64,000 nt of DNA, taken from Oerskovia merdavium. Its GTDB lineage: Bacteria > Actinomycetota > Actinomycetes > Actinomycetales > Cellulomonadaceae. Position 1 is the stretch's first letter; every line of letters begins with the position of its first letter. Position numbers and translations under genes: made by a program. This document shows positions 1-64,000 of this stretch, piece by piece. The stretch is taken from contig NZ_JACSQF010000018.1 of NCBI RefSeq assembly GCF_014836755.1, positions 26,547 through 90,546 on the forward strand, given 5' to 3'. Under the pieces are notes generated by a model that was not told the DNA's origin, searched no databases, and was given only the letters and a program-made list of their open reading frames with translations.

Positions 1-38
1 GCGCGACGACGTCGGGCACCCGGGCCTGTGTGGATGGT

Positions 39-55
39 GCGGGGCGCGGCCCCGC
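39..55 (-). terminator. GC hairpin downstream of hup
   Basis: Perfect 7-bp stem GCGGGGC/GCCCCGC with a 3-nt loop, about 30 nt after the HU stop codon. It has no U-tract, which is common for actinobacterial terminators. Confidence 0.5.
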
Positions 56-85
56 GGTGCGGCACGCCTCAGCGCGCCGCGGGGA

Positions 86-367
86 TCACTTGGTGACGGC
101 CTTCTTCAGGAGGCTGCCTGCGCTGATCTTGACACCGAAGCCTGCGGGGATCTGGATCTCCTCGCCGGTGCGGGGGTTGCGGCCCGTGCGAGCGGCACGC
201 TCGACGCGCTCGACCGAGAGCAGACCGGTGACCTTGACGGCCTCGCCGTTGGCGAGCGACTCGACGAGGACTTCCTGGAACGCGTTGAGGGCGTTCTCAG
301 CGTCGGCCTTCTTGAGGCCGGACTTCTCGGCGATGGCCGAGACGAGCTCAGACTTGTTGAGCGACAT
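86..367 (-). CDS. hup: HU family nucleoid-associated protein
   Basis: A 93-residue histone-like DNA-bending protein that compacts the nucleoid as a dimer. The N-terminus MSLNKSELVSAIAEKSGLKK, the beta-arm stretch ARTGRNPRTGEEIQIPA (about residues 58-75) and the closing SAGSLLKKAV all match the HU family, and the length is standard. It is the short HU form, without the Lys/Ala-rich C-terminal tail of mycobacterial HupB. The start follows a GAAGGGATC Shine-Dalgarno-like stretch. It stands alone, about 390 bp from the next gene upstream on the same strand. Confidence 0.97.
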   Translation of the reverse strand: MSLNKSELVSAIAEKSGLKKADAENALNAFQEVLVESLANGEAVKVTGLLSVERVERAARTGRNPRTGEEIQIPAGFGVKISAGSLLKKAVTK

Positions 368-758
368 GCGGATCCCTTCATCGGTTCACGCCTCGCGGTG
401 GGCACCGCGCGACGTTGAGGTCTCAGTTTGCCAGCCGTGAGGCGGGACTTCGTGGACAACACTAAGGAATCTACGGGGGTTTGCGCGCGTTTCCGCGCCG
501 ACAGCGTTTCTCTGAGCGCGGAATCTTGCCTGTTTTGCCCCAGATGTGACCCACTGAACGCCCCCGACGCCTCCACGACGGCCCCTGCGCACAAGATCCG
601 CACACGAGCGCGGCGTCCGACGAGGCCCTCCGCACCCTCGATCAGCACCGCCCGGCAGCCCCCGGCACGCCGAGAGCCGCCCACCCCGCAGGGTGAGCGG
701 CTCTCCCGACCACGGTCACGACGCCCTGCCGAGGACGCCGGCCGTGCCGGACGACGAC
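368..758. other. intergenic region between hup and rpmE2
   Basis: About 390 bases without a convincing gene. It holds the 5' region of hup, which has an AT-richer patch around 455-480 suitable for a promoter, and the terminator of the ribosomal-protein cassette at 672-705. Apparent reading frames here lack actinobacterial codon bias. Confidence 0.6.
672..705 (-). terminator. terminator of the L28-L33-S14-L31 cassette
   Basis: The outer stem GAGAGCCGC/GCGGCTCTC continues into an inner CACCC/GGGTG stem, with one unpaired base on each side. It lies just beyond the rpmE2 stop on the minus strand. Confidence 0.75.
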
Positions 759-1064
759 TCAGCGACCGTCGCTCTTCGCGGCGCCTCCCGTGGCGCCCTT
801 GCCGTAGCGCTGACGGAACTTCTCGACCCGCCCTGCGGTGTCCACGACGCGCGCGGTGCCCGTGTAGAACGGGTGGCTCGCGCTCGAGATGTCGACGTCG
901 ACGACCGGGTAGGTGTTGCCGTCCGTCCACACGATCGTCTTGTCCGGGCGGCCCGGACCCGATGCGCTGGTCCCCGCGAGCGTCGACCGCGTCAGGAACG
1001 CGAAGTCGGCCGAGATGTCGCGGAACACGACCGGTCCGTACTCGGGGTGGATGTCCTTCTTCAT
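759..1064 (-). CDS. rpmE2: 50S ribosomal protein L31 type B (zinc-independent paralogue)
   Basis: A 101-residue L31. The opening [16 protein letters not shown] and the motif [10 protein letters not shown] are typical of type B L31, which lacks the zinc-binding cysteines of type A; there is no cysteine in the protein. In actinobacteria such paralogues replace the zinc-containing versions during zinc starvation, freeing zinc. It is the last gene of a four-gene cassette transcribed from the Zur-box region near 1.9 kb. The C-terminus has a short Lys/Gly/Ala extension. Confidence 0.95.
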
Positions 1065-1112
1065 GGGTGCTCCTCTACGACTCTCGACTGCTGGGCTCTC
1101 GACGGGCGTCGA

Positions 1113-1418
1113 CTACCAGCTGGACTTGGTGACACCCGGCAGCTCTCCGCGGTGCGCCATGTCGCGCAGCCTGATGCGGGAGAGGCCGAAGCGTCGGTTG
1201 TACGCGCGCGGACGACCGTCGACCACGTCGCGGTTGCGCAGGCGGGTCGCGCTCGCGTCGCGCGGCTGCTTGCGCAGCTCGGTCGCGGCGGCCTCCTTCT
1301 CCGCCTCCGAGGCGCTGGGCGACGCGACGACCTTCTTGAGCTCGGCGCGCCGCTCGGCGTACCGGGCGACGATCACCTCGCGCTGCTCGTTGCGCGCGAT
1401 CTTGGACTTCTTGGCCAT
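1113..1418 (-). CDS. rpsN: 30S ribosomal protein S14 (zinc-independent form)
   Basis: A 101-residue S14 of the long form, starting [20 protein letters not shown] and ending in [20 protein letters not shown] followed by a short tail. It has none of the paired CxxC motifs of the short zinc-binding S14, as expected for a Zur-controlled substitute. A strong AAGGGGAG ribosome-binding site precedes the ATG. It lies 10 bases downstream of rpmG and 48 bases upstream of rpmE2 in the same operon. Confidence 0.95.
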
Positions 1419-1428
1419 GCGGCTCCCC

Positions 1429-1596
1429 TTACCGTTCCTCGCGGAACGCGACGTGTGCCCGGGCGACCGGGTCGTACTTGAGCAGGGTCAGCCGGTCCGG
1501 GTCGTTCCGGCGGTTCTTGCGGGTCACGTACGTGTACCCGGTCCCTGCGGTCGAGCGCAGCCTGACCACGGGTCGCAGCTCGGTGCGTGCAGCCAT
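1429..1596 (-). CDS. rpmG: 50S ribosomal protein L33 (cysteine-free paralogue)
   Basis: A 55-residue L33. The motif [19 protein letters not shown] and the ending VAFREER match the family, and the length is exact. The two CxxC zinc motifs found in many L33 proteins are absent, as in the zinc-independent C-minus paralogue. Its ATG shares one base with the TGA of the upstream rpmB frame (TGATG), so the two are translationally coupled and the reading frame at the end of rpmB is well defined. Confidence 0.93.
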
Positions 1597-1825
1597 CAGA
1601 CCTTCTCCCCTCGAGCGATGATGCGTGCGACGACCGCGTCGATCCCTCGACGGTCGATCGTCCTGATCCCCTGGGCGCTCACTCTCAGCCTGACATGCCG
1701 GCCCAGTGACGGCACCCAGTAGCGCTTGTGCTGGATGTTGGGGTCGAAGCGTCGCCTGGTCCGCAGTGCGAGATCGAGCGGCCGAACCCCGGCGAGGTGC
1801 CGAGCACCTGGCAGACGGCGGACAT
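1596..1825 (-). pseudogene. rpmB: 50S ribosomal protein L28, single-base frameshift
   Basis: The first 20 residues, [20 protein letters not shown], are clear L28 in one frame. The rest of L28 ([19 protein letters not shown], then [17 protein letters not shown], ending RGEKV) reads in another frame and stops exactly at the rpmG start. The span is 230 bases, one short of a whole number of codons; the missing base lies near 1758-1768. As written, translation gives a 46-residue abortive product. This is the first gene after the Zur boxes. It could be a true mutation in a dispensable paralogue or an assembly error. Confidence 0.85.
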
Positions 1826-1866
1826 GAGCTTCCCTTCGGTGGGTCGTGGGACCCGAGAATACTTAA

Positions 1867-1881
1867 TGAGAACCATTCTCG
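1867..1881. promoter_or_regulatory. Zur-box-like palindrome 1
   Basis: TGAGAACCATTCTCG is an interrupted palindrome (TGAGAA-CCA-TTCTC) resembling actinobacterial Zur operators. It lies 42 bases upstream of the rpmB ATG, where it can control the ribosomal-protein cassette. Confidence 0.75.
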
Positions 1882-1904
1882 TCAAGAGGTATGCTCTCGA
1901 CTGA

Positions 1905-1919
1905 TGAGAACCGTTCTCT
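1905..1919. promoter_or_regulatory. Zur-box-like palindrome 2
   Basis: TGAGAACCGTTCTCT is nearly identical to the first box. The centres are 38 bp apart. It ends 20 bases upstream of the COG0523 ATG. Two copies in a divergent promoter suggest each transcription unit has its own operator. Confidence 0.75.
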
Positions 1920-1938
1920 GTAGAGGTGGAGCGTCCAG

Positions 1939-3204
1939 ATGCCCGCAGATATTCCCGGTGCCCCCGGCACGGCAGCGAGCCGCAGCGCGGCCTCACCGGG
2001 CCGCGTCCCGCTCAGCGTGCTCGCCACGATCGACCCGGTGCTGCGCGACACCACGGTCTTCGGGCTCGTGACCGACACCCCGCGGTCGGTCGTCCTGCGC
2101 CACGACATCCGGGCCGAGGACGGGACCCTGCGCCGCCTCGTCGTGGACGCGACCGGGGTCGTCGAGGACACGCTCGTCGACCTCGAGCACGCGTGCCTGT
2201 CGTGCGCGGTCCGCGAGGACGCGATCCCCACGCTGCGCGACCTCGCGCGCGACGGGCGCTGGGACCAGGTGCTCCTCGCCCTGCCCGTCTCGGCCGAGCC
2301 GCTGCCGGTCGCACGCGCCCTGGGCGGCGCGACCACGCCCGGCGGCGCGCTCGACGGGCTGCGGCTCGCCACGGTCCTCACTGTGGTCGACCTCGCCGCG
2401 GTCGAGACCGACCTCCTCGACGACGACCTGCTCGAGGAGCGCGGCCTCGCCCTCGCTGCCGCCGACCACCGGTCGGTCGGCGAGGTGCTCGCGGCCCAGG
2501 TCGAGTACGCCGACCTCGTGGTCACGACGGGCGTGCCCGCCGCGAGCAGCTCCGGCACGCCCACCCGACGCCCCCTGCCCGACGGCGCCTCCCACCCGGG
2601 AGCACCCGCGGCGGTCCGCGCGGCGCAGGACAGGCGACGCGCGGGCTCACGCACCGGGTCCGGGCTCGTCGACAGGCTCCGGGCAGACGACTCGACCCGG
2701 CTCGACGGCCTCGACGGGCTGCGCTTCGCAGACCTGTCCTCCGCGACGCACGACGCGGCCCACGCCGAGCGGCGCGCGCACCCGCTCGGGGTACGCGCCG
2801 TCGTCGGGCAGGACGAGGAGACGGGGACCTGGACGCTCGACCTGGCCTCCGACCTGCCGTTCGACCCCGAGCGGCTCCTGCACCAGGTCCGGCGCCTCGG
2901 GACCGGGCGGCTGCGCAGCCGCGGCGTGTTCTGGGTGCCCAACCGGCCCGACTCGATGTGCGCCTGGGACGGCGCGGGCGGCCAGCTGAGCATCGGCGAG
3001 ATCGGGACGTGGGAGGACCTCGCGCCCCGGACCCGGCTCGTCCTCACGGGCGCGTCCGACTCGGCCGACGACCGCGACGAGCTGCTCGCGGCGTTCGCCG
3101 AGATCCTCGCGACGCGCGACGAGGTCGCCGACGGCGGGCTGCGCTGGCTCGGTCGCGAGGACGTGCTCGCACCCTGGCTCGGCGCGCGCACCAACGCGGT
3201 CTGA
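1939..3204 (+). CDS. COG0523/CobW-like metallochaperone family protein lacking a P-loop
   Basis: A 421-residue protein. Residues about 80-100 carry the family signature DLEHACLSCAVREDAIPTLR, with CLSC matching the CxCC-type metal motif of COG0523 GTPases. The C-terminal part, about 280-420 (GVFWVPNRPDSMCAWDGAGG), matches the CobW C-terminal domain. The N-terminus, however, has no GxxGxGKT Walker A motif: where it should be, the sequence reads LSVLATIDPVLRDTTVFGLV. GTP hydrolysis is therefore doubtful. Divergence from the zinc-independent ribosomal genes across two Zur-like boxes argues for a role in zinc allocation during limitation. Start: ATG about 10 bases after AGAGGTGGAG. Confidence 0.85.
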   Translation: MPADIPGAPGTAASRSAASPGRVPLSVLATIDPVLRDTTVFGLVTDTPRSVVLRHDIRAEDGTLRRLVVDATGVVEDTLVDLEHACLSCAVREDAIPTLRDLARDGRWDQVLLALPVSAEPLPVARALGGATTPGGALDGLRLATVLTVVDLAAVETDLLDDDLLEERGLALAAADHRSVGEVLAAQVEYADLVVTTGVPAASSSGTPTRRPLPDGASHPGAPAAVRAAQDRRRAGSRTGSGLVDRLRADDSTRLDGLDGLRFADLSSATHDAAHAERRAHPLGVRAVVGQDEETGTWTLDLASDLPFDPERLLHQVRRLGTGRLRSRGVFWVPNRPDSMCAWDGAGGQLSIGEIGTWEDLAPRTRLVLTGASDSADDRDELLAAFAEILATRDEVADGGLRWLGREDVLAPWLGARTNAV

Positions 3205-3212
3205 CGACGAGG

Positions 3213-3247
3213 AAGGCCCCGGGAGCCGTCATGGGTCCCGGGGCCTT
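3213..3247. terminator. bidirectional terminator between COG0523 gene and GH101
   Basis: A 12-bp perfect stem, AAGGCCCCGGGA/TCCCGGGGCCTT, with an 11-nt loop. It lies 8 bases past the plus-strand stop and between convergent genes. Confidence 0.85.
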
Positions 3248-3324
3248 GCTCGTGGTGCTCGACGCGCGGCTCACGCCGTGCGCCGACCGTCCGCCGGGAG
3301 CACCCCCGGCGGACGCCTCGCGGG

Positions 3325-6300
3325 CTAGCCGCAGCTCGTGGCCGCGTACTCGCTCTCGATCGTGGTCGTGACCTCCTTGCCGTCGACCGTGGCGGTCGCG
3401 GTCACGGTCGCCGTGCCCGCCTCGATCGCGTCCTTGCGGGTCGCGAACGTCTGGCTGGCGCTCTTGCCCGGCTGGACCTGCTGGAAGGTCTTGGTGCCGA
3501 ACGGCGTGGTGATCTTCACGTCGACCGGGAAGTCCTCCTCGTTGACCGCGCGGACCGCGAGCTGGACGCGCGAGGCCGTGCACTGGGCCTTGGCCGTCGT
3601 GGTGACCTCGAGCTCGGGCTCGGGCTCGACCGGGTCGGCGCAGGACACCTTGGCGGAGCCCCAGTCGGCGTGGTCGTTGCCGTTGCCGTCGCCACCGTCG
3701 GCCACGATCAGGTCGAGGTAGCGGACGCCGGTGACCGGGACGTTCAGGTCGACGGTCTTGCCGCCGCCCTTGAGCACCTCGGTCTGGGCGAGCTGGGTGC
3801 CGTCACCCACGACCTTGAACTGCACCGTGCCCTTGGTGCCCTGGACGTCGTCGACGCCCACCGTCGCCGTGAACGCGTCGCACTGCGCCGCGAGGAAGAC
3901 CCGCACGGACGAGCTCGCGTGCGTGCCGAGGCCCTTCTCGTGGACGACGCCGCGCAGCGTGAGGGGCTTGCCGTCCTTCTCGCCCTGCTCGCCGTTGGAC
4001 AGGTCGCGCTCGACCGGTCCCCACCCGTTGGTCGTCGACACGAACGGCAGGTCGCTGACCCAGTTCTCGCCACCGTTCGGCGGCACGACGACCCACACCG
4101 ACTGGCCGGCCTCGACCGACCGCTTGCCGACGGGCGCAGCCGTGGTCGTGTACGTTCCGCCCGAGGTGAGCGTGTAGGCGTCGGCGGTGATCCTGCCGTG
4201 CGGGGTGACCTTCCACGTCGTGGTCAGGACACCGCCGGCCGGGAGCGTCGCCGCGGTCGAGGCGTTGGTCGCCTCGACCTCCCAGCCCTCGGGCACGTCG
4301 AGCGTCACGGCGACGTCGGCGACGGCCACGGGCTCGTGGACCGTGAGGCGCGTCGTGACGGTGCTCGCGACGTCGGGCTCGAACGCGACCGGTCCCGGGG
4401 ACACGGTCAGCGACGCGCAGGCCGGGGTGGCCTCGGCCGGGCCCAGGTCCACGACGCGGAAGTCGTCGAGGATCAGGTCGGACTGGTTGCCGCCCGCCGT
4501 GAGCTTGCGCAGCCCCACCCAGGTGTCACCGCAGCCGCTCGCCACGACGTCCTCGGAGAACGTCGCGGTCGTGCGCTGCTGACCCAGCGGGGTCGCGTGG
4601 GTCTCGACCGACGCCAGGGCGCCGCTCGCGACCGAGTCGTAGCCCGTGACCCACTGGTACTCGCCGCCGTTGCCCGACTGGTAGTCGAAGGTCACGCGGT
4701 ACTGGCGCCCGGCCTCGAGCTTCACGGTGCTGGGCACCGTGCGGTAGACGAGGCCCTTGTTCTCCTCGTGCGCCTTGAGCGACCAGGCTCCGGACAGCGC
4801 GTCGTCGACGAGCTTGCCGTTCCAGCCGGCCTGCGTGTACGGGGCGTTGCGCTTGGCGATGTGCGTGCGCGGGTCGGTCACGCCGCCCGCGTCGCCCTTG
4901 ACGAACGGTCCCCAGCCCTGGGGCACGTTCTCGAAGTCCTCGAACGCGACGACCGTGCCGGTCTCGCCCTCGACGGCCGGGGCCACCGAGCGCGTGGCGC
5001 TCACGACGCGCAGGTCGTCGACCCGCACGACGGCGTCGCCCGCCGAGGCGGCGACCGTCAGCGTCGGGCGGGCAGGGCCCGTGACGTCGACGAGCACCTG
5101 CACGCGCTGGTAGTAGCGGTTGTTCTTCTCGTCGGCCGCGACCAGGTTCTTCGCGGTCGAGCGCTCGACGACGGTGCTCGCGGTCTGCGCGACTCCCTCG
5201 CCCGAGACGGACAGGGTGGTCGAGCGGGACTTCCCGGGCTGGACCTCGACCCACGCGCTCACGGCGTAGGTCCCGGTCGAGAGCTCACCGAGCTGCTGGC
5301 TCAGCGACGAGGCGCCCGCTCCGAGCGTCGCGACGCGCTGCCCGTTGGACAGCGTCTCGATCCCCGTGGTGCCGGTCGTCTCGTACGCGTCGAGCGTCGC
5401 GGCGTTGAAGCCGTGGTCGACGATGCCGCTCGCGGTGCCCCACGCGACGTCGTCGGCCGAGGGGGTCGTGACTCCCTGCGGGTACAGCACGTAGGGCTGG
5501 CCCGCGGTCGCCTCGACCGTGACCTTGCCGCCCGTGACCGGGACGTCCGCGACCTTCTCGCGGCCCGTCGTCGTGAGCTTGTACACGGTCAGGCTCGTGG
5601 CCCCGGAGAACTCGTCCGTGAGCGTCCACGTGGTCGAGCCGCCGGCCGGGTTGTAGTGGTAGAGCTTGCTGCCCTCGGCGGCCTCGCCCTCGAGCCCGGG
5701 GGCGTCGGACGCGTTCCACGGCAGGAGGTAGGTGCCGCCCTGGGCGACGACGGCGTCCCCGACGAGGATCTGCCGGTCGGCCGCGGTCGTGCCGCGCGCC
5801 GAGACGTCACCCGTGAAGTCGATCCGGTCGGTGCCCCAGCGCACGATCTCCTGGTGCTGGAGGAACTTGGTCGGGACGTTGGTCGTCCAGATGTTCTTGT
5901 AGAACGCGTTCCAGTCGGTCTGCCCGGTCCAGCCCTCGAACTCGACGAGCCGCGCGTTGCCGAGCAGCGGGTGCGGGTTCCAGGTGTCCTTCTCGGCGTT
6001 GTCGATGAAGCGCACGATCTGGGAGTTCAGGCCCTTGTTCGCGGCGCCGCCGTAGTTCTCGTCCGCGGACCAGTGGCTCCACAGCGAGCTGGCCTCGAAC
6101 TTGTCCGACCACTCGGTCGCGATCTGGAGGTCGTTCGCGCGGGCCGCGTCCGCGAGGGCGCGCGCCTGCCAGCCGAAGTTGTAGTAGACGTCGACGTAGA
6201 GGAGGTCGAGGTTGCCCTGGGTCTCGTCGGCGAGCTGGCCGATGCGTGCGGCCAGGTCACCGCTGTTCACGTCCCGGCGCTGGTCGATGTAGTACGACTG

Positions 6301-7659
6301 GCCGAGCCAGTTCCAGCCCTTGGCCGAGGGGTCGACGAGCTCGTCCGAGAAGGCGTTCGCCTCGGCGTAGGCCTCGGTCGCGTTGATGTGGACACCGAAG
6401 TCCGCGTTCCAGTCGCCACCCTGCTCGAGCAGCGTGTTCATGTCCTCGAGGCCGCCCGCGCGCTCGTTGTAGTTGCCGCCGTAGTCGGGGTGCGCGGAGT
6501 CGTGCCCCTCGGAGCCGTAGCCCTTGAGGAGGGCCATCTGGCCCAGCCCGTCGGTCGCGAGCGAGATGCGCTTGACGTCGTCGAGCGTGCGCAGGAACGG
6601 GTGCGTGGCCTGCGAGGCGAAGTTGAACGGGATGTGGGTCACGACGCGGTCGGCGACCTGGTCCGCGCCCAGCGCCTTGGGGGCGGTGGCGCGGAAGGCG
6701 ATCGCGCCGTCCTGCCAGTCGACCTTGTCGTCTGCGTTGGCGTCGGCCGTCACGACGACGGTCGCGTACGGCAGCTCCTCGGTGACCGACGAGCCCTGGG
6801 CCCGGTAGGTCCACGCGCCGCTCCAGACGCCCACGCGCACGCCGCCGTCGGCCGCGCGCGCCTGGCGCTGCAGACGGTTGCCGTCCGCGGCGGCCTTGCC
6901 GTTGGCCTCGTCGTAGACGCTGTTGGTCACGATCGTGGCCGACAGCGCGCTCGTGCTCACGATCGCGTACGCGGACCCGACCGGGTTCGCGTTGACGGGG
7001 GTCTGCCCCGTGACGGACGTGAACGTGTCGCCGACCTTGCCGCGGTCGGGGCTGATGACGGCCGAGGCGACCACGGCCGACGGGTCGGCCGACGAGACCG
7101 AGAGCAGGTCGTGCCCCGGGACCTCGATGGTCCCGACGCGGAACGCCGCGGTGTCGGTCACGCCCGTGACGCGGAACGTCACGGCGCTGCCCTCGACCTC
7201 GAGGCGCGTGTCGATGCTGACGCCCGCGAGGTCGGGGAGCGTCAGGCGGTAGTCGCGGCTGGTCTCACCGGGCTCGCCCGCCTCGACCACGACCGCGCGG
7301 TCGGTGCCGTTGAGGCGCACCTTCGTGACGGTCGCGGTGCTGCCCGCGAGCGAGGCGCCCGACGCGCGGTCGGTGTAGCTCAGGACGCGTGGGAAGTCCG
7401 CGGCGACCTGGACGTCGAGCTGCGCCGAGCGCAGCGTGGCCGCGCCCTCGACGCTCGCCGCCGCGACCTGCTCGGCCGTCAGGCCGAGGGCCGAGAGCGA
7501 CGTCGCGCTGCTCGCCGGGGTGTGGCTCGCCGCGGCCGCGGCGGGCAGCGCCGCGAACGGCACCACCACCGCGGTCGCGAGGGCCACGAGGCTGCGGGCT
7601 CGGCGCGAGGCGCCGCCCGGCTGGGAACCGGCCCGAGGGCCAGGGGAATGTCGAACCAT
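3325..7659 (-). CDS. secreted endo-alpha-N-acetylgalactosaminidase, GH101
   Basis: A 1,444-residue extracellular enzyme expected to cut the alpha-GalNAc-Ser/Thr bond and release Gal-beta-1,3-GalNAc (core 1) from mucin-type glycoproteins. Residues 1-45 form an export signal (Arg-rich start, hydrophobic ATAVVVPFAALPAAAAA). The catalytic barrel spans roughly 290-640. D490 in LLYVDVYYN corresponds to the GH101 nucleophile and E516 in ATEWSDKFE to the acid/base; their spacing (26) is shorter than in the well-studied streptococcal and bifidobacterial enzymes (about 32). Galactose-binding-like modules follow, an NPCBM domain lies at about 1195-1337, and a final beta-sandwich ends the protein. There is no LPXTG anchor, so it is probably released. 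RBS GAAGGAGA. Last gene of the ABC/GH35 operon. Confidence 0.93.
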   Translation of the reverse strand: MVRHSPGPRAGSQPGGASRRARSLVALATAVVVPFAALPAAAAASHTPASSATSLSALGLTAEQVAAASVEGAATLRSAQLDVQVAADFPRVLSYTDRASGASLAGSTATVTKVRLNGTDRAVVVEAGEPGETSRDYRLTLPDLAGVSIDTRLEVEGSAVTFRVTGVTDTAAFRVGTIEVPGHDLLSVSSADPSAVVASAVISPDRGKVGDTFTSVTGQTPVNANPVGSAYAIVSTSALSATIVTNSVYDEANGKAAADGNRLQRQARAADGGVRVGVWSGAWTYRAQGSSVTEELPYATVVVTADANADDKVDWQDGAIAFRATAPKALGADQVADRVVTHIPFNFASQATHPFLRTLDDVKRISLATDGLGQMALLKGYGSEGHDSAHPDYGGNYNERAGGLEDMNTLLEQGGDWNADFGVHINATEAYAEANAFSDELVDPSAKGWNWLGQSYYIDQRRDVNSGDLAARIGQLADETQGNLDLLYVDVYYNFGWQARALADAARANDLQIATEWSDKFEASSLWSHWSADENYGGAANKGLNSQIVRFIDNAEKDTWNPHPLLGNARLVEFEGWTGQTDWNAFYKNIWTTNVPTKFLQHQEIVRWGTDRIDFTGDVSARGTTAADRQILVGDAVVAQGGTYLLPWNASDAPGLEGEAAEGSKLYHYNPAGGSTTWTLTDEFSGATSLTVYKLTTTGREKVADVPVTGGKVTVEATAGQPYVLYPQGVTTPSADDVAWGTASGIVDHGFNAATLDAYETTGTTGIETLSNGQRVATLGAGASSLSQQLGELSTGTYAVSAWVEVQPGKSRSTTLSVSGEGVAQTASTVVERSTAKNLVAADEKNNRYYQRVQVLVDVTGPARPTLTVAASAGDAVVRVDDLRVVSATRSVAPAVEGETGTVVAFEDFENVPQGWGPFVKGDAGGVTDPRTHIAKRNAPYTQAGWNGKLVDDALSGAWSLKAHEENKGLVYRTVPSTVKLEAGRQYRVTFDYQSGNGGEYQWVTGYDSVASGALASVETHATPLGQQRTTATFSEDVVASGCGDTWVGLRKLTAGGNQSDLILDDFRVVDLGPAEATPACASLTVSPGPVAFEPDVASTVTTRLTVHEPVAVADVAVTLDVPEGWEVEATNASTAATLPAGGVLTTTWKVTPHGRITADAYTLTSGGTYTTTAAPVGKRSVEAGQSVWVVVPPNGGENWVSDLPFVSTTNGWGPVERDLSNGEQGEKDGKPLTLRGVVHEKGLGTHASSSVRVFLAAQCDAFTATVGVDDVQGTKGTVQFKVVGDGTQLAQTEVLKGGGKTVDLNVPVTGVRYLDLIVADGGDGNGNDHADWGSAKVSCADPVEPEPELEVTTTAKAQCTASRVQLAVRAVNEEDFPVDVKITTPFGTKTFQQVQPGKSASQTFATRKDAIEAGTATVTATATVDGKEVTTTIESEYAATSCG

Positions 7660-7711
7660 GTGCTGATCTCCTTCGATAGCAGTTCATCGGCCGTCCCCCG
7701 ACCGACGGGCG

Positions 7712-9622
7712 TCACAGCTCTTCGACGTACTCCTCGGGCTCACCCAGGACGGCCGAGGCCGTCAGCTCGAGGTCGTGACCGACCGCGTGCAGCTCGAGGA
7801 CCGTGACGGTGTTGCTCCCCGCGCGCAGCAGCGGCGCGGGGACGTAGAGGGTGTGCTGGGGGCCGCGCTCCCAGTAGCGGCCGAGCAGCACGTCGTTGAC
7901 CCAGACGAAGCCCTTGGTCCACCCGGGCAGGGTCAGGAAGGTGTCGGCGGGCTCGTCGAGGTCGAGGGCCGTCCGTGCCAGGACACCCTGCGGCCCGACG
8001 GCGTCGCGGGGCCCGCTCGGGGTGGCCTCGGCGTCGGGCTCGCCCGCTCTCCACAGCTCGTCCACGGGCAGCAGGTCGAGAGGCAGCGACCGCGACGTCC
8101 AGCCGTGCACGATCCGGCGCTCGACCAGGACGTCGCCCAGGATCCCCTTGTGCTCGCCGAGCCGGGGCCCGTAGTTGATGCGCCCGAGGTTCTCCACGAG
8201 GATCTCGACCCGCACGGGCATGCCGTGCCCGTGGACCGTGAGGCCCAGGTGCGAGGTCTCGCGCTCGAGGACGCCGACCTCGCGGCCGTCGACGTAGACC
8301 GTCGCCCGGTCGTGCAGGCCGAGGACCGAGAGGGTGCTGTCCCCGGGCGGGAGGACCGGGGTGGCCGTGTGGAGCACGAGCCCGGCGTTCTGGCCGAGCT
8401 GCTCGAACGTCAGCGGCGACGGAGCGACCGTCGCGGCGCCCGATGCGCGCAGCGCGGGCAGGAGCGGGCGCGTGGTCACGGGCGGCAGGGTGCGCGCTTC
8501 GAGCTTGGGCGACGGCGCGATCCACCGGTCGTCCTGGGCGTCCTCGGGGATCCGGGTCCCGTGCGACGCGTGCTCGGACAGCACCTTGCGCAGCGCGAAG
8601 AACTTGGGGGTCACGCTGCCGTCCTCGGCCACCGCGGCGTCGGAGTCGTAGCTCGTGACCGTGGGCTGCAGGCGGGTCCCGTCGTGGTTGGCGCCCGCGG
8701 TGAGCCCGAAGTTCGTCCCGCCGTGCGCCATGTAGAGGCTCACCGAGCCGCCGAGGTCGAGGAGCTCGCGCACGTCGGCCGCGGCGCTGTCCGCGCCGCG
8801 CACGTGGTGCGGGTCGCCCCAGTGGTCGAACCAGCCGTTCCAGAACTCGGCACAGACGAACGGCTGCTCGCCGCGACGCGCGGTGAGCTTGTCGAGCGCC
8901 TGCCCGGGGCGGCTGCCGAACGTGGCCGCCGCCAGCACGCCGGGAAGCGTCCCGCCGTCGAGCATGAGGTCCGTGGGGCCGTCGGCCGTGAAGAGGAGCT
9001 CGTCGATGCCGCGCTCCACGAGCGCGTCGTGGACCCACGCCATGTAGGCGTGGTCGTCGCCGAAGCTGCCGTACTCGTTCTCGACCTGGACGGCCACGAC
9101 CGGGCCGCCGCGGTTCGCCTGGAGCGCAGCGAGACGGGGAAGCAGCTCGTCGAACCAGGCCGCGACAGCGTCGAGGTAGGTCTCGTCGCTGCACCGCAGC
9201 CGGATCCCGGGGGTTGCGGTGAGCCATGCGGGCAGGCCGCCGTTGTCCCACTCGGCGCAGATGTACGGCCCGGGGCGCACCACGACGTCGAGGCCCAGGT
9301 CACCCGCGAGGCGCACGAACCGCTCGACGTCGCGCCACCCCGTGAAGTCGAACGTGCCGCGCGCGGCCTCGTGCCAGTTCCACGGAACGTAGGTGTCGAC
9401 CGTGTTGAGGCCCATGGCGCGCAGGCGCAGGAGGCGGTCCTCCCACAGGTCCGGGTGGACCCGGAAGTAGTGGACCGAGCCCGAGAGCATCCGGTGCGGC
9501 ACACCGTCCCGCACGAGGGTCGCGCCGTCGGCGCGCAGGGTCGACCGGATCGCGCCGGCGGCGCGCTGGGCCCGGCCGCGGGCGGGGCCCGAGGCCCGGT
9601 CGGCTGGGTGGTGCTGGCTCAC
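7712..9622 (-). CDS. beta-galactosidase, GH35
   Basis: A 636-residue glycoside hydrolase family 35 enzyme. The N-terminal barrel includes LSGSVHYFRVHPDLWEDRL, PGPYICAEWDNGGLPAWL, acid/base E183 in QVENEYGS and nucleophile E259 in CAEFWNGWFDHWG; C-terminal jelly-roll domains follow from about 370. There is no signal peptide, so it acts in the cytosol on imported sugar. With GH101 downstream, the natural substrate is probably Gal-beta-1,3-GalNAc; this linkage preference is inferred from context. The GTG start overlaps the upstream permease stop (GTGA), which fixes the start. Confidence 0.93.
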   Translation of the reverse strand: MSQHHPADRASGPARGRAQRAAGAIRSTLRADGATLVRDGVPHRMLSGSVHYFRVHPDLWEDRLLRLRAMGLNTVDTYVPWNWHEAARGTFDFTGWRDVERFVRLAGDLGLDVVVRPGPYICAEWDNGGLPAWLTATPGIRLRCSDETYLDAVAAWFDELLPRLAALQANRGGPVVAVQVENEYGSFGDDHAYMAWVHDALVERGIDELLFTADGPTDLMLDGGTLPGVLAAATFGSRPGQALDKLTARRGEQPFVCAEFWNGWFDHWGDPHHVRGADSAAADVRELLDLGGSVSLYMAHGGTNFGLTAGANHDGTRLQPTVTSYDSDAAVAEDGSVTPKFFALRKVLSEHASHGTRIPEDAQDDRWIAPSPKLEARTLPPVTTRPLLPALRASGAATVAPSPLTFEQLGQNAGLVLHTATPVLPPGDSTLSVLGLHDRATVYVDGREVGVLERETSHLGLTVHGHGMPVRVEILVENLGRINYGPRLGEHKGILGDVLVERRIVHGWTSRSLPLDLLPVDELWRAGEPDAEATPSGPRDAVGPQGVLARTALDLDEPADTFLTLPGWTKGFVWVNDVLLGRYWERGPQHTLYVPAPLLRAGSNTVTVLELHAVGHDLELTASAVLGEPEEYVEEL

Positions 9623-10566
9623 TTGATAGCCCCCGCTGCAAGTCCGGAGCGCCAGAAGCGCTGGAGGGAGAGGAACGCGACGATGAGCGGGACGACCGCC
9701 ACGAACGCGCCGATGATGACCATGTGCCGCTCGATCTGGCCGGCCTGGACCAGGGCGTTCCAGCTCACCAGCCCGACCGTGACGGGTCGCAGGTTCTCGG
9801 AGATGAGGACCTGCGAGGGGAGCAGGAAGTTGTTCCAGATCTCGACGAACTGGAAGAGGAAGATCGTGACGAGCGCGGGGGCCATCATCTTGAGGCTGAC
9901 CCCGAAGAAGATGCGGCCCTCGTTCGCGCCGTCGAGACGCGCGGCCTCGATGACCTCGTCCGGAACCGAGCTCGCGGCGAAGATACGGCCCAGGTAGACA
10001 CCGAACGGGCTCACGATGCTCGGCAGGAGCACCGCGAAGTAGGTGTTGACGATGCCCGTCGCGGAGAACATGAGGAACAGCGGGAGCGTGAACAGCACCT
10101 TGGGGATGAGGACAGCGCCGAGGACCACGCCGAACAGCAGGCCCTTGCCGCGGAACTCGTACTTGGCCAGGGCGTAGCCGGTCGCGACCGCGATGAGCGT
10201 CCCGAGCCCCGCGCCGACGATCGAGTAGAGCGCCGAGTTCGCCATCCAGACGGCGAAGATCCCGTCCTTGTAGGCGAACAGGTCGCCGATGTTGCCGAAC
10301 AGGTCGAAGTTCGAGAACCACAACGGGCTGCCCGAGAACGTGAACCCGGCGTCCTTGGTCGCCGCGACGAACAGCCACCACAGGGGGAACAGGAAGTACA
10401 CGGCGGTCAGCGCCAGCACCGCGGTGACCGCGATGCGGCTCGTGGCCGTGGTCTCGATCGAGTCCTTGCGCAGGCCGTCCGGGGTCCCCTTCGGGGCGGA
10501 GCGCTTGCGGCGCAGGCGGTTGCCCGCGGTCTTCTCGGCCACGACGGGCACGCTGCTCGTGGTCAC
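9619..10566 (-). CDS. ABC sugar transporter permease, MalG type
   Basis: A 315-residue inner-membrane permease of the carbohydrate uptake family CUT1. Six membrane segments start with AVTAVLALTAVYFLFPLWWLF. The cytoplasmic EAA loop EAARLDGANEGRIFFGVSLK, which docks the ATPase, is present near residue 205. Like most actinobacterial CUT1 systems, no ATPase gene is in the operon; a shared MsiK-type ATPase elsewhere is likely. The GTG start overlaps the previous permease stop by GTGA, and an AGGAGG Shine-Dalgarno lies upstream. Confidence 0.93.
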   Translation of the reverse strand: MTTSSVPVVAEKTAGNRLRRKRSAPKGTPDGLRKDSIETTATSRIAVTAVLALTAVYFLFPLWWLFVAATKDAGFTFSGSPLWFSNFDLFGNIGDLFAYKDGIFAVWMANSALYSIVGAGLGTLIAVATGYALAKYEFRGKGLLFGVVLGAVLIPKVLFTLPLFLMFSATGIVNTYFAVLLPSIVSPFGVYLGRIFAASSVPDEVIEAARLDGANEGRIFFGVSLKMMAPALVTIFLFQFVEIWNNFLLPSQVLISENLRPVTVGLVSWNALVQAGQIERHMVIIGAFVAVVPLIVAFLSLQRFWRSGLAAGAIK

Positions 10567-11516
10567 GAGGACCTCCTGGACGTCAGACGGAAGAAGAGGA
10601 CGGACAGCACGGCCACGCCGACGGCGAGGAGCACCGACTGGGCTGCGGCGTACGGGTAGTTGGCCGACTGGAGCGACGCCTGCGCGGCCATGATCGGCGT
10701 GTAGCTCGCGTCGATCGCCCCGGTGCTCTGCTTGAGCACGAACGGCTCGTTGTAGAGCTGCGCCGAGCCGATGATCGAGAAGATCGTGGTGAGCAGGATC
10801 GCGGGCCGCACGAGCGGGATCTTGATGCTCCACGCGGTGCGCCACGGCGAGGCCCCGTCGAGCTTGGCGGCCTCGAGCACCTCGCCCGGGACCCCCTGGA
10901 GCGCGGCGTAGATGATGATCATGTTGTAGCCCGTCCAGCCCCACGTCACGACGTTGGCGACGGCCCACAGCGCGAGGTCCTGGCTGAGGAAGTTGATGCT
11001 GATGCCGAACACCTCGAGCACCTGGTTGACCGGGCCGTTGGTGGGCGAGTACAGGAACGACCACATGAGCGCCGAGACGACGGTCGGCACCGCGTAGGGC
11101 GCGAAGCTCGAGAGCCGGAAGAAGCCCTTGGCCCGGGCCGAGGCCGAGTCGATCAGGAGCGCGATCCCGAGCGCGAGGACCAGCATGACGGGCACCTGCA
11201 CCACGCCGAACAGCAGCACGCGGCCGATCGAGCTGATGAACTTCTCGTCACCCAGCGCGTACGCGTAGTTGAACAGGGGGTCGAAGATCTCCTGCGTGCC
11301 GCCCAGACCGAGCGCGTCGCGCTGGATCCGGAACAGGCTCTTGTAGAGCGCGAAGAGGATCGGTGCGACGTACATCCCGACGAACAGCACCACGAACGGT
11401 CCGACGAACCAGATCGCGTACCGGCTGGTCCGGCTGCGCGGGCGCCTGGGCGGCGTGGCCGCCGTGCGCTTGGTCTCCACCGGCGGCGGTGCCGCCGACG
11501 TCAGGCTCGTGGTCAT
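10563..11516 (-). CDS. ABC sugar transporter permease, MalF type
   Basis: A 317-residue CUT1 permease that pairs with the downstream MalG-type protein. The first membrane segment is YAIWFVGPFVVLFVGMYVAP, six segments are visible, and the EAA motif reads LEAAKLDGASPWRTAWSIKI. Start chosen at the ATG after TGAGGAA; longer upstream frames are low-complexity Pro/Ala sequence overlapping the intergenic hairpin. It lies 210 bases downstream of the binding-protein gene. Confidence 0.92.
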   Translation of the reverse strand: MTTSLTSAAPPPVETKRTAATPPRRPRSRTSRYAIWFVGPFVVLFVGMYVAPILFALYKSLFRIQRDALGLGGTQEIFDPLFNYAYALGDEKFISSIGRVLLFGVVQVPVMLVLALGIALLIDSASARAKGFFRLSSFAPYAVPTVVSALMWSFLYSPTNGPVNQVLEVFGISINFLSQDLALWAVANVVTWGWTGYNMIIIYAALQGVPGEVLEAAKLDGASPWRTAWSIKIPLVRPAILLTTIFSIIGSAQLYNEPFVLKQSTGAIDASYTPIMAAQASLQSANYPYAAAQSVLLAVGVAVLSVLFFRLTSRRSS

Positions 11517-11663
11517 GGTGGGTTCCTCAGGGGGATGCGTCGTGGTGCCCGACGACGTCACGCGCCCAGGTGCACCGGTGCTCGGAGGTGCGTGGCGTCG
11601 TCGGGCCTTCTGCTGCTGTGTTGCTGTGCTGCTGTGCTGCTCAGGTGCTGCTGTCGCGCTGCC

Positions 11664-11698
11664 CGGTGCGACCCGGCCGTCGTGGCCGGGCCGCACCG
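11664..11698 (-). terminator. intercistronic stem-loop between binding-protein and permease genes
   Basis: Two stacked 7-bp stems, CGGTGCG and CCCGGCC with their complements, separated by a single A-C mismatch, with a GTCGT loop. A stem-loop at this position usually acts as a partial terminator or mRNA stabiliser, so that far more binding protein than permease is made. Confidence 0.7.
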
Positions 11699-11726
11699 TG
11701 CGTGCGGGTCGTGCGGGGCCGTCAGG

Positions 11727-13037
11727 TCACTCGTTGACGGCGATGCCCTGCTGCTTGAGCTCGGACTCGGTCGCCTCGCGGGCTCCCGTGAGCGCGGTCG
11801 CGACGGTCGCGCCGCCCTCCTTGGCGTAGGCCTGCTTCATGCCCGTGGCGAGCGTGCCGACCAGGGTCGAGACGCCGGGGCCCCAGGCCCAGTCCTCGTT
11901 GACCTGCCCCGAGGCGGTCTTGAAGACGTCGGCGACGACCTGGCCGCCGAAGTAGTCGTCACCCGAGGTGAGGAGGTCGGACTCGAGGCCCGCGAGCGAG
12001 GCCGGGTAGACGCCGCCGCCCTCGATGAGGGCGTCGACCGAGCCCGGGTCCGTGCTGAGCCAGTTGGCCACGGTCCAGGCGGCCTCGGGGTCGTCGCAGC
12101 CCTTGAGGACCGCGGAGAGGCTGCCGCCCACGTTGCCGGTCTTGGCGTCCCCTGCCTCCCACTGCGGGAGCTCGGCCACGGCCCAGTCGCCGGCCGAGGC
12201 CGCCGCGGAGTCCTTGAGGATGCCGGAGAACCAGGCCGCGCCCACGATCGTGGCGATCGAGCCGTCACCGAGGCCCGCGGACCACTCGTCGCTCCAGATG
12301 CCCGCACCGATCAGGTCGGCGTCGATCAGGCCCTGCCAGTAGTCGGCCACGTCGAGGTTCTCGGGCGAGTCGGGCGTGATGGACCAGGCGCCGTCCTTGA
12401 TCTCGTACCAGGGGGCGCCTGCCTGCCACGCGAAGCCCGAGTAGTCGTAGTCCTCGTAGGTGCCCGTGAGCTTGACCCCCGCGGCCTTGAGCTGCTCGCC
12501 CGCAGCCTGGTACTCGTCCCACGTGGTCGGCACGGCCACGCCGTTCGCCTCGAAGACGGTCTTGTTGTAGAAGAGCACCATGGGGCCCTGGTCCTGCGGG
12601 GCTCCGTAGACCTTGTCGCCCACCGTGACACCGGCCCAGCCCGCGGGGGCGTAGAGGCCCTTGTCGGCCGAGGCGAACTCGGTCACGTCCACGACGTTGC
12701 CCTCGGCGACGAAGCTGGGGAGGGTCTCGTAGCCCACCTGGGCGAGGCACGGGGCGTTGCCCGCGGTGATCGAGTTGCGGACCTTGTCGTAGCCGCCCTT
12801 GTTGCCCGGCTCGATCTGCGTGTACTTGATCTGGATGTCGTCGTGCGAGGCGTTGAACGCCTTGGCGGCCTCGTCGTACCCGGCGGCCCAGGTCCAGACC
12901 TCGACCTCCTTGACCTTGCCGTCGCCCTCGGCCGAGCCGCTGCCGGACGTCGAGTCGGACGAGCAGGCGGTCAGGCCGCCCACGGTGAGGGTGAGGATCG
13001 ACGCGACCCCGGCTGCCTTGATGATCGATGACTTCAT
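11727..13037 (-). CDS. sugar-binding lipoprotein of ABC transporter
   Basis: A 436-residue extracellular solute-binding protein, family 1. The signal peptide ends in the lipobox LTAC, with cysteine at about residue 24, so it is lipid-anchored. The mature start is a Ser/Gly-rich linker followed by KVKEVEVWTWAAGYDEAAKA, the usual opening of CUT1 binding proteins. It heads the operon of two permeases, GH35 and GH101; the likely ligand is galacto-N-biose or a related O-glycan fragment (inference). Start at the ATG preceded by AAGGAGAG; a longer upstream frame would bury the signal peptide. Confidence 0.93.
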   Translation of the reverse strand: MKSSIIKAAGVASILTLTVGGLTACSSDSTSGSGSAEGDGKVKEVEVWTWAAGYDEAAKAFNASHDDIQIKYTQIEPGNKGGYDKVRNSITAGNAPCLAQVGYETLPSFVAEGNVVDVTEFASADKGLYAPAGWAGVTVGDKVYGAPQDQGPMVLFYNKTVFEANGVAVPTTWDEYQAAGEQLKAAGVKLTGTYEDYDYSGFAWQAGAPWYEIKDGAWSITPDSPENLDVADYWQGLIDADLIGAGIWSDEWSAGLGDGSIATIVGAAWFSGILKDSAAASAGDWAVAELPQWEAGDAKTGNVGGSLSAVLKGCDDPEAAWTVANWLSTDPGSVDALIEGGGVYPASLAGLESDLLTSGDDYFGGQVVADVFKTASGQVNEDWAWGPGVSTLVGTLATGMKQAYAKEGGATVATALTGAREATESELKQQGIAVNE

Positions 13038-13114
13038 GACTCTCCTTCTGACCACACTGTGCTGAGGATGGAGCGGCGACGGCGCCGCGGTCTGCGTGGG
13101 GCACACTCTGACAC

Positions 13115-13138
13115 AGGGTTGATATGGATCACAACCCT
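13115..13138. promoter_or_regulatory. 24-bp palindrome upstream of the glycan operon
   Basis: AGGGTTG, a 10-base spacer, then CAACCCT: a perfect 7-bp inverted repeat about 78 bases upstream of the binding-protein ATG. It is a candidate operator for the divergent LacI-type regulator. Confidence 0.5.
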
Positions 13139-13194
13139 TGCAACATGTGGATGCTCGGTCTGCATGAATCCGTCACTTTTCCCTGCATGTTCTG

Positions 13195-13221
13195 ACTGTT
13201 ATGGTCAACATAGGTAACAGT
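13195..13221. promoter_or_regulatory. second inverted repeat in the divergent promoter region
   Basis: ACTGTTA, 13 bases, then TAACAGT, in an AT-rich patch between the operon and its regulator. It could be a second operator or part of the lacI-type gene's own promoter. Confidence 0.4.
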
Positions 13222-13351
13222 TGGATGACGGCGACGTGGGCCAGGGAGGCCCGCGGTGTTGACGTCCACTACGCTGCGGTGCACACCCGTGGCCGCGCAC
13301 ACCGAGGTGCCCGACGCTCCGCGACCGGCCCTCACGCCCGAAGGAGAGCAC

Positions 13352-14416
13352 GTGGAACCACCGTCACGGTCCGAGCGGTCCGAGCCGGCACAGAGCACCA
13401 CCACGGTCGCTCCCCCGCGAGGCCGCGGCCCCGCCATGGCCGACGTCGCCCGCGTCGCCGGCGTGTCCGCGCAGACCGTCTCGCGCGTCCTGTCGGGGCA
13501 CCCCAACGTCAACGAGACCACCCGCAACCGGGTGCGCGCCGCCGTCGAGCAGACCGGCTACCGCCGCAACAGCCTCGCCCGCGCGCTCGTGACCGGGCGC
13601 AGCAAGACCATCGGCGTCATCACGCACGAGACCGACTTCTACTCGGGCAGCGCCATGATGCTCGGCATGCAGCGCGCGGCCCGCGACGGCGGCTACTTCG
13701 TCAGCACCGCGAGCACCGCCTCGCTCTCGCCCGCGTCGATCGCGCAGGCCGTCGAGCGCCTCCTCGACCAGGGCGTCGACGGCCTGGTCATCGCCGTGCC
13801 CGTGCGCGACGACGAGTCGCTCGGCGACCTCATCCACGGGACCCCGACGGTCGTCGTGGACGGCATGCAGTCGTCGGCGACCGAGGTCGTCGCGGTCGAC
13901 CAGGTCGCGGCCGGCCGCGCCGCGACCGAGCACCTCCTCGAGCTGGGCCACGAGACCGTGTGGCACCTCGCGGGCCCCGCGTCCTGGAACGACGCCAACG
14001 GACGTACGGCCGGGTGGCGGGCCGCGCTCGAGGACGGCCGCTGCACCGAGCCGCCGGTCCTCTACGGGGACTGGAGCCCCGAGTCGGGTTACCGCAACGG
14101 CCTGGTCCTGGGCCGCCTGCCCGAGGTCACCGCGGTGTTCGTCGCGAGCGACGAGATGGCGTTCGGGCTGATCCGCGGCCTGACCGAGATGGGCCGACGG
14201 GTGCCCGAGGACGTGTCGGTCGTGGGCATGGACGACATCGCGCTCGCGGCGTACTGCGCTCCCCCGCTCACCACGGTCCGCCAGCCGTTCCACCTGACCG
14301 GTCGCCTCGCGGTCGAGCACGTCATCGCGCTCATCGCGGACCCGACGACCGTGCACGAGCCCGAGGTCGTGCTGCCCGAGCTCGCGGTGCGCCTCAGCAC
14401 GGCGCCGCCGCGCTGA
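13352..14416 (+). CDS. LacI family transcriptional regulator of the glycan operon
   Basis: A 354-residue repressor. The helix-turn-helix MADVARVAGVSAQTVSRVLSG lies at about residues 27-47 and the hinge region at NSLARALVTGRS, followed by a periplasmic-binding-protein-like effector domain with the usual GVITHETDFYSG and VSVVGMDDIALA stretches. It is divergent from the ABC/GH35/GH101 operon, which it probably represses until a glycan fragment binds. Start: GTG preceded by AAGGAGAG; an upstream ATG would add 32 residues without a ribosome-binding site. The 25-residue tail before the HTH is unusually long. Confidence 0.9.
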   Translation: MEPPSRSERSEPAQSTTTVAPPRGRGPAMADVARVAGVSAQTVSRVLSGHPNVNETTRNRVRAAVEQTGYRRNSLARALVTGRSKTIGVITHETDFYSGSAMMLGMQRAARDGGYFVSTASTASLSPASIAQAVERLLDQGVDGLVIAVPVRDDESLGDLIHGTPTVVVDGMQSSATEVVAVDQVAAGRAATEHLLELGHETVWHLAGPASWNDANGRTAGWRAALEDGRCTEPPVLYGDWSPESGYRNGLVLGRLPEVTAVFVASDEMAFGLIRGLTEMGRRVPEDVSVVGMDDIALAAYCAPPLTTVRQPFHLTGRLAVEHVIALIADPTTVHEPEVVLPELAVRLSTAPPR

Positions 14417-14418
14417 GC

Positions 14419-14436
14419 GTCGCGGGCGCAAGCCCG
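14419..14436. terminator. terminator between convergent genes
   Basis: Perfect 7-bp stem CGCGGGC/GCCCGCG with a GCAA tetraloop, 3 bases after the regulator stop codon. Confidence 0.7.
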
Positions 14437-14445
14437 CGGAGCCTC

Positions 14446-14883
14446 TCAGGCGATCCCGACCCACTCGGGCCGCAGCAGGAGAACGGCACCGGCACCCGCG
14501 AGGAACAGCGTCAGCGCCGGCCAGCGGAGCGGGCCACGCACGACGCGGTCCGTGTCACCGAGCGGCCGCGGTGCGCGACCCCACCGCCCGAACCCCCGGG
14601 CGCGGCGCAGGTCCGCGCTGTTGAGCAGGGCGCGCATCGGGCTGCCTCCTGTCCCCACGAGGAGGGACACGTTGAGCCAGGCCGCGACCAGGAGCATCCC
14701 CTGCCACGTCCCCGTCCTGCTCCAGGACCTGGCGCACCCTACGGCGGCCAGGACCGCGAGAGAGGCGACGAGCAACAGGATCGTGCCCGCGTCGCTGCGC
14801 CCGGCACGCACGACGCACGCACCGGCGACCGCGAGGAGAGACGCCACGTAGACGCCGACCGCGACGGCAGCGAGCTCTGTCAC
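14446..14883 (-). CDS. small integral membrane protein, unknown function
   Basis: A 145-residue protein not matched to a known family. Four hydrophobic stretches can be seen: LAAVAVGVYVASLLAVAGA, ILLLVASLAVLAAVG, GMLLVAAWLNVSLLVG and a last one near the C-terminus (PALTLFLAGAGAVLLL). A basic loop lies between the third and fourth. The GTG start follows GGGGGAG; a longer frame to 15024 would add only low-complexity Pro/Gly/Arg sequence. It is convergent with the LacI-type gene. Confidence 0.65.
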   Translation of the reverse strand: MTELAAVAVGVYVASLLAVAGACVVRAGRSDAGTILLLVASLAVLAAVGCARSWSRTGTWQGMLLVAAWLNVSLLVGTGGSPMRALLNSADLRRARGFGRWGRAPRPLGDTDRVVRGPLRWPALTLFLAGAGAVLLLRPEWVGIA

Positions 14884-15174
14884 CGACGGTCTCCCCCGCT
14901 CTCGGCCGGGTGCGTCCCGACCGTCGCCAGGGAGCGTATCGGGCACCTCGACGTTCACGGCGCGGAACTGCCCCGGACGCGCCGGAGGCGGCCCGTCGCG
15001 TGAGCGCCCCCCTGCAGCGCTCACACCACGGGCCGCCTCCGACCCTCGCGCTCGTCACGACCCCCATCGACGACCGAGCACTCACAACACTCAGAGGAGG
15101 GGTCTCCTCGTTTGATGCAGAACGCCGACGTGACCCGCATCACATTCTGACATCGGGTGCCACGGGTCGCAGCA
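14884..15174. other. intergenic region, no gene seen
   Basis: Region between the small membrane protein gene and the DyP operon terminator. It presumably holds the promoter of the minus-strand membrane gene. A short GAGGAG/CTCCTC hairpin lies near 15094-15109. Nothing else is recognisable. Confidence 0.5.
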
Positions 15175-15221
15175 GGACGGCCCGAGCCGAGCGCCCACGA
15201 GGCGCCCCGCACGGGCCGTCC
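15175..15221 (-). terminator. terminator of the copper/DyP operon
   Basis: 9-bp stem GGACGGCCC/GGGCCGTCC closing a GC-rich loop, directly downstream of the DyP stop on the minus strand. Confidence 0.7.
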
Positions 15222-15229
15222 GGCCACGC

Positions 15230-16540
15230 TCAGCCCAGCAGCGGCTGCCCCAGGAACTCGCCCTCGGCGCAGCCCGGCGGGACCGCGAAGACCGCCGAAC
15301 CGACCGGCGTCGTCCACTCGTTGAGCAGGTCCACCTCGTCGAGACGCCGCTGGACCGGCACGAACTGCCGGTCGACGTCGGCCTGGAACGTCACGAACAC
15401 CAGGCCCGAGCTGCTGAGCGCGCCCGGGTCCGTCGCGACGTCGGGCGCGTCGTCGTAGCTGTACGCGCGCCGCAGGAACCGCTCGGCCGGGTCGCTCGTC
15501 CGGGCCCGCCGCACGTGCGCGGCGGGCCCGATCACGGTCAGGCCGTGCGGCCCGACCGCCTCGAGGTCGGGCTCGTCGTGCTCCCTCGCGCCCGTGAGCG
15601 GTGCTCCGTCGGCGAGACGACGCCCCATGACGGCCTCGCGCGTGGAGCGGTCGACCTCGTCCCACGTGTCGAGCTCCATGCGGATGCGCCGCACGACCAT
15701 CGACGTGCCGCCCGCGAGCCACCCGTCCGTGCCGTCCGACCACACGAGCGGGGCGTCCGTGACGAGGTCCACGTTCCGCGTCCCGTCGATCTGCCCCATG
15801 AGGTTGCGCATGGTCCGCCCCGCGGGCTCGCTGCCGACGGACCGTCGGAAGCCCTTCTGCAGCCACCGCACGGACGCGAGGTCGCGCGCCTCGCGGAGCA
15901 GCATCCGGACCGCGTGCGAGACCGTGACCTCGTCGTCGGCGCAGACCTGGAGCACCAGGTCGCCGCCGTTCCAGCGGTCCTCGAGCCGGTCCACGGCGAA
16001 CGCCGGGAGCGGCCTCAACCAGTCCGGGCGACGGTCGTCGAGCCCCGCAGCCGTGAAGACCGCAGGGCCGTAGCCCACCGTGACCGTGAGGCGCGCGGGT
16101 ACCTCCGCGAGCTCGGGCTCGGTGTCGGTCAGGCCCGGACGCCCCTGGGTGAGGCGCACGACGTCGTCGGTCCAGATCCGCATGAGCCGTACCAGCGCGT
16201 CCCGGTCGGTGCCGGGGGCGAGGTTCAGCGCCACGAGCGTCAGGTACGCCTGGGGAGGCGTCTCGACACCCGCCTGACGCGGACCGTGGAAAGGCACGCG
16301 CAGGTCGCCGTGCAGCGCGGCAGGGGTCACGGTGCCCGACGACGCCGCTCCCGTCGCGGGAGCCGTGGCCCTCCCGGCCCACGCACCTCCCGCACCGGCG
16401 ACCGCGACCGCACCTGCGGCCGCCCCGCCGACCAGGAACGCGCGACGCGAGACCCTGGCCCGGGAGGTGGAGGGCGCGGGCGGCGTCGGTTCGTGGTCGG
16501 AGTGTTTGCCAGGGCCCGGGCGGGGCTCCCGGTCAGCCAT
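15230..16540 (-). CDS. Tat-exported DyP-type haem peroxidase (EfeB-like)
   Basis: A 436-residue dye-decolourising peroxidase. The Tat signal SRRAFLVGG lies near residue 31, followed by a hydrophobic Ala/Gly segment. The family motif GxxDG appears as GQIDGTRN with catalytic D252. The distal region and the conserved VFVTFQADVDRQFVPVQRRL near the C-terminus match EfeB/deferrochelatase-type DyPs. It would act outside the membrane as an H2O2-dependent haem enzyme. The start codon overlaps the upstream PCuAC gene by 8 bases, so the two are coupled. It is last in a five-gene minus-strand operon dominated by copper proteins, so a link to copper/haem handling is more likely than an EfeUOB iron system; no efeU or efeO is nearby. 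Confidence 0.92.
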   Translation of the reverse strand: MADREPRPGPGKHSDHEPTPPAPSTSRARVSRRAFLVGGAAAGAVAVAGAGGAWAGRATAPATGAASSGTVTPAALHGDLRVPFHGPRQAGVETPPQAYLTLVALNLAPGTDRDALVRLMRIWTDDVVRLTQGRPGLTDTEPELAEVPARLTVTVGYGPAVFTAAGLDDRRPDWLRPLPAFAVDRLEDRWNGGDLVLQVCADDEVTVSHAVRMLLREARDLASVRWLQKGFRRSVGSEPAGRTMRNLMGQIDGTRNVDLVTDAPLVWSDGTDGWLAGGTSMVVRRIRMELDTWDEVDRSTREAVMGRRLADGAPLTGAREHDEPDLEAVGPHGLTVIGPAAHVRRARTSDPAERFLRRAYSYDDAPDVATDPGALSSSGLVFVTFQADVDRQFVPVQRRLDEVDLLNEWTTPVGSAVFAVPPGCAEGEFLGQPLLG

Positions 16541-17141
16541 CGTGGCTCATGTCGTGACCCTCGTGACCCTCGTCGTAGTCCTCCTTGGCCCCCGCGAAGG
16601 TGCGGGCCGGGGCCGTGACGACGAGCGTCGAGCCGTCGCTCAGCTCGAGCGTGACCTCGTACTCGGCCCCGGGCTCGACGGGCGACGAGAGCTCCATGAG
16701 CATGAGGTGGTCGCCGCCGGGCTCGAGCGCGTGCTCGCCGCCCGCGGGGATCGTCAGCCCGCCCTCCTTCTCGCGCATGACCATGGCACCCGAGTCGTCG
16801 GTCGCCATCTCGTGGATCTGGACAGGAGACAGGTCGGAGGTCGCGCCGACGACCGTGACGTCCTGGTCGCCGTCGTTGTGCAGGACGGCGAAGGCCGCGG
16901 TCATGCCGGACTCGGCCGCCTTGATCCAAGGGTCGGTCGCGGTCAGGTGGTCGGCTGCCGTGCCCTCCGACGCGCTGCCGGACGCGGTGCTCGGGGTGGC
17001 CGCGCCCGACGAGGTGTCGGCCGAGGCCGAGCACCCCGCGACCGCGAGCAGCGCGAGCGTCGTGACGGCCGCGCCGAGCAGGGCCGTGCGCCGGGGGCGG
17101 ACCGAGGCGCGGGACGTGGGAGTGGTGGTGCGTGCAGACAT
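16533..17141 (-). CDS. PCuAC-type periplasmic copper chaperone lipoprotein
   Basis: A 202-residue protein with lipobox VAGC near residue 30 and a Ser/Thr/Ala-rich linker. The PCuAC (DUF461) domain spans about 65-180: DPWIKAAESGMTAAFAVL, the ligand motif VQIHEMATDDSGAMVMRE (H, M, M) and GGDHLMLMELS supply the H-x10-M-x21-H-x-M-type copper(I) site. A His/Asp-rich tail (GHEGHDMSHDG) may add metal binding. Such chaperones deliver copper to cytochrome oxidase. The ATG follows GAAGGAACC. Confidence 0.92.
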   Translation of the reverse strand: MSARTTTPTSRASVRPRRTALLGAAVTTLALLAVAGCSASADTSSGAATPSTASGSASEGTAADHLTATDPWIKAAESGMTAAFAVLHNDGDQDVTVVGATSDLSPVQIHEMATDDSGAMVMREKEGGLTIPAGGEHALEPGGDHLMLMELSSPVEPGAEYEVTLELSDGSTLVVTAPARTFAGAKEDYDEGHEGHDMSHDG

Positions 17142-17291
17142 GGTGGTTCCTTCGAGGAGGCCCGGCGTCGTGGCGCGCGAGGGCGTCCCGCGGCGCGGGG
17201 CGTGCGCGGTCCGGGGCAGGACGGGACGCACGACCAGCGGGGTCGCGGGAGCGCCCGGGCGACGAGTCGCCGGGAAGTGGGTGGGGGTCCG

Positions 17292-17996
17292 TCAGTCCTG
17301 CTGGCGGCGGCGCACGATGAGCACCGCGACGACCACGGCCGCCGCGGCGAGCACGCCGATCCCGACGAGCAGCGGCGCGATCGAGCGGCCGTCGTCGTCG
17401 GTCTCGTCGGTCTCCTCGGGCACTGCCGAGGTGGTCGCCTCGGTCGTCGTGTCCTCGGTGGCCGACGGCGACACGGCCGCGGGCTCCTCGCTCGCCGTGG
17501 TCGGGGCGGGCTCGGGAGCCGCCGCGACCGCGAACGAGAACGTGCCCTCGATGGGGTGACCGTCCGAGGAGACGACGCGCCACGCGACCGTGTACGTGTC
17601 ACCGGTCAGCTCGGCGGGCCACGGGAACGTCGCGGAGGTGCCCTCGATCGTGGGGCTGCCCTGCGCGACGACCGTCCCCGCGGTGTCGGTCACGACGACC
17701 TGGGGCTCGACCGCGAGCGGCTCGGTGCTGAACGTCATGGTCAGCGCCGCGGGGGCCGTGGCGAGCTGGGCGCCGTCGGCCGGGTCGGAGCTGATGATGC
17801 GGTCGTGCGCCTGGGCCGGGACGGCACCGGCGACGCCGAGCAGCAGCGTCGCCGCGAGCGTCGCGACGGCGGCAAGGACGGCGACCAGGAGCCGGGCCGG
17901 GCCGGCGAGAGGCGCGGGGCGCACGACGGCGGCCGCACGCGCACGGCGATCGGTGGGGGCGGTGGACGGGTGGGACCGGTTGGTCTGCAAAGACAT
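17292..17996 (-). CDS. CopC domain copper-resistance protein, membrane-anchored
   Basis: A 234-residue exported protein. The signal peptide ends at PAQA, leaving His as the first mature residue (HDRIISSDPADGA), the classic N-terminal copper ligand of CopC. The CopC/YcnJ-like beta-sandwich runs to about 145 (SSDGHPIEGTFSFAV). A Glu/Thr/Ala linker and a single C-terminal membrane helix (IAPLLVGIGVLAAAAVVVAV) with an RRRQQD tail tether it to the membrane. The ATG used here lacks a clear ribosome-binding site; a TTG 14 codons upstream is an alternative. Confidence 0.9.
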   Translation of the reverse strand: MSLQTNRSHPSTAPTDRRARAAAVVRPAPLAGPARLLVAVLAAVATLAATLLLGVAGAVPAQAHDRIISSDPADGAQLATAPAALTMTFSTEPLAVEPQVVVTDTAGTVVAQGSPTIEGTSATFPWPAELTGDTYTVAWRVVSSDGHPIEGTFSFAVAAAPEPAPTTASEEPAAVSPSATEDTTTEATTSAVPEETDETDDDGRSIAPLLVGIGVLAAAAVVVAVLIVRRRQQD

Positions 17997-18096
17997 GGGG
18001 AAGAAGCTCTCGATGAGGCGCGGCACGAGCTCGCGCAAGGGGTACCCAGGGGGCGGCCGGCCTCGTCGATCGTCCGCGCGCGAGCGCGGACAGGGG

Positions 18097-18768
18097 TCAG
18101 GAAGGAAGGGCGACGGGCCGGGCGAGCAGCGGCGGTCCGCGCGTCGTCGGGGTCCGCAGGTGGACCGTCGCGGCGCGGGACGGCGCAGCGACCGGGGTCG
18201 GGAGCCGGAGCGCGACGGGCAGCGGGGGCAGCAGGTCCGCGAGCGCCGTCCGCGGCGCGAGCCACGTCAGCAGCAGGCCGAGCGCTCGCTCGCCGTGCGC
18301 GACGACCAGCGCCACGACCAGGGTCGCGAGCACGTGCGCCAGGACCATCCACGCTCCCGCGGGGGTCTCGTGCGGGAGGTGCGCGACGCCGTCGGGCAGG
18401 AGGGGTGTGCCCGCGGCGCACGCCGACACCTGAGCCGCTGCCCCGTGCCCCGCGTGCCCGGCGTGCCCCGCGGCGGGACCTGCCACCGGGGCGCACGTGG
18501 CGCCCGCGCCGAAACCGAGGCCGTAGTGCAGCGCGACCTGGCCCGTGCCGAGGACCGCGACGAGCCGCGGGAACGTCAGGCGGAAGCGGGCCGCGAACGT
18601 CGCGCCGGCCATCGTGAACGCGGCCAGGGCCGCGAGGACCAGCGGGTCCGGGAGCGTGCCGCCGCCGACGCGGTGCGCGAGCGCCCCGAGGGCCAGCACC
18701 AGGGTCGCGACGAGACCGGCGCGCGCGACGCGCAACGGACCGGCGACCTGGGTGAGCACGGAGACCAC
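18097..18768 (-). CDS. integral membrane protein with His-rich loop, copper operon
   Basis: A 223-residue protein of unknown family. About five hydrophobic segments are visible. Between the third and fourth lies a loop with AAGHAGHAGHGAA and two cysteines, a plausible metal-binding patch. Its place directly upstream of copC and the PCuAC gene suggests a part in copper uptake or sensing at the membrane. The GTG start lies one base after the stop of the preceding gene, so the two are probably translated together. Confidence 0.7.
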   Translation of the reverse strand: MVSVLTQVAGPLRVARAGLVATLVLALGALAHRVGGGTLPDPLVLAALAAFTMAGATFAARFRLTFPRLVAVLGTGQVALHYGLGFGAGATCAPVAGPAAGHAGHAGHGAAAQVSACAAGTPLLPDGVAHLPHETPAGAWMVLAHVLATLVVALVVAHGERALGLLLTWLAPRTALADLLPPLPVALRLPTPVAAPSRAATVHLRTPTTRGPPLLARPVALPS

Positions 18769-18769
18769 C

Positions 18770-19384
18770 CTAGCGGGACATGACGCGGCGTCGGATCCGG
18801 CCTCCGGACCCCGGCGGACGGTCCCGCGAACGCGCTCGTACGACCGCCCCGGCCACGAGTCCCCAGAAGGCCGTCCAGCACACGCCGACGACGAGGACGG
18901 TGCGCGCCTCGTCGACGGCGTTCCCCCTCAGGGCCTGCTCGAGGTCCCCCACCTCCATCGCGACCGGCCGCTCGCCCGGCGCCACGACGACGTCGAAGGT
19001 CCCGTCGTACGAGCTCGCCGGTGGCGCGTCGTGCCAGCCGCGCCCGAGGCCCGTGGTGTCGACGTCGACGGACCGCAGCCGGGTGACGACCCCCGCCCCC
19101 TCGCCCGGGATCTCGACCACGGCCTCGGCGCGGTCGAGCATCGTCGTGCCCCTGCCGCCCGGTTCGACGCGTATGCGCGCGTCGTGCGCCGTCGCGGAGG
19201 ACCCGGTGGCCGAGAGCTCACGGGCCAGCCCCAGGTCACGCACGGTCGAGCTCAGCTCCACTCCCCCGACCACGCCGACGAGCACCCCGATCCCCAGTGC
19301 CGTCCGCAGCCAGGTGTCCAGCCAGCGGGCGCGGCGTCGTCGACGCCGCTCGGCGGGTGACGCACGGTGCGCGGCGCGGCTCAT
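18770..19384 (-). CDS. membrane protein, unknown function, first gene of copper operon
   Basis: A 204-residue protein with two predicted membrane segments: one near residues 27-47 (ALGIGVLVGVVGGVEL) and one near 170-190 (VLVVGVCWTAFWGLVAGAVV). A roughly 120-residue extracytoplasmic part lies between them, with no recognisable motif. The ATG follows AGGGGG. It reads into the His-rich membrane protein gene with a one-base gap. Confidence 0.65.
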   Translation of the reverse strand: MSRAAHRASPAERRRRRRARWLDTWLRTALGIGVLVGVVGGVELSSTVRDLGLARELSATGSSATAHDARIRVEPGGRGTTMLDRAEAVVEIPGEGAGVVTRLRSVDVDTTGLGRGWHDAPPASSYDGTFDVVVAPGERPVAMEVGDLEQALRGNAVDEARTVLVVGVCWTAFWGLVAGAVVRARSRDRPPGSGGRIRRRVMSR

Positions 19385-19432
19385 GTGGCCCCCTGATGAT
19401 CGTCGTGCCCGGTCGGGGAGAGGATAGAGCGC

Positions 19433-20671
19433 ATGACCACACGCAACAGCATCGCCATCACGAACGGCTACGTCGTCCCCGTCGCCTCCGCACCCCTGGA
19501 GAACGCGACCGTCCTCGTCGAGGACGGCGTCATCACGGCCGTGGGCCAGGACGTCGTCGTGCCCGACGGCGTCCGCACGATCGACGCCGGGGGACGCTGG
19601 GTCCTGCCCGGCTTCGTCGAGTCGCACGGCCACATGGGCGTCATGGAGGAGGCCGAGGGCTGGGCCGGCAACGACACCAACGAGATGACCGACCCCAACG
19701 GCGCCGCGCTGCGCGCCCTGGACGCCATCAACATCGAGGACGAGGGCTTCCGTGACGCGCTCGTGGGCGGCGTGACGTCGGCCGTCATCAAGCCCGGCTC
19801 GGGCAACCCGATCGGCGGCCAGACCGTCGCGATCAAGACCTGGGGCGGGCGGACCGTCGACGAGCAGATCATCCGCGAGGCCGTGTCGGTGAAGTCGGCG
19901 CTGGGCGAGAATCCCAAGCGCGTCTACGGCGACCAGAAGAAGCTCCCCTCGACGCGTCTCGGCGTGGCGAACGTCATCCGCAAGGCGTTCGTCGACGCCC
20001 AGAACTACGTCGCCAAGCGCGACGCGGCGCAGGCCAAGGGCGAGCCGTTCGAGCGCGACCTCGCCAAGGAGACGCTGGGCCGCGTGCTCGCGGGCGAGCT
20101 CTACTGGGACCAGCACACGCACCGTGCCGACGACATCGCGACCGCGCTGCGCCTCGCGGACGAGTTCGGCTACAAGCTCGTCATCAACCACGGGACCGAC
20201 GGCGCCGCGGTCGCCGACGTCCTCGCCGAGCACGACGTCCCGGTCATCTTCGGCCCGCTGTTCACGTCGCGCTCCAAGATCGAGCTGCGCAACCGCAACA
20301 TCGCGAGCCTCGGGGCGCTCGCCCGCGCCGGCGTGCGCGTCGCGATCACGACCGACCACCCCGTGGTGCCCATCAACTTCCTGGTGCACCAGGCGTCGCT
20401 CGCCGTGAAGGAGGGGCTCGACCCCGAGGTCGCGATCCAGGCGCTCACGACCAACCCTGCCGCGTTCCTGGGGCTCGACGACCGCATCGGCTCGCTGCGC
20501 CCCGGGCTCGACGGCGACGTCGTGATCTGGTCCGGCGACCCGCTCGACGTGACGTCGCGCGCCGAGAACGTGTTCGTGACCGGCACCGAGGTCTACACGT
20601 GGGACCGTGCGGCGGCCGGTGGGCGCGGAGCGGGCCGGGTCGTGGAGCGCGGGGAGCGCTTCGCGGACTGA
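19433..20671 (+). CDS. amidohydrolase family metal-dependent hydrolase
   Basis: A 412-residue protein of the amidohydrolase superfamily (imidazolonepropionase-like branch). The N-terminal beta-sandwich leads into the metal motif HxH in VESHGHMGVMEE (about residues 62-73). Further ligands are plausible at YWDQHTHRADD, VINHGTDG and ITTDHPVVP. The C-terminal PGLDGDVVIWSGDPLD is the usual family ending. The substrate cannot be told from sequence; related proteins act on cyclic amides or dipeptides. The ATG follows GGGGAGAGG. It is transcribed alone and ends at a palindromic terminator. Confidence 0.88.
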   Translation: MTTRNSIAITNGYVVPVASAPLENATVLVEDGVITAVGQDVVVPDGVRTIDAGGRWVLPGFVESHGHMGVMEEAEGWAGNDTNEMTDPNGAALRALDAINIEDEGFRDALVGGVTSAVIKPGSGNPIGGQTVAIKTWGGRTVDEQIIREAVSVKSALGENPKRVYGDQKKLPSTRLGVANVIRKAFVDAQNYVAKRDAAQAKGEPFERDLAKETLGRVLAGELYWDQHTHRADDIATALRLADEFGYKLVINHGTDGAAVADVLAEHDVPVIFGPLFTSRSKIELRNRNIASLGALARAGVRVAITTDHPVVPINFLVHQASLAVKEGLDPEVAIQALTTNPAAFLGLDDRIGSLRPGLDGDVVIWSGDPLDVTSRAENVFVTGTEVYTWDRAAAGGRGAGRVVERGERFAD

Positions 20672-20731
20672 CCCGTGGGGTGGGCCGGCCGCTCCCGGCC
20701 CGTCCGTCGGTGACGAGGTAGGACGTGCTGC

Positions 20732-20781
20732 GCGAGGTAGAACGCGCTGAGCACTACATCGCGCAGCGCGTTCTACCTCGC
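20732..20781. repeat. palindromic element A (GAGGTAGAACG family), bidirectional terminator
   Basis: 18-bp perfect inverted repeat starting GCGAGGTAGAACGCGCTG with a 14-nt spacer, between convergent amidohydrolase and gadB genes. A degenerate extra copy (GACGAGGTAGGACGTGCTG) sits just to its left. The same core recurs at 27752-27818. Confidence 0.85.
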
Positions 20782-20818
20782 GTCCCGCGGGGGCCGCCCC
20801 TCGCCGGTCGCGCGCACC

Positions 20819-22219
20819 TCAGTGGTGGAACCCCTTGCTCACGGCCTCGACCGGCATGGGCGACTCGAGGGCGTCGAGGAACGCGATCTCGGTGCGGATG
20901 TCACCGAGCAGGCTGCCCGCCAGGTCGCGGCTCAGTCCGTTGCGCACCACGATGCGCTGGACCGTCAGGTCCTCGAGGTCCACGGGCATGGGGTAGGACG
21001 GCAGGAGCCACCCCTTCGTCCGCAGCCGCTCGGACAGGTGGTAGAGCGTCCACTTGTCGGTGTAGCCCTTCTTGAGGCTCCACGCGAAGACCGGGATGTC
21101 GCTCCCGTCGTTCCACAGGTCGAACTGCGGCATCTTCGCGATCTCGCCCGACAGGTAGAGCGCGACGTCCTGCGACGCCTTCTGCACCTTGTAGTAGCCG
21201 TCGTAGCCGAGCCGCAGGAACAGGTAGTACTGGAGCAGCACCTGCGAGCCCGGCCGGGAGAAGTTGAGCGCGAACGTCGGCATGTCCCCGCCCAGGTAGC
21301 TCACCGAGAAGACGAGGTCCTCGGGCAGCGCGGCCTTGTCCCGCCAGACGACCCACCCGAGCCCGGGGTACACGAGCCCGTACTTGTGCGCCGAGGTGTT
21401 GATCGACGCCACGCGGTCGACCCGGAAGTCCCACACGAGGTCCGGCTGGAGGAACGGCGCGATCATGGCCCCCGAGGCGCCGTCGACGTGGATCGGGACG
21501 TCCAGTCCCGTCGCGGCCTGGATCTCGTCGAGGGCGGCCGAGATCTTCTCGACCGGCTCGTAGGCGCCGGTGTAGGTGACCCCGAGGATCGCGACGACGC
21601 CGATCGTGTTCTCGTCCACGTACTTCTCGAGCTCGAACCCGTCGAGCACCTTGTGCTCGAGCGAGATGGGGACGTAGCGGGCCTCGACGTCCCAGTAGTT
21701 GCAGAACTTCTCCCAGCAGACCTGGACCGCGCTCGACAGCACGAGGTTGGGCTTCTCGGTCGACTTCCCCGCGGCGCGGCGCGCGTGCTGCCAGCGCCGC
21801 TTGAGCGCGAGCCCGCCCAGCATGGCGGCCTCGGAGGACCCGATGGTCGAGGTCCCGATCGTGCTCGCCGGGTCCGGCGCGTTCCACAGGTCGCCGAGGA
21901 TCTTCCAGCACCGGGTCTCGATCGCGGCCGTGGCCGGGTACTCGTCCTTGTCGATCATGTTCTTGTCGGCGGTCTCGGCGTTGAGCCTCTGCGCGTAGGG
22001 ATCCATCCACGTGCCGACGAACGTCGCGAGGTTGAGGCGGGCGTTGCCGTCGAGCATCGCCTCGTCGTGGACGATCTGGTAGGCCGTCTCGGGGAACGAC
22101 TCCCCCGGCGGCAGGACGTTGCGGGGGAGCTCGGTCGCCTCCCCCGGCCGGGAGAACAACGGGTTCATGGCGACGACGTCGCGCTCCTCGGACTCTGCAC
22201 CACGGTTCGATCCGGACAT
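20819..22219 (-). CDS. gadB: glutamate decarboxylase
   Basis: A 466-residue PLP enzyme converting glutamate to GABA and CO2 while consuming a proton; with an antiporter it supports acid resistance. The family opening MNPLFSRPGEATELPRN, PLP lysine K279 in NTSAHKYGLVYPG, and HVDGASGAMIAPFLQPDL are all present, and the length matches bacterial GadB. The C-terminus ends GFHH, resembling the pH-responsive tail of E. coli GadB. Start at the ATG after AAGGGGA. No GABA antiporter gene is adjacent; the divergent TetR-type gene may or may not control it. Confidence 0.95.
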   Translation of the reverse strand: MSGSNRGAESEERDVVAMNPLFSRPGEATELPRNVLPPGESFPETAYQIVHDEAMLDGNARLNLATFVGTWMDPYAQRLNAETADKNMIDKDEYPATAAIETRCWKILGDLWNAPDPASTIGTSTIGSSEAAMLGGLALKRRWQHARRAAGKSTEKPNLVLSSAVQVCWEKFCNYWDVEARYVPISLEHKVLDGFELEKYVDENTIGVVAILGVTYTGAYEPVEKISAALDEIQAATGLDVPIHVDGASGAMIAPFLQPDLVWDFRVDRVASINTSAHKYGLVYPGLGWVVWRDKAALPEDLVFSVSYLGGDMPTFALNFSRPGSQVLLQYYLFLRLGYDGYYKVQKASQDVALYLSGEIAKMPQFDLWNDGSDIPVFAWSLKKGYTDKWTLYHLSERLRTKGWLLPSYPMPVDLEDLTVQRIVVRNGLSRDLAGSLLGDIRTEIAFLDALESPMPVEAVSKGFHH

Positions 22220-22464
22220 GTTCGTCCCCTTGGCAGGAGGGAGGGCGGGTCGGTCGATCCGCCCGACCATCCCACGGTAGGCCCGGACGGCTGCCCGGCG
22301 AGCCGTCCCGGCCATGCGAGGCAGGGCCGACAGGCCCGACTTTCCGCCCTTTCCCCCTCCTCGGAGCACCTAAACGACAGGCGTTGCCAAAATGGTTGCC
22401 CCGGCGTACTGTCGAAGTGTCAGCACGTTCCGCGGGCCCGTCCCGCACCCACAGAGGAGGCGAC

Positions 22465-23148
22465 ATGGACCCCCGCACCGAACGCACGACCGCAGCACTG
22501 CGGACCGCGGTCCTCGAGCTCGCCACCGAGCACGACATCGACGACGTCACCGTCTCCCAGGTCGCGACGCGCGCCGGGATCAACCGCGCGACCTTCTACG
22601 ACCACGCGAGCAGCCCGGCCGAGCTCCTCACGGGCATCCTGCGCACCGAGCTCGACACGATCCGTGACGAGTTCTTCGCGGCGGTCGGCGTCACGCCCGA
22701 CGGCGGAGCCCCCCAGGAGGGCGGGTCCGGCCCGGGCACGCCCCCGGCGGGCGAGGACACGACCACGGCCACCGCCGCGCCCCCGGACCCCCGACGGGTC
22801 GTCGACTCCATCACCCGGTCCGTCGCCGGGCACGTCGACGCGCACGCCGACATCTACGAGCGGGCTCGCGACGGGGGGCTCAGCGCCCCCCTGTTCCGGC
22901 TGCTCGCCGAGCACTTCACCGAGACGCTGCGCGCCTTCCTCGTCGGCCACCCGCACCTCATGCCGGTCTCCCACGACGCCGCACGCGCGGACGTCGAGCA
23001 GGCCGCCCACGCCTACGCGTGCTACGTCGGCCTCGGCTCGGTCGGGGCCCTCGAGGCGTGGCTCGCCACCCCCGTGCCGCGCGACCCGGAGTTCTTCCCC
23101 CGGATCGCACGCACCTCGCTCGCCACCTGGTGGACCGCGCCGAACTGA
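22465..23148 (+). CDS. TetR family transcriptional regulator
   Basis: A 227-residue repressor. The N-terminal helix-turn-helix reads VTVSQVATRAGINRATFYDH at about residues 29-48; the rest is a helical ligand-binding domain with a Pro/Gly/Thr-rich insertion near 80-110. The ATG follows GAGGAGG. It is divergent from gadB and 109 bases upstream of a short-chain dehydrogenase, its most likely target. A GTTGCC-AAAATG-GTTGCC direct repeat at 22383-22400 is a possible operator. Confidence 0.88.
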   Translation: MDPRTERTTAALRTAVLELATEHDIDDVTVSQVATRAGINRATFYDHASSPAELLTGILRTELDTIRDEFFAAVGVTPDGGAPQEGGSGPGTPPAGEDTTTATAAPPDPRRVVDSITRSVAGHVDAHADIYERARDGGLSAPLFRLLAEHFTETLRAFLVGHPHLMPVSHDAARADVEQAAHAYACYVGLGSVGALEAWLATPVPRDPEFFPRIARTSLATWWTAPN

Positions 23149-23257
23149 CCCGGCGCCCCACCGCACAGGCGGGCTTCACCGCACACCGCACGCTCCGCCG
23201 TCGGGCACCCCACGAGGGCTCCCCCGACCCCGGGCACACCCGAAAGGAGGCCCCACC

Positions 23258-23992
23258 ATGGGCCGCGTGTTCAACAAGGTCGCCATCGTCACCGGAGGAA
23301 CCGGAGGCATGGGCGTCACCCACGCCAAGGCGCTCGTCGCCGAGGGCGGCAAGGTCGTCATCGCCGACCTCGACGACACCAAGGGCGAGGCGCTCGCCGC
23401 CGAGCTCGGCGAGAACGCCGCGTACATCCACCTCGACGTGACCAAGGAGGAGGACTGGGACGCGGCCGTCGCGTTCACGCTCGAGAAGTTCGGCCGCATC
23501 GACGTGCTCGTCAACAACGCCGGCATCGCGAACGCCGCCCCCATCACCGAGTTCACGCCCGACATGTGGCGCAAGATCATCGACATCAACCTCACGGGCA
23601 CGTTCCTCGGCATCCACGCCGTCGCCCCGATCATGGCCAAGGCCGGGCGCGGGTCGATCATCAACATCTCCTCGGTCGAGGGCATGCGCGGCAGCGCGGG
23701 CCTGCACGGCTACGTCGCGTCGAAGTTCGGCGTCCGCGGGCTCACCAAGTCCGTGGCCCTGGACCTCGGCCCCTCGGGCGTGCGCGTCAACTCGGTCCAC
23801 CCGGGCTTCATCAAGACGCCCATGACCGAGAAGATCAGCCACGACTTCCTGCCCATCCCCCTGGGACGGCCCGCCGAGCCCGAGGAGGTCTCGCAGCTCG
23901 TCCTGTTCCTCGCGAGCGACGAGTCGAGCTACTCGACGGGCTCCGAGTTCGTGATCGACGGCGGCCTCATCGCGGGGGTCCCGCACAAGTAG
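23258..23992 (+). CDS. short-chain dehydrogenase/reductase, hydroxysteroid dehydrogenase-like
   Basis: A 244-residue classical SDR. It has the cofactor motif TGGTGGMG (about residues 12-19), an acidic residue in VVIADLDD favouring NAD(H), NNAG at about 88-91, the catalytic Ser in INISS, YxxxK in YVASK, and the SVHPGFIKTPMT loop. The closing TGSEFVIDGGLIAG is standard. It resembles 3-alpha/20-beta-hydroxysteroid dehydrogenases, but the substrate is not proven. AAAGGAGG ribosome-binding site. Probably controlled by the TetR-type gene just upstream. Confidence 0.92.
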   Translation: MGRVFNKVAIVTGGTGGMGVTHAKALVAEGGKVVIADLDDTKGEALAAELGENAAYIHLDVTKEEDWDAAVAFTLEKFGRIDVLVNNAGIANAAPITEFTPDMWRKIIDINLTGTFLGIHAVAPIMAKAGRGSIINISSVEGMRGSAGLHGYVASKFGVRGLTKSVALDLGPSGVRVNSVHPGFIKTPMTEKISHDFLPIPLGRPAEPEEVSQLVLFLASDESSYSTGSEFVIDGGLIAGVPHK

Positions 23993-24021
23993 GCCGTCGC
24001 ACCGGCCTCTCGGGCGGACCG

Positions 24022-24051
24022 GGGCGGGCGTGGCGGACACCCCGCCCGCCC
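24022..24051. terminator. terminator between convergent genes
   Basis: 8-bp stem GGGCGGGC/GCCCGCCC with a 14-nt loop, between the dehydrogenase and the DksA-like gene. Confidence 0.6.
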
Positions 24052-24055
24052 GGGT

Positions 24056-24445
24056 CTACCTCGTGCCGCGCCCGGACCTGCCGTCCGCCGACGCGCACGC
24101 GATGCACAGCCGCGCAGTCGGTCGCGCCTCCAGTCGGGCCTCGCCGACGGGCCCGCCGCACGACTCGCACGTCCCGTAGGTGCCGGCATCCAGCCGGGCC
24201 AGGGCCGCGTCGACCTCGGCCGTCTGCTGCTCGGCGAGCCGTTGCAACGCACCGACCTGGGCTCGTTCGAACGCGATGGTCGCGCCGTCCGGGTCGTGCT
24301 CGTCGTCGGCGTTGGAGTCCTTGGACGCCTCGACGATCCCGGCCACCTCCCCGCGCAGCGCCTCGGTGCGGGCCGCGGCCTCGTCGCGCAGAGCGAGCAG
24401 ACGCTCCCGCACGACGGCGTCACGCGCCCCGGGTGCGCCCCTCAC
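24056..24445 (-). CDS. DksA/TraR-type C4 zinc finger protein
   Basis: A 129-residue protein with an N-terminal coiled coil (about 10-75) and a C-terminal DksA/TraR finger: GTYGTCESCGGPVGEARLEA, then LCIACA. The four cysteines of the finger are intact. Family members bind the RNA polymerase secondary channel, although actinobacterial versions are less well characterised. The GTG start overlaps the upstream DUF3626 stop codon (GTGA), so the pair is co-translated. Confidence 0.88.
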   Translation of the reverse strand: MRGAPGARDAVVRERLLALRDEAAARTEALRGEVAGIVEASKDSNADDEHDPDGATIAFERAQVGALQRLAEQQTAEVDAALARLDAGTYGTCESCGGPVGEARLEARPTARLCIACASADGRSGRGTR

Positions 24446-25320
24446 CGTGGCCCCGGGGTGTCCGTCGCGGCGGCACCCGAGGCGCCCCCGTCCCCGTCGG
24501 GAGCCGTGCGCCCGAACCGGGCCACGGAGTGCCAGACCCGCTTCAGGATCTGCGGGTCGACGTCCGGCCGCCCCCTCCAGCGCCCGAGCACCGCGGGCGT
24601 GATCACCCCGTCCTCCGCGACCCGGGCCGCGAGCCCGACGACGTCGCTCCCCCGGTAGTCGGCGTGGCGGGCGATCGTCCCGACGTCGACCACGTACCCC
24701 GGGTGCCACTCCACGGCCAGGTCGACGCCGTGCAGCACCCCGCCGAGCACGTCGCGGTGCGACGGGTCGAGCACGAGCGCCTCGACGTCCCCCGGGACGG
24801 CGACCCCTCCGTGCACGTGCGACTCGACGTACCGGTCCAGCGGGTCGCCCGGGGCGCTCGCCCGGAGCAGCTCGACGAGCCCCATCCGCCGCGCGACCCC
24901 GAAAGCCTCCGGCCCCTGGGCGCTGTCCGGGAAGGCGAACGTCGCACGGTCCACCGTCGCGCGGCGCAGACGGAACCACGCGGACCCGAACCGAGGCGAC
25001 GGCCCGTAGGGGTCACGGTCGAGGACGAGCGCCCCGTAGACCGGTCGAGACCCTGCGGGGGCGTCGTCGTAGGTCCCGCCGAACATCCGCTGCTCCCAGC
25101 GCCACCGATCACCGCGGCCCTCGGCCGTGAGGCCCCCGTTGCTCGTGCCCGTCACGAACTGCGACAGGTACGAGCCGTCGCGCAGGATGCGTTCGAGGGT
25201 CGGCTCGCCCCGCAGGTCGGTGTCGGGGTGGAAGTGCAGCGCGATGCGAGCGTCGTCACGGAGAGGAGGCCCGTCGAGCGCGCGCGCGAGCACGTGCTCG
25301 AGGGCGGCGCCGGGGTCCAT
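24442..25320 (-). CDS. DUF3626 family protein
   Basis: A 292-residue cytosolic protein resembling the DUF3626 family. Hallmarks include RIALHFHPD near residue 25, GSYLSQFVTGTSNGGLTAEG, RMFGGTYDD, VYGALVLD and GSAWFRLR. The function is unknown; the conserved His/Asp/Glu positions look catalytic rather than structural. The ATG is directly preceded by GAGGG, too close for a normal Shine-Dalgarno, so the transcript may be leaderless. It is translationally coupled to the DksA-like gene. Confidence 0.8.
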   Translation of the reverse strand: MDPGAALEHVLARALDGPPLRDDARIALHFHPDTDLRGEPTLERILRDGSYLSQFVTGTSNGGLTAEGRGDRWRWEQRMFGGTYDDAPAGSRPVYGALVLDRDPYGPSPRFGSAWFRLRRATVDRATFAFPDSAQGPEAFGVARRMGLVELLRASAPGDPLDRYVESHVHGGVAVPGDVEALVLDPSHRDVLGGVLHGVDLAVEWHPGYVVDVGTIARHADYRGSDVVGLAARVAEDGVITPAVLGRWRGRPDVDPQILKRVWHSVARFGRTAPDGDGGASGAAATDTPGPR

Positions 25321-25452
25321 CCCTCGATTGCACCACGGGGCGGCCGGGCACGGGCCGGGCACGGGCCGCGCTCGGGCCGCGCTCGGGCCGGCTCCGCGAG
25401 CCCGGGCGTCTCCCCTCGGCCCCGTGTGGGTTCCCCGTGCAAGGATCGGAGC

Positions 25453-26001
25453 GTGCCCGTCGTCGAGTCGTCCGTGATCGTCCCCGTGGACCCTGCCACC
25501 GCGTTCGCGGTCTCGCAGACCACTGGCGACATCCGGCTGCACTGGGACCCGTTCATCCACTCTCAGCGGTTCCTGGACGACGCGGCGGCACCCGCAAAGG
25601 GCGTCCGCACCCTCACCCGGCACCGCGCAGGCCTGCGGATGGTCAGCGAGTACGTCTCCTACAACCCACCGACGAACGTCGGGATGAAGATGGTCGAGGG
25701 CCCGTGGTTCTTCGCGAGCATGGCGGGCGGCTGGCGTTTCTCGCCCGCTCCGGGCCGTGACGTAGGACACCCCGAGCCCGTCACGACCAGGGCCGTGTGG
25801 CGGTACAGCTTCACGTGCCGCCCCGCCTGGCTCGCTCCCCTGGCCGAGCGCATCGGCTCGTGGCTCCTGAGCCGCGACATCCAGCGGCGGATCAACGGTT
25901 TCGCGCGTGGCTGCGCAGATCCCGTGGTCCTCTCCGCGGTCCGCGAACAGACCGCACCACCGGCCCCGAGGCCCGGCCTCGCGACGCCGGACCGCACCTG
26001 A
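25453..26001 (+). CDS. SRPBCC (START/Bet v1-like) superfamily protein
   Basis: A 182-residue protein with an N-terminal beta strand VVESSVIVPVDPATAFAV and the helix-grip pattern of polyketide cyclase/dehydrase-like proteins (HWDPFIHSQRFLD, then VWRYSFTCRPAWLAPLAERI in the C-terminal helix). Such folds bind hydrophobic ligands; no ligand can be named. The GTG start lies 7 bases after AAGGA. It stands alone, divergent from the DUF3626 gene. Confidence 0.75.
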   Translation: MPVVESSVIVPVDPATAFAVSQTTGDIRLHWDPFIHSQRFLDDAAAPAKGVRTLTRHRAGLRMVSEYVSYNPPTNVGMKMVEGPWFFASMAGGWRFSPAPGRDVGHPEPVTTRAVWRYSFTCRPAWLAPLAERIGSWLLSRDIQRRINGFARGCADPVVLSAVREQTAPPAPRPGLATPDRT

Positions 26002-26062
26002 CCAGCAGCGCGACCCACCGTCGTCGGGCATGACAGGACTCCGTCCGGGATGGAAGAGTGGC

Positions 26063-26080
26063 AAACCGGTTTCGCGCGAA
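26063..26080. promoter_or_regulatory. overlapping palindromes upstream of quinone oxidoreductase gene
   Basis: AAACCGGTTT (26063-26072) overlaps TTCGCGCGAA (26071-26080), two perfect 10-bp palindromes about 50 bases before the start codon. A candidate operator for an unidentified, perhaps redox-responsive, regulator. Confidence 0.45.
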
Positions 26081-26127
26081 CCGCACATCTTCCTCCCAGC
26101 GCCCCCACATCTCGAAGAGGTAGACCC

Positions 26128-27054
26128 ATGAGCACCGCGATCTTCTACGACCGCCACGGCGATGTCGACGCCCTGCGCGTCGGCGACGAGCCCGTGCCGG
26201 CACCCGGTGACGGGGAGCTCGTCGTCGCGAACCGCGTGATCGGGGTCAACCCGGCCGACGTGAAGAAGCTCGCCGGGAAGTTCGGGGGCGGCGACGAGTT
26301 CCCGCAGGTGCTCGGCTTCGAGGCCGCGGGAGTGGTCGAGGCCGTGGGCGAGGGCGTCGAGGGCTTCGCGGTGGGCGACGAGGTCGTCTGGAGCGGCACG
26401 GGGGCCCAGCGCGAGAAGTCGGTGGTCCAGGCCGCCAAGACCCGGGTCAAGCCCGCCAACGTCTCGTTCGAGCAGGCTGCGGTCCTGCCCGTCGCTGCCG
26501 CCGCGGCGTTCTCCGCCCTGGCCCAGGCCGGGGTCGGTGACAAGGACGTGGTGCTGATCCACGGGGCGTCGGGCGGGGTCGGCTCGGCGGCGGTCCAGAT
26601 CGCGAAGGCGCTCGGGGCGCGCGTCGTCGGCTCGGCCTCCGCGGCGAACCACGACTACCTGCGCGGGCTCGGCGCGACGCCCGTGGCCTACGGCCCGGGG
26701 CTCGTCGACGCGGTCCGCGCCCTGCCGGACGGGCTCTCGGCGGTGACGGCCGTCGTCGACCTGGTCGGGTCACCCGAGACCGTCGCGCAGACCGTCCAGC
26801 TCCTCGGACCCGACGGCCTGACCCGTGACGGCGGCCCGCGCGCCGTGACGCTCGTGGAGACCGAGGAGTCGCTCGCCGCGGGCATCGCGACCAAGACGTC
26901 CCGCAAGGGCGCGCTGCGCGAGGCGCTCGCGCTCGCCGAGGCCGGGCTGCTGACCCTGGAGATCTCAGCGCGCTTCCCGCTGGTCGAGGCCGCTCGGGCC
27001 GTCCAGCAGGTCGCGGACGGGCACGTGCGCGGCAAGGTCGTGCTCGAGGTCTGA
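26128..27054 (+). CDS. zinc-independent MDR oxidoreductase (quinone reductase-like)
   Basis: A 308-residue medium-chain dehydrogenase of the NADPH:quinone reductase branch. It contains GFEAAGVVEAVGEGV (about 71-85), the Rossmann motif HGASGGVGSAAVQIAK (about 149-164) and the C-terminal HVRGKVVLEV. The zinc ligands of alcohol dehydrogenases are missing. It probably reduces quinones or enones. Start at the ATG after GAAGAGG; an in-frame upstream extension would read through the palindromic operator. Confidence 0.9.
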   Translation: MSTAIFYDRHGDVDALRVGDEPVPAPGDGELVVANRVIGVNPADVKKLAGKFGGGDEFPQVLGFEAAGVVEAVGEGVEGFAVGDEVVWSGTGAQREKSVVQAAKTRVKPANVSFEQAAVLPVAAAAAFSALAQAGVGDKDVVLIHGASGGVGSAAVQIAKALGARVVGSASAANHDYLRGLGATPVAYGPGLVDAVRALPDGLSAVTAVVDLVGSPETVAQTVQLLGPDGLTRDGGPRAVTLVETEESLAAGIATKTSRKGALREALALAEAGLLTLEISARFPLVEAARAVQQVADGHVRGKVVLEV

Positions 27055-27072
27055 CGCGCGGCTCTCAGCTCT

Positions 27073-27127
27073 GGGTGCGGAGCTCTCGTGCGACACGCCT
27101 GGCGAGTCGCACGGGGGTTCCGCACCC
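27073..27127. repeat. palindromic element C (GTGCGGAG family)
   Basis: The stem GGGTGCGGA/TCCGCACCC continues, with small internal loops, into CGTGCGAC/GTCGCACG. The loop ACGCCTGGC matches the one in element E (42406-42462). It lies 19 bases after the oxidoreductase stop and probably terminates it. Confidence 0.8.
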
Positions 27128-27164
27128 GGCAGCGCGCGTGGGTAGCGCATGGTTCGCTGGAACC

Positions 27165-27587
27165 ATGCCTGCCGCCTCCACGCCCGACGACGCCGCTCAC
27201 CTCGGCGAGCTGCGTCGCCTGGCCCTGGCCTTCCCCGGTGCAGAGGAGCGGGTCTCGCACGGACGCGTGACGTTCCGGGCCCGCCTGCTGTTCGCGGTCC
27301 ACGGCGGCATGACCAAGGCGACCCCCACGGCTCCCGCCCGGCAGTACCCGGACGCGCTGCTCGTCAAGGTGGACCCCGCCGAGGAGGCCGCGCTCGCGCA
27401 GGACCCCCGCTTCTTCGTGCCGGCCTACTACGGGCCGGCCGGCTGGCTCGGGCTCGACCTCGAGGCCGCACCGGTCGACTGGCAGGAGGTCGCCGAGCTG
27501 CTCGACATGTCCTACCGCGAGGTCGCGGGCCCCCGGCTCGTGGCCCGGCTGGACGCGGAGGGGTCGCCCGCGGGGCGTCGGTCGTAG
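27165..27587 (+). CDS. MmcQ/YjbR family protein
   Basis: A 140-residue protein of the YjbR/MmcQ fold (CyaY-like, once annotated as DNA-binding). Conserved features are RLALAFPGAEERVSHGRVTF, ALLVKVDPAEEAAL, FFVPAYYGPAGWLGLDL and VAELLDMSYREVAGPRLVA. Family function is unsettled. There is no clear ribosome-binding site; TTCGCT lies 6 bases before the ATG as a weak -10, so the message may be leaderless. Confidence 0.85.
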   Translation: MPAASTPDDAAHLGELRRLALAFPGAEERVSHGRVTFRARLLFAVHGGMTKATPTAPARQYPDALLVKVDPAEEAALAQDPRFFVPAYYGPAGWLGLDLEAAPVDWQEVAELLDMSYREVAGPRLVARLDAEGSPAGRRS

Positions 27588-27675
27588 CGAGGTCGGTCGT
27601 GGCGGCCGCCGGTCGTAGCGGCCGCCGGTCGTCGGGGCGTCGATCGAAGCGGGGTCGGTCGTAGCGAGGTCGGCC
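27579..27675. repeat. degenerate short tandem repeats after the YjbR-like gene
   Basis: TCGGTCGTAGCGAGGTCGG occurs at both ends of this stretch, with shortened and GCC-rich variants (GGTCGTAGCGGCCGCC) between. It begins in the last codons of the upstream gene and fills the intergenic space. No function can be seen. Confidence 0.6.
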
Positions 27676-27751
27676 GTAGCCGGGACCGTCGGCGGTACGT
27701 CTTGCTTCGTCCGCTCCCTCCCGATCACTCTCCAGATCCCCGCTCTCCCCG

Positions 27752-27818
27752 CGAGGTAGAACGTGCTGCGCGAGGTAGAACGCAGCGCGTTCTACCTCGC
27801 GCAGCACGTTCTACCTCG
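27752..27818. repeat. palindromic element B: perfect 32-bp hairpin (GAGGTAGAACG family)
   Basis: Each 32-base arm holds two direct copies of CGAGGTAGAACG separated by TGCTGCG, and the arms pair without a mismatch around a 3-base AGC loop. It lies between two plus-strand genes, about 165 bases after one and 90 bases before the next. The core is shared with element A at 20732. Confidence 0.9.
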
Positions 27819-27896
27819 GCACCAGCACCAGCACCCGGCACCCGCGTACCACCACCGCCGGCACCCCGGGCGGACGCGCCTTCCCGCCCCTCGGCG

Positions 27897-27902
27897 TAGC
27901 GT
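27897..27902 (+). promoter_or_regulatory. -10 element TAGCGT, leaderless start of histidine kinase
   Basis: TAGCGT followed by exactly 6 bases and then the ATG at 27909, with no Shine-Dalgarno. This places the transcription start on the start codon. Confidence 0.6.
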
Positions 27903-27908
27903 GGCCGC

Positions 27909-29387
27909 ATGGTCGGCGACGGGAGGTCCGCGGGGACCCCGGGCACTCCGTGGGGCCCGCCCTGGCGTGGTGACCGGCCGGGACCGTTCCGCCCACGGGC
28001 CGGTGCCCGTGACGAGCACGGTGCCCCCGCAAGGCCCGGCCCGCACGGCCCGTGGTCCTGGCCGCACGACGGCAGCGAGAGCGGACCGAGCGACGACCCG
28101 ACCGTGCCCGACGAGCTCACCGGCCCGTTCGACCACCGCCGACCGCGCCTCTTCCTCGCGATCGTCACGGCGCTCGTCGCGGTCGTCGGCACCCTGGGTG
28201 CCGCGCACGGCCAGCCCGGTGCCGAGCCGCTCGACGCGCTCGCGTTCGCCCTGCTGCTGGTCTCGCCCGTGGTGCTCGCGACCGTCCCGCGCCGCCACGT
28301 CCTGGCCGCCACCCTGAGCCTTGCCGCGACGGGCGCGTACCTCCTCCTGGGCTACCCGTGGGGGCCGGTGTTCGTCCCGACCGTCGCGGTCCTCGCGGGC
28401 GTGATGCTCGCGGGACCCGCCGCGCACGGGCGCGTCGTCGCGTGGTCGGGCGTCGTGGTGCTGGCGGGGATCACGGTCGCGGCCGCGACGCTGCGGGGCG
28501 GGCCGCCCACGGTCGCGCTGCTCGGGGGGCTGGCGTGGACGACGGTCGCGCTCCTCGCGGCCGGAGGCGTCAGGGGTCGCGTCGCCCGTATGGCCGCGGT
28601 CCGTGCTGCCCGCCGCGAGCACGAGCTCAACGCCGTGACAGCCGAGCGCCTGCGCATCGCGCGCGAGCTGCACGACGTCCTGGCCCACTCGTTGTCGGCG
28701 ATCAACGTGCAGGCGGGCGTCGGGCTGCACCTCCTGGACCGCGACCCCGAGCAGGCGCGCACTGCCCTCGCCGCGATCCGGTCGACGAGCCGCGAGTCGC
28801 TCGACGAGGTCAGGACGGTGCTCGGCATCGTCCGCGCCGAGGGTGGCGAGGTCCCCCGCTCACCAGCATGGGACCTCGGGGCGCTGCCTCGCCTGGTGGG
28901 TCAGGTGCCGGGCGTCGTGGTCGGCCTGACGGTCGAGGACGCCGCGCACGACGCGGCCCCTCGCCTGGCCGGGATCGTCTACCGCGTGGTGCAGGAGTCG
29001 CTCACCAACGTGCAGCGGCACGCTGCGGGGGCCACGCGCGCGACGGTCGAGGTCCGGGTGGTCGGCACGGGCGAGGCGTCGTCCCCGCGCTCGGCCCGGC
29101 CCCGCACCCTCGTGGTCACGGTGTCCGACGACGGAGCCGCCCCCGCGGACCGGCCGGCGGACCCGTCGTGGGCGGGCGGGCTCGACGACCGGCTCGTCAC
29201 CGAGGGGTACGGCCTGCGGGGAATGCGCGAGCGTGTGACCGACGCGGGCGGGACCCTCACGGCCGGCCCCGGACCGCGGGGCGGATTCCTCGTCGAGGCG
29301 AGGCTCCCGTGGGAGGCGCGCGGCGCCGTCGGGCCGGACGACGACGCCACCACCGACCAGAAGCCCGCAGAGCAGGAGAACCCATGA
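27909..29387 (+). CDS. NarL-type sensor histidine kinase
   Basis: A 492-residue kinase. A Pro/Gly-rich cytoplasmic tail (1-75) is followed by about six membrane segments (80-225), then a HisKA_3 dimerisation domain with phospho-acceptor H255 in ARELHDVLAHSLSAINVQAG and a HATPase domain with the N-box QESLTNVQRHA and G-box YGLRGMRERV. No extracellular sensor domain is present, so the signal is probably sensed in the membrane. The stop overlaps the response-regulator ATG (ATGA). Confidence 0.92.
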   Translation: MVGDGRSAGTPGTPWGPPWRGDRPGPFRPRAGARDEHGAPARPGPHGPWSWPHDGSESGPSDDPTVPDELTGPFDHRRPRLFLAIVTALVAVVGTLGAAHGQPGAEPLDALAFALLLVSPVVLATVPRRHVLAATLSLAATGAYLLLGYPWGPVFVPTVAVLAGVMLAGPAAHGRVVAWSGVVVLAGITVAAATLRGGPPTVALLGGLAWTTVALLAAGGVRGRVARMAAVRAARREHELNAVTAERLRIARELHDVLAHSLSAINVQAGVGLHLLDRDPEQARTALAAIRSTSRESLDEVRTVLGIVRAEGGEVPRSPAWDLGALPRLVGQVPGVVVGLTVEDAAHDAAPRLAGIVYRVVQESLTNVQRHAAGATRATVEVRVVGTGEASSPRSARPRTLVVTVSDDGAAPADRPADPSWAGGLDDRLVTEGYGLRGMRERVTDAGGTLTAGPGPRGGFLVEARLPWEARGAVGPDDDATTDQKPAEQENP

Positions 29388-30055
29388 TCCGCGTCGTGCT
29401 CGCCGACGACCAGAGCCTCGTGCGCGGCGGGTTCCGCGCACTGATCGACTCCGAGCCGGACCTCCAGGTCGTGGGCGAGGCCGCGACAGGAGACGACGCG
29501 GTGCGGCTCGCGCTCGACCTGCTGCCCGACGTCGTGCTCATGGACATCCGCATGCCCGGCCTCGACGGGCTCGAGGCGACGCGACGGATCGTGGCGGACC
29601 CGGCGGCGTCGGGCGTGCACGTGGTCGTCGTGACGACGTTCGAGCTCGACGAGTACGTGACCGAGGCGATCCGCAGCGGCGCGAGCGGGTTCCTCGTCAA
29701 GGACACCGAGCCCGAGGACCTGGTGCGCGCGGTGCGGGTCGCCGCGGGCGGGGACGCGCTGCTCTCCCCGACCGTGACCCGCCGGCTGCTCGCGCGCGTG
29801 GCCGACGCGACGCGCACCGTCGCCCCGGTGCCCGGACTGTCCGACCTCACGCCACGCGAGCACGAGGTCCTCGTCGAGGTCGCGCACGGGCTGTCCAACG
29901 AGGAGATCGCGCGGGCGCTCTACCTGTCGGAGTCGACCGTCAAGACCCACGTCTCGCGCGTCATGACCAAGCTGCGGGCGCGCGACCGGGCCCAGCTCGT
30001 GGTCGCGGCCTACGAGGCGGGCGTCGTGCGCCCCGGCTGGGGTCAGGGGCGCTGA
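29384..30055 (+). CDS. NarL/LuxR-type response regulator
   Basis: A 223-residue regulator. The receiver domain has the phospho-acceptor D54 in VVLMDIRMPGLDG, the acidic pair DD near residue 8 and K105-region LVKDTEPEDL. The C-terminal LuxR helix-turn-helix spans about 155-215 (LTPREHEVLVEVAHGLSNEE, STVKTHVSRVMTKL). It partners with the overlapping kinase. The short SHOCT protein gene downstream is a possible target. Confidence 0.95.
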   Translation: MIRVVLADDQSLVRGGFRALIDSEPDLQVVGEAATGDDAVRLALDLLPDVVLMDIRMPGLDGLEATRRIVADPAASGVHVVVVTTFELDEYVTEAIRSGASGFLVKDTEPEDLVRAVRVAAGGDALLSPTVTRRLLARVADATRTVAPVPGLSDLTPREHEVLVEVAHGLSNEEIARALYLSESTVKTHVSRVMTKLRARDRAQLVVAAYEAGVVRPGWGQGR

Positions 30056-30210
30056 ACCCGCCGCGCTCCCTCGTCCGCGCGGTACCAGCGGGGTACTCGA
30101 CAGACATCCCGGGGCCGACGACGGAGGCCGCCCCGGACGGAAGCCTGGAGACGTGGCCGCACCCCGCGGCCCGCACCGGCACCTCGCCGGACGACGACCA
30201 GGAGGCCCCC

Positions 30211-30510
30211 ATGCTCACCACTCTCACGACCGCGACGACCGACGTCCTCGCCCACGGCGGCGCGGGCTGGGGCCCGGGACCGTGGTGGTTCGTCTTCCCG
30301 CTGCTGTGGTTCGCCCTGTTCGCCACGGTGATCTTCCTGTTCGCCCGCCGTGCCCGGCGCGGCGGACCCTGGGGCCACCCCGGCGGTCCGGGGGCCTGGC
30401 GGGGCGGAAACGACCCCGTCTCGATCCTGGGCGAGCGCTACGCGCGCGGGGAGATCGACGAGACCGAGTACCGCCAGCGCCTCGAGGTCCTCACGCCCCG
30501 GGACCGCTGA
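30211..30510 (+). CDS. small SHOCT-domain membrane protein
   Basis: A 99-residue protein with one membrane helix (WWFVFPLLWFALFATVIFLF), a Gly/Pro/Trp-rich basic stretch and a C-terminal SHOCT motif (DPVSILGERYARGEIDETEY, then RQRLEVL). SHOCT modules are thought to promote oligomerisation of membrane proteins. AGGAGGCC ribosome-binding site. It ends at a palindromic terminator shared with the convergent transporter gene. Confidence 0.9.
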   Translation: MLTTLTTATTDVLAHGGAGWGPGPWWFVFPLLWFALFATVIFLFARRARRGGPWGHPGGPGAWRGGNDPVSILGERYARGEIDETEYRQRLEVLTPRDR

Positions 30511-30538
30511 GCCCGACGAGCCGGACCTCCCGGAAACA

Positions 30539-30597
30539 CCGAGTGCGGAGCAGGTGTCGTCGATGCGGCGCATCGACTTCACCTGCTCCGCACTCGG
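30539..30597. repeat. palindromic element D (GTGCGGAG family), bidirectional terminator
   Basis: An 18-bp outer stem starting CCGAGTGCGGAGCAGGTG and an 8-bp inner stem GTCGATGC/GCATCGAC, separated by a 2x2 internal loop and closed by a tiny loop. It lies between convergent genes. The outer core GAGTGCGGAG is shared with elements C and E. Confidence 0.88.
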
Positions 30598-30617
30598 CGG
30601 GAGGGTGGGGCGTGGCG

Positions 30618-32144
30618 TCAGCGCGCCCCGACCAGCTCCTCGTCGGCGGCCGAGGCCGCAGGCTCGTCGGACGCGTTCGCGGCGGCGGTCGGGGTGGCGG
30701 CCTCGTCGGCCGAGCCGCCCTCGTCGTCCGTGAACAGGTCCTCGACGTTCACGCCCTCGTACTGCTCGAGGTCGAGGATGCCCTCACGCTTGGCCACGAC
30801 GGTCGGCACGAGCACCTGGCCCGCGACGTTGACCGCGGTGCGGCCCATGTCGAGGATCGGGTCGATCGCGAGCAGCAGGCCCACGCCCGCGAGCGGCAGG
30901 CCCAGCGTCGACAGCGTGAGCGTGAGCATGACGATCGCGCCGGTCAGGCCCGCGGTCGCCGCGGAGCCCACGACGGACACGAACGCGATGAGCAGGTAGT
31001 CCGTGAAGGACAGGTCGATCCCGAAGAGCTGGGCGATGAAGATCGCGGAGATCGCCGGGTAGATCGAGGCGCAACCGTCCATCTTGGTGGTCGCGGCGAG
31101 CGGCACCGCGAACGACGCGTACTCGCGCGGGACACCGAGGTTCCGCTCGGTCACGCGCTGCGTCACGGGCAGCGTGCCGATCGAGGAGCGCGACACGAAC
31201 GCGAGCTGGATCGCGGGCCAGGCGCCCTTGAAGTAGCTCGTGATCCTCAGGCCGTTGGTCCGCAGGATCACGGGGTAGACGACGAACAGCACGAGCGCGA
31301 GGCCGATGTAGATCGCGGCGGCGAACGTCGCGAGCGGGGCCAGCAGGTCCCACCCGTACGTCGCGACCGCGTTGCCGATGAGGCCCAGCGTGCCGAGCGG
31401 CGCGAGGCGGATGATCCACCACAGGACGGTCTGGATGATCGCGAGCGCCGAGCGGTTGAACGCGAGGAACGGGTCGGCCTTCTTGCCGGACTTGAGCGCC
31501 GCGATGCCGATGATCAGCGAGATGACGACGATCTGGAGCACGTTGAACGAGATCGAGGTGCTCGCACCGCTCACGGCGCCCTCGACCTGCTCGATCTGCG
31601 TGCGTGCCCCGATGCCCAGGAAGTTGCTCGGGATGAAGCCGTTGAGGAAGTCGAGCCACGACCCCGAGCCGCCCGGCTCGCTGCCGTCGGCCGCCGAGAG
31701 CGTCGTGTTGGCCCCCGGCTTGAGCACGAGGCCCAGGCCGATGCCGATCACGACGGACACGAGCGCCGTGATGGCGAACCACAGGATCGTCTGGCCCGCG
31801 AGGCGCGCGGCGTTGGTGACGTTCCGCAGGTTCGCGATCGACGCGACGATCGCCGTGAAGACGAGCGGCGGGACGATCGCCTTGAGGAGCGTCACGAACG
31901 ACGAGCCGATCGTCGACAGGGTCGTCGTGAGCCAGTTCGGGACCTCGTCGGGGGTCCCGGCACCCGACGCGGGGCCCATCGACAGCGCGGCCCAGCCGAG
32001 CAGCACGCCCAGCACGAGCGCGACGAGGATCTGGACCGTGAAGGACGGCGCCTTCAGGCGGCGCTTGGGCGCGGGGGCACCGGTCGCGGACTTCTCCGGC
32101 GCGGCGGGGGCCACGGCCTGCGAGGAGGAAGAGGAGGAGGGCAC
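30618..32144 (-). CDS. dicarboxylate/amino acid:cation symporter (DAACS), probable cystine importer
   Basis: A 508-residue symporter with about eight membrane helices and the two re-entrant loops of the family. Conserved parts include FVSRSSIGTLPVTQRVTER, TTKMDGCASIYPAISAIFIA and ILDMGRTAVNVAGQ. The extended N-terminus (Ser/Ala/Pro, about 35 residues) and acidic C-terminal tail are unusual. Family members carry glutamate, C4-dicarboxylates, serine or L-cystine; the leader peptide ending Cys-Cys 263 bases upstream favours cystine here (inference). GTG start after AAGAAAG. Confidence 0.85.
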   Translation of the reverse strand: MPSSSSSSQAVAPAAPEKSATGAPAPKRRLKAPSFTVQILVALVLGVLLGWAALSMGPASGAGTPDEVPNWLTTTLSTIGSSFVTLLKAIVPPLVFTAIVASIANLRNVTNAARLAGQTILWFAITALVSVVIGIGLGLVLKPGANTTLSAADGSEPGGSGSWLDFLNGFIPSNFLGIGARTQIEQVEGAVSGASTSISFNVLQIVVISLIIGIAALKSGKKADPFLAFNRSALAIIQTVLWWIIRLAPLGTLGLIGNAVATYGWDLLAPLATFAAAIYIGLALVLFVVYPVILRTNGLRITSYFKGAWPAIQLAFVSRSSIGTLPVTQRVTERNLGVPREYASFAVPLAATTKMDGCASIYPAISAIFIAQLFGIDLSFTDYLLIAFVSVVGSAATAGLTGAIVMLTLTLSTLGLPLAGVGLLLAIDPILDMGRTAVNVAGQVLVPTVVAKREGILDLEQYEGVNVEDLFTDDEGGSADEAATPTAAANASDEPAASAADEELVGAR

Positions 32145-32406
32145 GGTTCTGCTTTCTTCGTCACGGGCGCGTGGGGCGCCCAGGGATCGCGAGCATCGCG
32201 AGAGGGAGGGAGTGCAGTCGTCCCGGCCCGGAGGAAGGAGGATCCCGACGTCGGGGTCGCGAGGACGCGGGCCCGTGCGGGTCGCGTGCCTCGTGCGCAG
32301 CACGACCGGGGCGGGTCCGTGCAGCACGGGCTCGCGGCGGGCACGCCGAGGTCAGGAGGGTGGGGAGGACTGCTGTGCGGGCCGTGGGGCCCAGCGGTTC
32401 AGTGGG

Positions 32407-32481
32407 TCAACAACAGAGCGCGCTGGCGACTCGTCGCAGATCGACGTCACGGCGCGCGGTGAAGTTCCACCGGTTCAGCAA
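32407..32481 (-). CDS. putative Cys-type leader peptide upstream of DAACS transporter
   Basis: A 24-codon reading frame with a TTG start, preceded by GGGAG at a spacing of 8 bases. It ends FTARRDVDLRRVASALCC. This matches the actinobacterial putative leader peptide pattern of a basic pair, H/D-V-D-L, R, V/A-S-A-L-C, found ahead of sulfur-metabolism genes. Both cysteines use TGT, rare in this genome, immediately before TGA. Ribosome stalling there when Cys-tRNA is short could change folding of the roughly 260-base region before the transporter. The exact start is uncertain because the frame stays open further upstream. Confidence 0.65.
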   Translation of the reverse strand: MLNRWNFTARRDVDLRRVASALCC

Positions 32482-33159
32482 GGATTCGACTCCCGTTCGG
32501 GCCGGTCCGAGGACCGGCGGTGCGGGCGATCGTCGCCCGCGGCTACCGATAGTAGCCGAGGAAGGAACGTCGTCGGACCGTCGGTGTATTCCCTGGGACG
32601 CGGCGGCGTCTTCGCAGTTCGCTCCACAGCTCATCTCACGGCAGGAGGGCCCGATCGCGCGAAGAAGACGGTTGGCATGCGCAGACTGGGCCGAGAGGCG
32701 CCGCACCATGAGGCGGCGTCCTGGAGGCGCGCAACGGTCCGATCACAGTCGCACCACGCGTGCGAGGCACCCACAGCCAGCACAAGCTGTGCACTGACGA
32801 GAGCCCCCTGACGCTGCCCTCGCCAAGGTGCGACCCGCCTCCGGACCTACCATCTCCAGCGTCTCAGACCCTGCTCAACACCGCACAAGAAGACACCTCA
32901 ACCGACGACACCTCCGACCGGCGCCCCGTCCCGGCCCCAATACACCTCATCCAGGGAACTCGAGTGCCGTGTCTCGTACACACGAACCGCCCTGGCATGA
33001 CGCACGACGCCCCCGTCTCCCTCCTGCGCGAGGTACTGCCGCGAACGACAAGGTCCTCCTCAGGAAGGACCCGTGGAACGCGCGCATGTCGTTCTTGTGG
33101 AGGTCCTGGCGCGGGCAGCCCCGCTCCTAGCGTTGGAGGACACCGACGAAGGAGCTCTC
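32482..33159. other. long intergenic region, no gene recognised
   Basis: About 680 bases between the leader peptide and the ABC transporter operon, less GC-rich than its surroundings and without actinobacterial codon periodicity. It must hold the promoters of both divergent units. A hairpin-capable GGCCGGTCCGAGGACCGG stretch lies near 32500-32518. No mobile-element remnant could be identified. Confidence 0.5.
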
Positions 33160-34092
33160 ATGATCGAGGCCATGGGCCTGACCAAGAAGTACGGGGAGAA
33201 GACTGCCGTCGACGGCATCTCGTTCACCGTGCGCCCCGGGGTGGTCACCGGGTTCCTGGGGCCCAACGGCGCCGGGAAGTCGACGACGATGCGGATGATC
33301 GTCGGGCTGGACCGGCCGACCGCTGGGACGGTGACCGTCAATGGCAGGCCCTATGCGCAGCACAGGGCGCCGCTGGGCGAGGTGGGCGTCCTGCTCGACG
33401 CGAAGGGGGTGCACCCCGGCAGGACCGCCCGGGAGCACCTGGTCGCCCAGGCCACGACCCACGGAATCAGGTCGCGCCGCGTTGACCACGTCATCGAGAT
33501 CACGGGACTGGCATCCGTGGCCCACAAGCGGGCGGGCACGTTCTCGCTCGGGATGGGGCAGCGCCTCGGCATCGCAAACGCGCTCCTGGGCGACCCACAC
33601 ACCTTGATCCTCGACGAACCCGTGAACGGTCTCGACCCCGAAGGGGTGGTGTGGGTCCGCACCCTGCTGCGGGCACTCGCCGCAGAGGGCCGCACGGTGC
33701 TGCTGTCCTCACACCTCATGAGCGAGATGGCGCTGACGGCTGACCAACTGATCGTCCTGGGACGCGGGCAAGTGATCGCGGACGCCCCGTTGAAGGAGAT
33801 CGTGGCCCGGGCGCAGACGACGACGGTCCGTGTGCGGACGCCCGCAGTCGCCGCGCTCACCGCACTGCTACGCCGTCCGGGCACCGAGGTGACGTCCGTC
33901 GAGGCGGACGAGCTGGACGTGACCGGCCTCTCCGCACAGGACATCGCGGACGCCGCGGCCTCCGCCGGGATAGCCCTGTACGGACTGACACCCGTGCAGC
34001 AATCGCTCGAGGACGCATACATGCAGCTCACCGCCGAGGCCGTCGAGTACCGATCGTTCGCTCCCCTCCCCACCGCCGGAGGTTCCCGATGA
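33160..34092 (+). CDS. ABC transporter ATP-binding protein
   Basis: A 310-residue ATPase of the drug/antibiotic exporter type. It has Walker A GPNGAGKST (residues 34-42), a degenerate signature SLGMGQRL in place of LSGGQ, Walker B TLILDEPVNGLD and the H-loop SSHLMSEM. The C-terminal 80 residues are a regulatory extension. The ATG follows GAAGGAGC; its stop overlaps the permease ATG. Together with the permease and the two-component genes downstream it resembles bacitracin- or lantibiotic-resistance-like modules. Confidence 0.93.
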   Translation: MIEAMGLTKKYGEKTAVDGISFTVRPGVVTGFLGPNGAGKSTTMRMIVGLDRPTAGTVTVNGRPYAQHRAPLGEVGVLLDAKGVHPGRTAREHLVAQATTHGIRSRRVDHVIEITGLASVAHKRAGTFSLGMGQRLGIANALLGDPHTLILDEPVNGLDPEGVVWVRTLLRALAAEGRTVLLSSHLMSEMALTADQLIVLGRGQVIADAPLKEIVARAQTTTVRVRTPAVAALTALLRRPGTEVTSVEADELDVTGLSAQDIADAAASAGIALYGLTPVQQSLEDAYMQLTAEAVEYRSFAPLPTAGGSR

Positions 34093-34934
34093 CGACGTTC
34101 GCCCCCGCCGACCTGACAGGGCTGCCGCGCGTGATCGTGCGTCCTGCGACGTTCCGCCGGCTCGTCGCCGCCGAGTGGGTCAAGCTCCGCTCGCTACGGT
34201 CGACCTGGTGGATGCTCGCCGTCGGGACGCTCTTCCTGCCGCTGTTCGCGGTGTCCCGGACGGCGAGCATCGCCCAGGTCCCCGAGGCGGTCGGTAGCTC
34301 CTCGATGGTCGGGGCCGTCTACGTGACCTCGGGCGTGGCGCTCGCCCAGCTCGTGTTCTGCACGCTCGGCGTGCTGACCGTCACGGCCGAGTACGGCTCG
34401 GGCCAGATCCGCGCGACGCTCGTGGCCGCCCCGACCCGCCTGCCCGTGCTCGGAGCCAAGGTCCTCATGACGGTCGGGACGGTCGTGGCCGCCTCGATGG
34501 TCGGGGTCGCGCTGGCCTGGGCAGGGAGCGCCCGGTGGTTCGAGGCGACGGGGATGTCGATCGACCTGACCCGGGCCGAGGACCTGCGGATCCTCCTCGG
34601 CGTCCCGTTGTATCTGGCCGCTGCGACGGCTCTCGCGTGCGGCATCGGAGCGGTCGTGCGACACTCGGCCGCGGGGATCGCGGCCGTGCTGGGCCTGCTC
34701 CTCGTCGTCGAGAACGGGCTGGGCGCCATCCCGTGGACCCCGCTCCAGACGTTCGCCGCGCACCTGCCCAGCAGCGCCGGCACCCGGCTGCTCCAGTCCG
34801 ACGCCGTCGGATCGGTCATCACGACATCGAGCACCACCATGCTGTCCCCCTGGGAGGGGTTCGCGGTCATGCTCGGATGGGTCCTGGTGGCACTCGGGGT
34901 GGCCGCCGTGCTGCTGCGCCGCAAGGACGCCTGA
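34089..34934 (+). CDS. ABC transporter permease
   Basis: A 281-residue membrane protein with about six helices. The opening AAEWVKLRSLRSTWWMLAVG is typical of ABC-2 type permeases that work with stand-alone ATPases. Conserved ITAEYGSGQIRAT-like text (TVTAEYGSGQIRATLVAAPT) lies after the second helix. It overlaps the ATPase gene by four bases (ATGA) and is followed 22 bases later by a kinase gene, indicating one operon. Confidence 0.92.
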   Translation: MTTFAPADLTGLPRVIVRPATFRRLVAAEWVKLRSLRSTWWMLAVGTLFLPLFAVSRTASIAQVPEAVGSSSMVGAVYVTSGVALAQLVFCTLGVLTVTAEYGSGQIRATLVAAPTRLPVLGAKVLMTVGTVVAASMVGVALAWAGSARWFEATGMSIDLTRAEDLRILLGVPLYLAAATALACGIGAVVRHSAAGIAAVLGLLLVVENGLGAIPWTPLQTFAAHLPSSAGTRLLQSDAVGSVITTSSTTMLSPWEGFAVMLGWVLVALGVAAVLLRRKDA

Positions 34935-34956
34935 CTCGTCTGGGAGAGTGCTCACC

Positions 34957-36426
34957 ATGGTCGAGGAGAGAACGAACGAGCCCGAGGACGGCCAAGCGCC
35001 GGTCTTCACCGAGCTGTCGGCGCGCCGCCTCGGCCCGGTCCGGCGCTTCTTCGTCCGCCGACCGGCCGTCATGGACGTGCTGGTTCTGCTGGGCTTCGCC
35101 GCGTGGGCGCTGCTCATGGGTGTCGGTGCGGACTCGATGTACGTCCTGCACGCATACCTGGGCGGTGAGAAGGTGGCCGCGATGCAGTGGGCGTCCTTCG
35201 GGCTCACGCTCGTGGGAACGGTGGCGTTGTGGTGGCGCCGCCGTAGTCCACTGCTCGTGGCCGCGGTCATGACCGTCCTGGGCGTCGCGGCCCTCGCGAC
35301 CACGGGTCTGGCCTGGGGGTTCGACGTCGGGGTGACGCTCGCGTTGTACGCCGTAGCGACCGAAAGGCGCCCGCTCGTGACGTGGACGGCGTTCGCCGGC
35401 GCCGTGGCCGCCCTGCTGGTGGGTGCGCTCGCGTTCCCGCTGCCCGCGAGGGTCGGTGCCATCACCCTGGGTCTGGGCGCTGCGGGCTCTGTCGAGGCAG
35501 ACACGCTGTCCGCGCGGGCCACGGGCTTCCTCCAGAGCGCGGTCTGGTACCAGACCGCGGTCCCCGTGCTGGTGCTCGGGCTGCTGGCGGTCGCGGCTGG
35601 GACGAGCGTGCGCAACCGGCGGCTGCACGTAGCGGCCTTCGTGGAGGCCGCGAACGCGTTGGCGCGCGACCAGGAGCAGCGGACCCGGCTGGCCCAGGCG
35701 GGTGAGCGGGCGCGGATCGCGCGCGAGATGCACGACGTCGTGGCGCACAGCATCTCGGTCATGGTCGCGCTCGGCGGAGGTGCGTCGGCCGCGATCGACT
35801 GGGCTCCGGACCGTGCGCGGACCGCCCTCGGCGAGCTCGTGGCAACCGGCCGATCGGCCCTGGGAGACATGCGGCGGGTCCTGGGTGTCCTTCACGAGGG
35901 GGTGGGCGCGGACGAGCGTGAGGGCCTTGGGGCGGGCAAGGTCGCCGGAGACGGCGCAGTCGGGGACACACGACCGGCCAGACCAGGTCCGGTCCCCACG
36001 GGTCACGACGCGCTCTTCGACCCTCAGCCGGGCGGCATCGAGCTGGCTGCGCTGGTCGAGCGGTTCCGCACGGCGGGGATCCCGGTCCGGACGCAAGGGC
36101 TGGCGACGGACGGACTGACGGATCTCGACCCGAGCCTGCAGCTCGCCGTCTACCGCATCGTGCAGGAGGCCCTCACGAACGCCTTGCGTCATGCGCCCGG
36201 TACGCCAGGGGTCGAGGTCGAGATCCACCGCGACGCGGGCGGTGTCGAGGTCGTCGTCATGGACGGCGGGACCACACTCCCGGTCGAGGCGAGTCCCGGT
36301 TCGCAACGAGGGCTCGTGGGCATGCGTGAACGGGCCGCAGTGTTCGGCGGCGTGGTCGAGGCCGGGCGGTACGGTCGGGGGTGGCGCGTCCGTGCGCTCC
36401 TGCCTTGGGACGAAGGAGAGAGATGA
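34957..36426 (+). CDS. NarL-type sensor histidine kinase of ABC exporter operon
   Basis: A 489-residue kinase with an N-terminal cytoplasmic tail, about six membrane segments (45-215), phospho-acceptor H259 in AREMHDVVAHSISVMVALGG, and a HATPase domain with QEALTNALRHAPG and RGLVGMRERAAVFGG. A Gly/Asp-rich insertion separates the two catalytic domains. The ATG at 34957 is preferred over GTG 34948 because GGGAG lies 10 bases before the ATG but only one base before the GTG. It overlaps the response-regulator gene. Confidence 0.93.
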   Translation: MVEERTNEPEDGQAPVFTELSARRLGPVRRFFVRRPAVMDVLVLLGFAAWALLMGVGADSMYVLHAYLGGEKVAAMQWASFGLTLVGTVALWWRRRSPLLVAAVMTVLGVAALATTGLAWGFDVGVTLALYAVATERRPLVTWTAFAGAVAALLVGALAFPLPARVGAITLGLGAAGSVEADTLSARATGFLQSAVWYQTAVPVLVLGLLAVAAGTSVRNRRLHVAAFVEAANALARDQEQRTRLAQAGERARIAREMHDVVAHSISVMVALGGGASAAIDWAPDRARTALGELVATGRSALGDMRRVLGVLHEGVGADEREGLGAGKVAGDGAVGDTRPARPGPVPTGHDALFDPQPGGIELAALVERFRTAGIPVRTQGLATDGLTDLDPSLQLAVYRIVQEALTNALRHAPGTPGVEVEIHRDAGGVEVVVMDGGTTLPVEASPGSQRGLVGMRERAAVFGGVVEAGRYGRGWRVRALLPWDEGER

Positions 36427-37097
36427 AGGTCCTGCTGGTCGACGACCAGGCCCTGGTCCGGATGGGCTTTCGGCTCATCCTCGAGAGCGCGAGCGACATC
36501 GAGGTGGTCGGCGAGGCCGGTGACGGGCGCACCGCGCTTGACCAGGTCGTGGCGCTGCGCCCGGACGTCGTGGTCATGGACATCCGGATGCCAGGAGTCA
36601 ACGGTATCGAGGCGACGCGGGCCGTGGTCCAGGCATACCCGGAGGTGCGGGTCCTGGTCCTGACGACGTTCGACCTCGACGAGTACGCATTCGCTGCGCT
36701 GCGCGCGGGCGCCAGCGGGTTCCTGCTCAAGGACGCAGCTCCGTCCGACCTGGTCAGTGCCGTGCGCACGGTGGCGTCAGGGGACGCCGTCGTGTCTGCG
36801 CGGGTGACCCGCCGCATGCTCGATCTGTTCGCGGACAGGTTCCCGGAGACGGGCGAGGCACCCGGCTCGAACGCCCCACACCCTCTGCTGACCGAACTCA
36901 CACCCCGAGAGCTCGAAGTGCTGCGCGCCATCGCGGACGGCCGGTCCAACGCGGAGATCGCATCGCGTCTCTTCCTGTCCGAGACCACGGTCAAGACCCA
37001 CGTGAGCCGCATCCTCACCAAGCTGCAGGTGCGCGACCGCCTGCAGGCCGTGGTGCTCGCCTACGAGACGGGGCTGGTCCAAGCACGGCTCGGCTAG
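36423..37097 (+). CDS. NarL/LuxR-type response regulator of ABC exporter operon
   Basis: A 224-residue regulator with receiver phospho-acceptor D53 in VVMDIRMPGVNG and a C-terminal LuxR helix-turn-helix (LTPRELEVLRAIADGRSNAE, then TTVKTHVSRILTKLQ). Partner of the overlapping kinase; it probably activates the ABC exporter genes upstream. It is similar in design to the 29.4-kb regulator, so the two systems are likely paralogues with distinct targets. Confidence 0.94.
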   Translation: MKVLLVDDQALVRMGFRLILESASDIEVVGEAGDGRTALDQVVALRPDVVVMDIRMPGVNGIEATRAVVQAYPEVRVLVLTTFDLDEYAFAALRAGASGFLLKDAAPSDLVSAVRTVASGDAVVSARVTRRMLDLFADRFPETGEAPGSNAPHPLLTELTPRELEVLRAIADGRSNAEIASRLFLSETTVKTHVSRILTKLQVRDRLQAVVLAYETGLVQARLG

Positions 37098-37315
37098 GCC
37101 GCCCGGGCCTCGCATCGCTGGGAACGGCGATCAGCAATTCGTGGGCCCGTGGGTGTCGTGCTCGTGAGCACGAGCAACCCCGCGGCACCGTCCTCGGGAG
37201 CGATCTGGAGCTGGCCGATCATGGTGCCGGTGGCTTGGATCGCGCTCCCTGATGCCCTGGATCTTCCGCCGCACGATCGACCACTACCTCGGCAGACGCC
37301 GTCCGTACCCTTGCG

Positions 37316-37610
37316 CCGTTGCCGATCTCAGTCGTGCGCAGGTGGCCGGCCCACTCGGCGACGTCCTTGAACAGGTGTCGGTGGACGACCTGCAGTCCCT
37401 CGAGGTCGTGCGCCGCGGCGACACCGGCCTGGCGCTGGGAGCGCGTTGCGGCGTCCGAAGTCTCCGTCGTCGATCTCCTGGCGGGCGCACCCATCCTGAA
37501 CCGCGCGGCCTCGTCGCTCGTGCGCCCACCCTCGAACTCGGTGCTCGCCCGGGTCTGGCGCACGTCGTTCTCCCGCAGCGCACGTTCCTCGTCGCTGATA
37601 GCCGTCTGAT
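37316..37610 (-). pseudogene. decayed VbhA-like antitoxin / Fic toxin remnant
   Basis: One frame reads AISDEERALRENDVRQTRAS and EFEGGRTSDEAARF, like the start of VbhA-type antitoxins that inhibit Fic AMP-transferases. The antitoxin's end appears in another frame (QDGCARQEIDDGDFGRR). Back in the first frame follows DLEGLQVVHRHLFKDVAEWA and GHLRTTEIGNG, the N-terminal half of a Fic domain. It stops before the catalytic HxFx(D/E)GN(G/K)R loop. No canonical start codon is present. The pieces are in the normal antitoxin-toxin order but too short, so a deletion fused them. It sits between convergent genes. Confidence 0.55.
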
Positions 37611-37738
37611 GCCCCTCTCGCCACCCGCAAACCTAGCCGGATGACAGCAGACCAGAGCACAATCTCGGGCGCTCATCCGGCTTCTCCAGCCTGGGCAAGG
37701 TGCGCCGCGCGGGCCGTGAGCACCGCGGCCGACCCCTG

Positions 37739-39766
37739 CTACTCGCCCGTGTTCGGTGCATCCAGGAACGCCTGCATGAGCGGCCCGGCCGTGCCCGAAC
37801 CGCTGTCCCCGGTCTCGACGAACACCGCGACCGCGAGGTCGCCCTGGATCGCGATCATCCATGCGTGCGCCTGGCTGCCGTCGCCGTACTGGGCCGTACC
37901 CGTCTTGGCCGCGACGTCCCCGGGCAAGGTCTTGAGCGCGACCGCGCTCCCGTCGGTCACGACCGAGCGCATGAGGCTGAGCAGGGTCGCGGCCTCGTCC
38001 GCGGTGAGGGACGACGGCGTCGGGGTCTCGTCCGCAGCAGCGGTCACCTCGGGACGGACCAGGACGGGCGAGACCCGCGCGCCGTGCGCGACGCTCGCGG
38101 CGAGCGTCGCCATGCCGAGCGGCGACGCCTCGACCTTGCCCTGGCCGATGATCGAGGCGGCGTGCTCGGTCCCCTCGGCCGACGCGGGCACCGAGCCGAA
38201 GAACGCGGGGGCGCCCAGCTCGGACTCGACGCCCAGGCCGAGGTCCGCGGCCGCGTCGTGCAGGGCCTGCTGCGTGACGGCGTCGCGCTGGGAGATCATC
38301 GCGGTGTTGCACGAGTTGGCGAACGCGGTGCGGAAGGGCACCTCGCCGAGCGCCGACGTCGGGTAGCCCGGGACGTTCTGGAACTCGCGCCCGTCCACGG
38401 AGAGGGTCGGCGTGCACGACACGACCGACTCCGGGGTGAGGCCCGTGCGGAGCATCGCGAGCGCCGAGGCGACCTTGAACGTCGAGCCGGGCGCGTACTT
38501 CCCGGTCGTCGCGGTCGAGGTCCCGTCCCCTCCTGGGCCGCTCGCGGCGGCCAGGACGTTGCCCGTCGAGGGCTCGATCGCGACGATCGCGCTCGCCGAG
38601 GGCACCCCGGCCAGGACGGACTCGGCTGCGACCTGCATGTCGGTGCGGAGCGTCGTGGCGAGCGGCACTCCCGCGACGGGATCGACCGTGAAGACGTCGG
38701 TCACGTTCTCCACGGGGTCCGGCTCGCCGTCCAGGTCGGTGTCCTCGCCCGTGTCCTCACCCGCGCTCCCGTCGCCGACGATGCTCACGGTGATCCCCGG
38801 GTTCCCCCGCAGCTGGACGTCGTACTGCCGCTGGAGACCCGACAGCCCGACCGTGTCCCCCGCCACGACCTTGCCCTCCGACTCCTCGACGGCCTCGGCG
38901 GTCGCGTCCCCGACACGGCCCAGGATGGCGCGCGCGAACGTGCGGGTCGGCGCGAGGTCGAGCGTCCCCGGGATCACCGAGGCGCCGTCGACGGCCTGGA
39001 CGGACGCGACGTCGATGCCCGCGGTGTCGTCCTGGCGGACCACGATGGCCTCGACGAACGCCTTGTCGCCTGCGCCCGCGACCTTCTGCGCGTACGCCTC
39101 GACGTCGATCCCGACCGCCGCGGCGACCTCGCGCGCGACCGCGTCCTGGCGGGCCGGGTCGAGGTTCATCTTGTCGACCCCGATCCGGTGCACGGGCCGC
39201 GGCTCGACGACGGGCGCGCCGTCGCCGCCGAGGATCTGCCCCCGCTCGGCGCGCACGCGCGTCACGGCCAGCCGGTCGCCGTCGGCGAGACCGGGGACCA
39301 GGACGTCGGGCTCCCAGGCCACGGCCCACCTCGCGGGCCCGTCCTCGCCCTTGGCGGGCTCCTGGAGCGCCAGGTCGACGGTCGTCTCGTACGTCCAGGG
39401 GGCGGCGTCGGTGACCTCCCAGCTGTACGCGAGGGTCGCGGTGGCCGCCTTGCCCTTGTCGTCGCCCTCGGCGACGACCTCGACGTCGGCCAGGGTGACC
39501 GTGTGCTCGACCTCCGCGAGGGGCTCGAGGACCGCGTCCCGGTGGGCTGCGACGTCGATGTTGGCCTGGGTGAACGTGACGCCCTCGAAGTCGCCCTCGG
39601 CGATCGCGGTCGCGAGCGCCGCGGCCGCGTCCTTGGCGCTGGGCGGGTCCTCGGTGCACGCCGTCAGGACCAGCGCAAGGGTGGGGACGAGGAGGAGGGC
39701 ACCGAACCGCACGGGTACCCGCGCTCCGGTCGACCTCGTGCTCCGGCGCTGCTGCTCGAGACTCAC
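37739..39766 (-). CDS. penicillin-binding lipoprotein (transpeptidase with NTF2-like domain)
   Basis: A 675-residue class B PBP-like protein. The signal peptide ends at lipobox LTAC (about residue 28). An NTF2-like MecA N-terminal domain (about 33-150) and a dimerisation domain follow. The transpeptidase domain has catalytic S428 in STFK, SCN (NSCNTAM) and K621 in KTGTAQ. An Asp/Glu-rich insertion (about 345-365) is species-specific. The architecture matches actinobacterial penicillin-binding lipoproteins that cross-link peptidoglycan. GTG start after GAGGGGGAG. Confidence 0.92.
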   Translation of the reverse strand: MSLEQQRRSTRSTGARVPVRFGALLLVPTLALVLTACTEDPPSAKDAAAALATAIAEGDFEGVTFTQANIDVAAHRDAVLEPLAEVEHTVTLADVEVVAEGDDKGKAATATLAYSWEVTDAAPWTYETTVDLALQEPAKGEDGPARWAVAWEPDVLVPGLADGDRLAVTRVRAERGQILGGDGAPVVEPRPVHRIGVDKMNLDPARQDAVAREVAAAVGIDVEAYAQKVAGAGDKAFVEAIVVRQDDTAGIDVASVQAVDGASVIPGTLDLAPTRTFARAILGRVGDATAEAVEESEGKVVAGDTVGLSGLQRQYDVQLRGNPGITVSIVGDGSAGEDTGEDTDLDGEPDPVENVTDVFTVDPVAGVPLATTLRTDMQVAAESVLAGVPSASAIVAIEPSTGNVLAAASGPGGDGTSTATTGKYAPGSTFKVASALAMLRTGLTPESVVSCTPTLSVDGREFQNVPGYPTSALGEVPFRTAFANSCNTAMISQRDAVTQQALHDAAADLGLGVESELGAPAFFGSVPASAEGTEHAASIIGQGKVEASPLGMATLAASVAHGARVSPVLVRPEVTAAADETPTPSSLTADEAATLLSLMRSVVTDGSAVALKTLPGDVAAKTGTAQYGDGSQAHAWMIAIQGDLAVAVFVETGDSGSGTAGPLMQAFLDAPNTGE

Positions 39767-39949
39767 GTGCTCCCCCTCACGGTGTGCCGGTCGGAGACCG
39801 ACAGAAACGGCGATCCGGGCGTCGTCGCCCGGAGCGAGGCTAGCCCACCGGGCGCGGACGGGCGTCGTCGGGCCCGGCCCTGCACCACCGCACCCCCGAG
39901 CCTCCACACGATCCCCGCGGACGCCGCGCCGCTGCGGCGCGCGCCCCGC

Positions 39950-41155
39950 TCACCGTCCGGTCGAGGCGTCCTTCGCGGCCTGCCCCATGCGGCGCACGGC
40001 CTCGGTGAGCACCTCCTGGTTGGTCGCGAGGTTGAGGCGCACGTGCCCGGCGCCGCCGGGTCCGAAGTGTCGCCCGTCGTTGAGCGCGACCTTGGCCCGG
40101 TCGAGGAAGAACCGGTAGGGGTCGTCGGCGACGGACGACGCGTCGAGCCACGCGAGGTAGGTGCCCTGGGTGGGCTCGTAGCGGACCTGGGGCAGGTGCT
40201 CCTCGAGGAGGTCGGCGAGGAGCAGCTTGTTGCGCCGGATGCCTCGCAGGACGGCGTCGAGCCAGACGGTGCCCTGGGTGAGCGCCGCGACGTGCGCGAT
40301 CACGGACACGTGCCCGACGCCGTGCACGACCTCCTCGGGGATCCGCCGCAGGTCGTCCGCTGCCTCGGGGCCGCCGACCGCGACCGCGGCCTTGAGGCCC
40401 GCGAGGTTCCAGGCCTTGGAGGCCGACAGGACCGCGATCGAGTCCTCGGCGCCGGCCACGGTCACGATGGGTGTGTAGGCCACCCCGGGCGCGGTGATCG
40501 GCGCGTGGATCTCGTCGGACACGATCCGCACCCCGTGGCGGCGGGCCAGCGCAGCGAGGCCCTCGAGCTCGGCGCGCGTGTGGACCGTGCCCGTGGGGTT
40601 GTGGGGGTTGCACAGCAGGTAGACCGCGCGGCGACCGCTGCCGGGGCCGGTCCCGTTGAGGGTCGCGCCGGTCGCGTCGGCGAACGCCGCGTCGAGCGCG
40701 TCGAGGTCGAGCCGGAAGTCCGCGGTGAGCGGCGCGGTGACGATGCGGCGTCCCTCGTTCTGCGTGAACCCGAAGAAGGGCGGGTAGACGGGCGGGCTGA
40801 CCACGACCGCGTCGCCCGGCCCGGTGAGCACCTTGAGGACCTCCATGAGGCCGAGCATGACGTCGGGCACCATGCGCGTGCCCTCGGGGTCGAACGACCA
40901 GTCCCAGCGGCGCTTGGCGAGGTCGGCGAGGGCCTCGGCGTAGGTGTTGCCGTAGTCGTACCCCGTGTCCCCCGTACGCATCGCGGCCGTCACGGCCTCG
41001 ATCACGGGAGGGGCGAGCTCGACGTCCATCTCCGCGACCCACAGGGGCAGGACGTCAGGCGCGTAGGCGCGCCACTTGAGGCTGGTCCGACGGCGGAGCT
41101 CGTCCTGGGTGAGGGCGTCGAGCGGGTTGTCGGTGGCGAAGGGCGAGGTGGTCAC
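39950..41155 (-). CDS. PatB/MalY-type PLP C-S lyase (cystathionine beta-lyase)
   Basis: A 401-residue fold-type I PLP enzyme. It has LPLWVAEMDVELAPPVIEAV near the N-terminus, LLCNPHNPTGTVH, SDEIHAPI, and the PLP lysine K247 in SASKAWNLAGLK, all typical of the MalY/PatB branch that cleaves cystathionine or cysteine conjugates. The GTG start has no Shine-Dalgarno; TAGGCT lies 6 bases before it, so it looks leaderless. Confidence 0.92.
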   Translation of the reverse strand: MTTSPFATDNPLDALTQDELRRRTSLKWRAYAPDVLPLWVAEMDVELAPPVIEAVTAAMRTGDTGYDYGNTYAEALADLAKRRWDWSFDPEGTRMVPDVMLGLMEVLKVLTGPGDAVVVSPPVYPPFFGFTQNEGRRIVTAPLTADFRLDLDALDAAFADATGATLNGTGPGSGRRAVYLLCNPHNPTGTVHTRAELEGLAALARRHGVRIVSDEIHAPITAPGVAYTPIVTVAGAEDSIAVLSASKAWNLAGLKAAVAVGGPEAADDLRRIPEEVVHGVGHVSVIAHVAALTQGTVWLDAVLRGIRRNKLLLADLLEEHLPQVRYEPTQGTYLAWLDASSVADDPYRFFLDRAKVALNDGRHFGPGGAGHVRLNLATNQEVLTEAVRRMGQAAKDASTGR

Positions 41156-41161
41156 GGATCG

Positions 41162-41167
41162 AGCCTA
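41162..41167 (-). promoter_or_regulatory. -10 element TAGGCT, leaderless start of PatB gene
   Basis: On the minus strand TAGGCT is followed by exactly 6 bases and then the GTG start at 41155. Confidence 0.6.
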
Positions 41168-41212
41168 CGTCGGGGCCCGCGCGCCGACCTGGTACCGAGG
41201 TGCCAGGGCCAC

Positions 41213-41218
41213 TACGTT
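41213..41218 (+). promoter_or_regulatory. -10 element TACGTT, leaderless start of small membrane protein
   Basis: TACGTT, then 6 bases, then the ATG at 41225; there is no ribosome-binding site. Confidence 0.6.
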
Positions 41219-41224
41219 GTCCGG

Positions 41225-41461
41225 ATGGGCTTCCTCGGGTTCTACTCCGCGCTGATCCTTCTCTACGTCGTGGTGATCGCCGTGGTGGCCGTCCTGGCGA
41301 TCTGGGCGCTCGTGCTCACGATCCAGCTCCTGCGGAGCGTGCTGGCCGAGCGCAAGGTCCGGGAGGCCGCAGCGATGCGTGCTGCGTACCCGTCGTCGGC
41401 GCCAGCACCGGCACCGACGGAAGCGGCGGGATACGGTCCGGCGCCCGATCGAGTCGACTGA
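41225..41461 (+). CDS. small single-span membrane protein
   Basis: A 78-residue protein. A long hydrophobic stretch (YSALILLYVVVIAVVAVLAI onward, about residues 7-40) is followed by a basic segment (SVLAERKVREAAAMR) and a Pro/Ala tail. Family unknown. Support comes from codon usage, the leaderless promoter pattern and its fit between two genes. Confidence 0.65.
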   Translation: MGFLGFYSALILLYVVVIAVVAVLAIWALVLTIQLLRSVLAERKVREAAAMRAAYPSSAPAPAPTEAAGYGPAPDRVD

Positions 41462-41488
41462 CCGGCACGCCCCGCCCGAGCCGGCAGC

Positions 41489-42328
41489 TCAGCCGTCCGT
41501 GCGACGCCCTGCACCCACCCGGGACCGCTCGAACACGCCCTTGGGCAGCGCGAGCGTCGTCGTGGGGGTCTTGGTGCGCTGGGCCGCGCCTTCCTCGGGG
41601 ACGGGCGCGCCGTCGTCGGGCACCTCCGGGGCGAGGCCGCGCGCGTGCGCGGGCGGCGCGCCCCCGAGGACGGCCTTCGAGACCCGCATCACCACGAACG
41701 CGAGCACCGCGACCGCGACGGCCGCGATGACGATCTTCTGCAGGACGCCCGCGTACTCCTCGACGAGGTGCCAGCTCTCGCCCAGCGCGTAGCCCGCTCC
41801 CACGAAGATGCTGTTCCAGATGAGGCTGCCCGCGGTCGTCAGGACGACGAACTTGGGGAGCGGCATGCGGTCGACCCCGGCCGGGAGCGAGATCAGGCTC
41901 CGGAAGATCGGGATCATGCGGCCGAAGAACACCGCCATGCTGCCGTGCTTGTGGAACCAGGCCTCGGTGCGGTCGACGTCCTTGAGCTTGACCAGGGGCA
42001 GCCACCCGATGATCTTGCGCGTGCGCTCACGGCCCACCAGGACGCCCACGTAGTACAGGGCGATCGCCCCCACGAGCGAGCCGATCGTCGTCGCGACGAT
42101 CGCCGCGAAGACGTTGAAGCTGCCACGGCTCGCCGTGAACCCTGCGAGCGGCAGGATGACCTCGCTCGGCAGGGGCGGGAAGAGGTTCTCGAGCGCGATC
42201 GCGAGCCCTGCTCCGAACACACCGAGCGTCTCCATGAGCGACACGGCCCACCCGGCGACACCCCCCAGGTCGGGTTCGCTCGCGGCGGCCGCGTGCACGA
42301 GGTCGGCGGGCAGGATCGAGAAGGGCAT
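41489..42328 (-). CDS. DedA family membrane protein
   Basis: A 279-residue DedA/SNARE-associated protein. Key parts are ALENLFPPLPSEVILPLAGF, the second half with VFFGRMIPIFRSLISLPAGV, and MPLPKFVVLTTAGSLIWNSI. The family flips or transports lipid carriers and supports proton motive force. The C-terminal 60 residues are a polar Pro/Glu extension. The ATG at 42328 is chosen because TACAGT lies 6 bases upstream as a leaderless -10; a longer frame would run into the palindromic element. Confidence 0.9.
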   Translation of the reverse strand: MPFSILPADLVHAAAASEPDLGGVAGWAVSLMETLGVFGAGLAIALENLFPPLPSEVILPLAGFTASRGSFNVFAAIVATTIGSLVGAIALYYVGVLVGRERTRKIIGWLPLVKLKDVDRTEAWFHKHGSMAVFFGRMIPIFRSLISLPAGVDRMPLPKFVVLTTAGSLIWNSIFVGAGYALGESWHLVEEYAGVLQKIVIAAVAVAVLAFVVMRVSKAVLGGAPPAHARGLAPEVPDDGAPVPEEGAAQRTKTPTTTLALPKGVFERSRVGAGRRTDG

Positions 42329-42334
42329 GCGCAG

Positions 42335-42340
42335 ACTGTA
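42335..42340 (-). promoter_or_regulatory. -10 element TACAGT, leaderless start of DedA gene
   Basis: On the minus strand TACAGT, then 6 bases, then the ATG at 42328. Confidence 0.6.
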
Positions 42341-42405
42341 GACGCCGAGGACCGGACAATTCGAACTCGGGCGTGTCACGTGTGGGGGACGTGCAGGACT
42401 GCCGC

Positions 42406-42462
42406 TGAGTGCGGAGTTCTTGTGCGACACGCCGGGCGTTTCGCGCAAGAACTCCGCACTCA
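42406..42462. repeat. palindromic element E (GTGCGGAG family), terminator of polyamine operon
   Basis: 17-bp perfect arms TGAGTGCGGAGTTCTTG and complement, then GCG pairing across a short internal loop. The loop GCGACACGCCGGGCG is almost identical to element C. It lies about 50 bases past the speE stop codon on the minus strand. Confidence 0.88.
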
Positions 42463-42510
42463 ACGGCGGGTGGCAGGGGCGGGCGGCAGCGGCAGACGGC
42501 CGGCGGCGGT

Positions 42511-44253
42511 TCAGTACCGCCAGCGCGACATGTCCTGCTGGTACGTCCGGTAGATCAGGGGCGAGAGCAACGTCGAGGGCTTCATCTCGACCTCGGGTCC
42601 CGGGTGGTCGCCCGCGAGCGTCGCGGTGGCCCGCAGCGAGTCGAGCGTGTGGAAGCGCAGCCCCTCCGGGAGGGGCGTGGCGCCGAAGAGGCGCGCTCCG
42701 CCGTCGGGCCCCAGAGACCCGGCAGCCTCACCCTGCCCCGGCGCGGCCGGGAGCGACAGGACGAACCCCCACTCCCCGAACGACGGCACGTTGACCGACA
42801 GCGGCACCACGGTCCGTCCCGGCGAGCCCGCGCGGACGGTCGCCGCGACCTGCCAGTAGGCGTTCGGCGTGAAGTACGACGACGTCGCCTGGGTCGCGTA
42901 CACACCCCCGGGCCGCAGGTGGTTCGCGACCATGGCGTAGAACTCGGTCGAGTAGAGCTTGGCGATGCGCTCGTTCGACGGGTCGACCAGGTCGATCAGG
43001 ACCGCGTCGAACGTCTGGTCGGTGGTGTCCATGAACCGGAACCCGTCGCCGTTGACGACCGTGACGCGCGGGTCGTCGAACGAGTGCTCGTTGAGCTCGC
43101 TCACCAGCCGGTCGGTCCGGGCGAGCTCGGTCACGGCGGGGTCGAGGTCCACGACCGTGACCTCCTGGACGCTCGGGTAGCGCAGGACCTCGCGCGCGAG
43201 CAGCCCGTCCCCTCCCCCGAGGATCGCCACGGACGCGGGCGCTGCGACCGACGTGAGCGCCGCGTGCGCGAGCGTCTCGTGGTACCTCGCCTCGTCGACC
43301 GACGAGAACTGGAGCTGGTCGCTCAGGTAGAGCCGGACGTCGTCGCCGAACGACGTCAGGACGAGCTTCTGGTAGGACGTCGACTCGTAGTGGACCACCG
43401 GGTCCTGGTAGAGCCGCGTGTTGATCGCGCCCTCGATCACGCTCGACGCCGCGAAGCACACCACGAGGAACACCACCGTGACCCAGCTGAACCAGGTCCA
43501 GCGCGTGCGCCGCCCCATGCGCCGCAGCATGAACACCGCGACCAGCACGTTGAGCAGCGCGACCGCGTACGCCGTCCGCATGAGACCCAGGTACGGGAGC
43601 ATGACGAACGGGAAGAGCAGCGACGCGGCGAGCGCGCCGAAGTAGTCGACCGCGAGCACCTTCGACAGCAGCCCGACCGACTCGTCGCGCCCGTGCTCCT
43701 TGAGCAGCGCGACGAGCAGCGGGATCTCGACGCCGATCCCCACACCGATCGCGAGCGAGAGCAGCACGAAGACCAGCCAGTACACCTGGGTCAGGCTGAA
43801 CGCGGCGTAGAGGATCAGGACCGAGCTGCCGCCCAGCAGGGCGAGCGCGACCTCGTTGCGCACGAAGTTCAGGCCGGGGTTCGTGGCCAGGCGCGTCGCG
43901 AGGAGCGAGCCGATCCCCATGCCGAACAGCGTCAGGCCCGTCGCGACCGAGAACGCGACGACCGAGTCGCCGAACAGGTAGGACGCGGCCGTGCCGAGGA
44001 TCAGCTCGTAGATGATCCCGCCGACCGCGACGAGCAGCGCCGCCGCGAACACGGTCGGCTTGTCCATGCTGCGGCCCGACGGCGGCGCGTCGCCCGGGAG
44101 CGGGGCGGCGCCCGGGAGCGGGGCGGCGCCCGGGAGCGGGGCGGCGCCCGGGAGCGGCTCGCCCGGGAGCGGGGCGGCGCCCGTGGGCGGCTCGCCCGAG
44201 GGCGGCTCGCCCCCGGGGAGCGGCGCGGTCTCCGTCTGCGTCTCGCCGGCCAC
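42511..44253 (-). CDS. membrane-bound spermidine synthase-like aminopropyltransferase
   Basis: A 580-residue fusion. A Pro/Gly-rich tail of about 60 residues built from repeats of GAAPLP is followed by seven or so membrane helices (65-270). The aminopropyltransferase domain then has the SAM-binding VAILGGGDGLLAREVLR and VTVVDLDPAVTELA, with LSDQLQFSSVDEARYHETL as the polyamine-site signature. It would transfer aminopropyl groups from decarboxylated SAM at the membrane. It ends the operon with AdoMet decarboxylase, DUF4178 and DUF350 proteins. Confidence 0.92.
   Translation of the reverse strand: MAGETQTETAPLPGGEPPSGEPPTGAAPLPGEPLPGAAPLPGAAPLPGAAPLPGDAPPSGRSMDKPTVFAAALLVAVGGIIYELILGTAASYLFGDSVVAFSVATGLTLFGMGIGSLLATRLATNPGLNFVRNEVALALLGGSSVLILYAAFSLTQVYWLVFVLLSLAIGVGIGVEIPLLVALLKEHGRDESVGLLSKVLAVDYFGALAASLLFPFVMLPYLGLMRTAYAVALLNVLVAVFMLRRMGRRTRWTWFSWVTVVFLVVCFAASSVIEGAINTRLYQDPVVHYESTSYQKLVLTSFGDDVRLYLSDQLQFSSVDEARYHETLAHAALTSVAAPASVAILGGGDGLLAREVLRYPSVQEVTVVDLDPAVTELARTDRLVSELNEHSFDDPRVTVVNGDGFRFMDTTDQTFDAVLIDLVDPSNERIAKLYSTEFYAMVANHLRPGGVYATQATSSYFTPNAYWQVAATVRAGSPGRTVVPLSVNVPSFGEWGFVLSLPAAPGQGEAAGSLGPDGGARLFGATPLPEGLRFHTLDSLRATATLAGDHPGPEVEMKPSTLLSPLIYRTYQQDMSRWRY
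44091..44178. repeat. 18-bp in-frame tandem repeats in speE
   Basis: Three identical copies of CGCCCGGGAGCGGGGCGG at 44091-44144, then diverged copies. Each adds six residues to the Pro-rich N-terminal tail. Copy number is likely variable between strains. Confidence 0.85.
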
Positions 44254-44255
44254 GG

Positions 44256-44480
44256 TCAGGAGAGGATCGTCCCCGCGATGATGATCCCGATGGCGATGGC
44301 CAGCCCGGCGATCATGATCCCGAAGGCCGTGTTGTGCTCGTCGACGAGCTCGCGGTGCAGGTTGAGCTTGAACAGGTAGTTGACGATCACGATCGTCACG
44401 ACGAGCAGGACGATGCCCAGGACCGAGTAGACGATCGTGGACAGGAAGGCGTCGAGGCGCAGCTGGTCGAGGATGCTCAT
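44256..44480 (-). CDS. DUF350 small membrane protein
   Basis: A 74-residue protein with two membrane helices: STIVYSVLGIVLLVVTIVIV and FGIMIAGLAIAIGIIIAGTI, the DUF350 pattern with a conserved Asn-Ala/Gly-containing second helix (HNTAFG). Homologues recur beside polyamine and membrane-stress genes. GGAGC ribosome-binding site. The stop is 2 bases before the speE start. Confidence 0.88.
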   Translation of the reverse strand: MSILDQLRLDAFLSTIVYSVLGIVLLVVTIVIVNYLFKLNLHRELVDEHNTAFGIMIAGLAIAIGIIIAGTILS

Positions 44481-44574
44481 GGTTGCTCCAGGTGGGTCGG
44501 CGGGTCGGTGAGGACGGGTCGTGCTGAAGGTCTGGGGACCGGCGTGCCAGGCGCCGGACGGCGTGCTGGCCCGG

Positions 44575-45312
44575 CTACTTGCCGAGGCCGCCGCCACCGC
44601 CGCCGTAGACCGAGCGGCGGTAGCAGGTCTGGTCGTCGTCCTGGGAGACGACCTGGTCCGACGGCGCGGCCTGCTCGACGGTCCGCGGCGTGCAGTAGGT
44701 GTCGTCGCGCGGGCCGCACGAGCTGAACAGCATCGTCGCGAGGACCCCGATCGCGAGGAACGCACCGACGGCCTTGACCGACACGTTCCGCGGCGCGATC
44801 CGCTTGCCGAAGTGGGCCTTCTGCCCCGCGACGTCCAGGACGGTGCCGTGGTAGAGGTCGATGACGCGGTCGTCGAACTTCTCGAGCGAGAGCACCATGT
44901 CGTTCGTGCGCAGCTCGGCGTAGGCGACGGGCTGCCCGACCGTCAGGTCGTAGGTGAACGAGCCGTCGAGCGACCGGATGGTCCCGACCCCCGCCTCCGT
45001 GACCGTGGTCCGGTAGGTCCGGCCGCTGAGCGTGACGTCGACGACCTGCCCCTTGCGCATCCGGGCGGGGTCGAGGCGCTCGGTGCTCTCGGCCGGGCGG
45101 TAGAGGGTCACGGCCTTGGTGTAGTGGTCGTACTCGACCCAGAAGTCGAGGTTCTCGTACCCGAGGACCTCCCACTCCTCCCAGTAGTACGTGATGCCGT
45201 CGCTGGGGTCCTGCTCGCCGTAGACGACGACACCCTGTGGCAGCGAGCGCCACGGCGGTGCACCGATCAGGTGCTTGCCGAGCGTCATGCGCGCCTTGGG
45301 TCGGGGCGCCAT
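44575..45312 (-). CDS. DUF4178 domain protein
   Basis: A 245-residue protein. An N-terminal DUF4178-like beta-rich domain (QGVVVYGEQDPSDGITYYWE through WEVLGYENLDFWVEYDHYTK) is followed by a second copy-like beta region, one membrane helix near 180-195 (VGAFLAIGVLATMLF) and a Cys-containing C-terminal tail ending in Gly repeats. It binds an unknown ligand. The start overlaps the AdoMet decarboxylase stop by one base, indicating coupled translation. Confidence 0.82.
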   Translation of the reverse strand: MAPRPKARMTLGKHLIGAPPWRSLPQGVVVYGEQDPSDGITYYWEEWEVLGYENLDFWVEYDHYTKAVTLYRPAESTERLDPARMRKGQVVDVTLSGRTYRTTVTEAGVGTIRSLDGSFTYDLTVGQPVAYAELRTNDMVLSLEKFDDRVIDLYHGTVLDVAGQKAHFGKRIAPRNVSVKAVGAFLAIGVLATMLFSSCGPRDDTYCTPRTVEQAAPSDQVVSQDDDQTCYRRSVYGGGGGGLGK

Positions 45313-45668
45313 CAGAGGAGTGTCCGGACGGTCACGCCCGCGGCGGAGAAGGTCTCGCGCAGCAGGCTGCGCGTGTCCTCCTCGAAGGTGCCCGACGACG
45401 GAGCACGGCACGTCGTGAGGGTCAGGTAGGCGGTCCCCTCCTCGGGCCACGTGTGGACCGCGAGGTGGGACTCGGCCAGGAGCGTCGCCATGCTGAACCC
45501 CTGGGGGGCGAACCGGTGCGAGGTCTCACCGAGCGGGGTGAGCCCCGCATGGTCGACGACCCGGGAGATGCAGGTGCGGACGGTCGTCTCGTCGTCCAGG
45601 AGCGCGGGGTCGCCTCCGGAGACGTCGAAGACGTAGACGAGGTTGCGGTTGACCTGATCGGTCGGCAC
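45312..45668 (-). CDS. speD: S-adenosylmethionine decarboxylase proenzyme, small bacterial type
   Basis: A 118-residue pyruvoyl enzyme precursor of the prokaryotic class 1B (SpeH) type. Self-cleavage occurs before S67 in AESHLAVHTWPE, producing the pyruvoyl group; the downstream LTTCRA cysteine is the usual proton donor. The product, decarboxylated SAM, is the aminopropyl donor for the speE-like enzyme in the same operon. The ATG follows CAGGGAGATC. Confidence 0.95.
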   Translation of the reverse strand: MPTDQVNRNLVYVFDVSGGDPALLDDETTVRTCISRVVDHAGLTPLGETSHRFAPQGFSMATLLAESHLAVHTWPEEGTAYLTLTTCRAPSSGTFEEDTRSLLRETFSAAGVTVRTLL

Positions 45669-45946
45669 GTGATCTCCCTGGGCTGGCTGGCCGGGTCACG
45701 CTAGCGGACGCCCGACCTTCCCGGAAAATGCGGACGCCTCCTGGGACGCGAGTTCACCCGAGCGTTCGCCGAGCACGCTCGATCGTTCCGGCCTAGCGTG
45801 TGTGACCGGGGCCACGGCGCAGATGCTGAGGGCCCTCTGCACGTCTGCTCCAGCAGTACCTCGACGTACCGCACGACTCGACCACCCGGTCCGGTGCTTG
45901 GCGCCGCCTGCCGTCCCCCGGACCAGCGACGACACGGAGGCGACAT
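45669..45946. other. divergent intergenic region between speD and sulfatase
   Basis: It contains the speD promoter region and the putative sulfatase promoter described at 45759-45799. No further gene is seen. Confidence 0.5.
45759..45799 (+). promoter_or_regulatory. candidate operator and -10 of the sulfatase operon
   Basis: Perfect 7-bp inverted repeat CGAGCGT/ACGCTCG with a 9-base spacer (45759-45781), followed by a TAGCGT -10 candidate at 45794-45799. This would give a 5' leader of about 140 bases. Confidence 0.4.
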
Positions 45947-48289
45947 ACGAAGAAGCCGTTCAGCGGGGAGATCAACCTGGACGTCCGGGACTCGACCCCG
46001 GACTGGGAAGCGTTCCTCCCGCCCAAGGCACCGGCGGGGGCGCCCAACGTGCTCGTCGTGCTCTACGACGACACGGGCATGGCGTCGTGGTCGCCCTACG
46101 GCGGCCGGATCAGCATGCCGACCATGGACCGCCTCGCCCGCGACGGCCTGACGTACTCGCAGTGGCACACGACGGCGCTGTGCTCACCGACGCGCTCGAC
46201 GTTCCTGACCGGCCGCAACCACCACCTCAACGGCTTCGCGACGATCTCGGAGTCCTCCACGGGGTTCCCGGGGTACAACTCCCACATCCCCCCGTCGAAC
46301 GCGACCATGGCGCACGTCCTGCGGGACGCCGGCTGGTCGACCTTCTGGGTCGGCAAGAACCACAACGTGCCGATCGACGAGTGGACCGCGGGAGCCTCGA
46401 AGAAGAACTGGCCCCTGGCCCAGGGGTACGACCGCTTCTACGGCTTCATCGGCGGTGAGACCAACAACTGGTACCCGTCGCTCGCCGAGGACAACCACTA
46501 CATCGACCAGCCGTACCTGCCCGAGGACGGCTACCACCTGTCGAAGGACCTGGCGGACCAGGCCCTCAAGATGATCCGGGACGTCAAGCAGACCGAGCCT
46601 GACAAGCCCTGGTACATGTGGTTCTGTCCTGGTGCGAACCACGCCCCGCACCACGCGCCGCAGGAGTACATCGACAAGTGCAAGGGGAAGTTCGACGACG
46701 GGTACGAGGCCTACCGCGAGTGGGTCCTGCCGCGCATGATCGAGCGGGGCATCCTGCCCGAGGGCACGGCGCTCACCGAGCTCAACCCCATGCCCGACGG
46801 AACGTTCTCCCCCACGGACGAGGTACGGCCCTGGGCGTCGCTGAACGACGAGGAGAAGCACATGTTCTCCCGGATGGCCGAGGTGTTCGCCGGGTTCAGC
46901 GAGTACACCGACGCACAGGTCGGTCGCGTGGTCGGCTACCTCGAGGAGTCCGGTCAGCTCGAGAACACGATCATCGTGTACTGCGCCGACAACGGCGCCT
47001 CCGGGGAGGGCAGCCCGAACGGCTCGGTCAACGAGGGCAAGATCTTCGGCGGCTACCCCGACGACGAGGCGCAGAACCTCACCATGGTCGACAAGCTCGG
47101 CACCCCCGACACGTACAACCACTACCCGACCGGGTGGGCGGCCGCGTTCTCGACGCCGTACAAGATGTTCAAGCGCTACACCTACCAGGGCGGGGTCGCC
47201 GACCCCCTGGTCATCCACTGGCCTGCGGGCATCGCGGCCAAGGGCGAGGTCCGCCACCAGTACCACCACTCGACCGACATCGTGCCCACGATCCTCGAGG
47301 CCTGCGGCGTCGAGTTCCCCAGCACGTACAACGGTGTCGAGCAGACCCCGCTCTCCGGCGTCTCCATGGTGCCGTCCTTCGGCGCCGCCCCCGACGCACC
47401 GACGAACAAGCAGACGCAGTACTACGAGATGTTCGGCCAGCGAGGGATCTGGCACGAGGGCTGGAAGGCCGTCACGGTGCACGGTCCGGTGAGCGGCAAG
47501 GGGCACTTCGACGACGACGTGTGGGAGCTCTACCACACCGAGGTCGACCGTTCGGAGTCGCAGGACCTGGCGGCGCAGCACCCGGAGAAGCTCGAGGAGC
47601 TCAAGGCGTTGTGGCTCGAGGAGGCCAAGAAGAACGACGTCCTGCCCCTCAACGACCTGCAGATCATCGGCAACCCCAAGGACTTCGAGACCTTCGTGGC
47701 CATGGAGTTCCACCAGCCCGCTCCGCCGAGCGGTCGGTTCGTCTACTACCCGGGCACGTCCGAGGTGCCCGAGCGCTCTGCGGCCAACACGCACGGCGTC
47801 TCGTACAAGATCGCGGCCGAGGTCGAGCTCACGCCCGACTCGCAGGGAGTGATCTTCGCCCACGGGTCGCGATTCGGCGGGCACGCGCTCGTCATCAAGG
47901 ACGGCCAGGTGCACTACGTGTACAACTTCCTGGGCATCCCGCCCGAGGACCGCGTCTCGGCGCCTGTGCCGACCTCGGGCAAGCACATCATCGGCGTCGA
48001 GTTCATCAAGGAGGGCATGGGCGAGAACCGCGAGGGCGTGGGCCCGGTCAAGCTCTACATCGACGACCAGCAGGTCGGGGAGAAGCGCATCCGGACGATC
48101 CTGGGGCACTTCTCGCTCTGCGGCGAGGGCCTGACGATCGGGCGCGACAGCGCGGACCCCGTCTCGTCGTTGTACGGCTACGGCTTCGACTTCACGGGCG
48201 GCGAGATCGCTCAGGTCGTCTTCGACATCGCCGACGACGCCTACCTCGACCTCGAGGCGCACCTGGCAGCCGCGATGTCGCGCGACTGA
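45947..48289 (+). CDS. arylsulfatase, start codon damaged or non-canonical
   Basis: A type I sulfatase of about 780 residues. The formylglycine motif CSPTRSTFLTGR is present, with C79 as the residue to be converted, plus NVLVVLYDDTGMASWSPYGG and DNGASGEGSPNG for metal binding. There is no signal peptide. The homologous N-terminus (KKPFSGEINLDVRD) is in frame upstream, but no ATG, GTG or TTG exists there. The best initiation site is ACG at 45947, 6 bases after GGAGG; one extra G would restore ATG-ACG-AAG. The first ordinary in-frame start, GTG 46049, would remove the first beta strand and conserved metal-site context. Confidence 0.85.
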   Translation, partial: TKKPFSGEINLDVRDSTPDWEAFLPPKAPAGAPNVLVVLYDDTGMASWSPYGGRISMPTMDRLARDGLTYSQWHTTALCSPTRSTFLTGRNHHLNGFATISESSTGFPGYNSHIPPSNATMAHVLRDAGWSTFWVGKNHNVPIDEWTAGASKKNWPLAQGYDRFYGFIGGETNNWYPSLAEDNHYIDQPYLPEDGYHLSKDLADQALKMIRDVKQTEPDKPWYMWFCPGANHAPHHAPQEYIDKCKGKFDDGYEAYREWVLPRMIERGILPEGTALTELNPMPDGTFSPTDEVRPWASLNDEEKHMFSRMAEVFAGFSEYTDAQVGRVVGYLEESGQLENTIIVYCADNGASGEGSPNGSVNEGKIFGGYPDDEAQNLTMVDKLGTPDTYNHYPTGWAAAFSTPYKMFKRYTYQGGVADPLVIHWPAGIAAKGEVRHQYHHSTDIVPTILEACGVEFPSTYNGVEQTPLSGVSMVPSFGAAPDAPTNKQTQYYEMFGQRGIWHEGWKAVTVHGPVSGKGHFDDDVWELYHTEVDRSESQDLAAQHPEKLEELKALWLEEAKKNDVLPLNDLQIIGNPKDFETFVAMEFHQPAPPSGRFVYYPGTSEVPERSAANTHGVSYKIAAEVELTPDSQGVIFAHGSRFGGHALVIKDGQVHYVYNFLGIPPEDRVSAPVPTSGKHIIGVEFIKEGMGENREGVGPVKLYIDDQQVGEKRIRTILGHFSLCGEGLTIGRDSADPVSSLYGYGFDFTGGEIAQVVFDIADDAYLDLEAHLAAAMSRD

Positions 48290-48299
48290 CCCCACCGTG

Positions 48300-48338
48300 C
48301 GCCCGGGGCGGTCGGCCTGATGCCGACCGCCCCGGGCG
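48300..48338 (+). terminator. 17-bp perfect hairpin after the sulfatase gene
   Basis: CGCCCGGGGCGGTCGGC pairs perfectly across a 5-nt loop. It lies 10 bases after the sulfatase stop, so the HAD and SulP genes are partly or wholly uncoupled from sulfatase transcription. Confidence 0.8.
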
Positions 48339-48369
48339 TCCCCGTACCCGGCCCGTGAGAGGACTTCCG

Positions 48370-49350
48370 ATGACTGCCCTTCCTTCCTGGCGTGACACCC
48401 CCGCTCGGGCCGCGATCCTCGACCTCGTCGACCGGGTCGCGAACGGCCCCGACGCGCTCCCCCCGGCCGAGCGCGTCGCGGTCTTCGACAACGACGGCAC
48501 CCTGTGGACGGAGAAGCCCGTGCCGGTCCAGCTGCACTTCCTCGTCGAGCAGTGGGCGCGCGCGGCGGCCTCCGACCCCGCGCTGGCCGAGCGCCAGCCC
48601 TACCGTGCAGCGGCGACCGGGGACCTGGCCTGGTTGGGCGGCGCGGTCGACAAGCACTACGCGGGAGACGACTCCGACCTCGGCGTGCTGATCGAGGCCG
48701 TCGTGGCCGCACAGGCCGGCCGCTCGGTCGGCACTTATGCGGACGCCGTCCGGGAGTTCCTCGACGAGGCGACGCACCCTGCCCTCGGCACGCCCTACCG
48801 GTACGCCACCTACCAGCCCATGCGCGAGCTCCTCGACCTCCTGCGCGACAACGGCTTCTCGACGTACATCACCTCGGGCGGGGACCGCGACTTCATGCGG
48901 CCGTTCACCGAGGACTTCTACGGCGTGGCCCCCGAGCAGGTCGTGGGGTCGAGCCTCGGGCTCACCTACGACGCCGAGAAGGGTGACGTGGTCTACTCCT
49001 TCCTGGACGACGGCCCGGAGAAGCCCGTGCGGATCTGGAGCAGGATCGGCCGACGGCCCGTGCTCGCCGTCGGCAACTCCGACGGGGACGTGCCCATGCT
49101 CGGGTACGCGTCCGCCCACCCGCTCGGCCTGGCCGTCCTGATCCACCACGACGACCCGGACCGCGGCGACCTTCCCTACGACAAGGGGGCCGAGCAGGCG
49201 CTCGCCCTCGCCGCCGACGAGGACTGGACCGTCGTGAGCGTGCGCGACGACTGGTCGCAGGTGTTCCCGGTGCCGCCGGTCGCCCCCCGGGTCGGCGCGA
49301 CGGGCGGTGCGCCGGTGGCAGTCCCGCACGGCGGGGTGGAGGCTCCGTGA
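48370..49350 (+). CDS. HAD family phosphatase/hydrolase
   Basis: A 326-residue haloacid dehalogenase-like protein. Motif I is VFDNDGTLW with nucleophile D40; motif II is TSGGDRDF; motif IV is AVGNSDGDVPML. The helical cap lies in between (about 55-160). The start follows GAGAGGACTTCC. Homologous HAD proteins are found beside arylsulfatases and SulP transporters. Its stop overlaps the sulP GTG start. Confidence 0.88.
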   Translation: MTALPSWRDTPARAAILDLVDRVANGPDALPPAERVAVFDNDGTLWTEKPVPVQLHFLVEQWARAAASDPALAERQPYRAAATGDLAWLGGAVDKHYAGDDSDLGVLIEAVVAAQAGRSVGTYADAVREFLDEATHPALGTPYRYATYQPMRELLDLLRDNGFSTYITSGGDRDFMRPFTEDFYGVAPEQVVGSSLGLTYDAEKGDVVYSFLDDGPEKPVRIWSRIGRRPVLAVGNSDGDVPMLGYASAHPLGLAVLIHHDDPDRGDLPYDKGAEQALALAADEDWTVVSVRDDWSQVFPVPPVAPRVGATGGAPVAVPHGGVEAP

Positions 49351-51076
49351 CGTCGGCGCCCGCAGCGCCACGGCCCCGGGCCACACGCTCGGCGACGCCC
49401 GGCGTCCAGCTCTTCCCCACGCTGCGCGGCTACCGCACCTCGTGGCTGCGCGCCGACGTCGTCGGCGGGCTCTCGGCCGGGGCCGTGGTCGTGCCGCAGG
49501 CCATGGCCTACGCGACCATCGCGGACCTGCCCGTGAGCTTCGGCCTGTACACGTGCATGGTCCCGCTCGTCGTGTACGCGCTGCTCGGCGGGTCGCGAGC
49601 CCTGAGCATGAGCACGACGTCGACGATCGCGACACTGTCGGCCTCGACGCTGCTCGCGGCAGGGGTCGCGGCCGGTGCCGAGGACCCGGCTCGCGCGGTG
49701 TCCACGCTCACGCTCCTCGTCGGCGCCCTGCTGCTGCTCACCCGGGTCCTGCGCCTCGGGTCGCTCGTCGAGAACATCTCGCAGGCCACGCTCGTGGGGA
49801 TCAAGACCGGAGTGGGCGCGACAGTCGCTGCGGCCCAGCTCCCGCACCTGCTCGGGGTGCCCGCCGACCCCGACGCGACCGGCTTCTTCCGTGTCGTGGG
49901 GTCCGCGCTCGGCCGGCTCGACCAGGCCGTGCCCGCGACGGTCGTGCTCTCGGTCGGGAGCATCGCGGTCCTCGTGCTGCTCGGCCGCCTCGCTCCGAGG
50001 GTGCCGGCGCCGCTGGTCGTGGTGGCCGCGGGCATCCTGCTCGTGGCCTTCGCGGGGCTCACGGACCACGGCGTCGCGGTCATCGAACCCGTCCCGCCGG
50101 GACTGCCGCTGCCCGTCCTGCCGGACCTGTCGCTCGTCGGCCCGATGCTCGCGGGGGCGAGCGCGATCGCGATCATGGCGTTCCTCGAGACCGTCGCGGT
50201 GGGCCGCGGGGTGCGCCGGCCCGACGAGCCGCAGATCTCGCCCGACCAGGAGCTCCTGGCCAACGGCGTCGCGGCGGTCGTCGGGGCGTTCTTCCGGGCC
50301 ATGCCGCCCGCGGGCGGGTTCTCGCAGACCGCGGTCAGCCTGCGCGCGGGGGCGCGCACCCAGGCCGCGGGGCTCGTGACCGCGGCCCTCGCCGTCCTGG
50401 TCGCGCTGTTCCTGGCCCCTGTGCTCGACGACCTGCCGCAGGCGACGCTCGGCGCGATGGTCGTCGTCGCGACCGTGAGCCTCATCAAGGTCGGGGACTT
50501 CGTGGTCCTGTGGCGGATCAACAGGGTCGAGTTCGCGGTCGCGGTGGTCACGACGGGGATCGGGCTCGTCGCGGGGCTGCTGCCCGCGGTCGGCGTCGGC
50601 GTCGGCCTCACGCTGCTGCTCGTGCTGCGCGAGCTCGACCGGCCGCGGGGGACGACTCCGAGGAGGACGCTGCCGTGGCCCGCGAGGTCGCGCGCGAGGC
50701 GGCGCTCGAGTCGGGCATCGCGCCGGGCGTCCTGGTCCTGCACCTCGACGCGGGGCTCTACACCGCGAACACCCGGCCCACGGTCGAGCGCGTTCTCGCC
50801 CTGGCCCGTGCCAGCAGCCCGACGCCGCGCGCCGTCGTGCTGGAGTCCGGCGCCCAGCGCGGCGTCACCTCGACCGTGCTCGACGGTCTCGGGGACCTCG
50901 ACCGGCAGCTCGCCGGGATCGGCTGCACGCTCCTGCTCGCACGGGTCCCCCGCGCGACGGCCGACCGCGCCATGGCTTCGCCCTGGTTCGCCGCGCTCGT
51001 GGCCGACGGGCGGCTCCTGCCGAGCGTCGACGCGGCGGTCGACGCGGTCCAGACCCTGCCGGCTACGCCCCGGTGA
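49347..51076 (+). pseudogene. SulP family sulfate transporter with frameshift before the STAS domain
   Basis: The membrane part (GTG 49347 to about 50640) is intact: GGLSAGAVVVPQAMAYATIA, LEGLSI-like core, FSQTAVSLRAGARTQAAG, ending VGLTLLLVLRELDRP. The STAS domain (GVLVLHLDAGLYTANTRPTV, then AVVLESGAQRGVTSTVLDGL) continues in the -1 frame from about 50642 to the stop at 51076. The switch falls at a run of five G (50647-50651). Read strictly, the first frame runs on through nonsense sequence. Either one base is missing or ribosomes slip back by one. Its GTG overlaps the HAD stop. Confidence 0.85.
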
Positions 51077-52214
51077 TCAGCGCGTCGAGGCGCCTGATCG
51101 GGTCCCAGGCGCCGTCCTCGCTGTTGGACACGACCACCAGCGTCACGCCGGGCTCGCCGTCTCGCCCGGGGTAGTGCCGCACGATCGCGCTCGACCCCGT
51201 GTTGATCCCGTCCTTGGAGAACGACCGGACCGTCCCGTCCGCCGTCACCTCGATCTCGAGGCCGAACGCGAAGTGCACGGCCGCCGTCTGCCCCGGCCCG
51301 GCACCCTCTATCTCGTGGTGCAGGGCTTGCGGGGTCACGAACGCCTGAGTCAGGTCGGGTGGCAGGAGCTCGCCCGCGCGGACGGCGTCGAGGAAGCGGA
51401 CGAGATCGGCCGCGGTGACGTGCGCGCCGCCGTCGGGCGAGCCGATGGGCGGGTAGCTGTAGATGTTCTGCCGCCAGCCCACGATCGGGGGTGCGTCGCG
51501 CTCCCCGGCGTGGGCACCGTCGTCGGGCGCGCCGTCGTCGGGCGCGGGATCGCGGACGGGCTCCCAGCCCTCCGCGACGTCCGGGACCGCGTCGCGCATG
51601 TCGAAGAAGCCCGACGACGTCATGCCCGCGCGCGCGAAGACGTGCTCGCGGACGTAGTCGCGGTAGGTGAGGCCCGTGGCGTGCTCGAGGGCCAGGCCCG
51701 CCAGGACGTAGCCCACGTTGCAGTAGCGGCACCCCTCGCCCACGGGGAACATCGGGGTCTTGTGGACGAACTGCGGCAGGAAGTCCGCGGTCTGCGTGAC
51801 CGAGTAGCTCGGCTTGTCGACCCACAGTGCCTCGTAGGACTCTCCCGCCTCCTCGTCGGCGTCGTCCGCGATGCCCGAGGTGTGCGAGAGCAGGTGCCGC
51901 AACGTGACCTCACGCGGGATCCGGGTGCCGTCGAGGTCGACGTGGTCGTGGATCGAGGTGTCCAGGTCGAGAGTCCCCGCGGCGACCTGCTGGAGGACCG
52001 CGACCGACGTGAAGAGCTTGGTCACCGAGGCGACGTCGAAGCGCGTCGAGGCCTTGACGGGGACACCCCAGCGCCGCGAGGCCACGCCGTAGGCCCCCTC
52101 GAAGAGGGTCCCGCCGTCCTGGGACACGAGCACGACGCCCGAGAGCTCGTCCCGCGCGGCGGCTTGCCGGAGGTGGTCGTCGAGCGCGGAGAAGGCCGCG
52201 GGGGTAGTGGTCAT
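51063..52214 (-). CDS. serine hydrolase, class C beta-lactamase family
   Basis: A 383-residue protein with the SxxK nucleophile in VASVTKLF (S63, K66), a YxN motif as RYCNVGYVLAGLALEHATG, and HLLSHTSGI. It has no signal peptide, so it is a cytosolic esterase/peptidase-like enzyme rather than a true beta-lactamase. A short Asp/Ala/Pro repeat (APDDGAPDDGAH) lies near 225. It is convergent with sulP and overlaps its end by 14 bases. Confidence 0.9.
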   Translation of the reverse strand: MTTTPAAFSALDDHLRQAAARDELSGVVLVSQDGGTLFEGAYGVASRRWGVPVKASTRFDVASVTKLFTSVAVLQQVAAGTLDLDTSIHDHVDLDGTRIPREVTLRHLLSHTSGIADDADEEAGESYEALWVDKPSYSVTQTADFLPQFVHKTPMFPVGEGCRYCNVGYVLAGLALEHATGLTYRDYVREHVFARAGMTSSGFFDMRDAVPDVAEGWEPVRDPAPDDGAPDDGAHAGERDAPPIVGWRQNIYSYPPIGSPDGGAHVTAADLVRFLDAVRAGELLPPDLTQAFVTPQALHHEIEGAGPGQTAAVHFAFGLEIEVTADGTVRSFSKDGINTGSSAIVRHYPGRDGEPGVTLVVVSNSEDGAWDPIRRLDALITGA

Positions 52215-52221
52215 GCCCTCG

Positions 52222-52227
52222 ACGGTA
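52222..52227 (-). promoter_or_regulatory. -10 element TACCGT, probable leaderless start of serine hydrolase
   Basis: On the minus strand TACCGT, then 7 bases, then the ATG at 52214. Confidence 0.5.
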
Positions 52228-52291
52228 GGCCCGCCGGGCAGGGGCGGGCCAGGGCAATTCCTGCTCGTTCGGGGCGTGGCAGGATCGAAGG

Positions 52292-52876
52292 ATGGACCTC
52301 GAGGACTTTCTGGACCACGTGAACCGCGGCGAGCTCATCGAGGGCGGGTCCGAGCAGCACGCCTTCATGCACGGGGCGGCCCAGGAGGCGCTGCAGGTCG
52401 TCGCCGACCTCAACTCCGGGTACCGCACTCCGGACGAGGTGCGCGCGCTGCTCTCCCGGCTGACGGGGGTCGTCGTCGACGAGTCGGTCACGGTCTTCCC
52501 GCCGTTCTACTGCGAGTTCGGCAAGAACCTGACCCTGGGCAAGGACGTGTTCCTCAACAGCGGCTGCCGCTTCCAGGACACCGGGGGCATCACGATCGGC
52601 GACGGGACCCTCATCGGGCACGGGTGCACCCTGACGACCCTGAACCATGCCGTCGACCCCGCCCGCCGGGCGGACATGATGCCGTCGCCCATCAGGATCG
52701 GGCGCAAGGTCTGGCTCGGCGCCGCGGTCACGGTGGTCCCCGGCGTGACGATCGGTGACGGTGCGATCGTCGGCGCCGGGGCGGTCGTGACGAAGGACGT
52801 CCCAGCCGACACGATCGTCGCGGGGGTTCCCGCGAGGATCCTGCGCACCACCGGCTTCGACGCTTCGCTCGACTGA
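52292..52876 (+). CDS. hexapeptide-repeat acyltransferase (maltose acetyltransferase-like)
   Basis: A 194-residue left-handed beta-helix enzyme. An N-terminal helical cap (1-65) is followed by hexapeptide turns such as [20 protein letters not shown] and [20 protein letters not shown], and the catalytic His in [10 protein letters not shown]. It resembles sugar O-acetyltransferases; the acceptor is unknown. CAGGAT ends 6 bases before the ATG, so it may be leaderless. Confidence 0.9.
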
Positions 52877-52937
52877 CGGAGTGCCCGCGCCCAGGGCCTC
52901 ATCGGCCCTTCCGGTGCGAGCGCTGGGCCCGCCACCC

Positions 52938-52943
52938 TAGGGT
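52938..52943 (+). promoter_or_regulatory. -10 element TAGGGT, leaderless start of lipoprotein gene
   Basis: TAGGGT, then 6 bases, then the GTG at 52950. Confidence 0.6.
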
Positions 52944-52949
52944 GGGGCC

Positions 52950-53372
52950 GTGCGCCCCCGCCTCGTCGCTGCCCTCGCCACCGCCGCCGCCGCCGCAGTC
53001 GGTGGGCTCGGCTCGGCGTGCGGGGTCGTCCCCGGCACGGACGCGGCGCCGACGCCCACCGAGCCGCTGGGGCCTGCAGCGGTCTACCGCAACGTCGGGA
53101 CCGAGGGCCTGGACGCGCTGCTCACGGGCGTCGTGAGGATCGACGACGGATGCCTCTACGTCGATGGCCCGGAGGAGTCGGGACGGTACCTTCCCTACTT
53201 TCCCGTGACCGACACCGCCTGGGAGGACGACGCCCTGGTCTGGAACGGCGAGCGGTACGTCGACGGCGACCCGATCTCGCTCGGTGGCGGGGAGATCGGG
53301 CCGGGTGGGCTGACCGATGCCGTGGCCCCGGCGGGGTGCGACGATTCCCCCGCATGGCTCGTCGCCCCCTGA
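52950..53372 (+). CDS. small lipoprotein, unknown function
   Basis: A 140-residue exported protein. The signal peptide ends in GLGSAC with the lipid-anchor cysteine near residue 24, followed by a Thr/Pro linker and a small beta-rich domain (YRNVGTEGLDALLTGVVRID, CLYVDG, TAWEDDALVWNGERYVDGD). Two further cysteines may form a disulfide. It belongs to an unassigned family of actinobacterial lipoproteins. Confidence 0.75.
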   Translation: MRPRLVAALATAAAAAVGGLGSACGVVPGTDAAPTPTEPLGPAAVYRNVGTEGLDALLTGVVRIDDGCLYVDGPEESGRYLPYFPVTDTAWEDDALVWNGERYVDGDPISLGGGEIGPGGLTDAVAPAGCDDSPAWLVAP

Positions 53373-53409
53373 CATCCCCAGAAGCCCGACCGTTCGAAGG
53401 AGAACCACG

Positions 53410-54444
53410 ATGCCCCGTCCCCGCCTCGGCGTGATCGTCCCGCGCGACCTGCCGATCGCCGACCTGCTCCCGTTCGCCCTGCGTGCCGAGGAGATCGGCC
53501 TCGACGAGATCTGGGTGGTCGAGGACTGCTTCTTCCGGGGCGGGATCGCACAGGCCGCGACGATCCTGGCCCGGACGCAGTCGATCCGCGTGGGTATCGG
53601 GATCCTGCCGGCTGCCGTCCGCAGCCCGGCCATGACCGCGCTCGAGGCAGGGACGCTCGCCGAGCTCCACCCCGGGAGGCTGCTGCTGGGGATCGGTCAC
53701 GGGATGCCCGAGTGGATGCGGCAGATCGGCGTGTGGCCCAAGAGCCCGCTGACCCTGCTCGAGGAGACCACGGGCGCGGTCCGTGCCCTCCTGCACGGCG
53801 AGCGTCTCAGCGTCGACGGACGCTACGTACAACTCGATGATGTTGCGTTGTACAGCCCTCCGGCGTTAGCCCCGCCCGTCCTCAACGGGGTGCGCGGACC
53901 TCGGTCGTTGGAGGTCGCGGGCCGCGTCGCAGACGGCACGATCCTCGACATGCCCGTGACCCCCGAGTACCTGGCGACGGTCCGCGCGGCGGTCGGACGA
54001 GGCCAGGCCGCGGCGGGCACGAGCGCCCCGCCCGAGCACACGCTCGTCGCGTTCAGCCTCGCCGTGGTGCACGACGACGTCGCAGCGGCCCGCGAGATCG
54101 TCCGGCCCGCACTGGCCACGTTCGGCGCCGCGGACTGGACCGCGCAGATCGACCCGCTCCCGTTCGCGGCCGCGTTCCGGGAGCTGCGCGACTCGACGCC
54201 GACCCCGCAGGAGTTCTCCCGGGCGCTGCCCGACGAGTGGATCGACCAGCTCGCGATCGTCGGGCCCCCCGACGTCGTCCGGGCGCGGCTGTCCGCGCTC
54301 GAGGCGAACGGGGTCAGCAGCGTGGTGGTCGTTCCCACGAGCCCCGACCCGGACCGGCCCGACGACCCGTTCGCGGCGCTCGACGCGCTGGCGCGGGTGG
54401 TCCAGGACTTAGCGTCTTCCGCGAGCCCCTGCGCCGAGAAGTGA
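53410..54444 (+). CDS. LLM-class flavin-dependent oxidoreductase
   Basis: A 344-residue luciferase-like TIM-barrel protein. It has RLGVIVPRDLPIADLLPFAL, LDEIWVVEDCFFRGGIAQAA, VGIGILPAAVRSPAMTALEA and RLLLGIGHGMPEWMRQIGVW, typical of F420- or FMN-dependent family members. The substrate is unknown. GAAGGAG ribosome-binding site. A small inverted repeat GTACAAC/GTTGTAC inside the gene near 53825-53850 falls in an AT-rich patch. The stop codon lies inside the palindromic terminator. Confidence 0.9.
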   Translation: MPRPRLGVIVPRDLPIADLLPFALRAEEIGLDEIWVVEDCFFRGGIAQAATILARTQSIRVGIGILPAAVRSPAMTALEAGTLAELHPGRLLLGIGHGMPEWMRQIGVWPKSPLTLLEETTGAVRALLHGERLSVDGRYVQLDDVALYSPPALAPPVLNGVRGPRSLEVAGRVADGTILDMPVTPEYLATVRAAVGRGQAAAGTSAPPEHTLVAFSLAVVHDDVAAAREIVRPALATFGAADWTAQIDPLPFAAAFRELRDSTPTPQEFSRALPDEWIDQLAIVGPPDVVRARLSALEANGVSSVVVVPTSPDPDRPDDPFAALDALARVVQDLASSASPCAEK

Positions 54445-54492
54445 GTTGATGCCCCTGATCCGCGCGGATCAGGGGCATCAGCTCACTTCTCG
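54435..54492. terminator. palindromic element F, 58-bp bidirectional terminator
   Basis: The whole 58 bases form one inverted repeat with a single mismatched pair: CGAGAAGTGAG, T/G mismatch, then TGATGCCCCTGATCCGC against its complement. It contains the stop codon of the flavoprotein gene. The sequence is unrelated to elements A-E but has the same design. Confidence 0.88.
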
Positions 54493-54523
54493 GCGGAGCC
54501 GGTCCAGCCGGCATGCTCACCGC

Positions 54524-54898
54524 TCAATGGATCAGGTCTCGCCAGTTCGCGGGCACGCGGCTCGCGGGCCCCGGTGTCGTCTGGTCCTCGGGGTGCGCGA
54601 GCGGGGGCGCCGGCTCGGGCCCGTCGAACGCCTGCGCGGTCACGTAGTCCCAGTACCAGTCCTCGCCCGGCTCGTAGCTGCGCATGAGCCGGTGCCCGGT
54701 CTGGGCGAAGTGCGCGGTCGCGTGCTGCGACGGGGACGTGTCGCAGCACCCGACGTGGCCGCACTCGGCGCACCGGCGCAGGTGCACCCACCAGCCGGCC
54801 GCCTGCTCGCACTCCACGCAGCCCGGGCCGCTCGGCGGCACGGTCAGGTCGAGGGACTCCTCGAGGCTGGGTGGTCCGGCGCTCTCGGCCGCCGTCAC
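54524..54898 (-). CDS. UBP-type zinc finger protein
   Basis: A 124-residue protein. The ZnF-UBP domain spans about 25-100: CVECEQAAGWWVHLRRCAEC, GHVGCCDTSPSQHATAHFAQ, TGHRLMRSYEPGEDWYWDYV. The Cys/His set for zinc is complete. In eukaryotes this fold binds the ubiquitin C-terminus; in bacteria its role is unknown. The GTG start overlaps the upstream gene stop (GTGA). Confidence 0.9.
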   Translation of the reverse strand: MTAAESAGPPSLEESLDLTVPPSGPGCVECEQAAGWWVHLRRCAECGHVGCCDTSPSQHATAHFAQTGHRLMRSYEPGEDWYWDYVTAQAFDGPEPAPPLAHPEDQTTPGPASRVPANWRDLIH

Positions 54899-55584
54899 AC
54901 CTGCGCCCCGACGCTCCGGACGATCGGCTCCCAGTCCTTGGGATCGAGCGGCTCGGCGGGCTCGGCGGCCGCCCATCCGCGTGCGGCCTCGATCGTCGTG
55001 GAGAGCAGGTCGTAGAGCGCGTCGTCGGCGTCCCGGGAACCTGCCTCGGCGAGGCCCTGGACCGCTGCCGCCACGATGCTCGGCGCAGCGTCACGGGCGA
55101 ACCGTGCGGGCCTCAGGCGCGACCCCTTGCAGAACGACTCGGCCCACGCCGCGGTGCGGGGCACCATGGCCAGCGCGTCGACCGAGGCCTGCGTCCGGGT
55201 ACCCGGCTCACGGTCCTCGAGCTGGTCGAGCATGCGCTCGCCCGCGATGATCGCGACCGCGAGGACGTCCTGACGGTCGCTCGGGGCGACGGGCAGCGCG
55301 GTCTGCGCGGCACGCAGGGCGATCCACACGCTCCAGCGCGGGTCGTCGCTGCGCAGCCCGATCACGTCCGGGATGAGCAGGGCCAGGCGGGGCCGGGCCG
55401 TGTCGCTCGTGAGGTCGTTGACCGCTCGCGCGAGCATCGCGACGAGCGGGTGCGTGCACTGGGGATGGTCGCTCCAGCGTTCGCCGGCCAGGTACGACGC
55501 GAGCTCCATGAAGCACGCGCCCTTCTTCGGGTTGCGGTGCTTGCCGCGTCCTAGCATCGGTAGCACGTCGTACGTCGATGTCAC
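54895..55584 (-). CDS. conserved actinobacterial protein, unknown function
   Basis: A 229-residue helical protein without membrane segments. The N-terminal stretch RNPKKGACFMELASYLAGER, then DHPQCTHPLVAMLARAVND and RPRLALLIPDVIGL, recurs in actinobacterial hypothetical proteins. Function is unknown. GGAGGTG ribosome-binding site before the GTG. It is translationally coupled to the UBP zinc-finger gene, suggesting the two act together. Confidence 0.75.
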   Translation of the reverse strand: MTSTYDVLPMLGRGKHRNPKKGACFMELASYLAGERWSDHPQCTHPLVAMLARAVNDLTSDTARPRLALLIPDVIGLRSDDPRWSVWIALRAAQTALPVAPSDRQDVLAVAIIAGERMLDQLEDREPGTRTQASVDALAMVPRTAAWAESFCKGSRLRPARFARDAAPSIVAAAVQGLAEAGSRDADDALYDLLSTTIEAARGWAAAEPAEPLDPKDWEPIVRSVGAQV

Positions 55585-55898
55585 GAGGGCACCTCCATCA
55601 AGGGGTCCGGTCCATTCCAGTCTGCGACCGCCTCCCGGAGTTGGCAACGGGTGGGAACCTCCTCGCGGACGGCCCGACGGCGGCGCGCCCGTCGGGCGGC
55701 TCGGCTCGCCCCCCACGGGGTCCGGGCACATCGTCCCGAACCCTCCTAAGGCACCTCAGACCACCTCAGGTGAGATGCGCCGTCGGGCCTGAGGTGGTGC
55801 GCGCCCAGAACCTGCCCGGTCGACCGATACGCCACCGCTCGCCTCAGCACCAGAGTGAGGGTCAGGCGGGCACCAGGTCCGCCGGAACGGGGAGCATC
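55585..55898. other. divergent intergenic region
   Basis: About 310 bases between the minus-strand pair and the plus-strand LuxR unit. Apart from the inverted repeat at 55760-55798 nothing is recognised. Confidence 0.5.
55760..55798. promoter_or_regulatory. inverted repeat ACCACCTCAGG/CCTGAGGTGGT
   Basis: Perfect 11-bp arms with a 17-base spacer. A third partial copy (GCACCTCAGA) precedes it. It could be an operator for either divergent unit or an RNA hairpin in a leader. Confidence 0.5.
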
Positions 55899-56054
55899 AT
55901 GAACGAGTTCAACGGCCCGTCTCTGGAGACGGACTTCCGCTACCACCAGCAGCTGGTCCGTGCGGACTTCTCGCCCGGGGAGAACGTCCTCCTGCGGTGG
56001 CTCCGCAGCCACGTCGGCAGTCAGCACGCGAGCACCACGGGTCAGGGCGGATGA
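55899..56054 (+). CDS. possible small protein upstream of LuxR regulator
   Basis: A 51-residue frame starting MNEFNGPSLETDFRYHQQLV after GGGGAGC. No known family. Its TGA overlaps an in-frame ATG (56051) of the LuxR-type gene, which would allow coupled translation. Composition is protein-like at the N-terminus, less so at the end. Confidence 0.4.
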   Translation: MNEFNGPSLETDFRYHQQLVRADFSPGENVLLRWLRSHVGSQHASTTGQGG

Positions 56055-56215
56055 CGGAGCCCTCCTCCGGGCGGGTGAGCCGGGGACGACGACCGCCCTC
56101 GGCACCACCCAGCACACCGTTCGCGGACGGTCCGGAGGAGGACTTGGTCACACCGGGTGCGGAGTATCAGGAAACTTCGTGGCAGCCGTCTGTGGCCACT
56201 GCAAGGATGGGCGGT

Positions 56216-59182
56216 ATGCCGCGCCCCTCCCAGGCTCATTTCGTCGCAAGACAGCACCAGCTCGACGTGATCGCCGCAGCGGTGCGCCGTGCTGCCGCCG
56301 GGGACCCGGGCGCGATCCTGCTCGGAGCCGACGCCGGGGTCGGCAAGTCACGCCTCCTCGTCCGGGCTGCCGAGCTCGCGCGCGAGGCCGGGGCGACCGT
56401 GGTCGTGAGCCACTGCGTGGACCTGGGCGACGTCGGGCTCCCCTACCTGCCGTTCACCGAGGCGCTGTCCGAGCTCCGCGCGGCCGACGAGGTCGTCGAC
56501 CGGACCATCGACGGTCGCCCCGCGCTGGGCCGGCTCCTCGACGCCGGCCCCTCGGCCCTCGAGGGCAACGGCGAGGACCAGGCCGGGCGCCTCCAGCTCT
56601 TCGAGGCCATCACCGCCGCGATCACAGCCCCCGGGCGCGCTGGGGCGCCCCTCGTGCTCGTGATCGAGGACCTGCACTGGGCCGACCCGTCGACGCGCGA
56701 CGTCCTGCGCTTCCTCGTCGCGCGGCTGCGCGCCGAGCACCTGCTCGTGGTCGCGAGCTACCGCGCCGACGACCTCCATCGCCGTCATCCCCTGCGCCCC
56801 GTGCTCGCCGAGCTGCGCCGACACCCGCGCGTCGAGCACCTCGACCTGGCCCCGTTCACGCCCGTCGAGCTCAAGCAGTTCACGACCGCGGTCGCGGGCC
56901 GGGCACTGCCCAAGCACGACTTCGAGCGGGTCATGAACCGGTCGGAGGGCAACGCCTACTTCGCCGAGGAGCTCGTCGAGGCGGGCCCCCAGGCCGACGC
57001 CCTGCCCTGGTCGCTCGCCGACGTCCTGCACGCGCGCCTCGAACAGCTCGAGCCCGACGTCCAGCAGCTCGCCCGCATCGCGTCGCTGTCGGGACGTGTG
57101 GTGGCCGAGCCGCTGCTGCGCGCCGTGGTCGGGCAGGACCTGGGCGTGTTCTCGCTGGGCGGGCTGCGCGCCCCGGGCGCTCCCGCCACGCGGGCGGCCT
57201 GCGACCAGGCGTTCGACGCGACGCTCCGCGAGGCCGTGGCCCACCACGTGCTGACGATCGAGTCGGGCCGCATCGCCTTCCGCCACGCCCTGCTGGCCGA
57301 GGCCATCTCGGCCGACCTCCTGCCCGGAGAGCTCGCCGCGCTGCACCGTGCCTATCTCTCGGCCCTGACCGAGGACCCGTCGCTGGGATCGCCCGCGCAG
57401 CGGGCCCACCACGCCCTCTCGGCGCACGAGACCACGACCGCGCTGGTCGCCTCGCGCGAGGCCGCCCGCCGCGCGGCGCGCGTCCTGGCCCCCGCCGAGG
57501 AGCTGCGGCACCTCGAGCAGGTGCTGCGTCTGTGGGACGCCGTCCCCGACGCCGCGGAGCTGCTGGGCGAGGACCGTGTCGACGTGGCCGTCGCGACGGC
57601 GGCCGCGGCGAGCCGTGCGGGCGAGCCCGACCGGGCCGTCGCGATCGCCCGCAAGGTCGTCGAGTCGACCGCGGGCGACCCGTTGCGCCAGGCCTCGCTG
57701 CGTCACGTGCTCTCGCTGCACCTGCTCGGGATCGAGCGCGTCGAGGAGGTCATCGAGCACACGGCCGCCGCGCTCGAGGTCCTGCCGACCGAGCCCCCGT
57801 CGCGCGACCGGGCCTGGACCCTCGCCACGCGCGCCCGCGCCGCGATGAACCTGGACCGGGCCGACATGGACGTCGTCGCGCAGGAGACGGCCGAGGAGGC
57901 CATCGCGGTCGCCCGGGCGATCGACGCCCCCGACGTCGAGGCGGACGCGCTCACGACGCTCGCGGTCCTCGAGGTCGACGACGCGGACCGCGCTGCCTCG
58001 CTCCTCGCGACGGCCCGCGAGCGTGCACAGGCCGCGGGCGACCTGCTGACCGAGATGCGGTGCTGGTACAACATCGCGGCCAACCGCTACTACTCGGGGG
58101 ACCTCGACCAGGCCCTCGTCGAGGCGCACACGGGCCTCGAGCACGCGGTCGCGGCAGGCCTCGGCTGGAACGGGTACGGGGTCGAGCTGCGCCTGTTCGG
58201 CGAGCTCGTCCGGTACGCGACGGGCGACCTGCGCCCACCGCCCTCGTCGCCCGAGCCTCCGCCGCCCAGCGCGGTCGCCGCGCTCTCGGCGGTCCAGCTC
58301 TACGCGGCCGTCGCCCGCGGCGACGAGGACGTGATCGACCGGGCCCGCGCGCTGCGCCCCGAGTGGCAGCGCGACGGGCAGATCGCGCTCATCGCGGGCG
58401 GCTGCATGATCGACGCGCTCGTCTGGTCGGCGCACCGCGACGAGGCCCTGACGCTCGCGCAGGAGCTCATCGTCTACCTGGGGCGCACCTGGAGCGACTA
58501 CTTCCTGGGCCGGATCTGGATCTCGGCCCTCGCCCTGGCCGCGCTGGCGGACACCGCCGAGGCGCGCCGTCTCGGCGGGGCCGGCACGGCTGACCTGCAG
58601 TCGCACGGCGACGCTCTGCTCGCGGAGGCAGAGACCACCGCACTGCGCGGCCGGCCGCGAGGTGGCCGGCTGGGCCCCGAGGGCGTCGCCTGGCTCGTGC
58701 GGGCCCGGGCCGAGCACAGCCGGCTCACGGGGACCGACGACCCGGCGCTCTGGGCCGAGGCGACCAGCGCATTCGACTACGGCTACCGCTACGAGGCCAC
58801 CCGGTCCCGCTGGCGCTGGGCGCAGGCGCTGCTCGGCGTGGGCGACCGCGAGGGGGCCGCGACGCAGGCCGGCCAAGCGCTTGAGGAGGCCGAGGACATG
58901 GGCGCGGCCCCGCTCACGAGCGCCCTGCGCGACCTGGCCCGCCGCGGGCGCCTGGACCTGCCGGGGCTGCGTCGTGGAGCCGTGACCGTCCTGACCGACC
59001 GAGAGGAGGAGGTCCTGCTGCTCGTCGCCCAGGGCCTCACCAACCGGCAGATCGGCGAGCGCCTGTTCATCAGCGGCAAGACCGTGAGCGTCCACGTCTC
59101 GAACGTGCTCGCCAAGCTCGGGGCGTCGGGGCGCACCGAGGCCGTCTCGATCGCGCACCAGCGAGGGCTGATCGAGGTCTGA
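56216..59182 (+). CDS. large LuxR family regulator with AAA ATPase domain
   Basis: A 988-residue regulator of the LAL type. An N-terminal ATPase has Walker A GADAGVGKSRLL and Walker B LVLVIEDLHWAD. A central TPR-like helical region (about 400-900) follows, then a C-terminal LuxR helix-turn-helix: LTDREEEVLLLVAQGLTNRQ and GKTVSVHVSNVLAKLG. The effector is unknown. The start at 56216 is chosen because AAGGA lies 8 bases before it and the FVARQHQLDVI opening follows; an ATG at 56051 would add 55 low-complexity residues and couple it to the small upstream frame. Confidence 0.9.
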   Translation: MPRPSQAHFVARQHQLDVIAAAVRRAAAGDPGAILLGADAGVGKSRLLVRAAELAREAGATVVVSHCVDLGDVGLPYLPFTEALSELRAADEVVDRTIDGRPALGRLLDAGPSALEGNGEDQAGRLQLFEAITAAITAPGRAGAPLVLVIEDLHWADPSTRDVLRFLVARLRAEHLLVVASYRADDLHRRHPLRPVLAELRRHPRVEHLDLAPFTPVELKQFTTAVAGRALPKHDFERVMNRSEGNAYFAEELVEAGPQADALPWSLADVLHARLEQLEPDVQQLARIASLSGRVVAEPLLRAVVGQDLGVFSLGGLRAPGAPATRAACDQAFDATLREAVAHHVLTIESGRIAFRHALLAEAISADLLPGELAALHRAYLSALTEDPSLGSPAQRAHHALSAHETTTALVASREAARRAARVLAPAEELRHLEQVLRLWDAVPDAAELLGEDRVDVAVATAAAASRAGEPDRAVAIARKVVESTAGDPLRQASLRHVLSLHLLGIERVEEVIEHTAAALEVLPTEPPSRDRAWTLATRARAAMNLDRADMDVVAQETAEEAIAVARAIDAPDVEADALTTLAVLEVDDADRAASLLATARERAQAAGDLLTEMRCWYNIAANRYYSGDLDQALVEAHTGLEHAVAAGLGWNGYGVELRLFGELVRYATGDLRPPPSSPEPPPPSAVAALSAVQLYAAVARGDEDVIDRARALRPEWQRDGQIALIAGGCMIDALVWSAHRDEALTLAQELIVYLGRTWSDYFLGRIWISALALAALADTAEARRLGGAGTADLQSHGDALLAEAETTALRGRPRGGRLGPEGVAWLVRARAEHSRLTGTDDPALWAEATSAFDYGYRYEATRSRWRWAQALLGVGDREGAATQAGQALEEAEDMGAAPLTSALRDLARRGRLDLPGLRRGAVTVLTDREEEVLLLVAQGLTNRQIGERLFISGKTVSVHVSNVLAKLGASGRTEAVSIAHQRGLIEV

Positions 59183-59207
59183 CCGCGGGTGTGGTTCGCT
59201 GGACGCC

Positions 59208-60068
59208 ATGAGCGCCCCAGCACCCGGAACCCTCGTCCTGCTGCGCCACGGCGAGAGCGTCTACAACGCCGAGAACCGGTTCACGGGGCTGCTCGACGTC
59301 GACCTCTCGGACCGCGGCGTCCACGAGGCCGAGCTCGCGGGCGCCCAGCTCGCGGCAGCGTGCGCGCACGACCCGTCGCTCGTGCCGCACCGCGTCCTCA
59401 CCTCCCCGCTCGTGCGCGCCTCGGCGACCGCGGCGATCGTGGCCGCGGCCCTGCCGGGCCCGCCGCCGCTCGTGCCCGAGTGGCGCCTGGTCGAACGGCA
59501 CTACGGCGCGTTCACCGACGACCTGCGCGAGTCCGTCCGGGCCGAGTACGGCGAGACGGCCTACTGGGAGTACCGCCGGTCGTTCGACCACCGTCCCCCG
59601 CCCGTCGAGGAGGGCAGCGAGGCCGCAGCCCGCGTCGCCGACACGTTCGGCCGTCTGCCCGACGCCGCCCGCTCGGGCATGCGCCGCGACACCGAGTCGC
59701 TCGCCGACGTGGTCCACCGGCTCGAACCCTTGTGGGAGGCGGTCCAGGAGTCGCTGGACAGCGGCGAGAACCTGCTGGTCGTGGGCCACGGCAACTCGTT
59801 GCGGGCGTTCGTGATGCTCGTCGACCGCCTCACGGCCTCCGAGGTCCAGGTGCTCAACATCCCCACGGGGATCCCGCTCGTCCACCGCTTCACGCGCCAG
59901 ACGCCCGACGGCGGAGCGCACCCGGGCGGGAAGTCCCGCCCGGGTGCGCAGCCAGACGCTCAGGCGGCCGGTGCCCACCTCGTCCCCGTGCACCGCGGCG
60001 GCCGCTACCTCGACGCAGACCGCGCCGAGGCGGCCCTGGCAGACCTGGAGCAGCGCGGCGGGACGTGA
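59208..60068 (+). CDS. phosphoglycerate mutase-like protein with inserted palindrome
   Basis: A 286-residue histidine phosphatase-superfamily protein resembling 2,3-bisphosphoglycerate-dependent mutase. It has H14 in LLRHGESVYN, FTGLLDVDLSDRG, ERHYGAF, H194 in VVGHGNSLRAF and NIPTGIPLVHRF. The expected C-terminus (GRYLDADRAEAALADLEQ) is separated from the core by about 35 extra Gly/Pro/Ala-rich residues that encode a perfect DNA palindrome (59916-59949). Glycolytic PGM or a paralogue; length is about 35-40 more than usual. Confidence 0.87.
   Translation: MSAPAPGTLVLLRHGESVYNAENRFTGLLDVDLSDRGVHEAELAGAQLAAACAHDPSLVPHRVLTSPLVRASATAAIVAAALPGPPPLVPEWRLVERHYGAFTDDLRESVRAEYGETAYWEYRRSFDHRPPPVEEGSEAAARVADTFGRLPDAARSGMRRDTESLADVVHRLEPLWEAVQESLDSGENLLVVGHGNSLRAFVMLVDRLTASEVQVLNIPTGIPLVHRFTRQTPDGGAHPGGKSRPGAQPDAQAAGAHLVPVHRGGRYLDADRAEAALADLEQRGGT
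59916..59949. repeat. perfect 15-bp hairpin inside the mutase gene
   Basis: GCGCACCCGGGCGGG and its complement flank an AAGT loop. It lies wholly in the extra segment of the mutase reading frame and keeps the frame open. Confidence 0.85.
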
Positions 60069-60069
60069 G

Positions 60070-61302
60070 TCACGACCCCACGCGCAGGGAGCCGTCGCCC
60101 GTGGTGCTCCTCTCGACCTTGCAGAACGTCAGGTCGGTGGTGCTGGTGATGATGCGGTCCTCCTGGTCGGCCGTGAGGCCCTCCCGGAAGGATGCCTCGG
60201 TGCCGTCGTCGCCCCCGCGGCACCGGAACAGGATCTGATTGCCGGCCGAGTCCAGGACGGCGACGTCCTCGTGCGCGGCGGCCGTGAAGACCCCGGCCCA
60301 CCGGGGATCCTGCTCCTGGCTCCGGATCGCGACCCGGCTCTGCGCGTCGTAGGACACCGCGCACCCGTCGGCCAGCTCCGTGCAGGCCGTCGTCGCCTGG
60401 AGGCCGTCCCCGATCGAGGCCGTCGCCTGGGGTGCGAACGAGGTCTCGTTCGTCAGCGCGAGAGCGAAGGGTGCCTGCGCCCGCTCGGGGATCGTCAGCG
60501 TGGGGACGAGCAGCAACGTGCCGGTCGTCCCGTCTGCCTGCGTGATGAGTTCCCTGGACGAGAGGAACGTGCTGGGCTCGTCGTTGAAGTACTCGTTCGT
60601 CGTGGCACCGAAGACGAACTGGCCCTCCTCGGTGTCGACGACCGCAGCGGAAGAGAGGACCGGCACGAGCACCGTCGTCGGTTCGGCGCCTGCTCGGAGC
60701 CGTCGGAGCTCGGCCTCGTCCCCGGCGACCACCTGGAAGCGCTGCGTCTCCCGTGGTGCGTAGCCGAGGTCGGCCATCTGCTGGATGTAGGCAGGATCCT
60801 TGGGGTCCTGCGACGGGTCGGCGTCCTCTCCGGCCGCGGCATCGTGGATCTCCCCGGTCCCCGGGTCGACCACGACGTTCGCGTCCTCGAAGGGACCACC
60901 GGCCGAGAAGTCGACCGTCGAGACGACCAGGAACCGGTCCCCGTGCGCGCCGGTCTCGATCCCCGTGTCGAGCACGACGGTCCCGTCCGGGAGCTCGTAG
61001 GTCGCGGCCTCGGCCACGGCCGTGATCCCGGGCGCCACCTCCTGGTGCACCACCTCGGTGCTCAGCGTCTCGTAGCCTGCGGCGGGGGCCAGCTCGTGCG
61101 CGACCTCGCCCGGGACGCCGGCCGCGACCCCGACACCCACCACGGCGACCGCCGTGAAGGCTGCGACACCGGTCAGGGCCCGGCGGGCCGTGGCCTTGCG
61201 CCGGCTCGCGACCAGGACCACGGGCAGGTCGAGCGTGGACGGGGGGACCGCGTCCGCCGCGGCGTGCAGCCGGTCGAAGAAGTCGTCGGTCGGGACGTTC
61301 AT
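60070..61302 (-). CDS. single-span membrane protein, putative anti-sigma partner
   Basis: A 410-residue protein. A cytoplasmic N-terminus of about 45 residues (DDFFDRLHAAADAVPPSTLD) is followed by one membrane helix (ALTGVAAFTAVAVVGVGVAA) and a long Thr/Glu/Asp-rich extracytoplasmic domain without a known motif. The ATG overlaps the stop of the sigma factor gene (ATGA). The layout is that of an anti-sigma factor or sigma-linked surface sensor; no zinc-binding anti-sigma motif is visible. Two bases separate its stop from the convergent mutase gene. Confidence 0.7.
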   Translation of the reverse strand: MNVPTDDFFDRLHAAADAVPPSTLDLPVVLVASRRKATARRALTGVAAFTAVAVVGVGVAAGVPGEVAHELAPAAGYETLSTEVVHQEVAPGITAVAEAATYELPDGTVVLDTGIETGAHGDRFLVVSTVDFSAGGPFEDANVVVDPGTGEIHDAAAGEDADPSQDPKDPAYIQQMADLGYAPRETQRFQVVAGDEAELRRLRAGAEPTTVLVPVLSSAAVVDTEEGQFVFGATTNEYFNDEPSTFLSSRELITQADGTTGTLLLVPTLTIPERAQAPFALALTNETSFAPQATASIGDGLQATTACTELADGCAVSYDAQSRVAIRSQEQDPRWAGVFTAAAHEDVAVLDSAGNQILFRCRGGDDGTEASFREGLTADQEDRIITSTTDLTFCKVERSTTGDGSLRVGS

Positions 61303-61973
61303 GAGGTGCCACCCTTTCCGGGCGAGTCGTCGAGGATCGTGCGGAGGCGGGCCAGGGCCCGGGATGCGGTCGACTTCACGGTGCCGACCGGCAGGCCGAG
61401 CTCGGTCGAGACCTCGGTCTCCGAGAGGTCGAGCAGGTGCCGCATGACCACGACGCGGCGCTGCTTGAGCGGGAGCTGGAGCAGGGCTCGGACGACGAGG
61501 TCCCGGTCGTCCACGCCGGCGGGAGCCGTTCTCACCGGGCCGGCCCCTCTCGGGGCGACCGCGAGCTCCTCGACGTGCCCCTGGAGGTCCTCGGGCCCGG
61601 ACAGCACCTCGCGCCGGGTCCGGCGCCAGGTGTCGACCCGCAGGTTCGCGAGGATGCGACGCGCGTAGACGAGCGGGTCTCCGTCGCGAGCCCTGGACCA
61701 TGCCCGGTAGGTGCGTTCGAACGTCTGCTGCGTGAGCTCCTCGGCACGGTGCTGGTCTCCGCACAGCAGGTACGCCATGCGGTGCAGCGGGCCCACGGCC
61801 TGTTCCATGAACACCGTGAACTCGGCGTTCCGGGTCGCGTGCAGCACCACGTCCTGCGTGGCGTGGCCACCGTCGAAGTCCGGGTCGAGCGGCTCCGGTG
61901 CGTCGCCGTCGGGCGCTCGTCGTGGACCGTCGGCCGTGCCGCCGCCGCCCACGAGCGGCAGGACCGCCGTCAT
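61299..61973 (-). CDS. ECF sigma factor (SigE-like)
   Basis: A 224-residue extracytoplasmic-function sigma factor. Region 2 reads FTVFMEQAVGPLHRMAYLLC and AEELTQQTFERTYRAWSRAR; region 4 is LPLKQRRVVVMRHLLDLSET and GLPVGTVKSTASRALARLR. An extra N-terminal tail of about 45 residues precedes region 2. Sandwiched between two membrane protein genes with ATGA overlaps on both sides, so all three are co-translated. Confidence 0.92.
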   Translation of the reverse strand: MTAVLPLVGGGGTADGPRRAPDGDAPEPLDPDFDGGHATQDVVLHATRNAEFTVFMEQAVGPLHRMAYLLCGDQHRAEELTQQTFERTYRAWSRARDGDPLVYARRILANLRVDTWRRTRREVLSGPEDLQGHVEELAVAPRGAGPVRTAPAGVDDRDLVVRALLQLPLKQRRVVVMRHLLDLSETEVSTELGLPVGTVKSTASRALARLRTILDDSPGKGGTS

Positions 61974-62686
61974 GGCACTGCTCCTGCGGCCCCCGCAGGC
62001 GCGGTGCGCACCGGGTACGCGCCCCCGCCGGGAAGACCTGCGGACCGGGACTCGAGCAGCTCGACGTCCCGCGCCAGGGCGTCCCGCACGTGCCGGGTCA
62101 GGAGCGCCCGCTGCTCGGGGGTCAGACCTGACCTGCCGCGCGCCCCGGCCGCCGGGGTCCCGTGCTCCAGGCGGTCCAGTGCCACGACGCGGTCGAGGAG
62201 CCTCAGGATCTCGACCCGTCCGGCGCGGCCCGACACGTGCGCGGCCACGACCCGGTCCGCGAGCACCCGCTGGGCGTCGAGCGCGCCGAAGCGCGACCCG
62301 TCCAGCACGACCGTGCCCAGGGGCCTGCGCACGACCAGCCACCCCCTGTCGTCGTCGGTCGTCACGACGCGGGCGCCACGTACCGTGACGTGGCGCGGCA
62401 CGATCGACCACCGGACGATGATGGCGCACACGGGCAGCGCGACCGAGAGCAGGACCATGCCGACCATCGGTTGAGGTGAGGACCAGGCCAGGCCGACCGC
62501 GAGGAGCGAGGCCCCGACGCTGCCGACCACGACCCCGACCGACCCCGCCGGCCCGCTGTCCACGAGGTCCCGCAGCCGCCCCCTGACGGCTCGAGACCTC
62601 GCGGTCGCGGGTCCGGACGACGTGCTGCTGCCCCCTGCGACCCGTGCGCCGGACCTGCTCGGCGGGGGTCGGTACGTTGTCCTCAC
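61970..62686 (-). CDS. membrane protein upstream of the sigma factor
   Basis: A 238-residue protein with two membrane helices (VGVVVGSVGASLLAVGLAWS and VGMVLLSVALPVCAIIVRWS), then a domain reading VTVRGARVVTTDDDRGWLVV and RRPLGTVVLDGSRFGALDA that resembles small PH-like folds, and a helical C-terminus. Family not recognised. The GTG at 62686 is the preferred start; longer frames upstream lack a ribosome-binding site and run across the operator of the neighbouring gene. Confidence 0.6.
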   Translation of the reverse strand: MRTTYRPPPSRSGARVAGGSSTSSGPATARSRAVRGRLRDLVDSGPAGSVGVVVGSVGASLLAVGLAWSSPQPMVGMVLLSVALPVCAIIVRWSIVPRHVTVRGARVVTTDDDRGWLVVRRPLGTVVLDGSRFGALDAQRVLADRVVAAHVSGRAGRVEILRLLDRVVALDRLEHGTPAAGARGRSGLTPEQRALLTRHVRDALARDVELLESRSAGLPGGGAYPVRTAPAGAAGAVP

Positions 62687-62791
62687 GAACAGAACACGCA
62701 GCGCCTCCCCTGAAGGTTCCCCTGGTTGGGCACCGGTTTCTTCCCGGGGACTCACAGGTTCCGCCGAGGCACTTCCCACGGCCCGTACACA

Positions 62792-62813
62792 TAACCTACG
62801 CATCCGTAAGTTA
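62792..62813. promoter_or_regulatory. 22-bp operator palindrome of the acyl-CoA ligase gene
   Basis: TAACCTACG, 4 bases, CGTAAGTTA: 8 of 9 positions pair. It overlaps the first two bases of the -10 element of the downstream gene, ideal for repression by a TetR-type fatty-acid regulator. Confidence 0.7.
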
Positions 62814-62817
62814 CGGT
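62812..62817 (+). promoter_or_regulatory. -10 element TACGGT, leaderless start of acyl-CoA ligase
   Basis: TACGGT, then 6 bases, then the GTG at 62824. There is no Shine-Dalgarno. Confidence 0.6.
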
Positions 62818-62823
62818 GTAGTA

Positions 62824-64000
62824 GTGAACACCTTGGCAAAGCAGCCCTGGCTGAGTCGGTACTCCCCAGGGGTTCCCGCAACCGTCGACGTCCCCGACGA
62901 GCCCGTGACCGCGGCGCTCGCCCGAGCCGCTGCACGCTGGCCGGACCGGGTGGCGGTCGACTTCTTCGGCGCCACGATCACCTACGCGCGCCTCGCCCAG
63001 AAGGTGGACCGCGCAGCGAGCGCCCTGTCCACCCTGGGCGTCGGCCCAGGAGACCGTGTCGCGCTCGTCATGCCGAACTGCACGTCGCACCTCGTCGCGT
63101 TCTACGCCGCGCTGCGCCTGGGCGCGACGGTCGTCGAGCACAACCCCACCTACTCGTCCGACGAGCTGGCCCACCAGCTCGCGGACTCGGGCGCCACGGT
63201 CGCGCTCGTGTGGCAGAAGGCCGTCCCCGCGGTCCTGGCCGCGCAGCCGCACACCGGGCTCCGCACGGTCGTGTCGGTCGACGTCGCCCGTGATCTTCCC
63301 TTCGTCAAGCGCCTCGCGCTGCACCTGCCCGTCGAGGCGGCGCGTACCCAGAAGGCCGCGCTGCGCGGCCCGGCGTCGCCTGGTGTCCAGGACTGGCACC
63401 GTCTGGTCGCCGCGGCCGGCCCGCTCGACCCGTCCACCCCGCAGCCCACGGCCGACGACGTCGCCCTCCTCCAGTACACCGGCGGCACCACGGGCACGCC
63501 CAAGGGCGCGGTCCTCACGCACCGGAACCTCGTCGCGAACACCGTGCAGGGTCAGGCGTGGGCCTCGTTCCGCGAGGGCGAGGAGACCGTCTACGGCGTC
63601 CTGCCGTTCTTCCACGCGTTCGGTCTCATGTTCTGCCTGACGCTCCCGGCGCGGATCGGCGCGACGCTCGTCGCCTTCCCCAAGTTCGACGCCGACTCGG
63701 TCCTGGCCGCGCAGAAGCGCCGCCCCGCGACGTTCCTCCCGGGCGTCGCCCCCATGTTCGACCGCGTCGCGGCCGCAGCCGCGAAGGCCCGCGCGGCGGG
63801 CAAGCCCGTGGACCTGCACTCGATCCGGCTCGCGTTCGCGGGGGCCATGCCCATCAGCCCGACGACGGCACGCACCTGGGAGGAGGCGACCGGCGGTCTG
63901 CTCATCGAGGGCTACGGCATGACCGAGACGTCGCCCGTGGCGCTCGGCAACCCCGTCTCGTCCGACCGGCGTCCCGGCACCCTGGGGCTGCCCTTCCCGA
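62824..64000 (+). CDS. long-chain fatty-acid CoA ligase, partial (runs off the window)
   Basis: The first 392 residues of an adenylate-forming ligase that joins fatty acids to CoA. Motif A3 is YTGGTTGTPKGAVLTHRNLV; ALVMPNCTSHLVAFYAALRL, VLPFFHAFGL and GYGMTETSPV match the family. The rest of the gene, including the C-terminal lid, lies beyond the window. The GTG start is fixed by the leaderless -10 and the operator just upstream. Confidence 0.92.
   Translation, partial: MNTLAKQPWLSRYSPGVPATVDVPDEPVTAALARAAARWPDRVAVDFFGATITYARLAQKVDRAASALSTLGVGPGDRVALVMPNCTSHLVAFYAALRLGATVVEHNPTYSSDELAHQLADSGATVALVWQKAVPAVLAAQPHTGLRTVVSVDVARDLPFVKRLALHLPVEAARTQKAALRGPASPGVQDWHRLVAAAGPLDPSTPQPTADDVALLQYTGGTTGTPKGAVLTHRNLVANTVQGQAWASFREGEETVYGVLPFFHAFGLMFCLTLPARIGATLVAFPKFDADSVLAAQKRRPATFLPGVAPMFDRVAAAAAKARAAGKPVDLHSIRLAFAGAMPISPTTARTWEEATGGLLIEGYGMTETSPVALGNPVSSDRRPGTLGLPFP

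Follow-up and report, generated by a model that had tools for sequence, protein, structure and literature searches.

A putative cysteine-sensing leader peptide precedes a likely cystine importer of the DAACS family in Oerskovia merdavium and in other Actinomycetes

Cysteine leader peptides have been predicted upstream of the cys operons and of cbs in Mycobacterium, Propionibacterium and Bifidobacterium, where no terminator was found and Rho was suggested (PMC1262725). In Mycobacterium smegmatis, cysteine leader sORFs are regulatory, according to the accounts of Canestrari 2020 given in PMC13236596 and PMC9094748. On the side of transport, YdjN/TcyP of Escherichia coli is a proven cystine importer (PMC4383340), and in Corynebacterium glutamicum cg2810, a symporter of the SDF family placed under the sulfur regulators McbR and CysR, was proposed as a cyst(e)ine carrier (PMC2580772), a comparison that applies at the level of the family. 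Here we describe a locus of Oerskovia merdavium in which a leader of this kind stands directly before a symporter gene. The window, that is, the whole stretch of DNA analysed, comprises 64,000 nucleotides, and all features described below lie on its minus strand.

The symporter gene (30618..32144) starts with GTG, encodes 508 amino acids of the SDF/DAACS family (PF00375, E 7.7e-100) and is preceded by a conserved Shine-Dalgarno sequence, AGAAAG (32152..32157), 7 nt 5' of the GTG. Upstream of it, the leader frame (32407..32481) begins at a TTG (32481-32479) and runs through 24 sense codons, LLNRWNFTARRDVDLRRVASALCC, with the C-terminal end ...RRDVDLRRVASALCC, to a TGA that ends at 32407. Its Shine-Dalgarno sequence GGGAG (32490..32494), 8 nt 5' of the TTG, is invariant in the genus alignment. 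The preliminary description of this DNA had given the frame, its length and its GGGAG exactly as we find them, and the roughly 260 bases that it placed between leader and transporter amount to 262 nt from the leader stop to the GTG at 32144. The codon of the conserved cysteine, at core position +10, is a TGT (32413..32415) followed at once by a second TGT (32412-32410). A putative −10 element, TACTAT (32549..32554), was recognized by eye and by its conservation, as TACCAT in four same-genus genomes; a scan of the window region with the sigma-70 consensus returned no match. The transporter stop is closely followed by a long, near-perfect inverted repeat, GAGTGCGGAGCAGGTGTCGTCGATG...CACCTGCTCCGCACTC (about 30555-30612), which has similar counterparts in the corresponding position of other Oerskovia genomes and is possibly a terminator or a repeat element.

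The leader is a member of a recognised family. Against the NCBIfam model NF042934 ("putative leader peptide") the peptide scores 31.8 bits (E 7.6e-8; curated cut-off 27), and the traits of the type, namely a short translatable frame, a ribosome-binding site and a cysteine near the stop, are present. When the host genome was searched in six frames the leader scored 29.6 bits and was the sole place above the cut-off, a level that no site reached in 14 control genomes.

Within the genus, the transporter occurs in six of seven genomes and the leader lies at the same place in exactly those six, while the genome that lacks the transporter gives no leader match either. Across the six aligned genomes the leader DNA differs at no more than two bases, both of them in a single genome. 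At the level of the host family, 26 of the 31 best leader loci examined, the one in the window counted, directly precede an orthologous transporter, orthology having been taken from tblastn matches at 72-100% identity; the other five are other leader variants before other genes. One of these five is a second, weaker leader of the host genome itself (contig C13, about 75310-75366, minus strand, ...RAVDLRLVAGCLCR), which falls below the NF042934 cut-off and precedes an NMT1/SsuA-like (sulfonate-binding) substrate-binding protein; hence a small regulon of cysteine leaders, with sulfonate uptake as a part of it, is probable in the host. Elsewhere in the family a leader (L027) also stands upstream of an SsuA-like substrate-binding protein, and another (L025) upstream of a weakly thioredoxin-like protein. 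In other genera, two leaders of the type MPLLLV.RVHVDLRRTASCLC (L021, L028) lie directly before a 2OG-Fe(II) oxygenase, an unexpected target for a leader; the protein at L021 shows DIOX_N, and the one at L028 looks similar.

The association extends well beyond the family. Searches of 297 Actinomycetes genomes for the leader family, the transporter and all SDF genes located the leader family in 178 and the transporter in 83 (E<=1e-60), and the 700 nt preceding each of 81 orthologs and 60 further SDF/DAACS genes from the same genomes were scanned. An HMM built from host-family leaders only detected a sense-strand frame before 41 of the 81 orthologs and before none of the 60 paralogs (Fisher 4e-13, shared ancestry ignored). 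After retraining on ortholog leaders, a training set that includes some of the leaders later counted, the figures at a score of at least 10 bits were 66/81 and 0/60 (Fisher 6e-26, shared ancestry likewise ignored), and the opposite strand upstream of the orthologs gave 0/81; the zeros among paralogs and on the antisense strand guard against over-calling by the retrained model. Leader-positive orthologs come from ten families besides the host family. The link is thus class-wide and specific to one transporter clade, and the connection between this leader class and a DAACS symporter anticipated in the preliminary description, to be looked for upstream of orthologs, is real. Several Actinomycetes families have the orthologous transporter without the leader, and so do Alphaproteobacteria (Devosia, Agrobacterium, Rhizobium; L194, L222, L226, L240 and others), whose transporters are 63-70% identical; the latter suggest transfer without the control element. 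The existence of such orthologs, in several Actinomycetes families as in Devosia and Rhizobiaceae, implies that elsewhere the transporter works without a leader. Inspection by eye of the genes beside leaderless orthologs in Devosia, Agrobacterium, Arthrobacter and Leucobacter revealed no obvious sulfur function.

An alignment of 103 leaders has L(−6), R(−3), D(+1), L(+2), R(+4), S(+7) and C(+10) as conserved residues, whose codons for the most part differ at the third base. The leader is under selection at the level of the peptide: synonymous positions change and core residues hold, a coding-type pattern and not the noncoding-like one against which the preliminary description had cautioned. 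The codon of C(+10) is the exception to the variation of third positions, being TGT in 100 of 100 DAACS leaders and in 54 of 54 leaders of the host-family and class searches, a set that partly overlaps the former. By comparison, the cysteine at +3 is encoded by TGC in 39/41 and 17/17 of the respective sets, and the transporter genes, used as the baseline of codon usage, have TGT at only 20 of 215 cysteine codons (~9%), so that the earlier characterization of the terminal TGT codons as rare is borne out. As leaders were searched for at the protein level, the codon cannot have been selected by the search. The tRNA-Cys(GCA) decodes UGU by G-U wobble pairing, and the simplest reading of the invariant TGT is therefore a slower codon at the sensing position; a constraint at the RNA level could also lie behind it. 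This provides a testable rule: in every examined leader that has the key cysteine its codon is UGU, never the commoner UGC. A few leaders of Geodermatophilaceae are devoid of the conserved cysteine, and in two from Blastococcus (L195, L200) a TGA replaces its TGT, offering natural cases for the role of the codon.

Since the leader is found just ahead of one transporter across the Actinomycetes, it probably allows cells to perceive a lack of cysteine and to turn up the apparent cystine importer in response. We propose that the element is, probably, a cis-acting, cysteine-sensing leader peptide of the NF042934 class that controls a DAACS symporter, itself most likely a cystine importer. In the model, the leader would be translated by ribosomes and, when charged tRNA-Cys is scarce, a ribosome would halt on the conserved UGU, in most leaders a codon or two short of the stop. 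The pause would change the state of the C-rich, structured spacer so that the transporter is expressed, whereas with plentiful cysteine the leader would be completed, the ribosome would leave and expression would be cut off. We infer the pause, the direction of the effect, the favoured Rho step discussed below and the substrate.

The spacer between the leader stop and the transporter Shine-Dalgarno sequence (32158..32406) is C-rich and G-poor, with C 0.47 and G 0.28 in the window, and might serve as a rut site. In the 94 class-level cases with a callable, Shine-Dalgarno-preceded start, the stop-to-start distance ranges from 42 to 251 nt (median 109), and the mean composition is C 0.50 and G 0.25. 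C exceeds G in all 94 spacers, against 41/94 for sequence further upstream and 30/60 for the 5' regions of paralogs, neither of which shows the skew; the density of YC per nucleotide is 0.308, compared with 0.17-0.18 in the controls. The spacers also fold more stably than their dinucleotide shuffles (mean z −1.32; controls −0.29 and −0.38). All six Oerskovia genomes keep six helices, of which those downstream of the leader are in line with the earlier expectation of conserved hairpins there. Upstream of the leader lie two 5' hairpins, the first formed by GCGGGCGA/TCGCCCGC (32522..32540), with pairs kept 6/6 through one-sided changes, and the second by CCGGTCC/GGACCGG (32502..32517), also kept 6/6 and with one two-sided change, U-A/C-G. 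After the leader stop come the hairpin GGGCC/GGCCC (32379..32392), invariant in the six, and the invariant block B (GCAGTC.TCCC, 32363..32373), which is the 5' arm of a long-range helix whose 3' arm is block C (GGGA.GACTGC, 32214..32224). This helix, the longest of the six, joins the two blocks across a mostly variable loop and keeps its 10 pairs in 6/6 genomes, but being invariant it offers no covariation. The hairpin TCGCGA/TCGCGA (32187..32201) is invariant as well, and the last, GGGCGC/GCGCCC (32165..32181), just before the transporter Shine-Dalgarno sequence, is kept 6/6 with the second of the two two-sided changes, G-C/A-U. A scan of the region against Rfam identified no family, nothing credible being returned. 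In the spacer of one leader locus (L092) the leader end and the bases that follow it (GCCATCTGTCGGTGACCCCGCTCCGCGTCAC) are repeated in tandem.

How a paused ribosome could act on this spacer admits several answers. The one that we favour, tentatively and as yet unproven, with a chance somewhat below even, is Rho-dependent termination within the C-rich spacer, which a ribosome parked near the leader stop would block in the manner of tnaC. The excess of C over G in every spacer and the YC density of 0.31 against 0.17 in controls agree with the rut features listed in PMC12121999, and the same skew follows 23 of the 24 leaders of the class search. Moreover, 63 of the 94 leaders have one or two codons between the pause codon and the stop, and Rho was proposed for the mycobacterial cys leaders as early as 2005 (PMC1262725). 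These arguments are nevertheless ones of composition, which is not function; the spacer contains stable hairpins too, the skew continues into the start of the transporter coding sequence, and some spacers, of only 42-65 nt, are short for Rho loading.

Less probable, yet a real possibility, is a translational step in which the spacer hides the ribosome-binding site of the transporter until a ribosome paused on the leader exposes it, as in the polycysteine sORFs of M. smegmatis. The closest relatives studied so far are reported to use such control (Canestrari 2020, which PMC13236596 cites under the term translation attenuation), and both the excess folding of the spacer over shuffled sequence and the hairpin kept before the Shine-Dalgarno sequence, with its two-sided change, would suit it. 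However, masking the paused ribosome in computed folds of the 94 leaders lowered the cost of opening the ribosome-binding site by a mere 0.35 kcal/mol, which is indistinguishable from the result for shuffled spacers (p 0.82), and the Oerskovia consensus fold places the Shine-Dalgarno sequence largely outside stable helices.

A more speculative extension of the favoured Rho model, which we regard as rather doubtful, concerns the pause itself. The residues kept every three to four positions (L−6, R−3, V0/D+1, R+4, S+7 and C+10) might assist arrest as a nascent peptide and, together with the obligatory wobble-read UGU, set a pause that differs from a plain run of hungry codons. It would guard a Rho-loading spacer across the whole cysteine regulon of Actinomycetes, the cystine importer included.

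The nature of the transporter was considered independently of its leader. Its seventh transmembrane segment carries the signature TTKMDGCASIYPA (about 31091-31053). The form DGCA..YP occurs in 81 of 81 orthologs and in none of the 60 paralogs, which have the usual [DN]G[TSA] type. Of the E. coli carriers aligned, TcyP alone has the GCA..YP part, with an additional residue that GltP, DctA and SstT do not have and that the solved aspartate/glutamate carriers lack as well; the motif with its one-residue insertion is a signature proposed here and not an established criterion. Overall identity is 29% to E. coli TcyP and 32% to GltP. A tree of 43 proteins unites the leader-associated transporters in one clade (support 99/98), has TcyP as its neighbour (89/84) and groups most paralogs with GltP and DctA; the branch of TcyP is long and the tree program warns about the join, so that its placement is weak. 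The union of these transporters in a single clade and the TM7 signature that TcyP shares give good support to the prediction of a cyst(e)ine importer controlled by cysteine. The preliminary description had expected the leader to assign the substrate; the leader alone does not suffice, and it is the TM7 signature and the moderately supported position in the tree that lend independent support.

An alternative, that a genuine leader precedes a carrier of aspartate, glutamate or C4-dicarboxylates and that cysteine control serves another purpose, is unlikely. Aspartate/glutamate carriers are the closest among solved structures, the motif DMGRT is retained at the substrate site, and the gene is the only DAACS gene of the host genome at E<=1e-30, all of which such a reading would accommodate. 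It is opposed by a TM7 signature that resembles TcyP and none of the GltP/DctA-like paralogs, and by the fact that those paralogs never have the leader.

A classical transcription attenuator with alternative terminator and antiterminator hairpins is very improbable. Hairpins do lie between leader and gene, and in one family a GCATGCC..GGCATGC hairpin with a T run was noticed by eye, but the consensus scan of the window region found no terminator-like site between leader and gene and the Oerskovia spacer alignment contains no T run. Of the earlier proposal that stalling at cysteine codons tunes the importer through RNA folding, the RNA structure stands; the scan for an intrinsic terminator found none, the computed folds gave no signal of a general sequestration of the ribosome-binding site, and by its composition the spacer suggests Rho no less than folding. 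That the leader is a chance match is refuted by its presence at 66/81 orthologs against 0/60 paralogs: GC-rich DNA commonly holds short frames, several others among them in this region, but uniqueness in the genome, conservation in the genus and coding selection also contradict this reading, whose probability is practically nil.

If the proposed model holds, the cysteine leader regulon, so far tied to genes of assimilation and biosynthesis, would gain import, and a transporter clade of many actinobacterial families, which matched here only generic dicarboxylate/glutamate carrier models, would gain cyst(e)ine as its likely substrate together with a control signal. The literature searched makes no mention of a class-wide tie to one DAACS clade, of this substrate prediction or of the invariant TGT, which may still have been published.

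Compared with the systems described previously, the window leader shares with NF042934 (cis_reg_atten) the core R..VDL.R..S..C and a score above the curated cut-off, but the output of that model names no target, whereas the leaders described here have a specific DAACS clade as theirs. The mycobacterial polycysteine leader sORFs of the Ms5788A and Ms4527A families are likewise short, Cys-ended and placed before sulfur genes, and their profiles match the window leader weakly, at 23.2 and 19.4 bits, below the cut-off of 45; it differs from them in having only two cysteine codons, in being preceded by a Shine-Dalgarno sequence instead of being leaderless, and in its target gene. Work by Canestrari in 2020 reportedly attributes the action of the polycysteine leaders of M. 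smegmatis to sequestration of the ribosome-binding site. The cys leaders of PMC1262725 resemble the present one in the leader itself, the missing terminator and the suggested role of Rho, but they precede biosynthesis genes and not a symporter. As in E. coli tnaC, a ribosome paused at the leader end would govern Rho in the C-rich stretch that follows; tnaC, however, senses free tryptophan as an inducer, while a shortage of charged tRNA-Cys is proposed here. Finally, the window transporter belongs with the TcyP/YdjN cystine:cation symporters of E. coli and Bacillus subtilis to the SDF fold family and has in common with E. coli TcyP the TM7 GCA..YP with its extra residue and the RSS and DMGRTA motifs. 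At 29% identity the two fall in separate clades, and they would differ in their control, which has been proposed to operate via CysB for E. coli TcyP and would depend on a leader peptide in Oerskovia.
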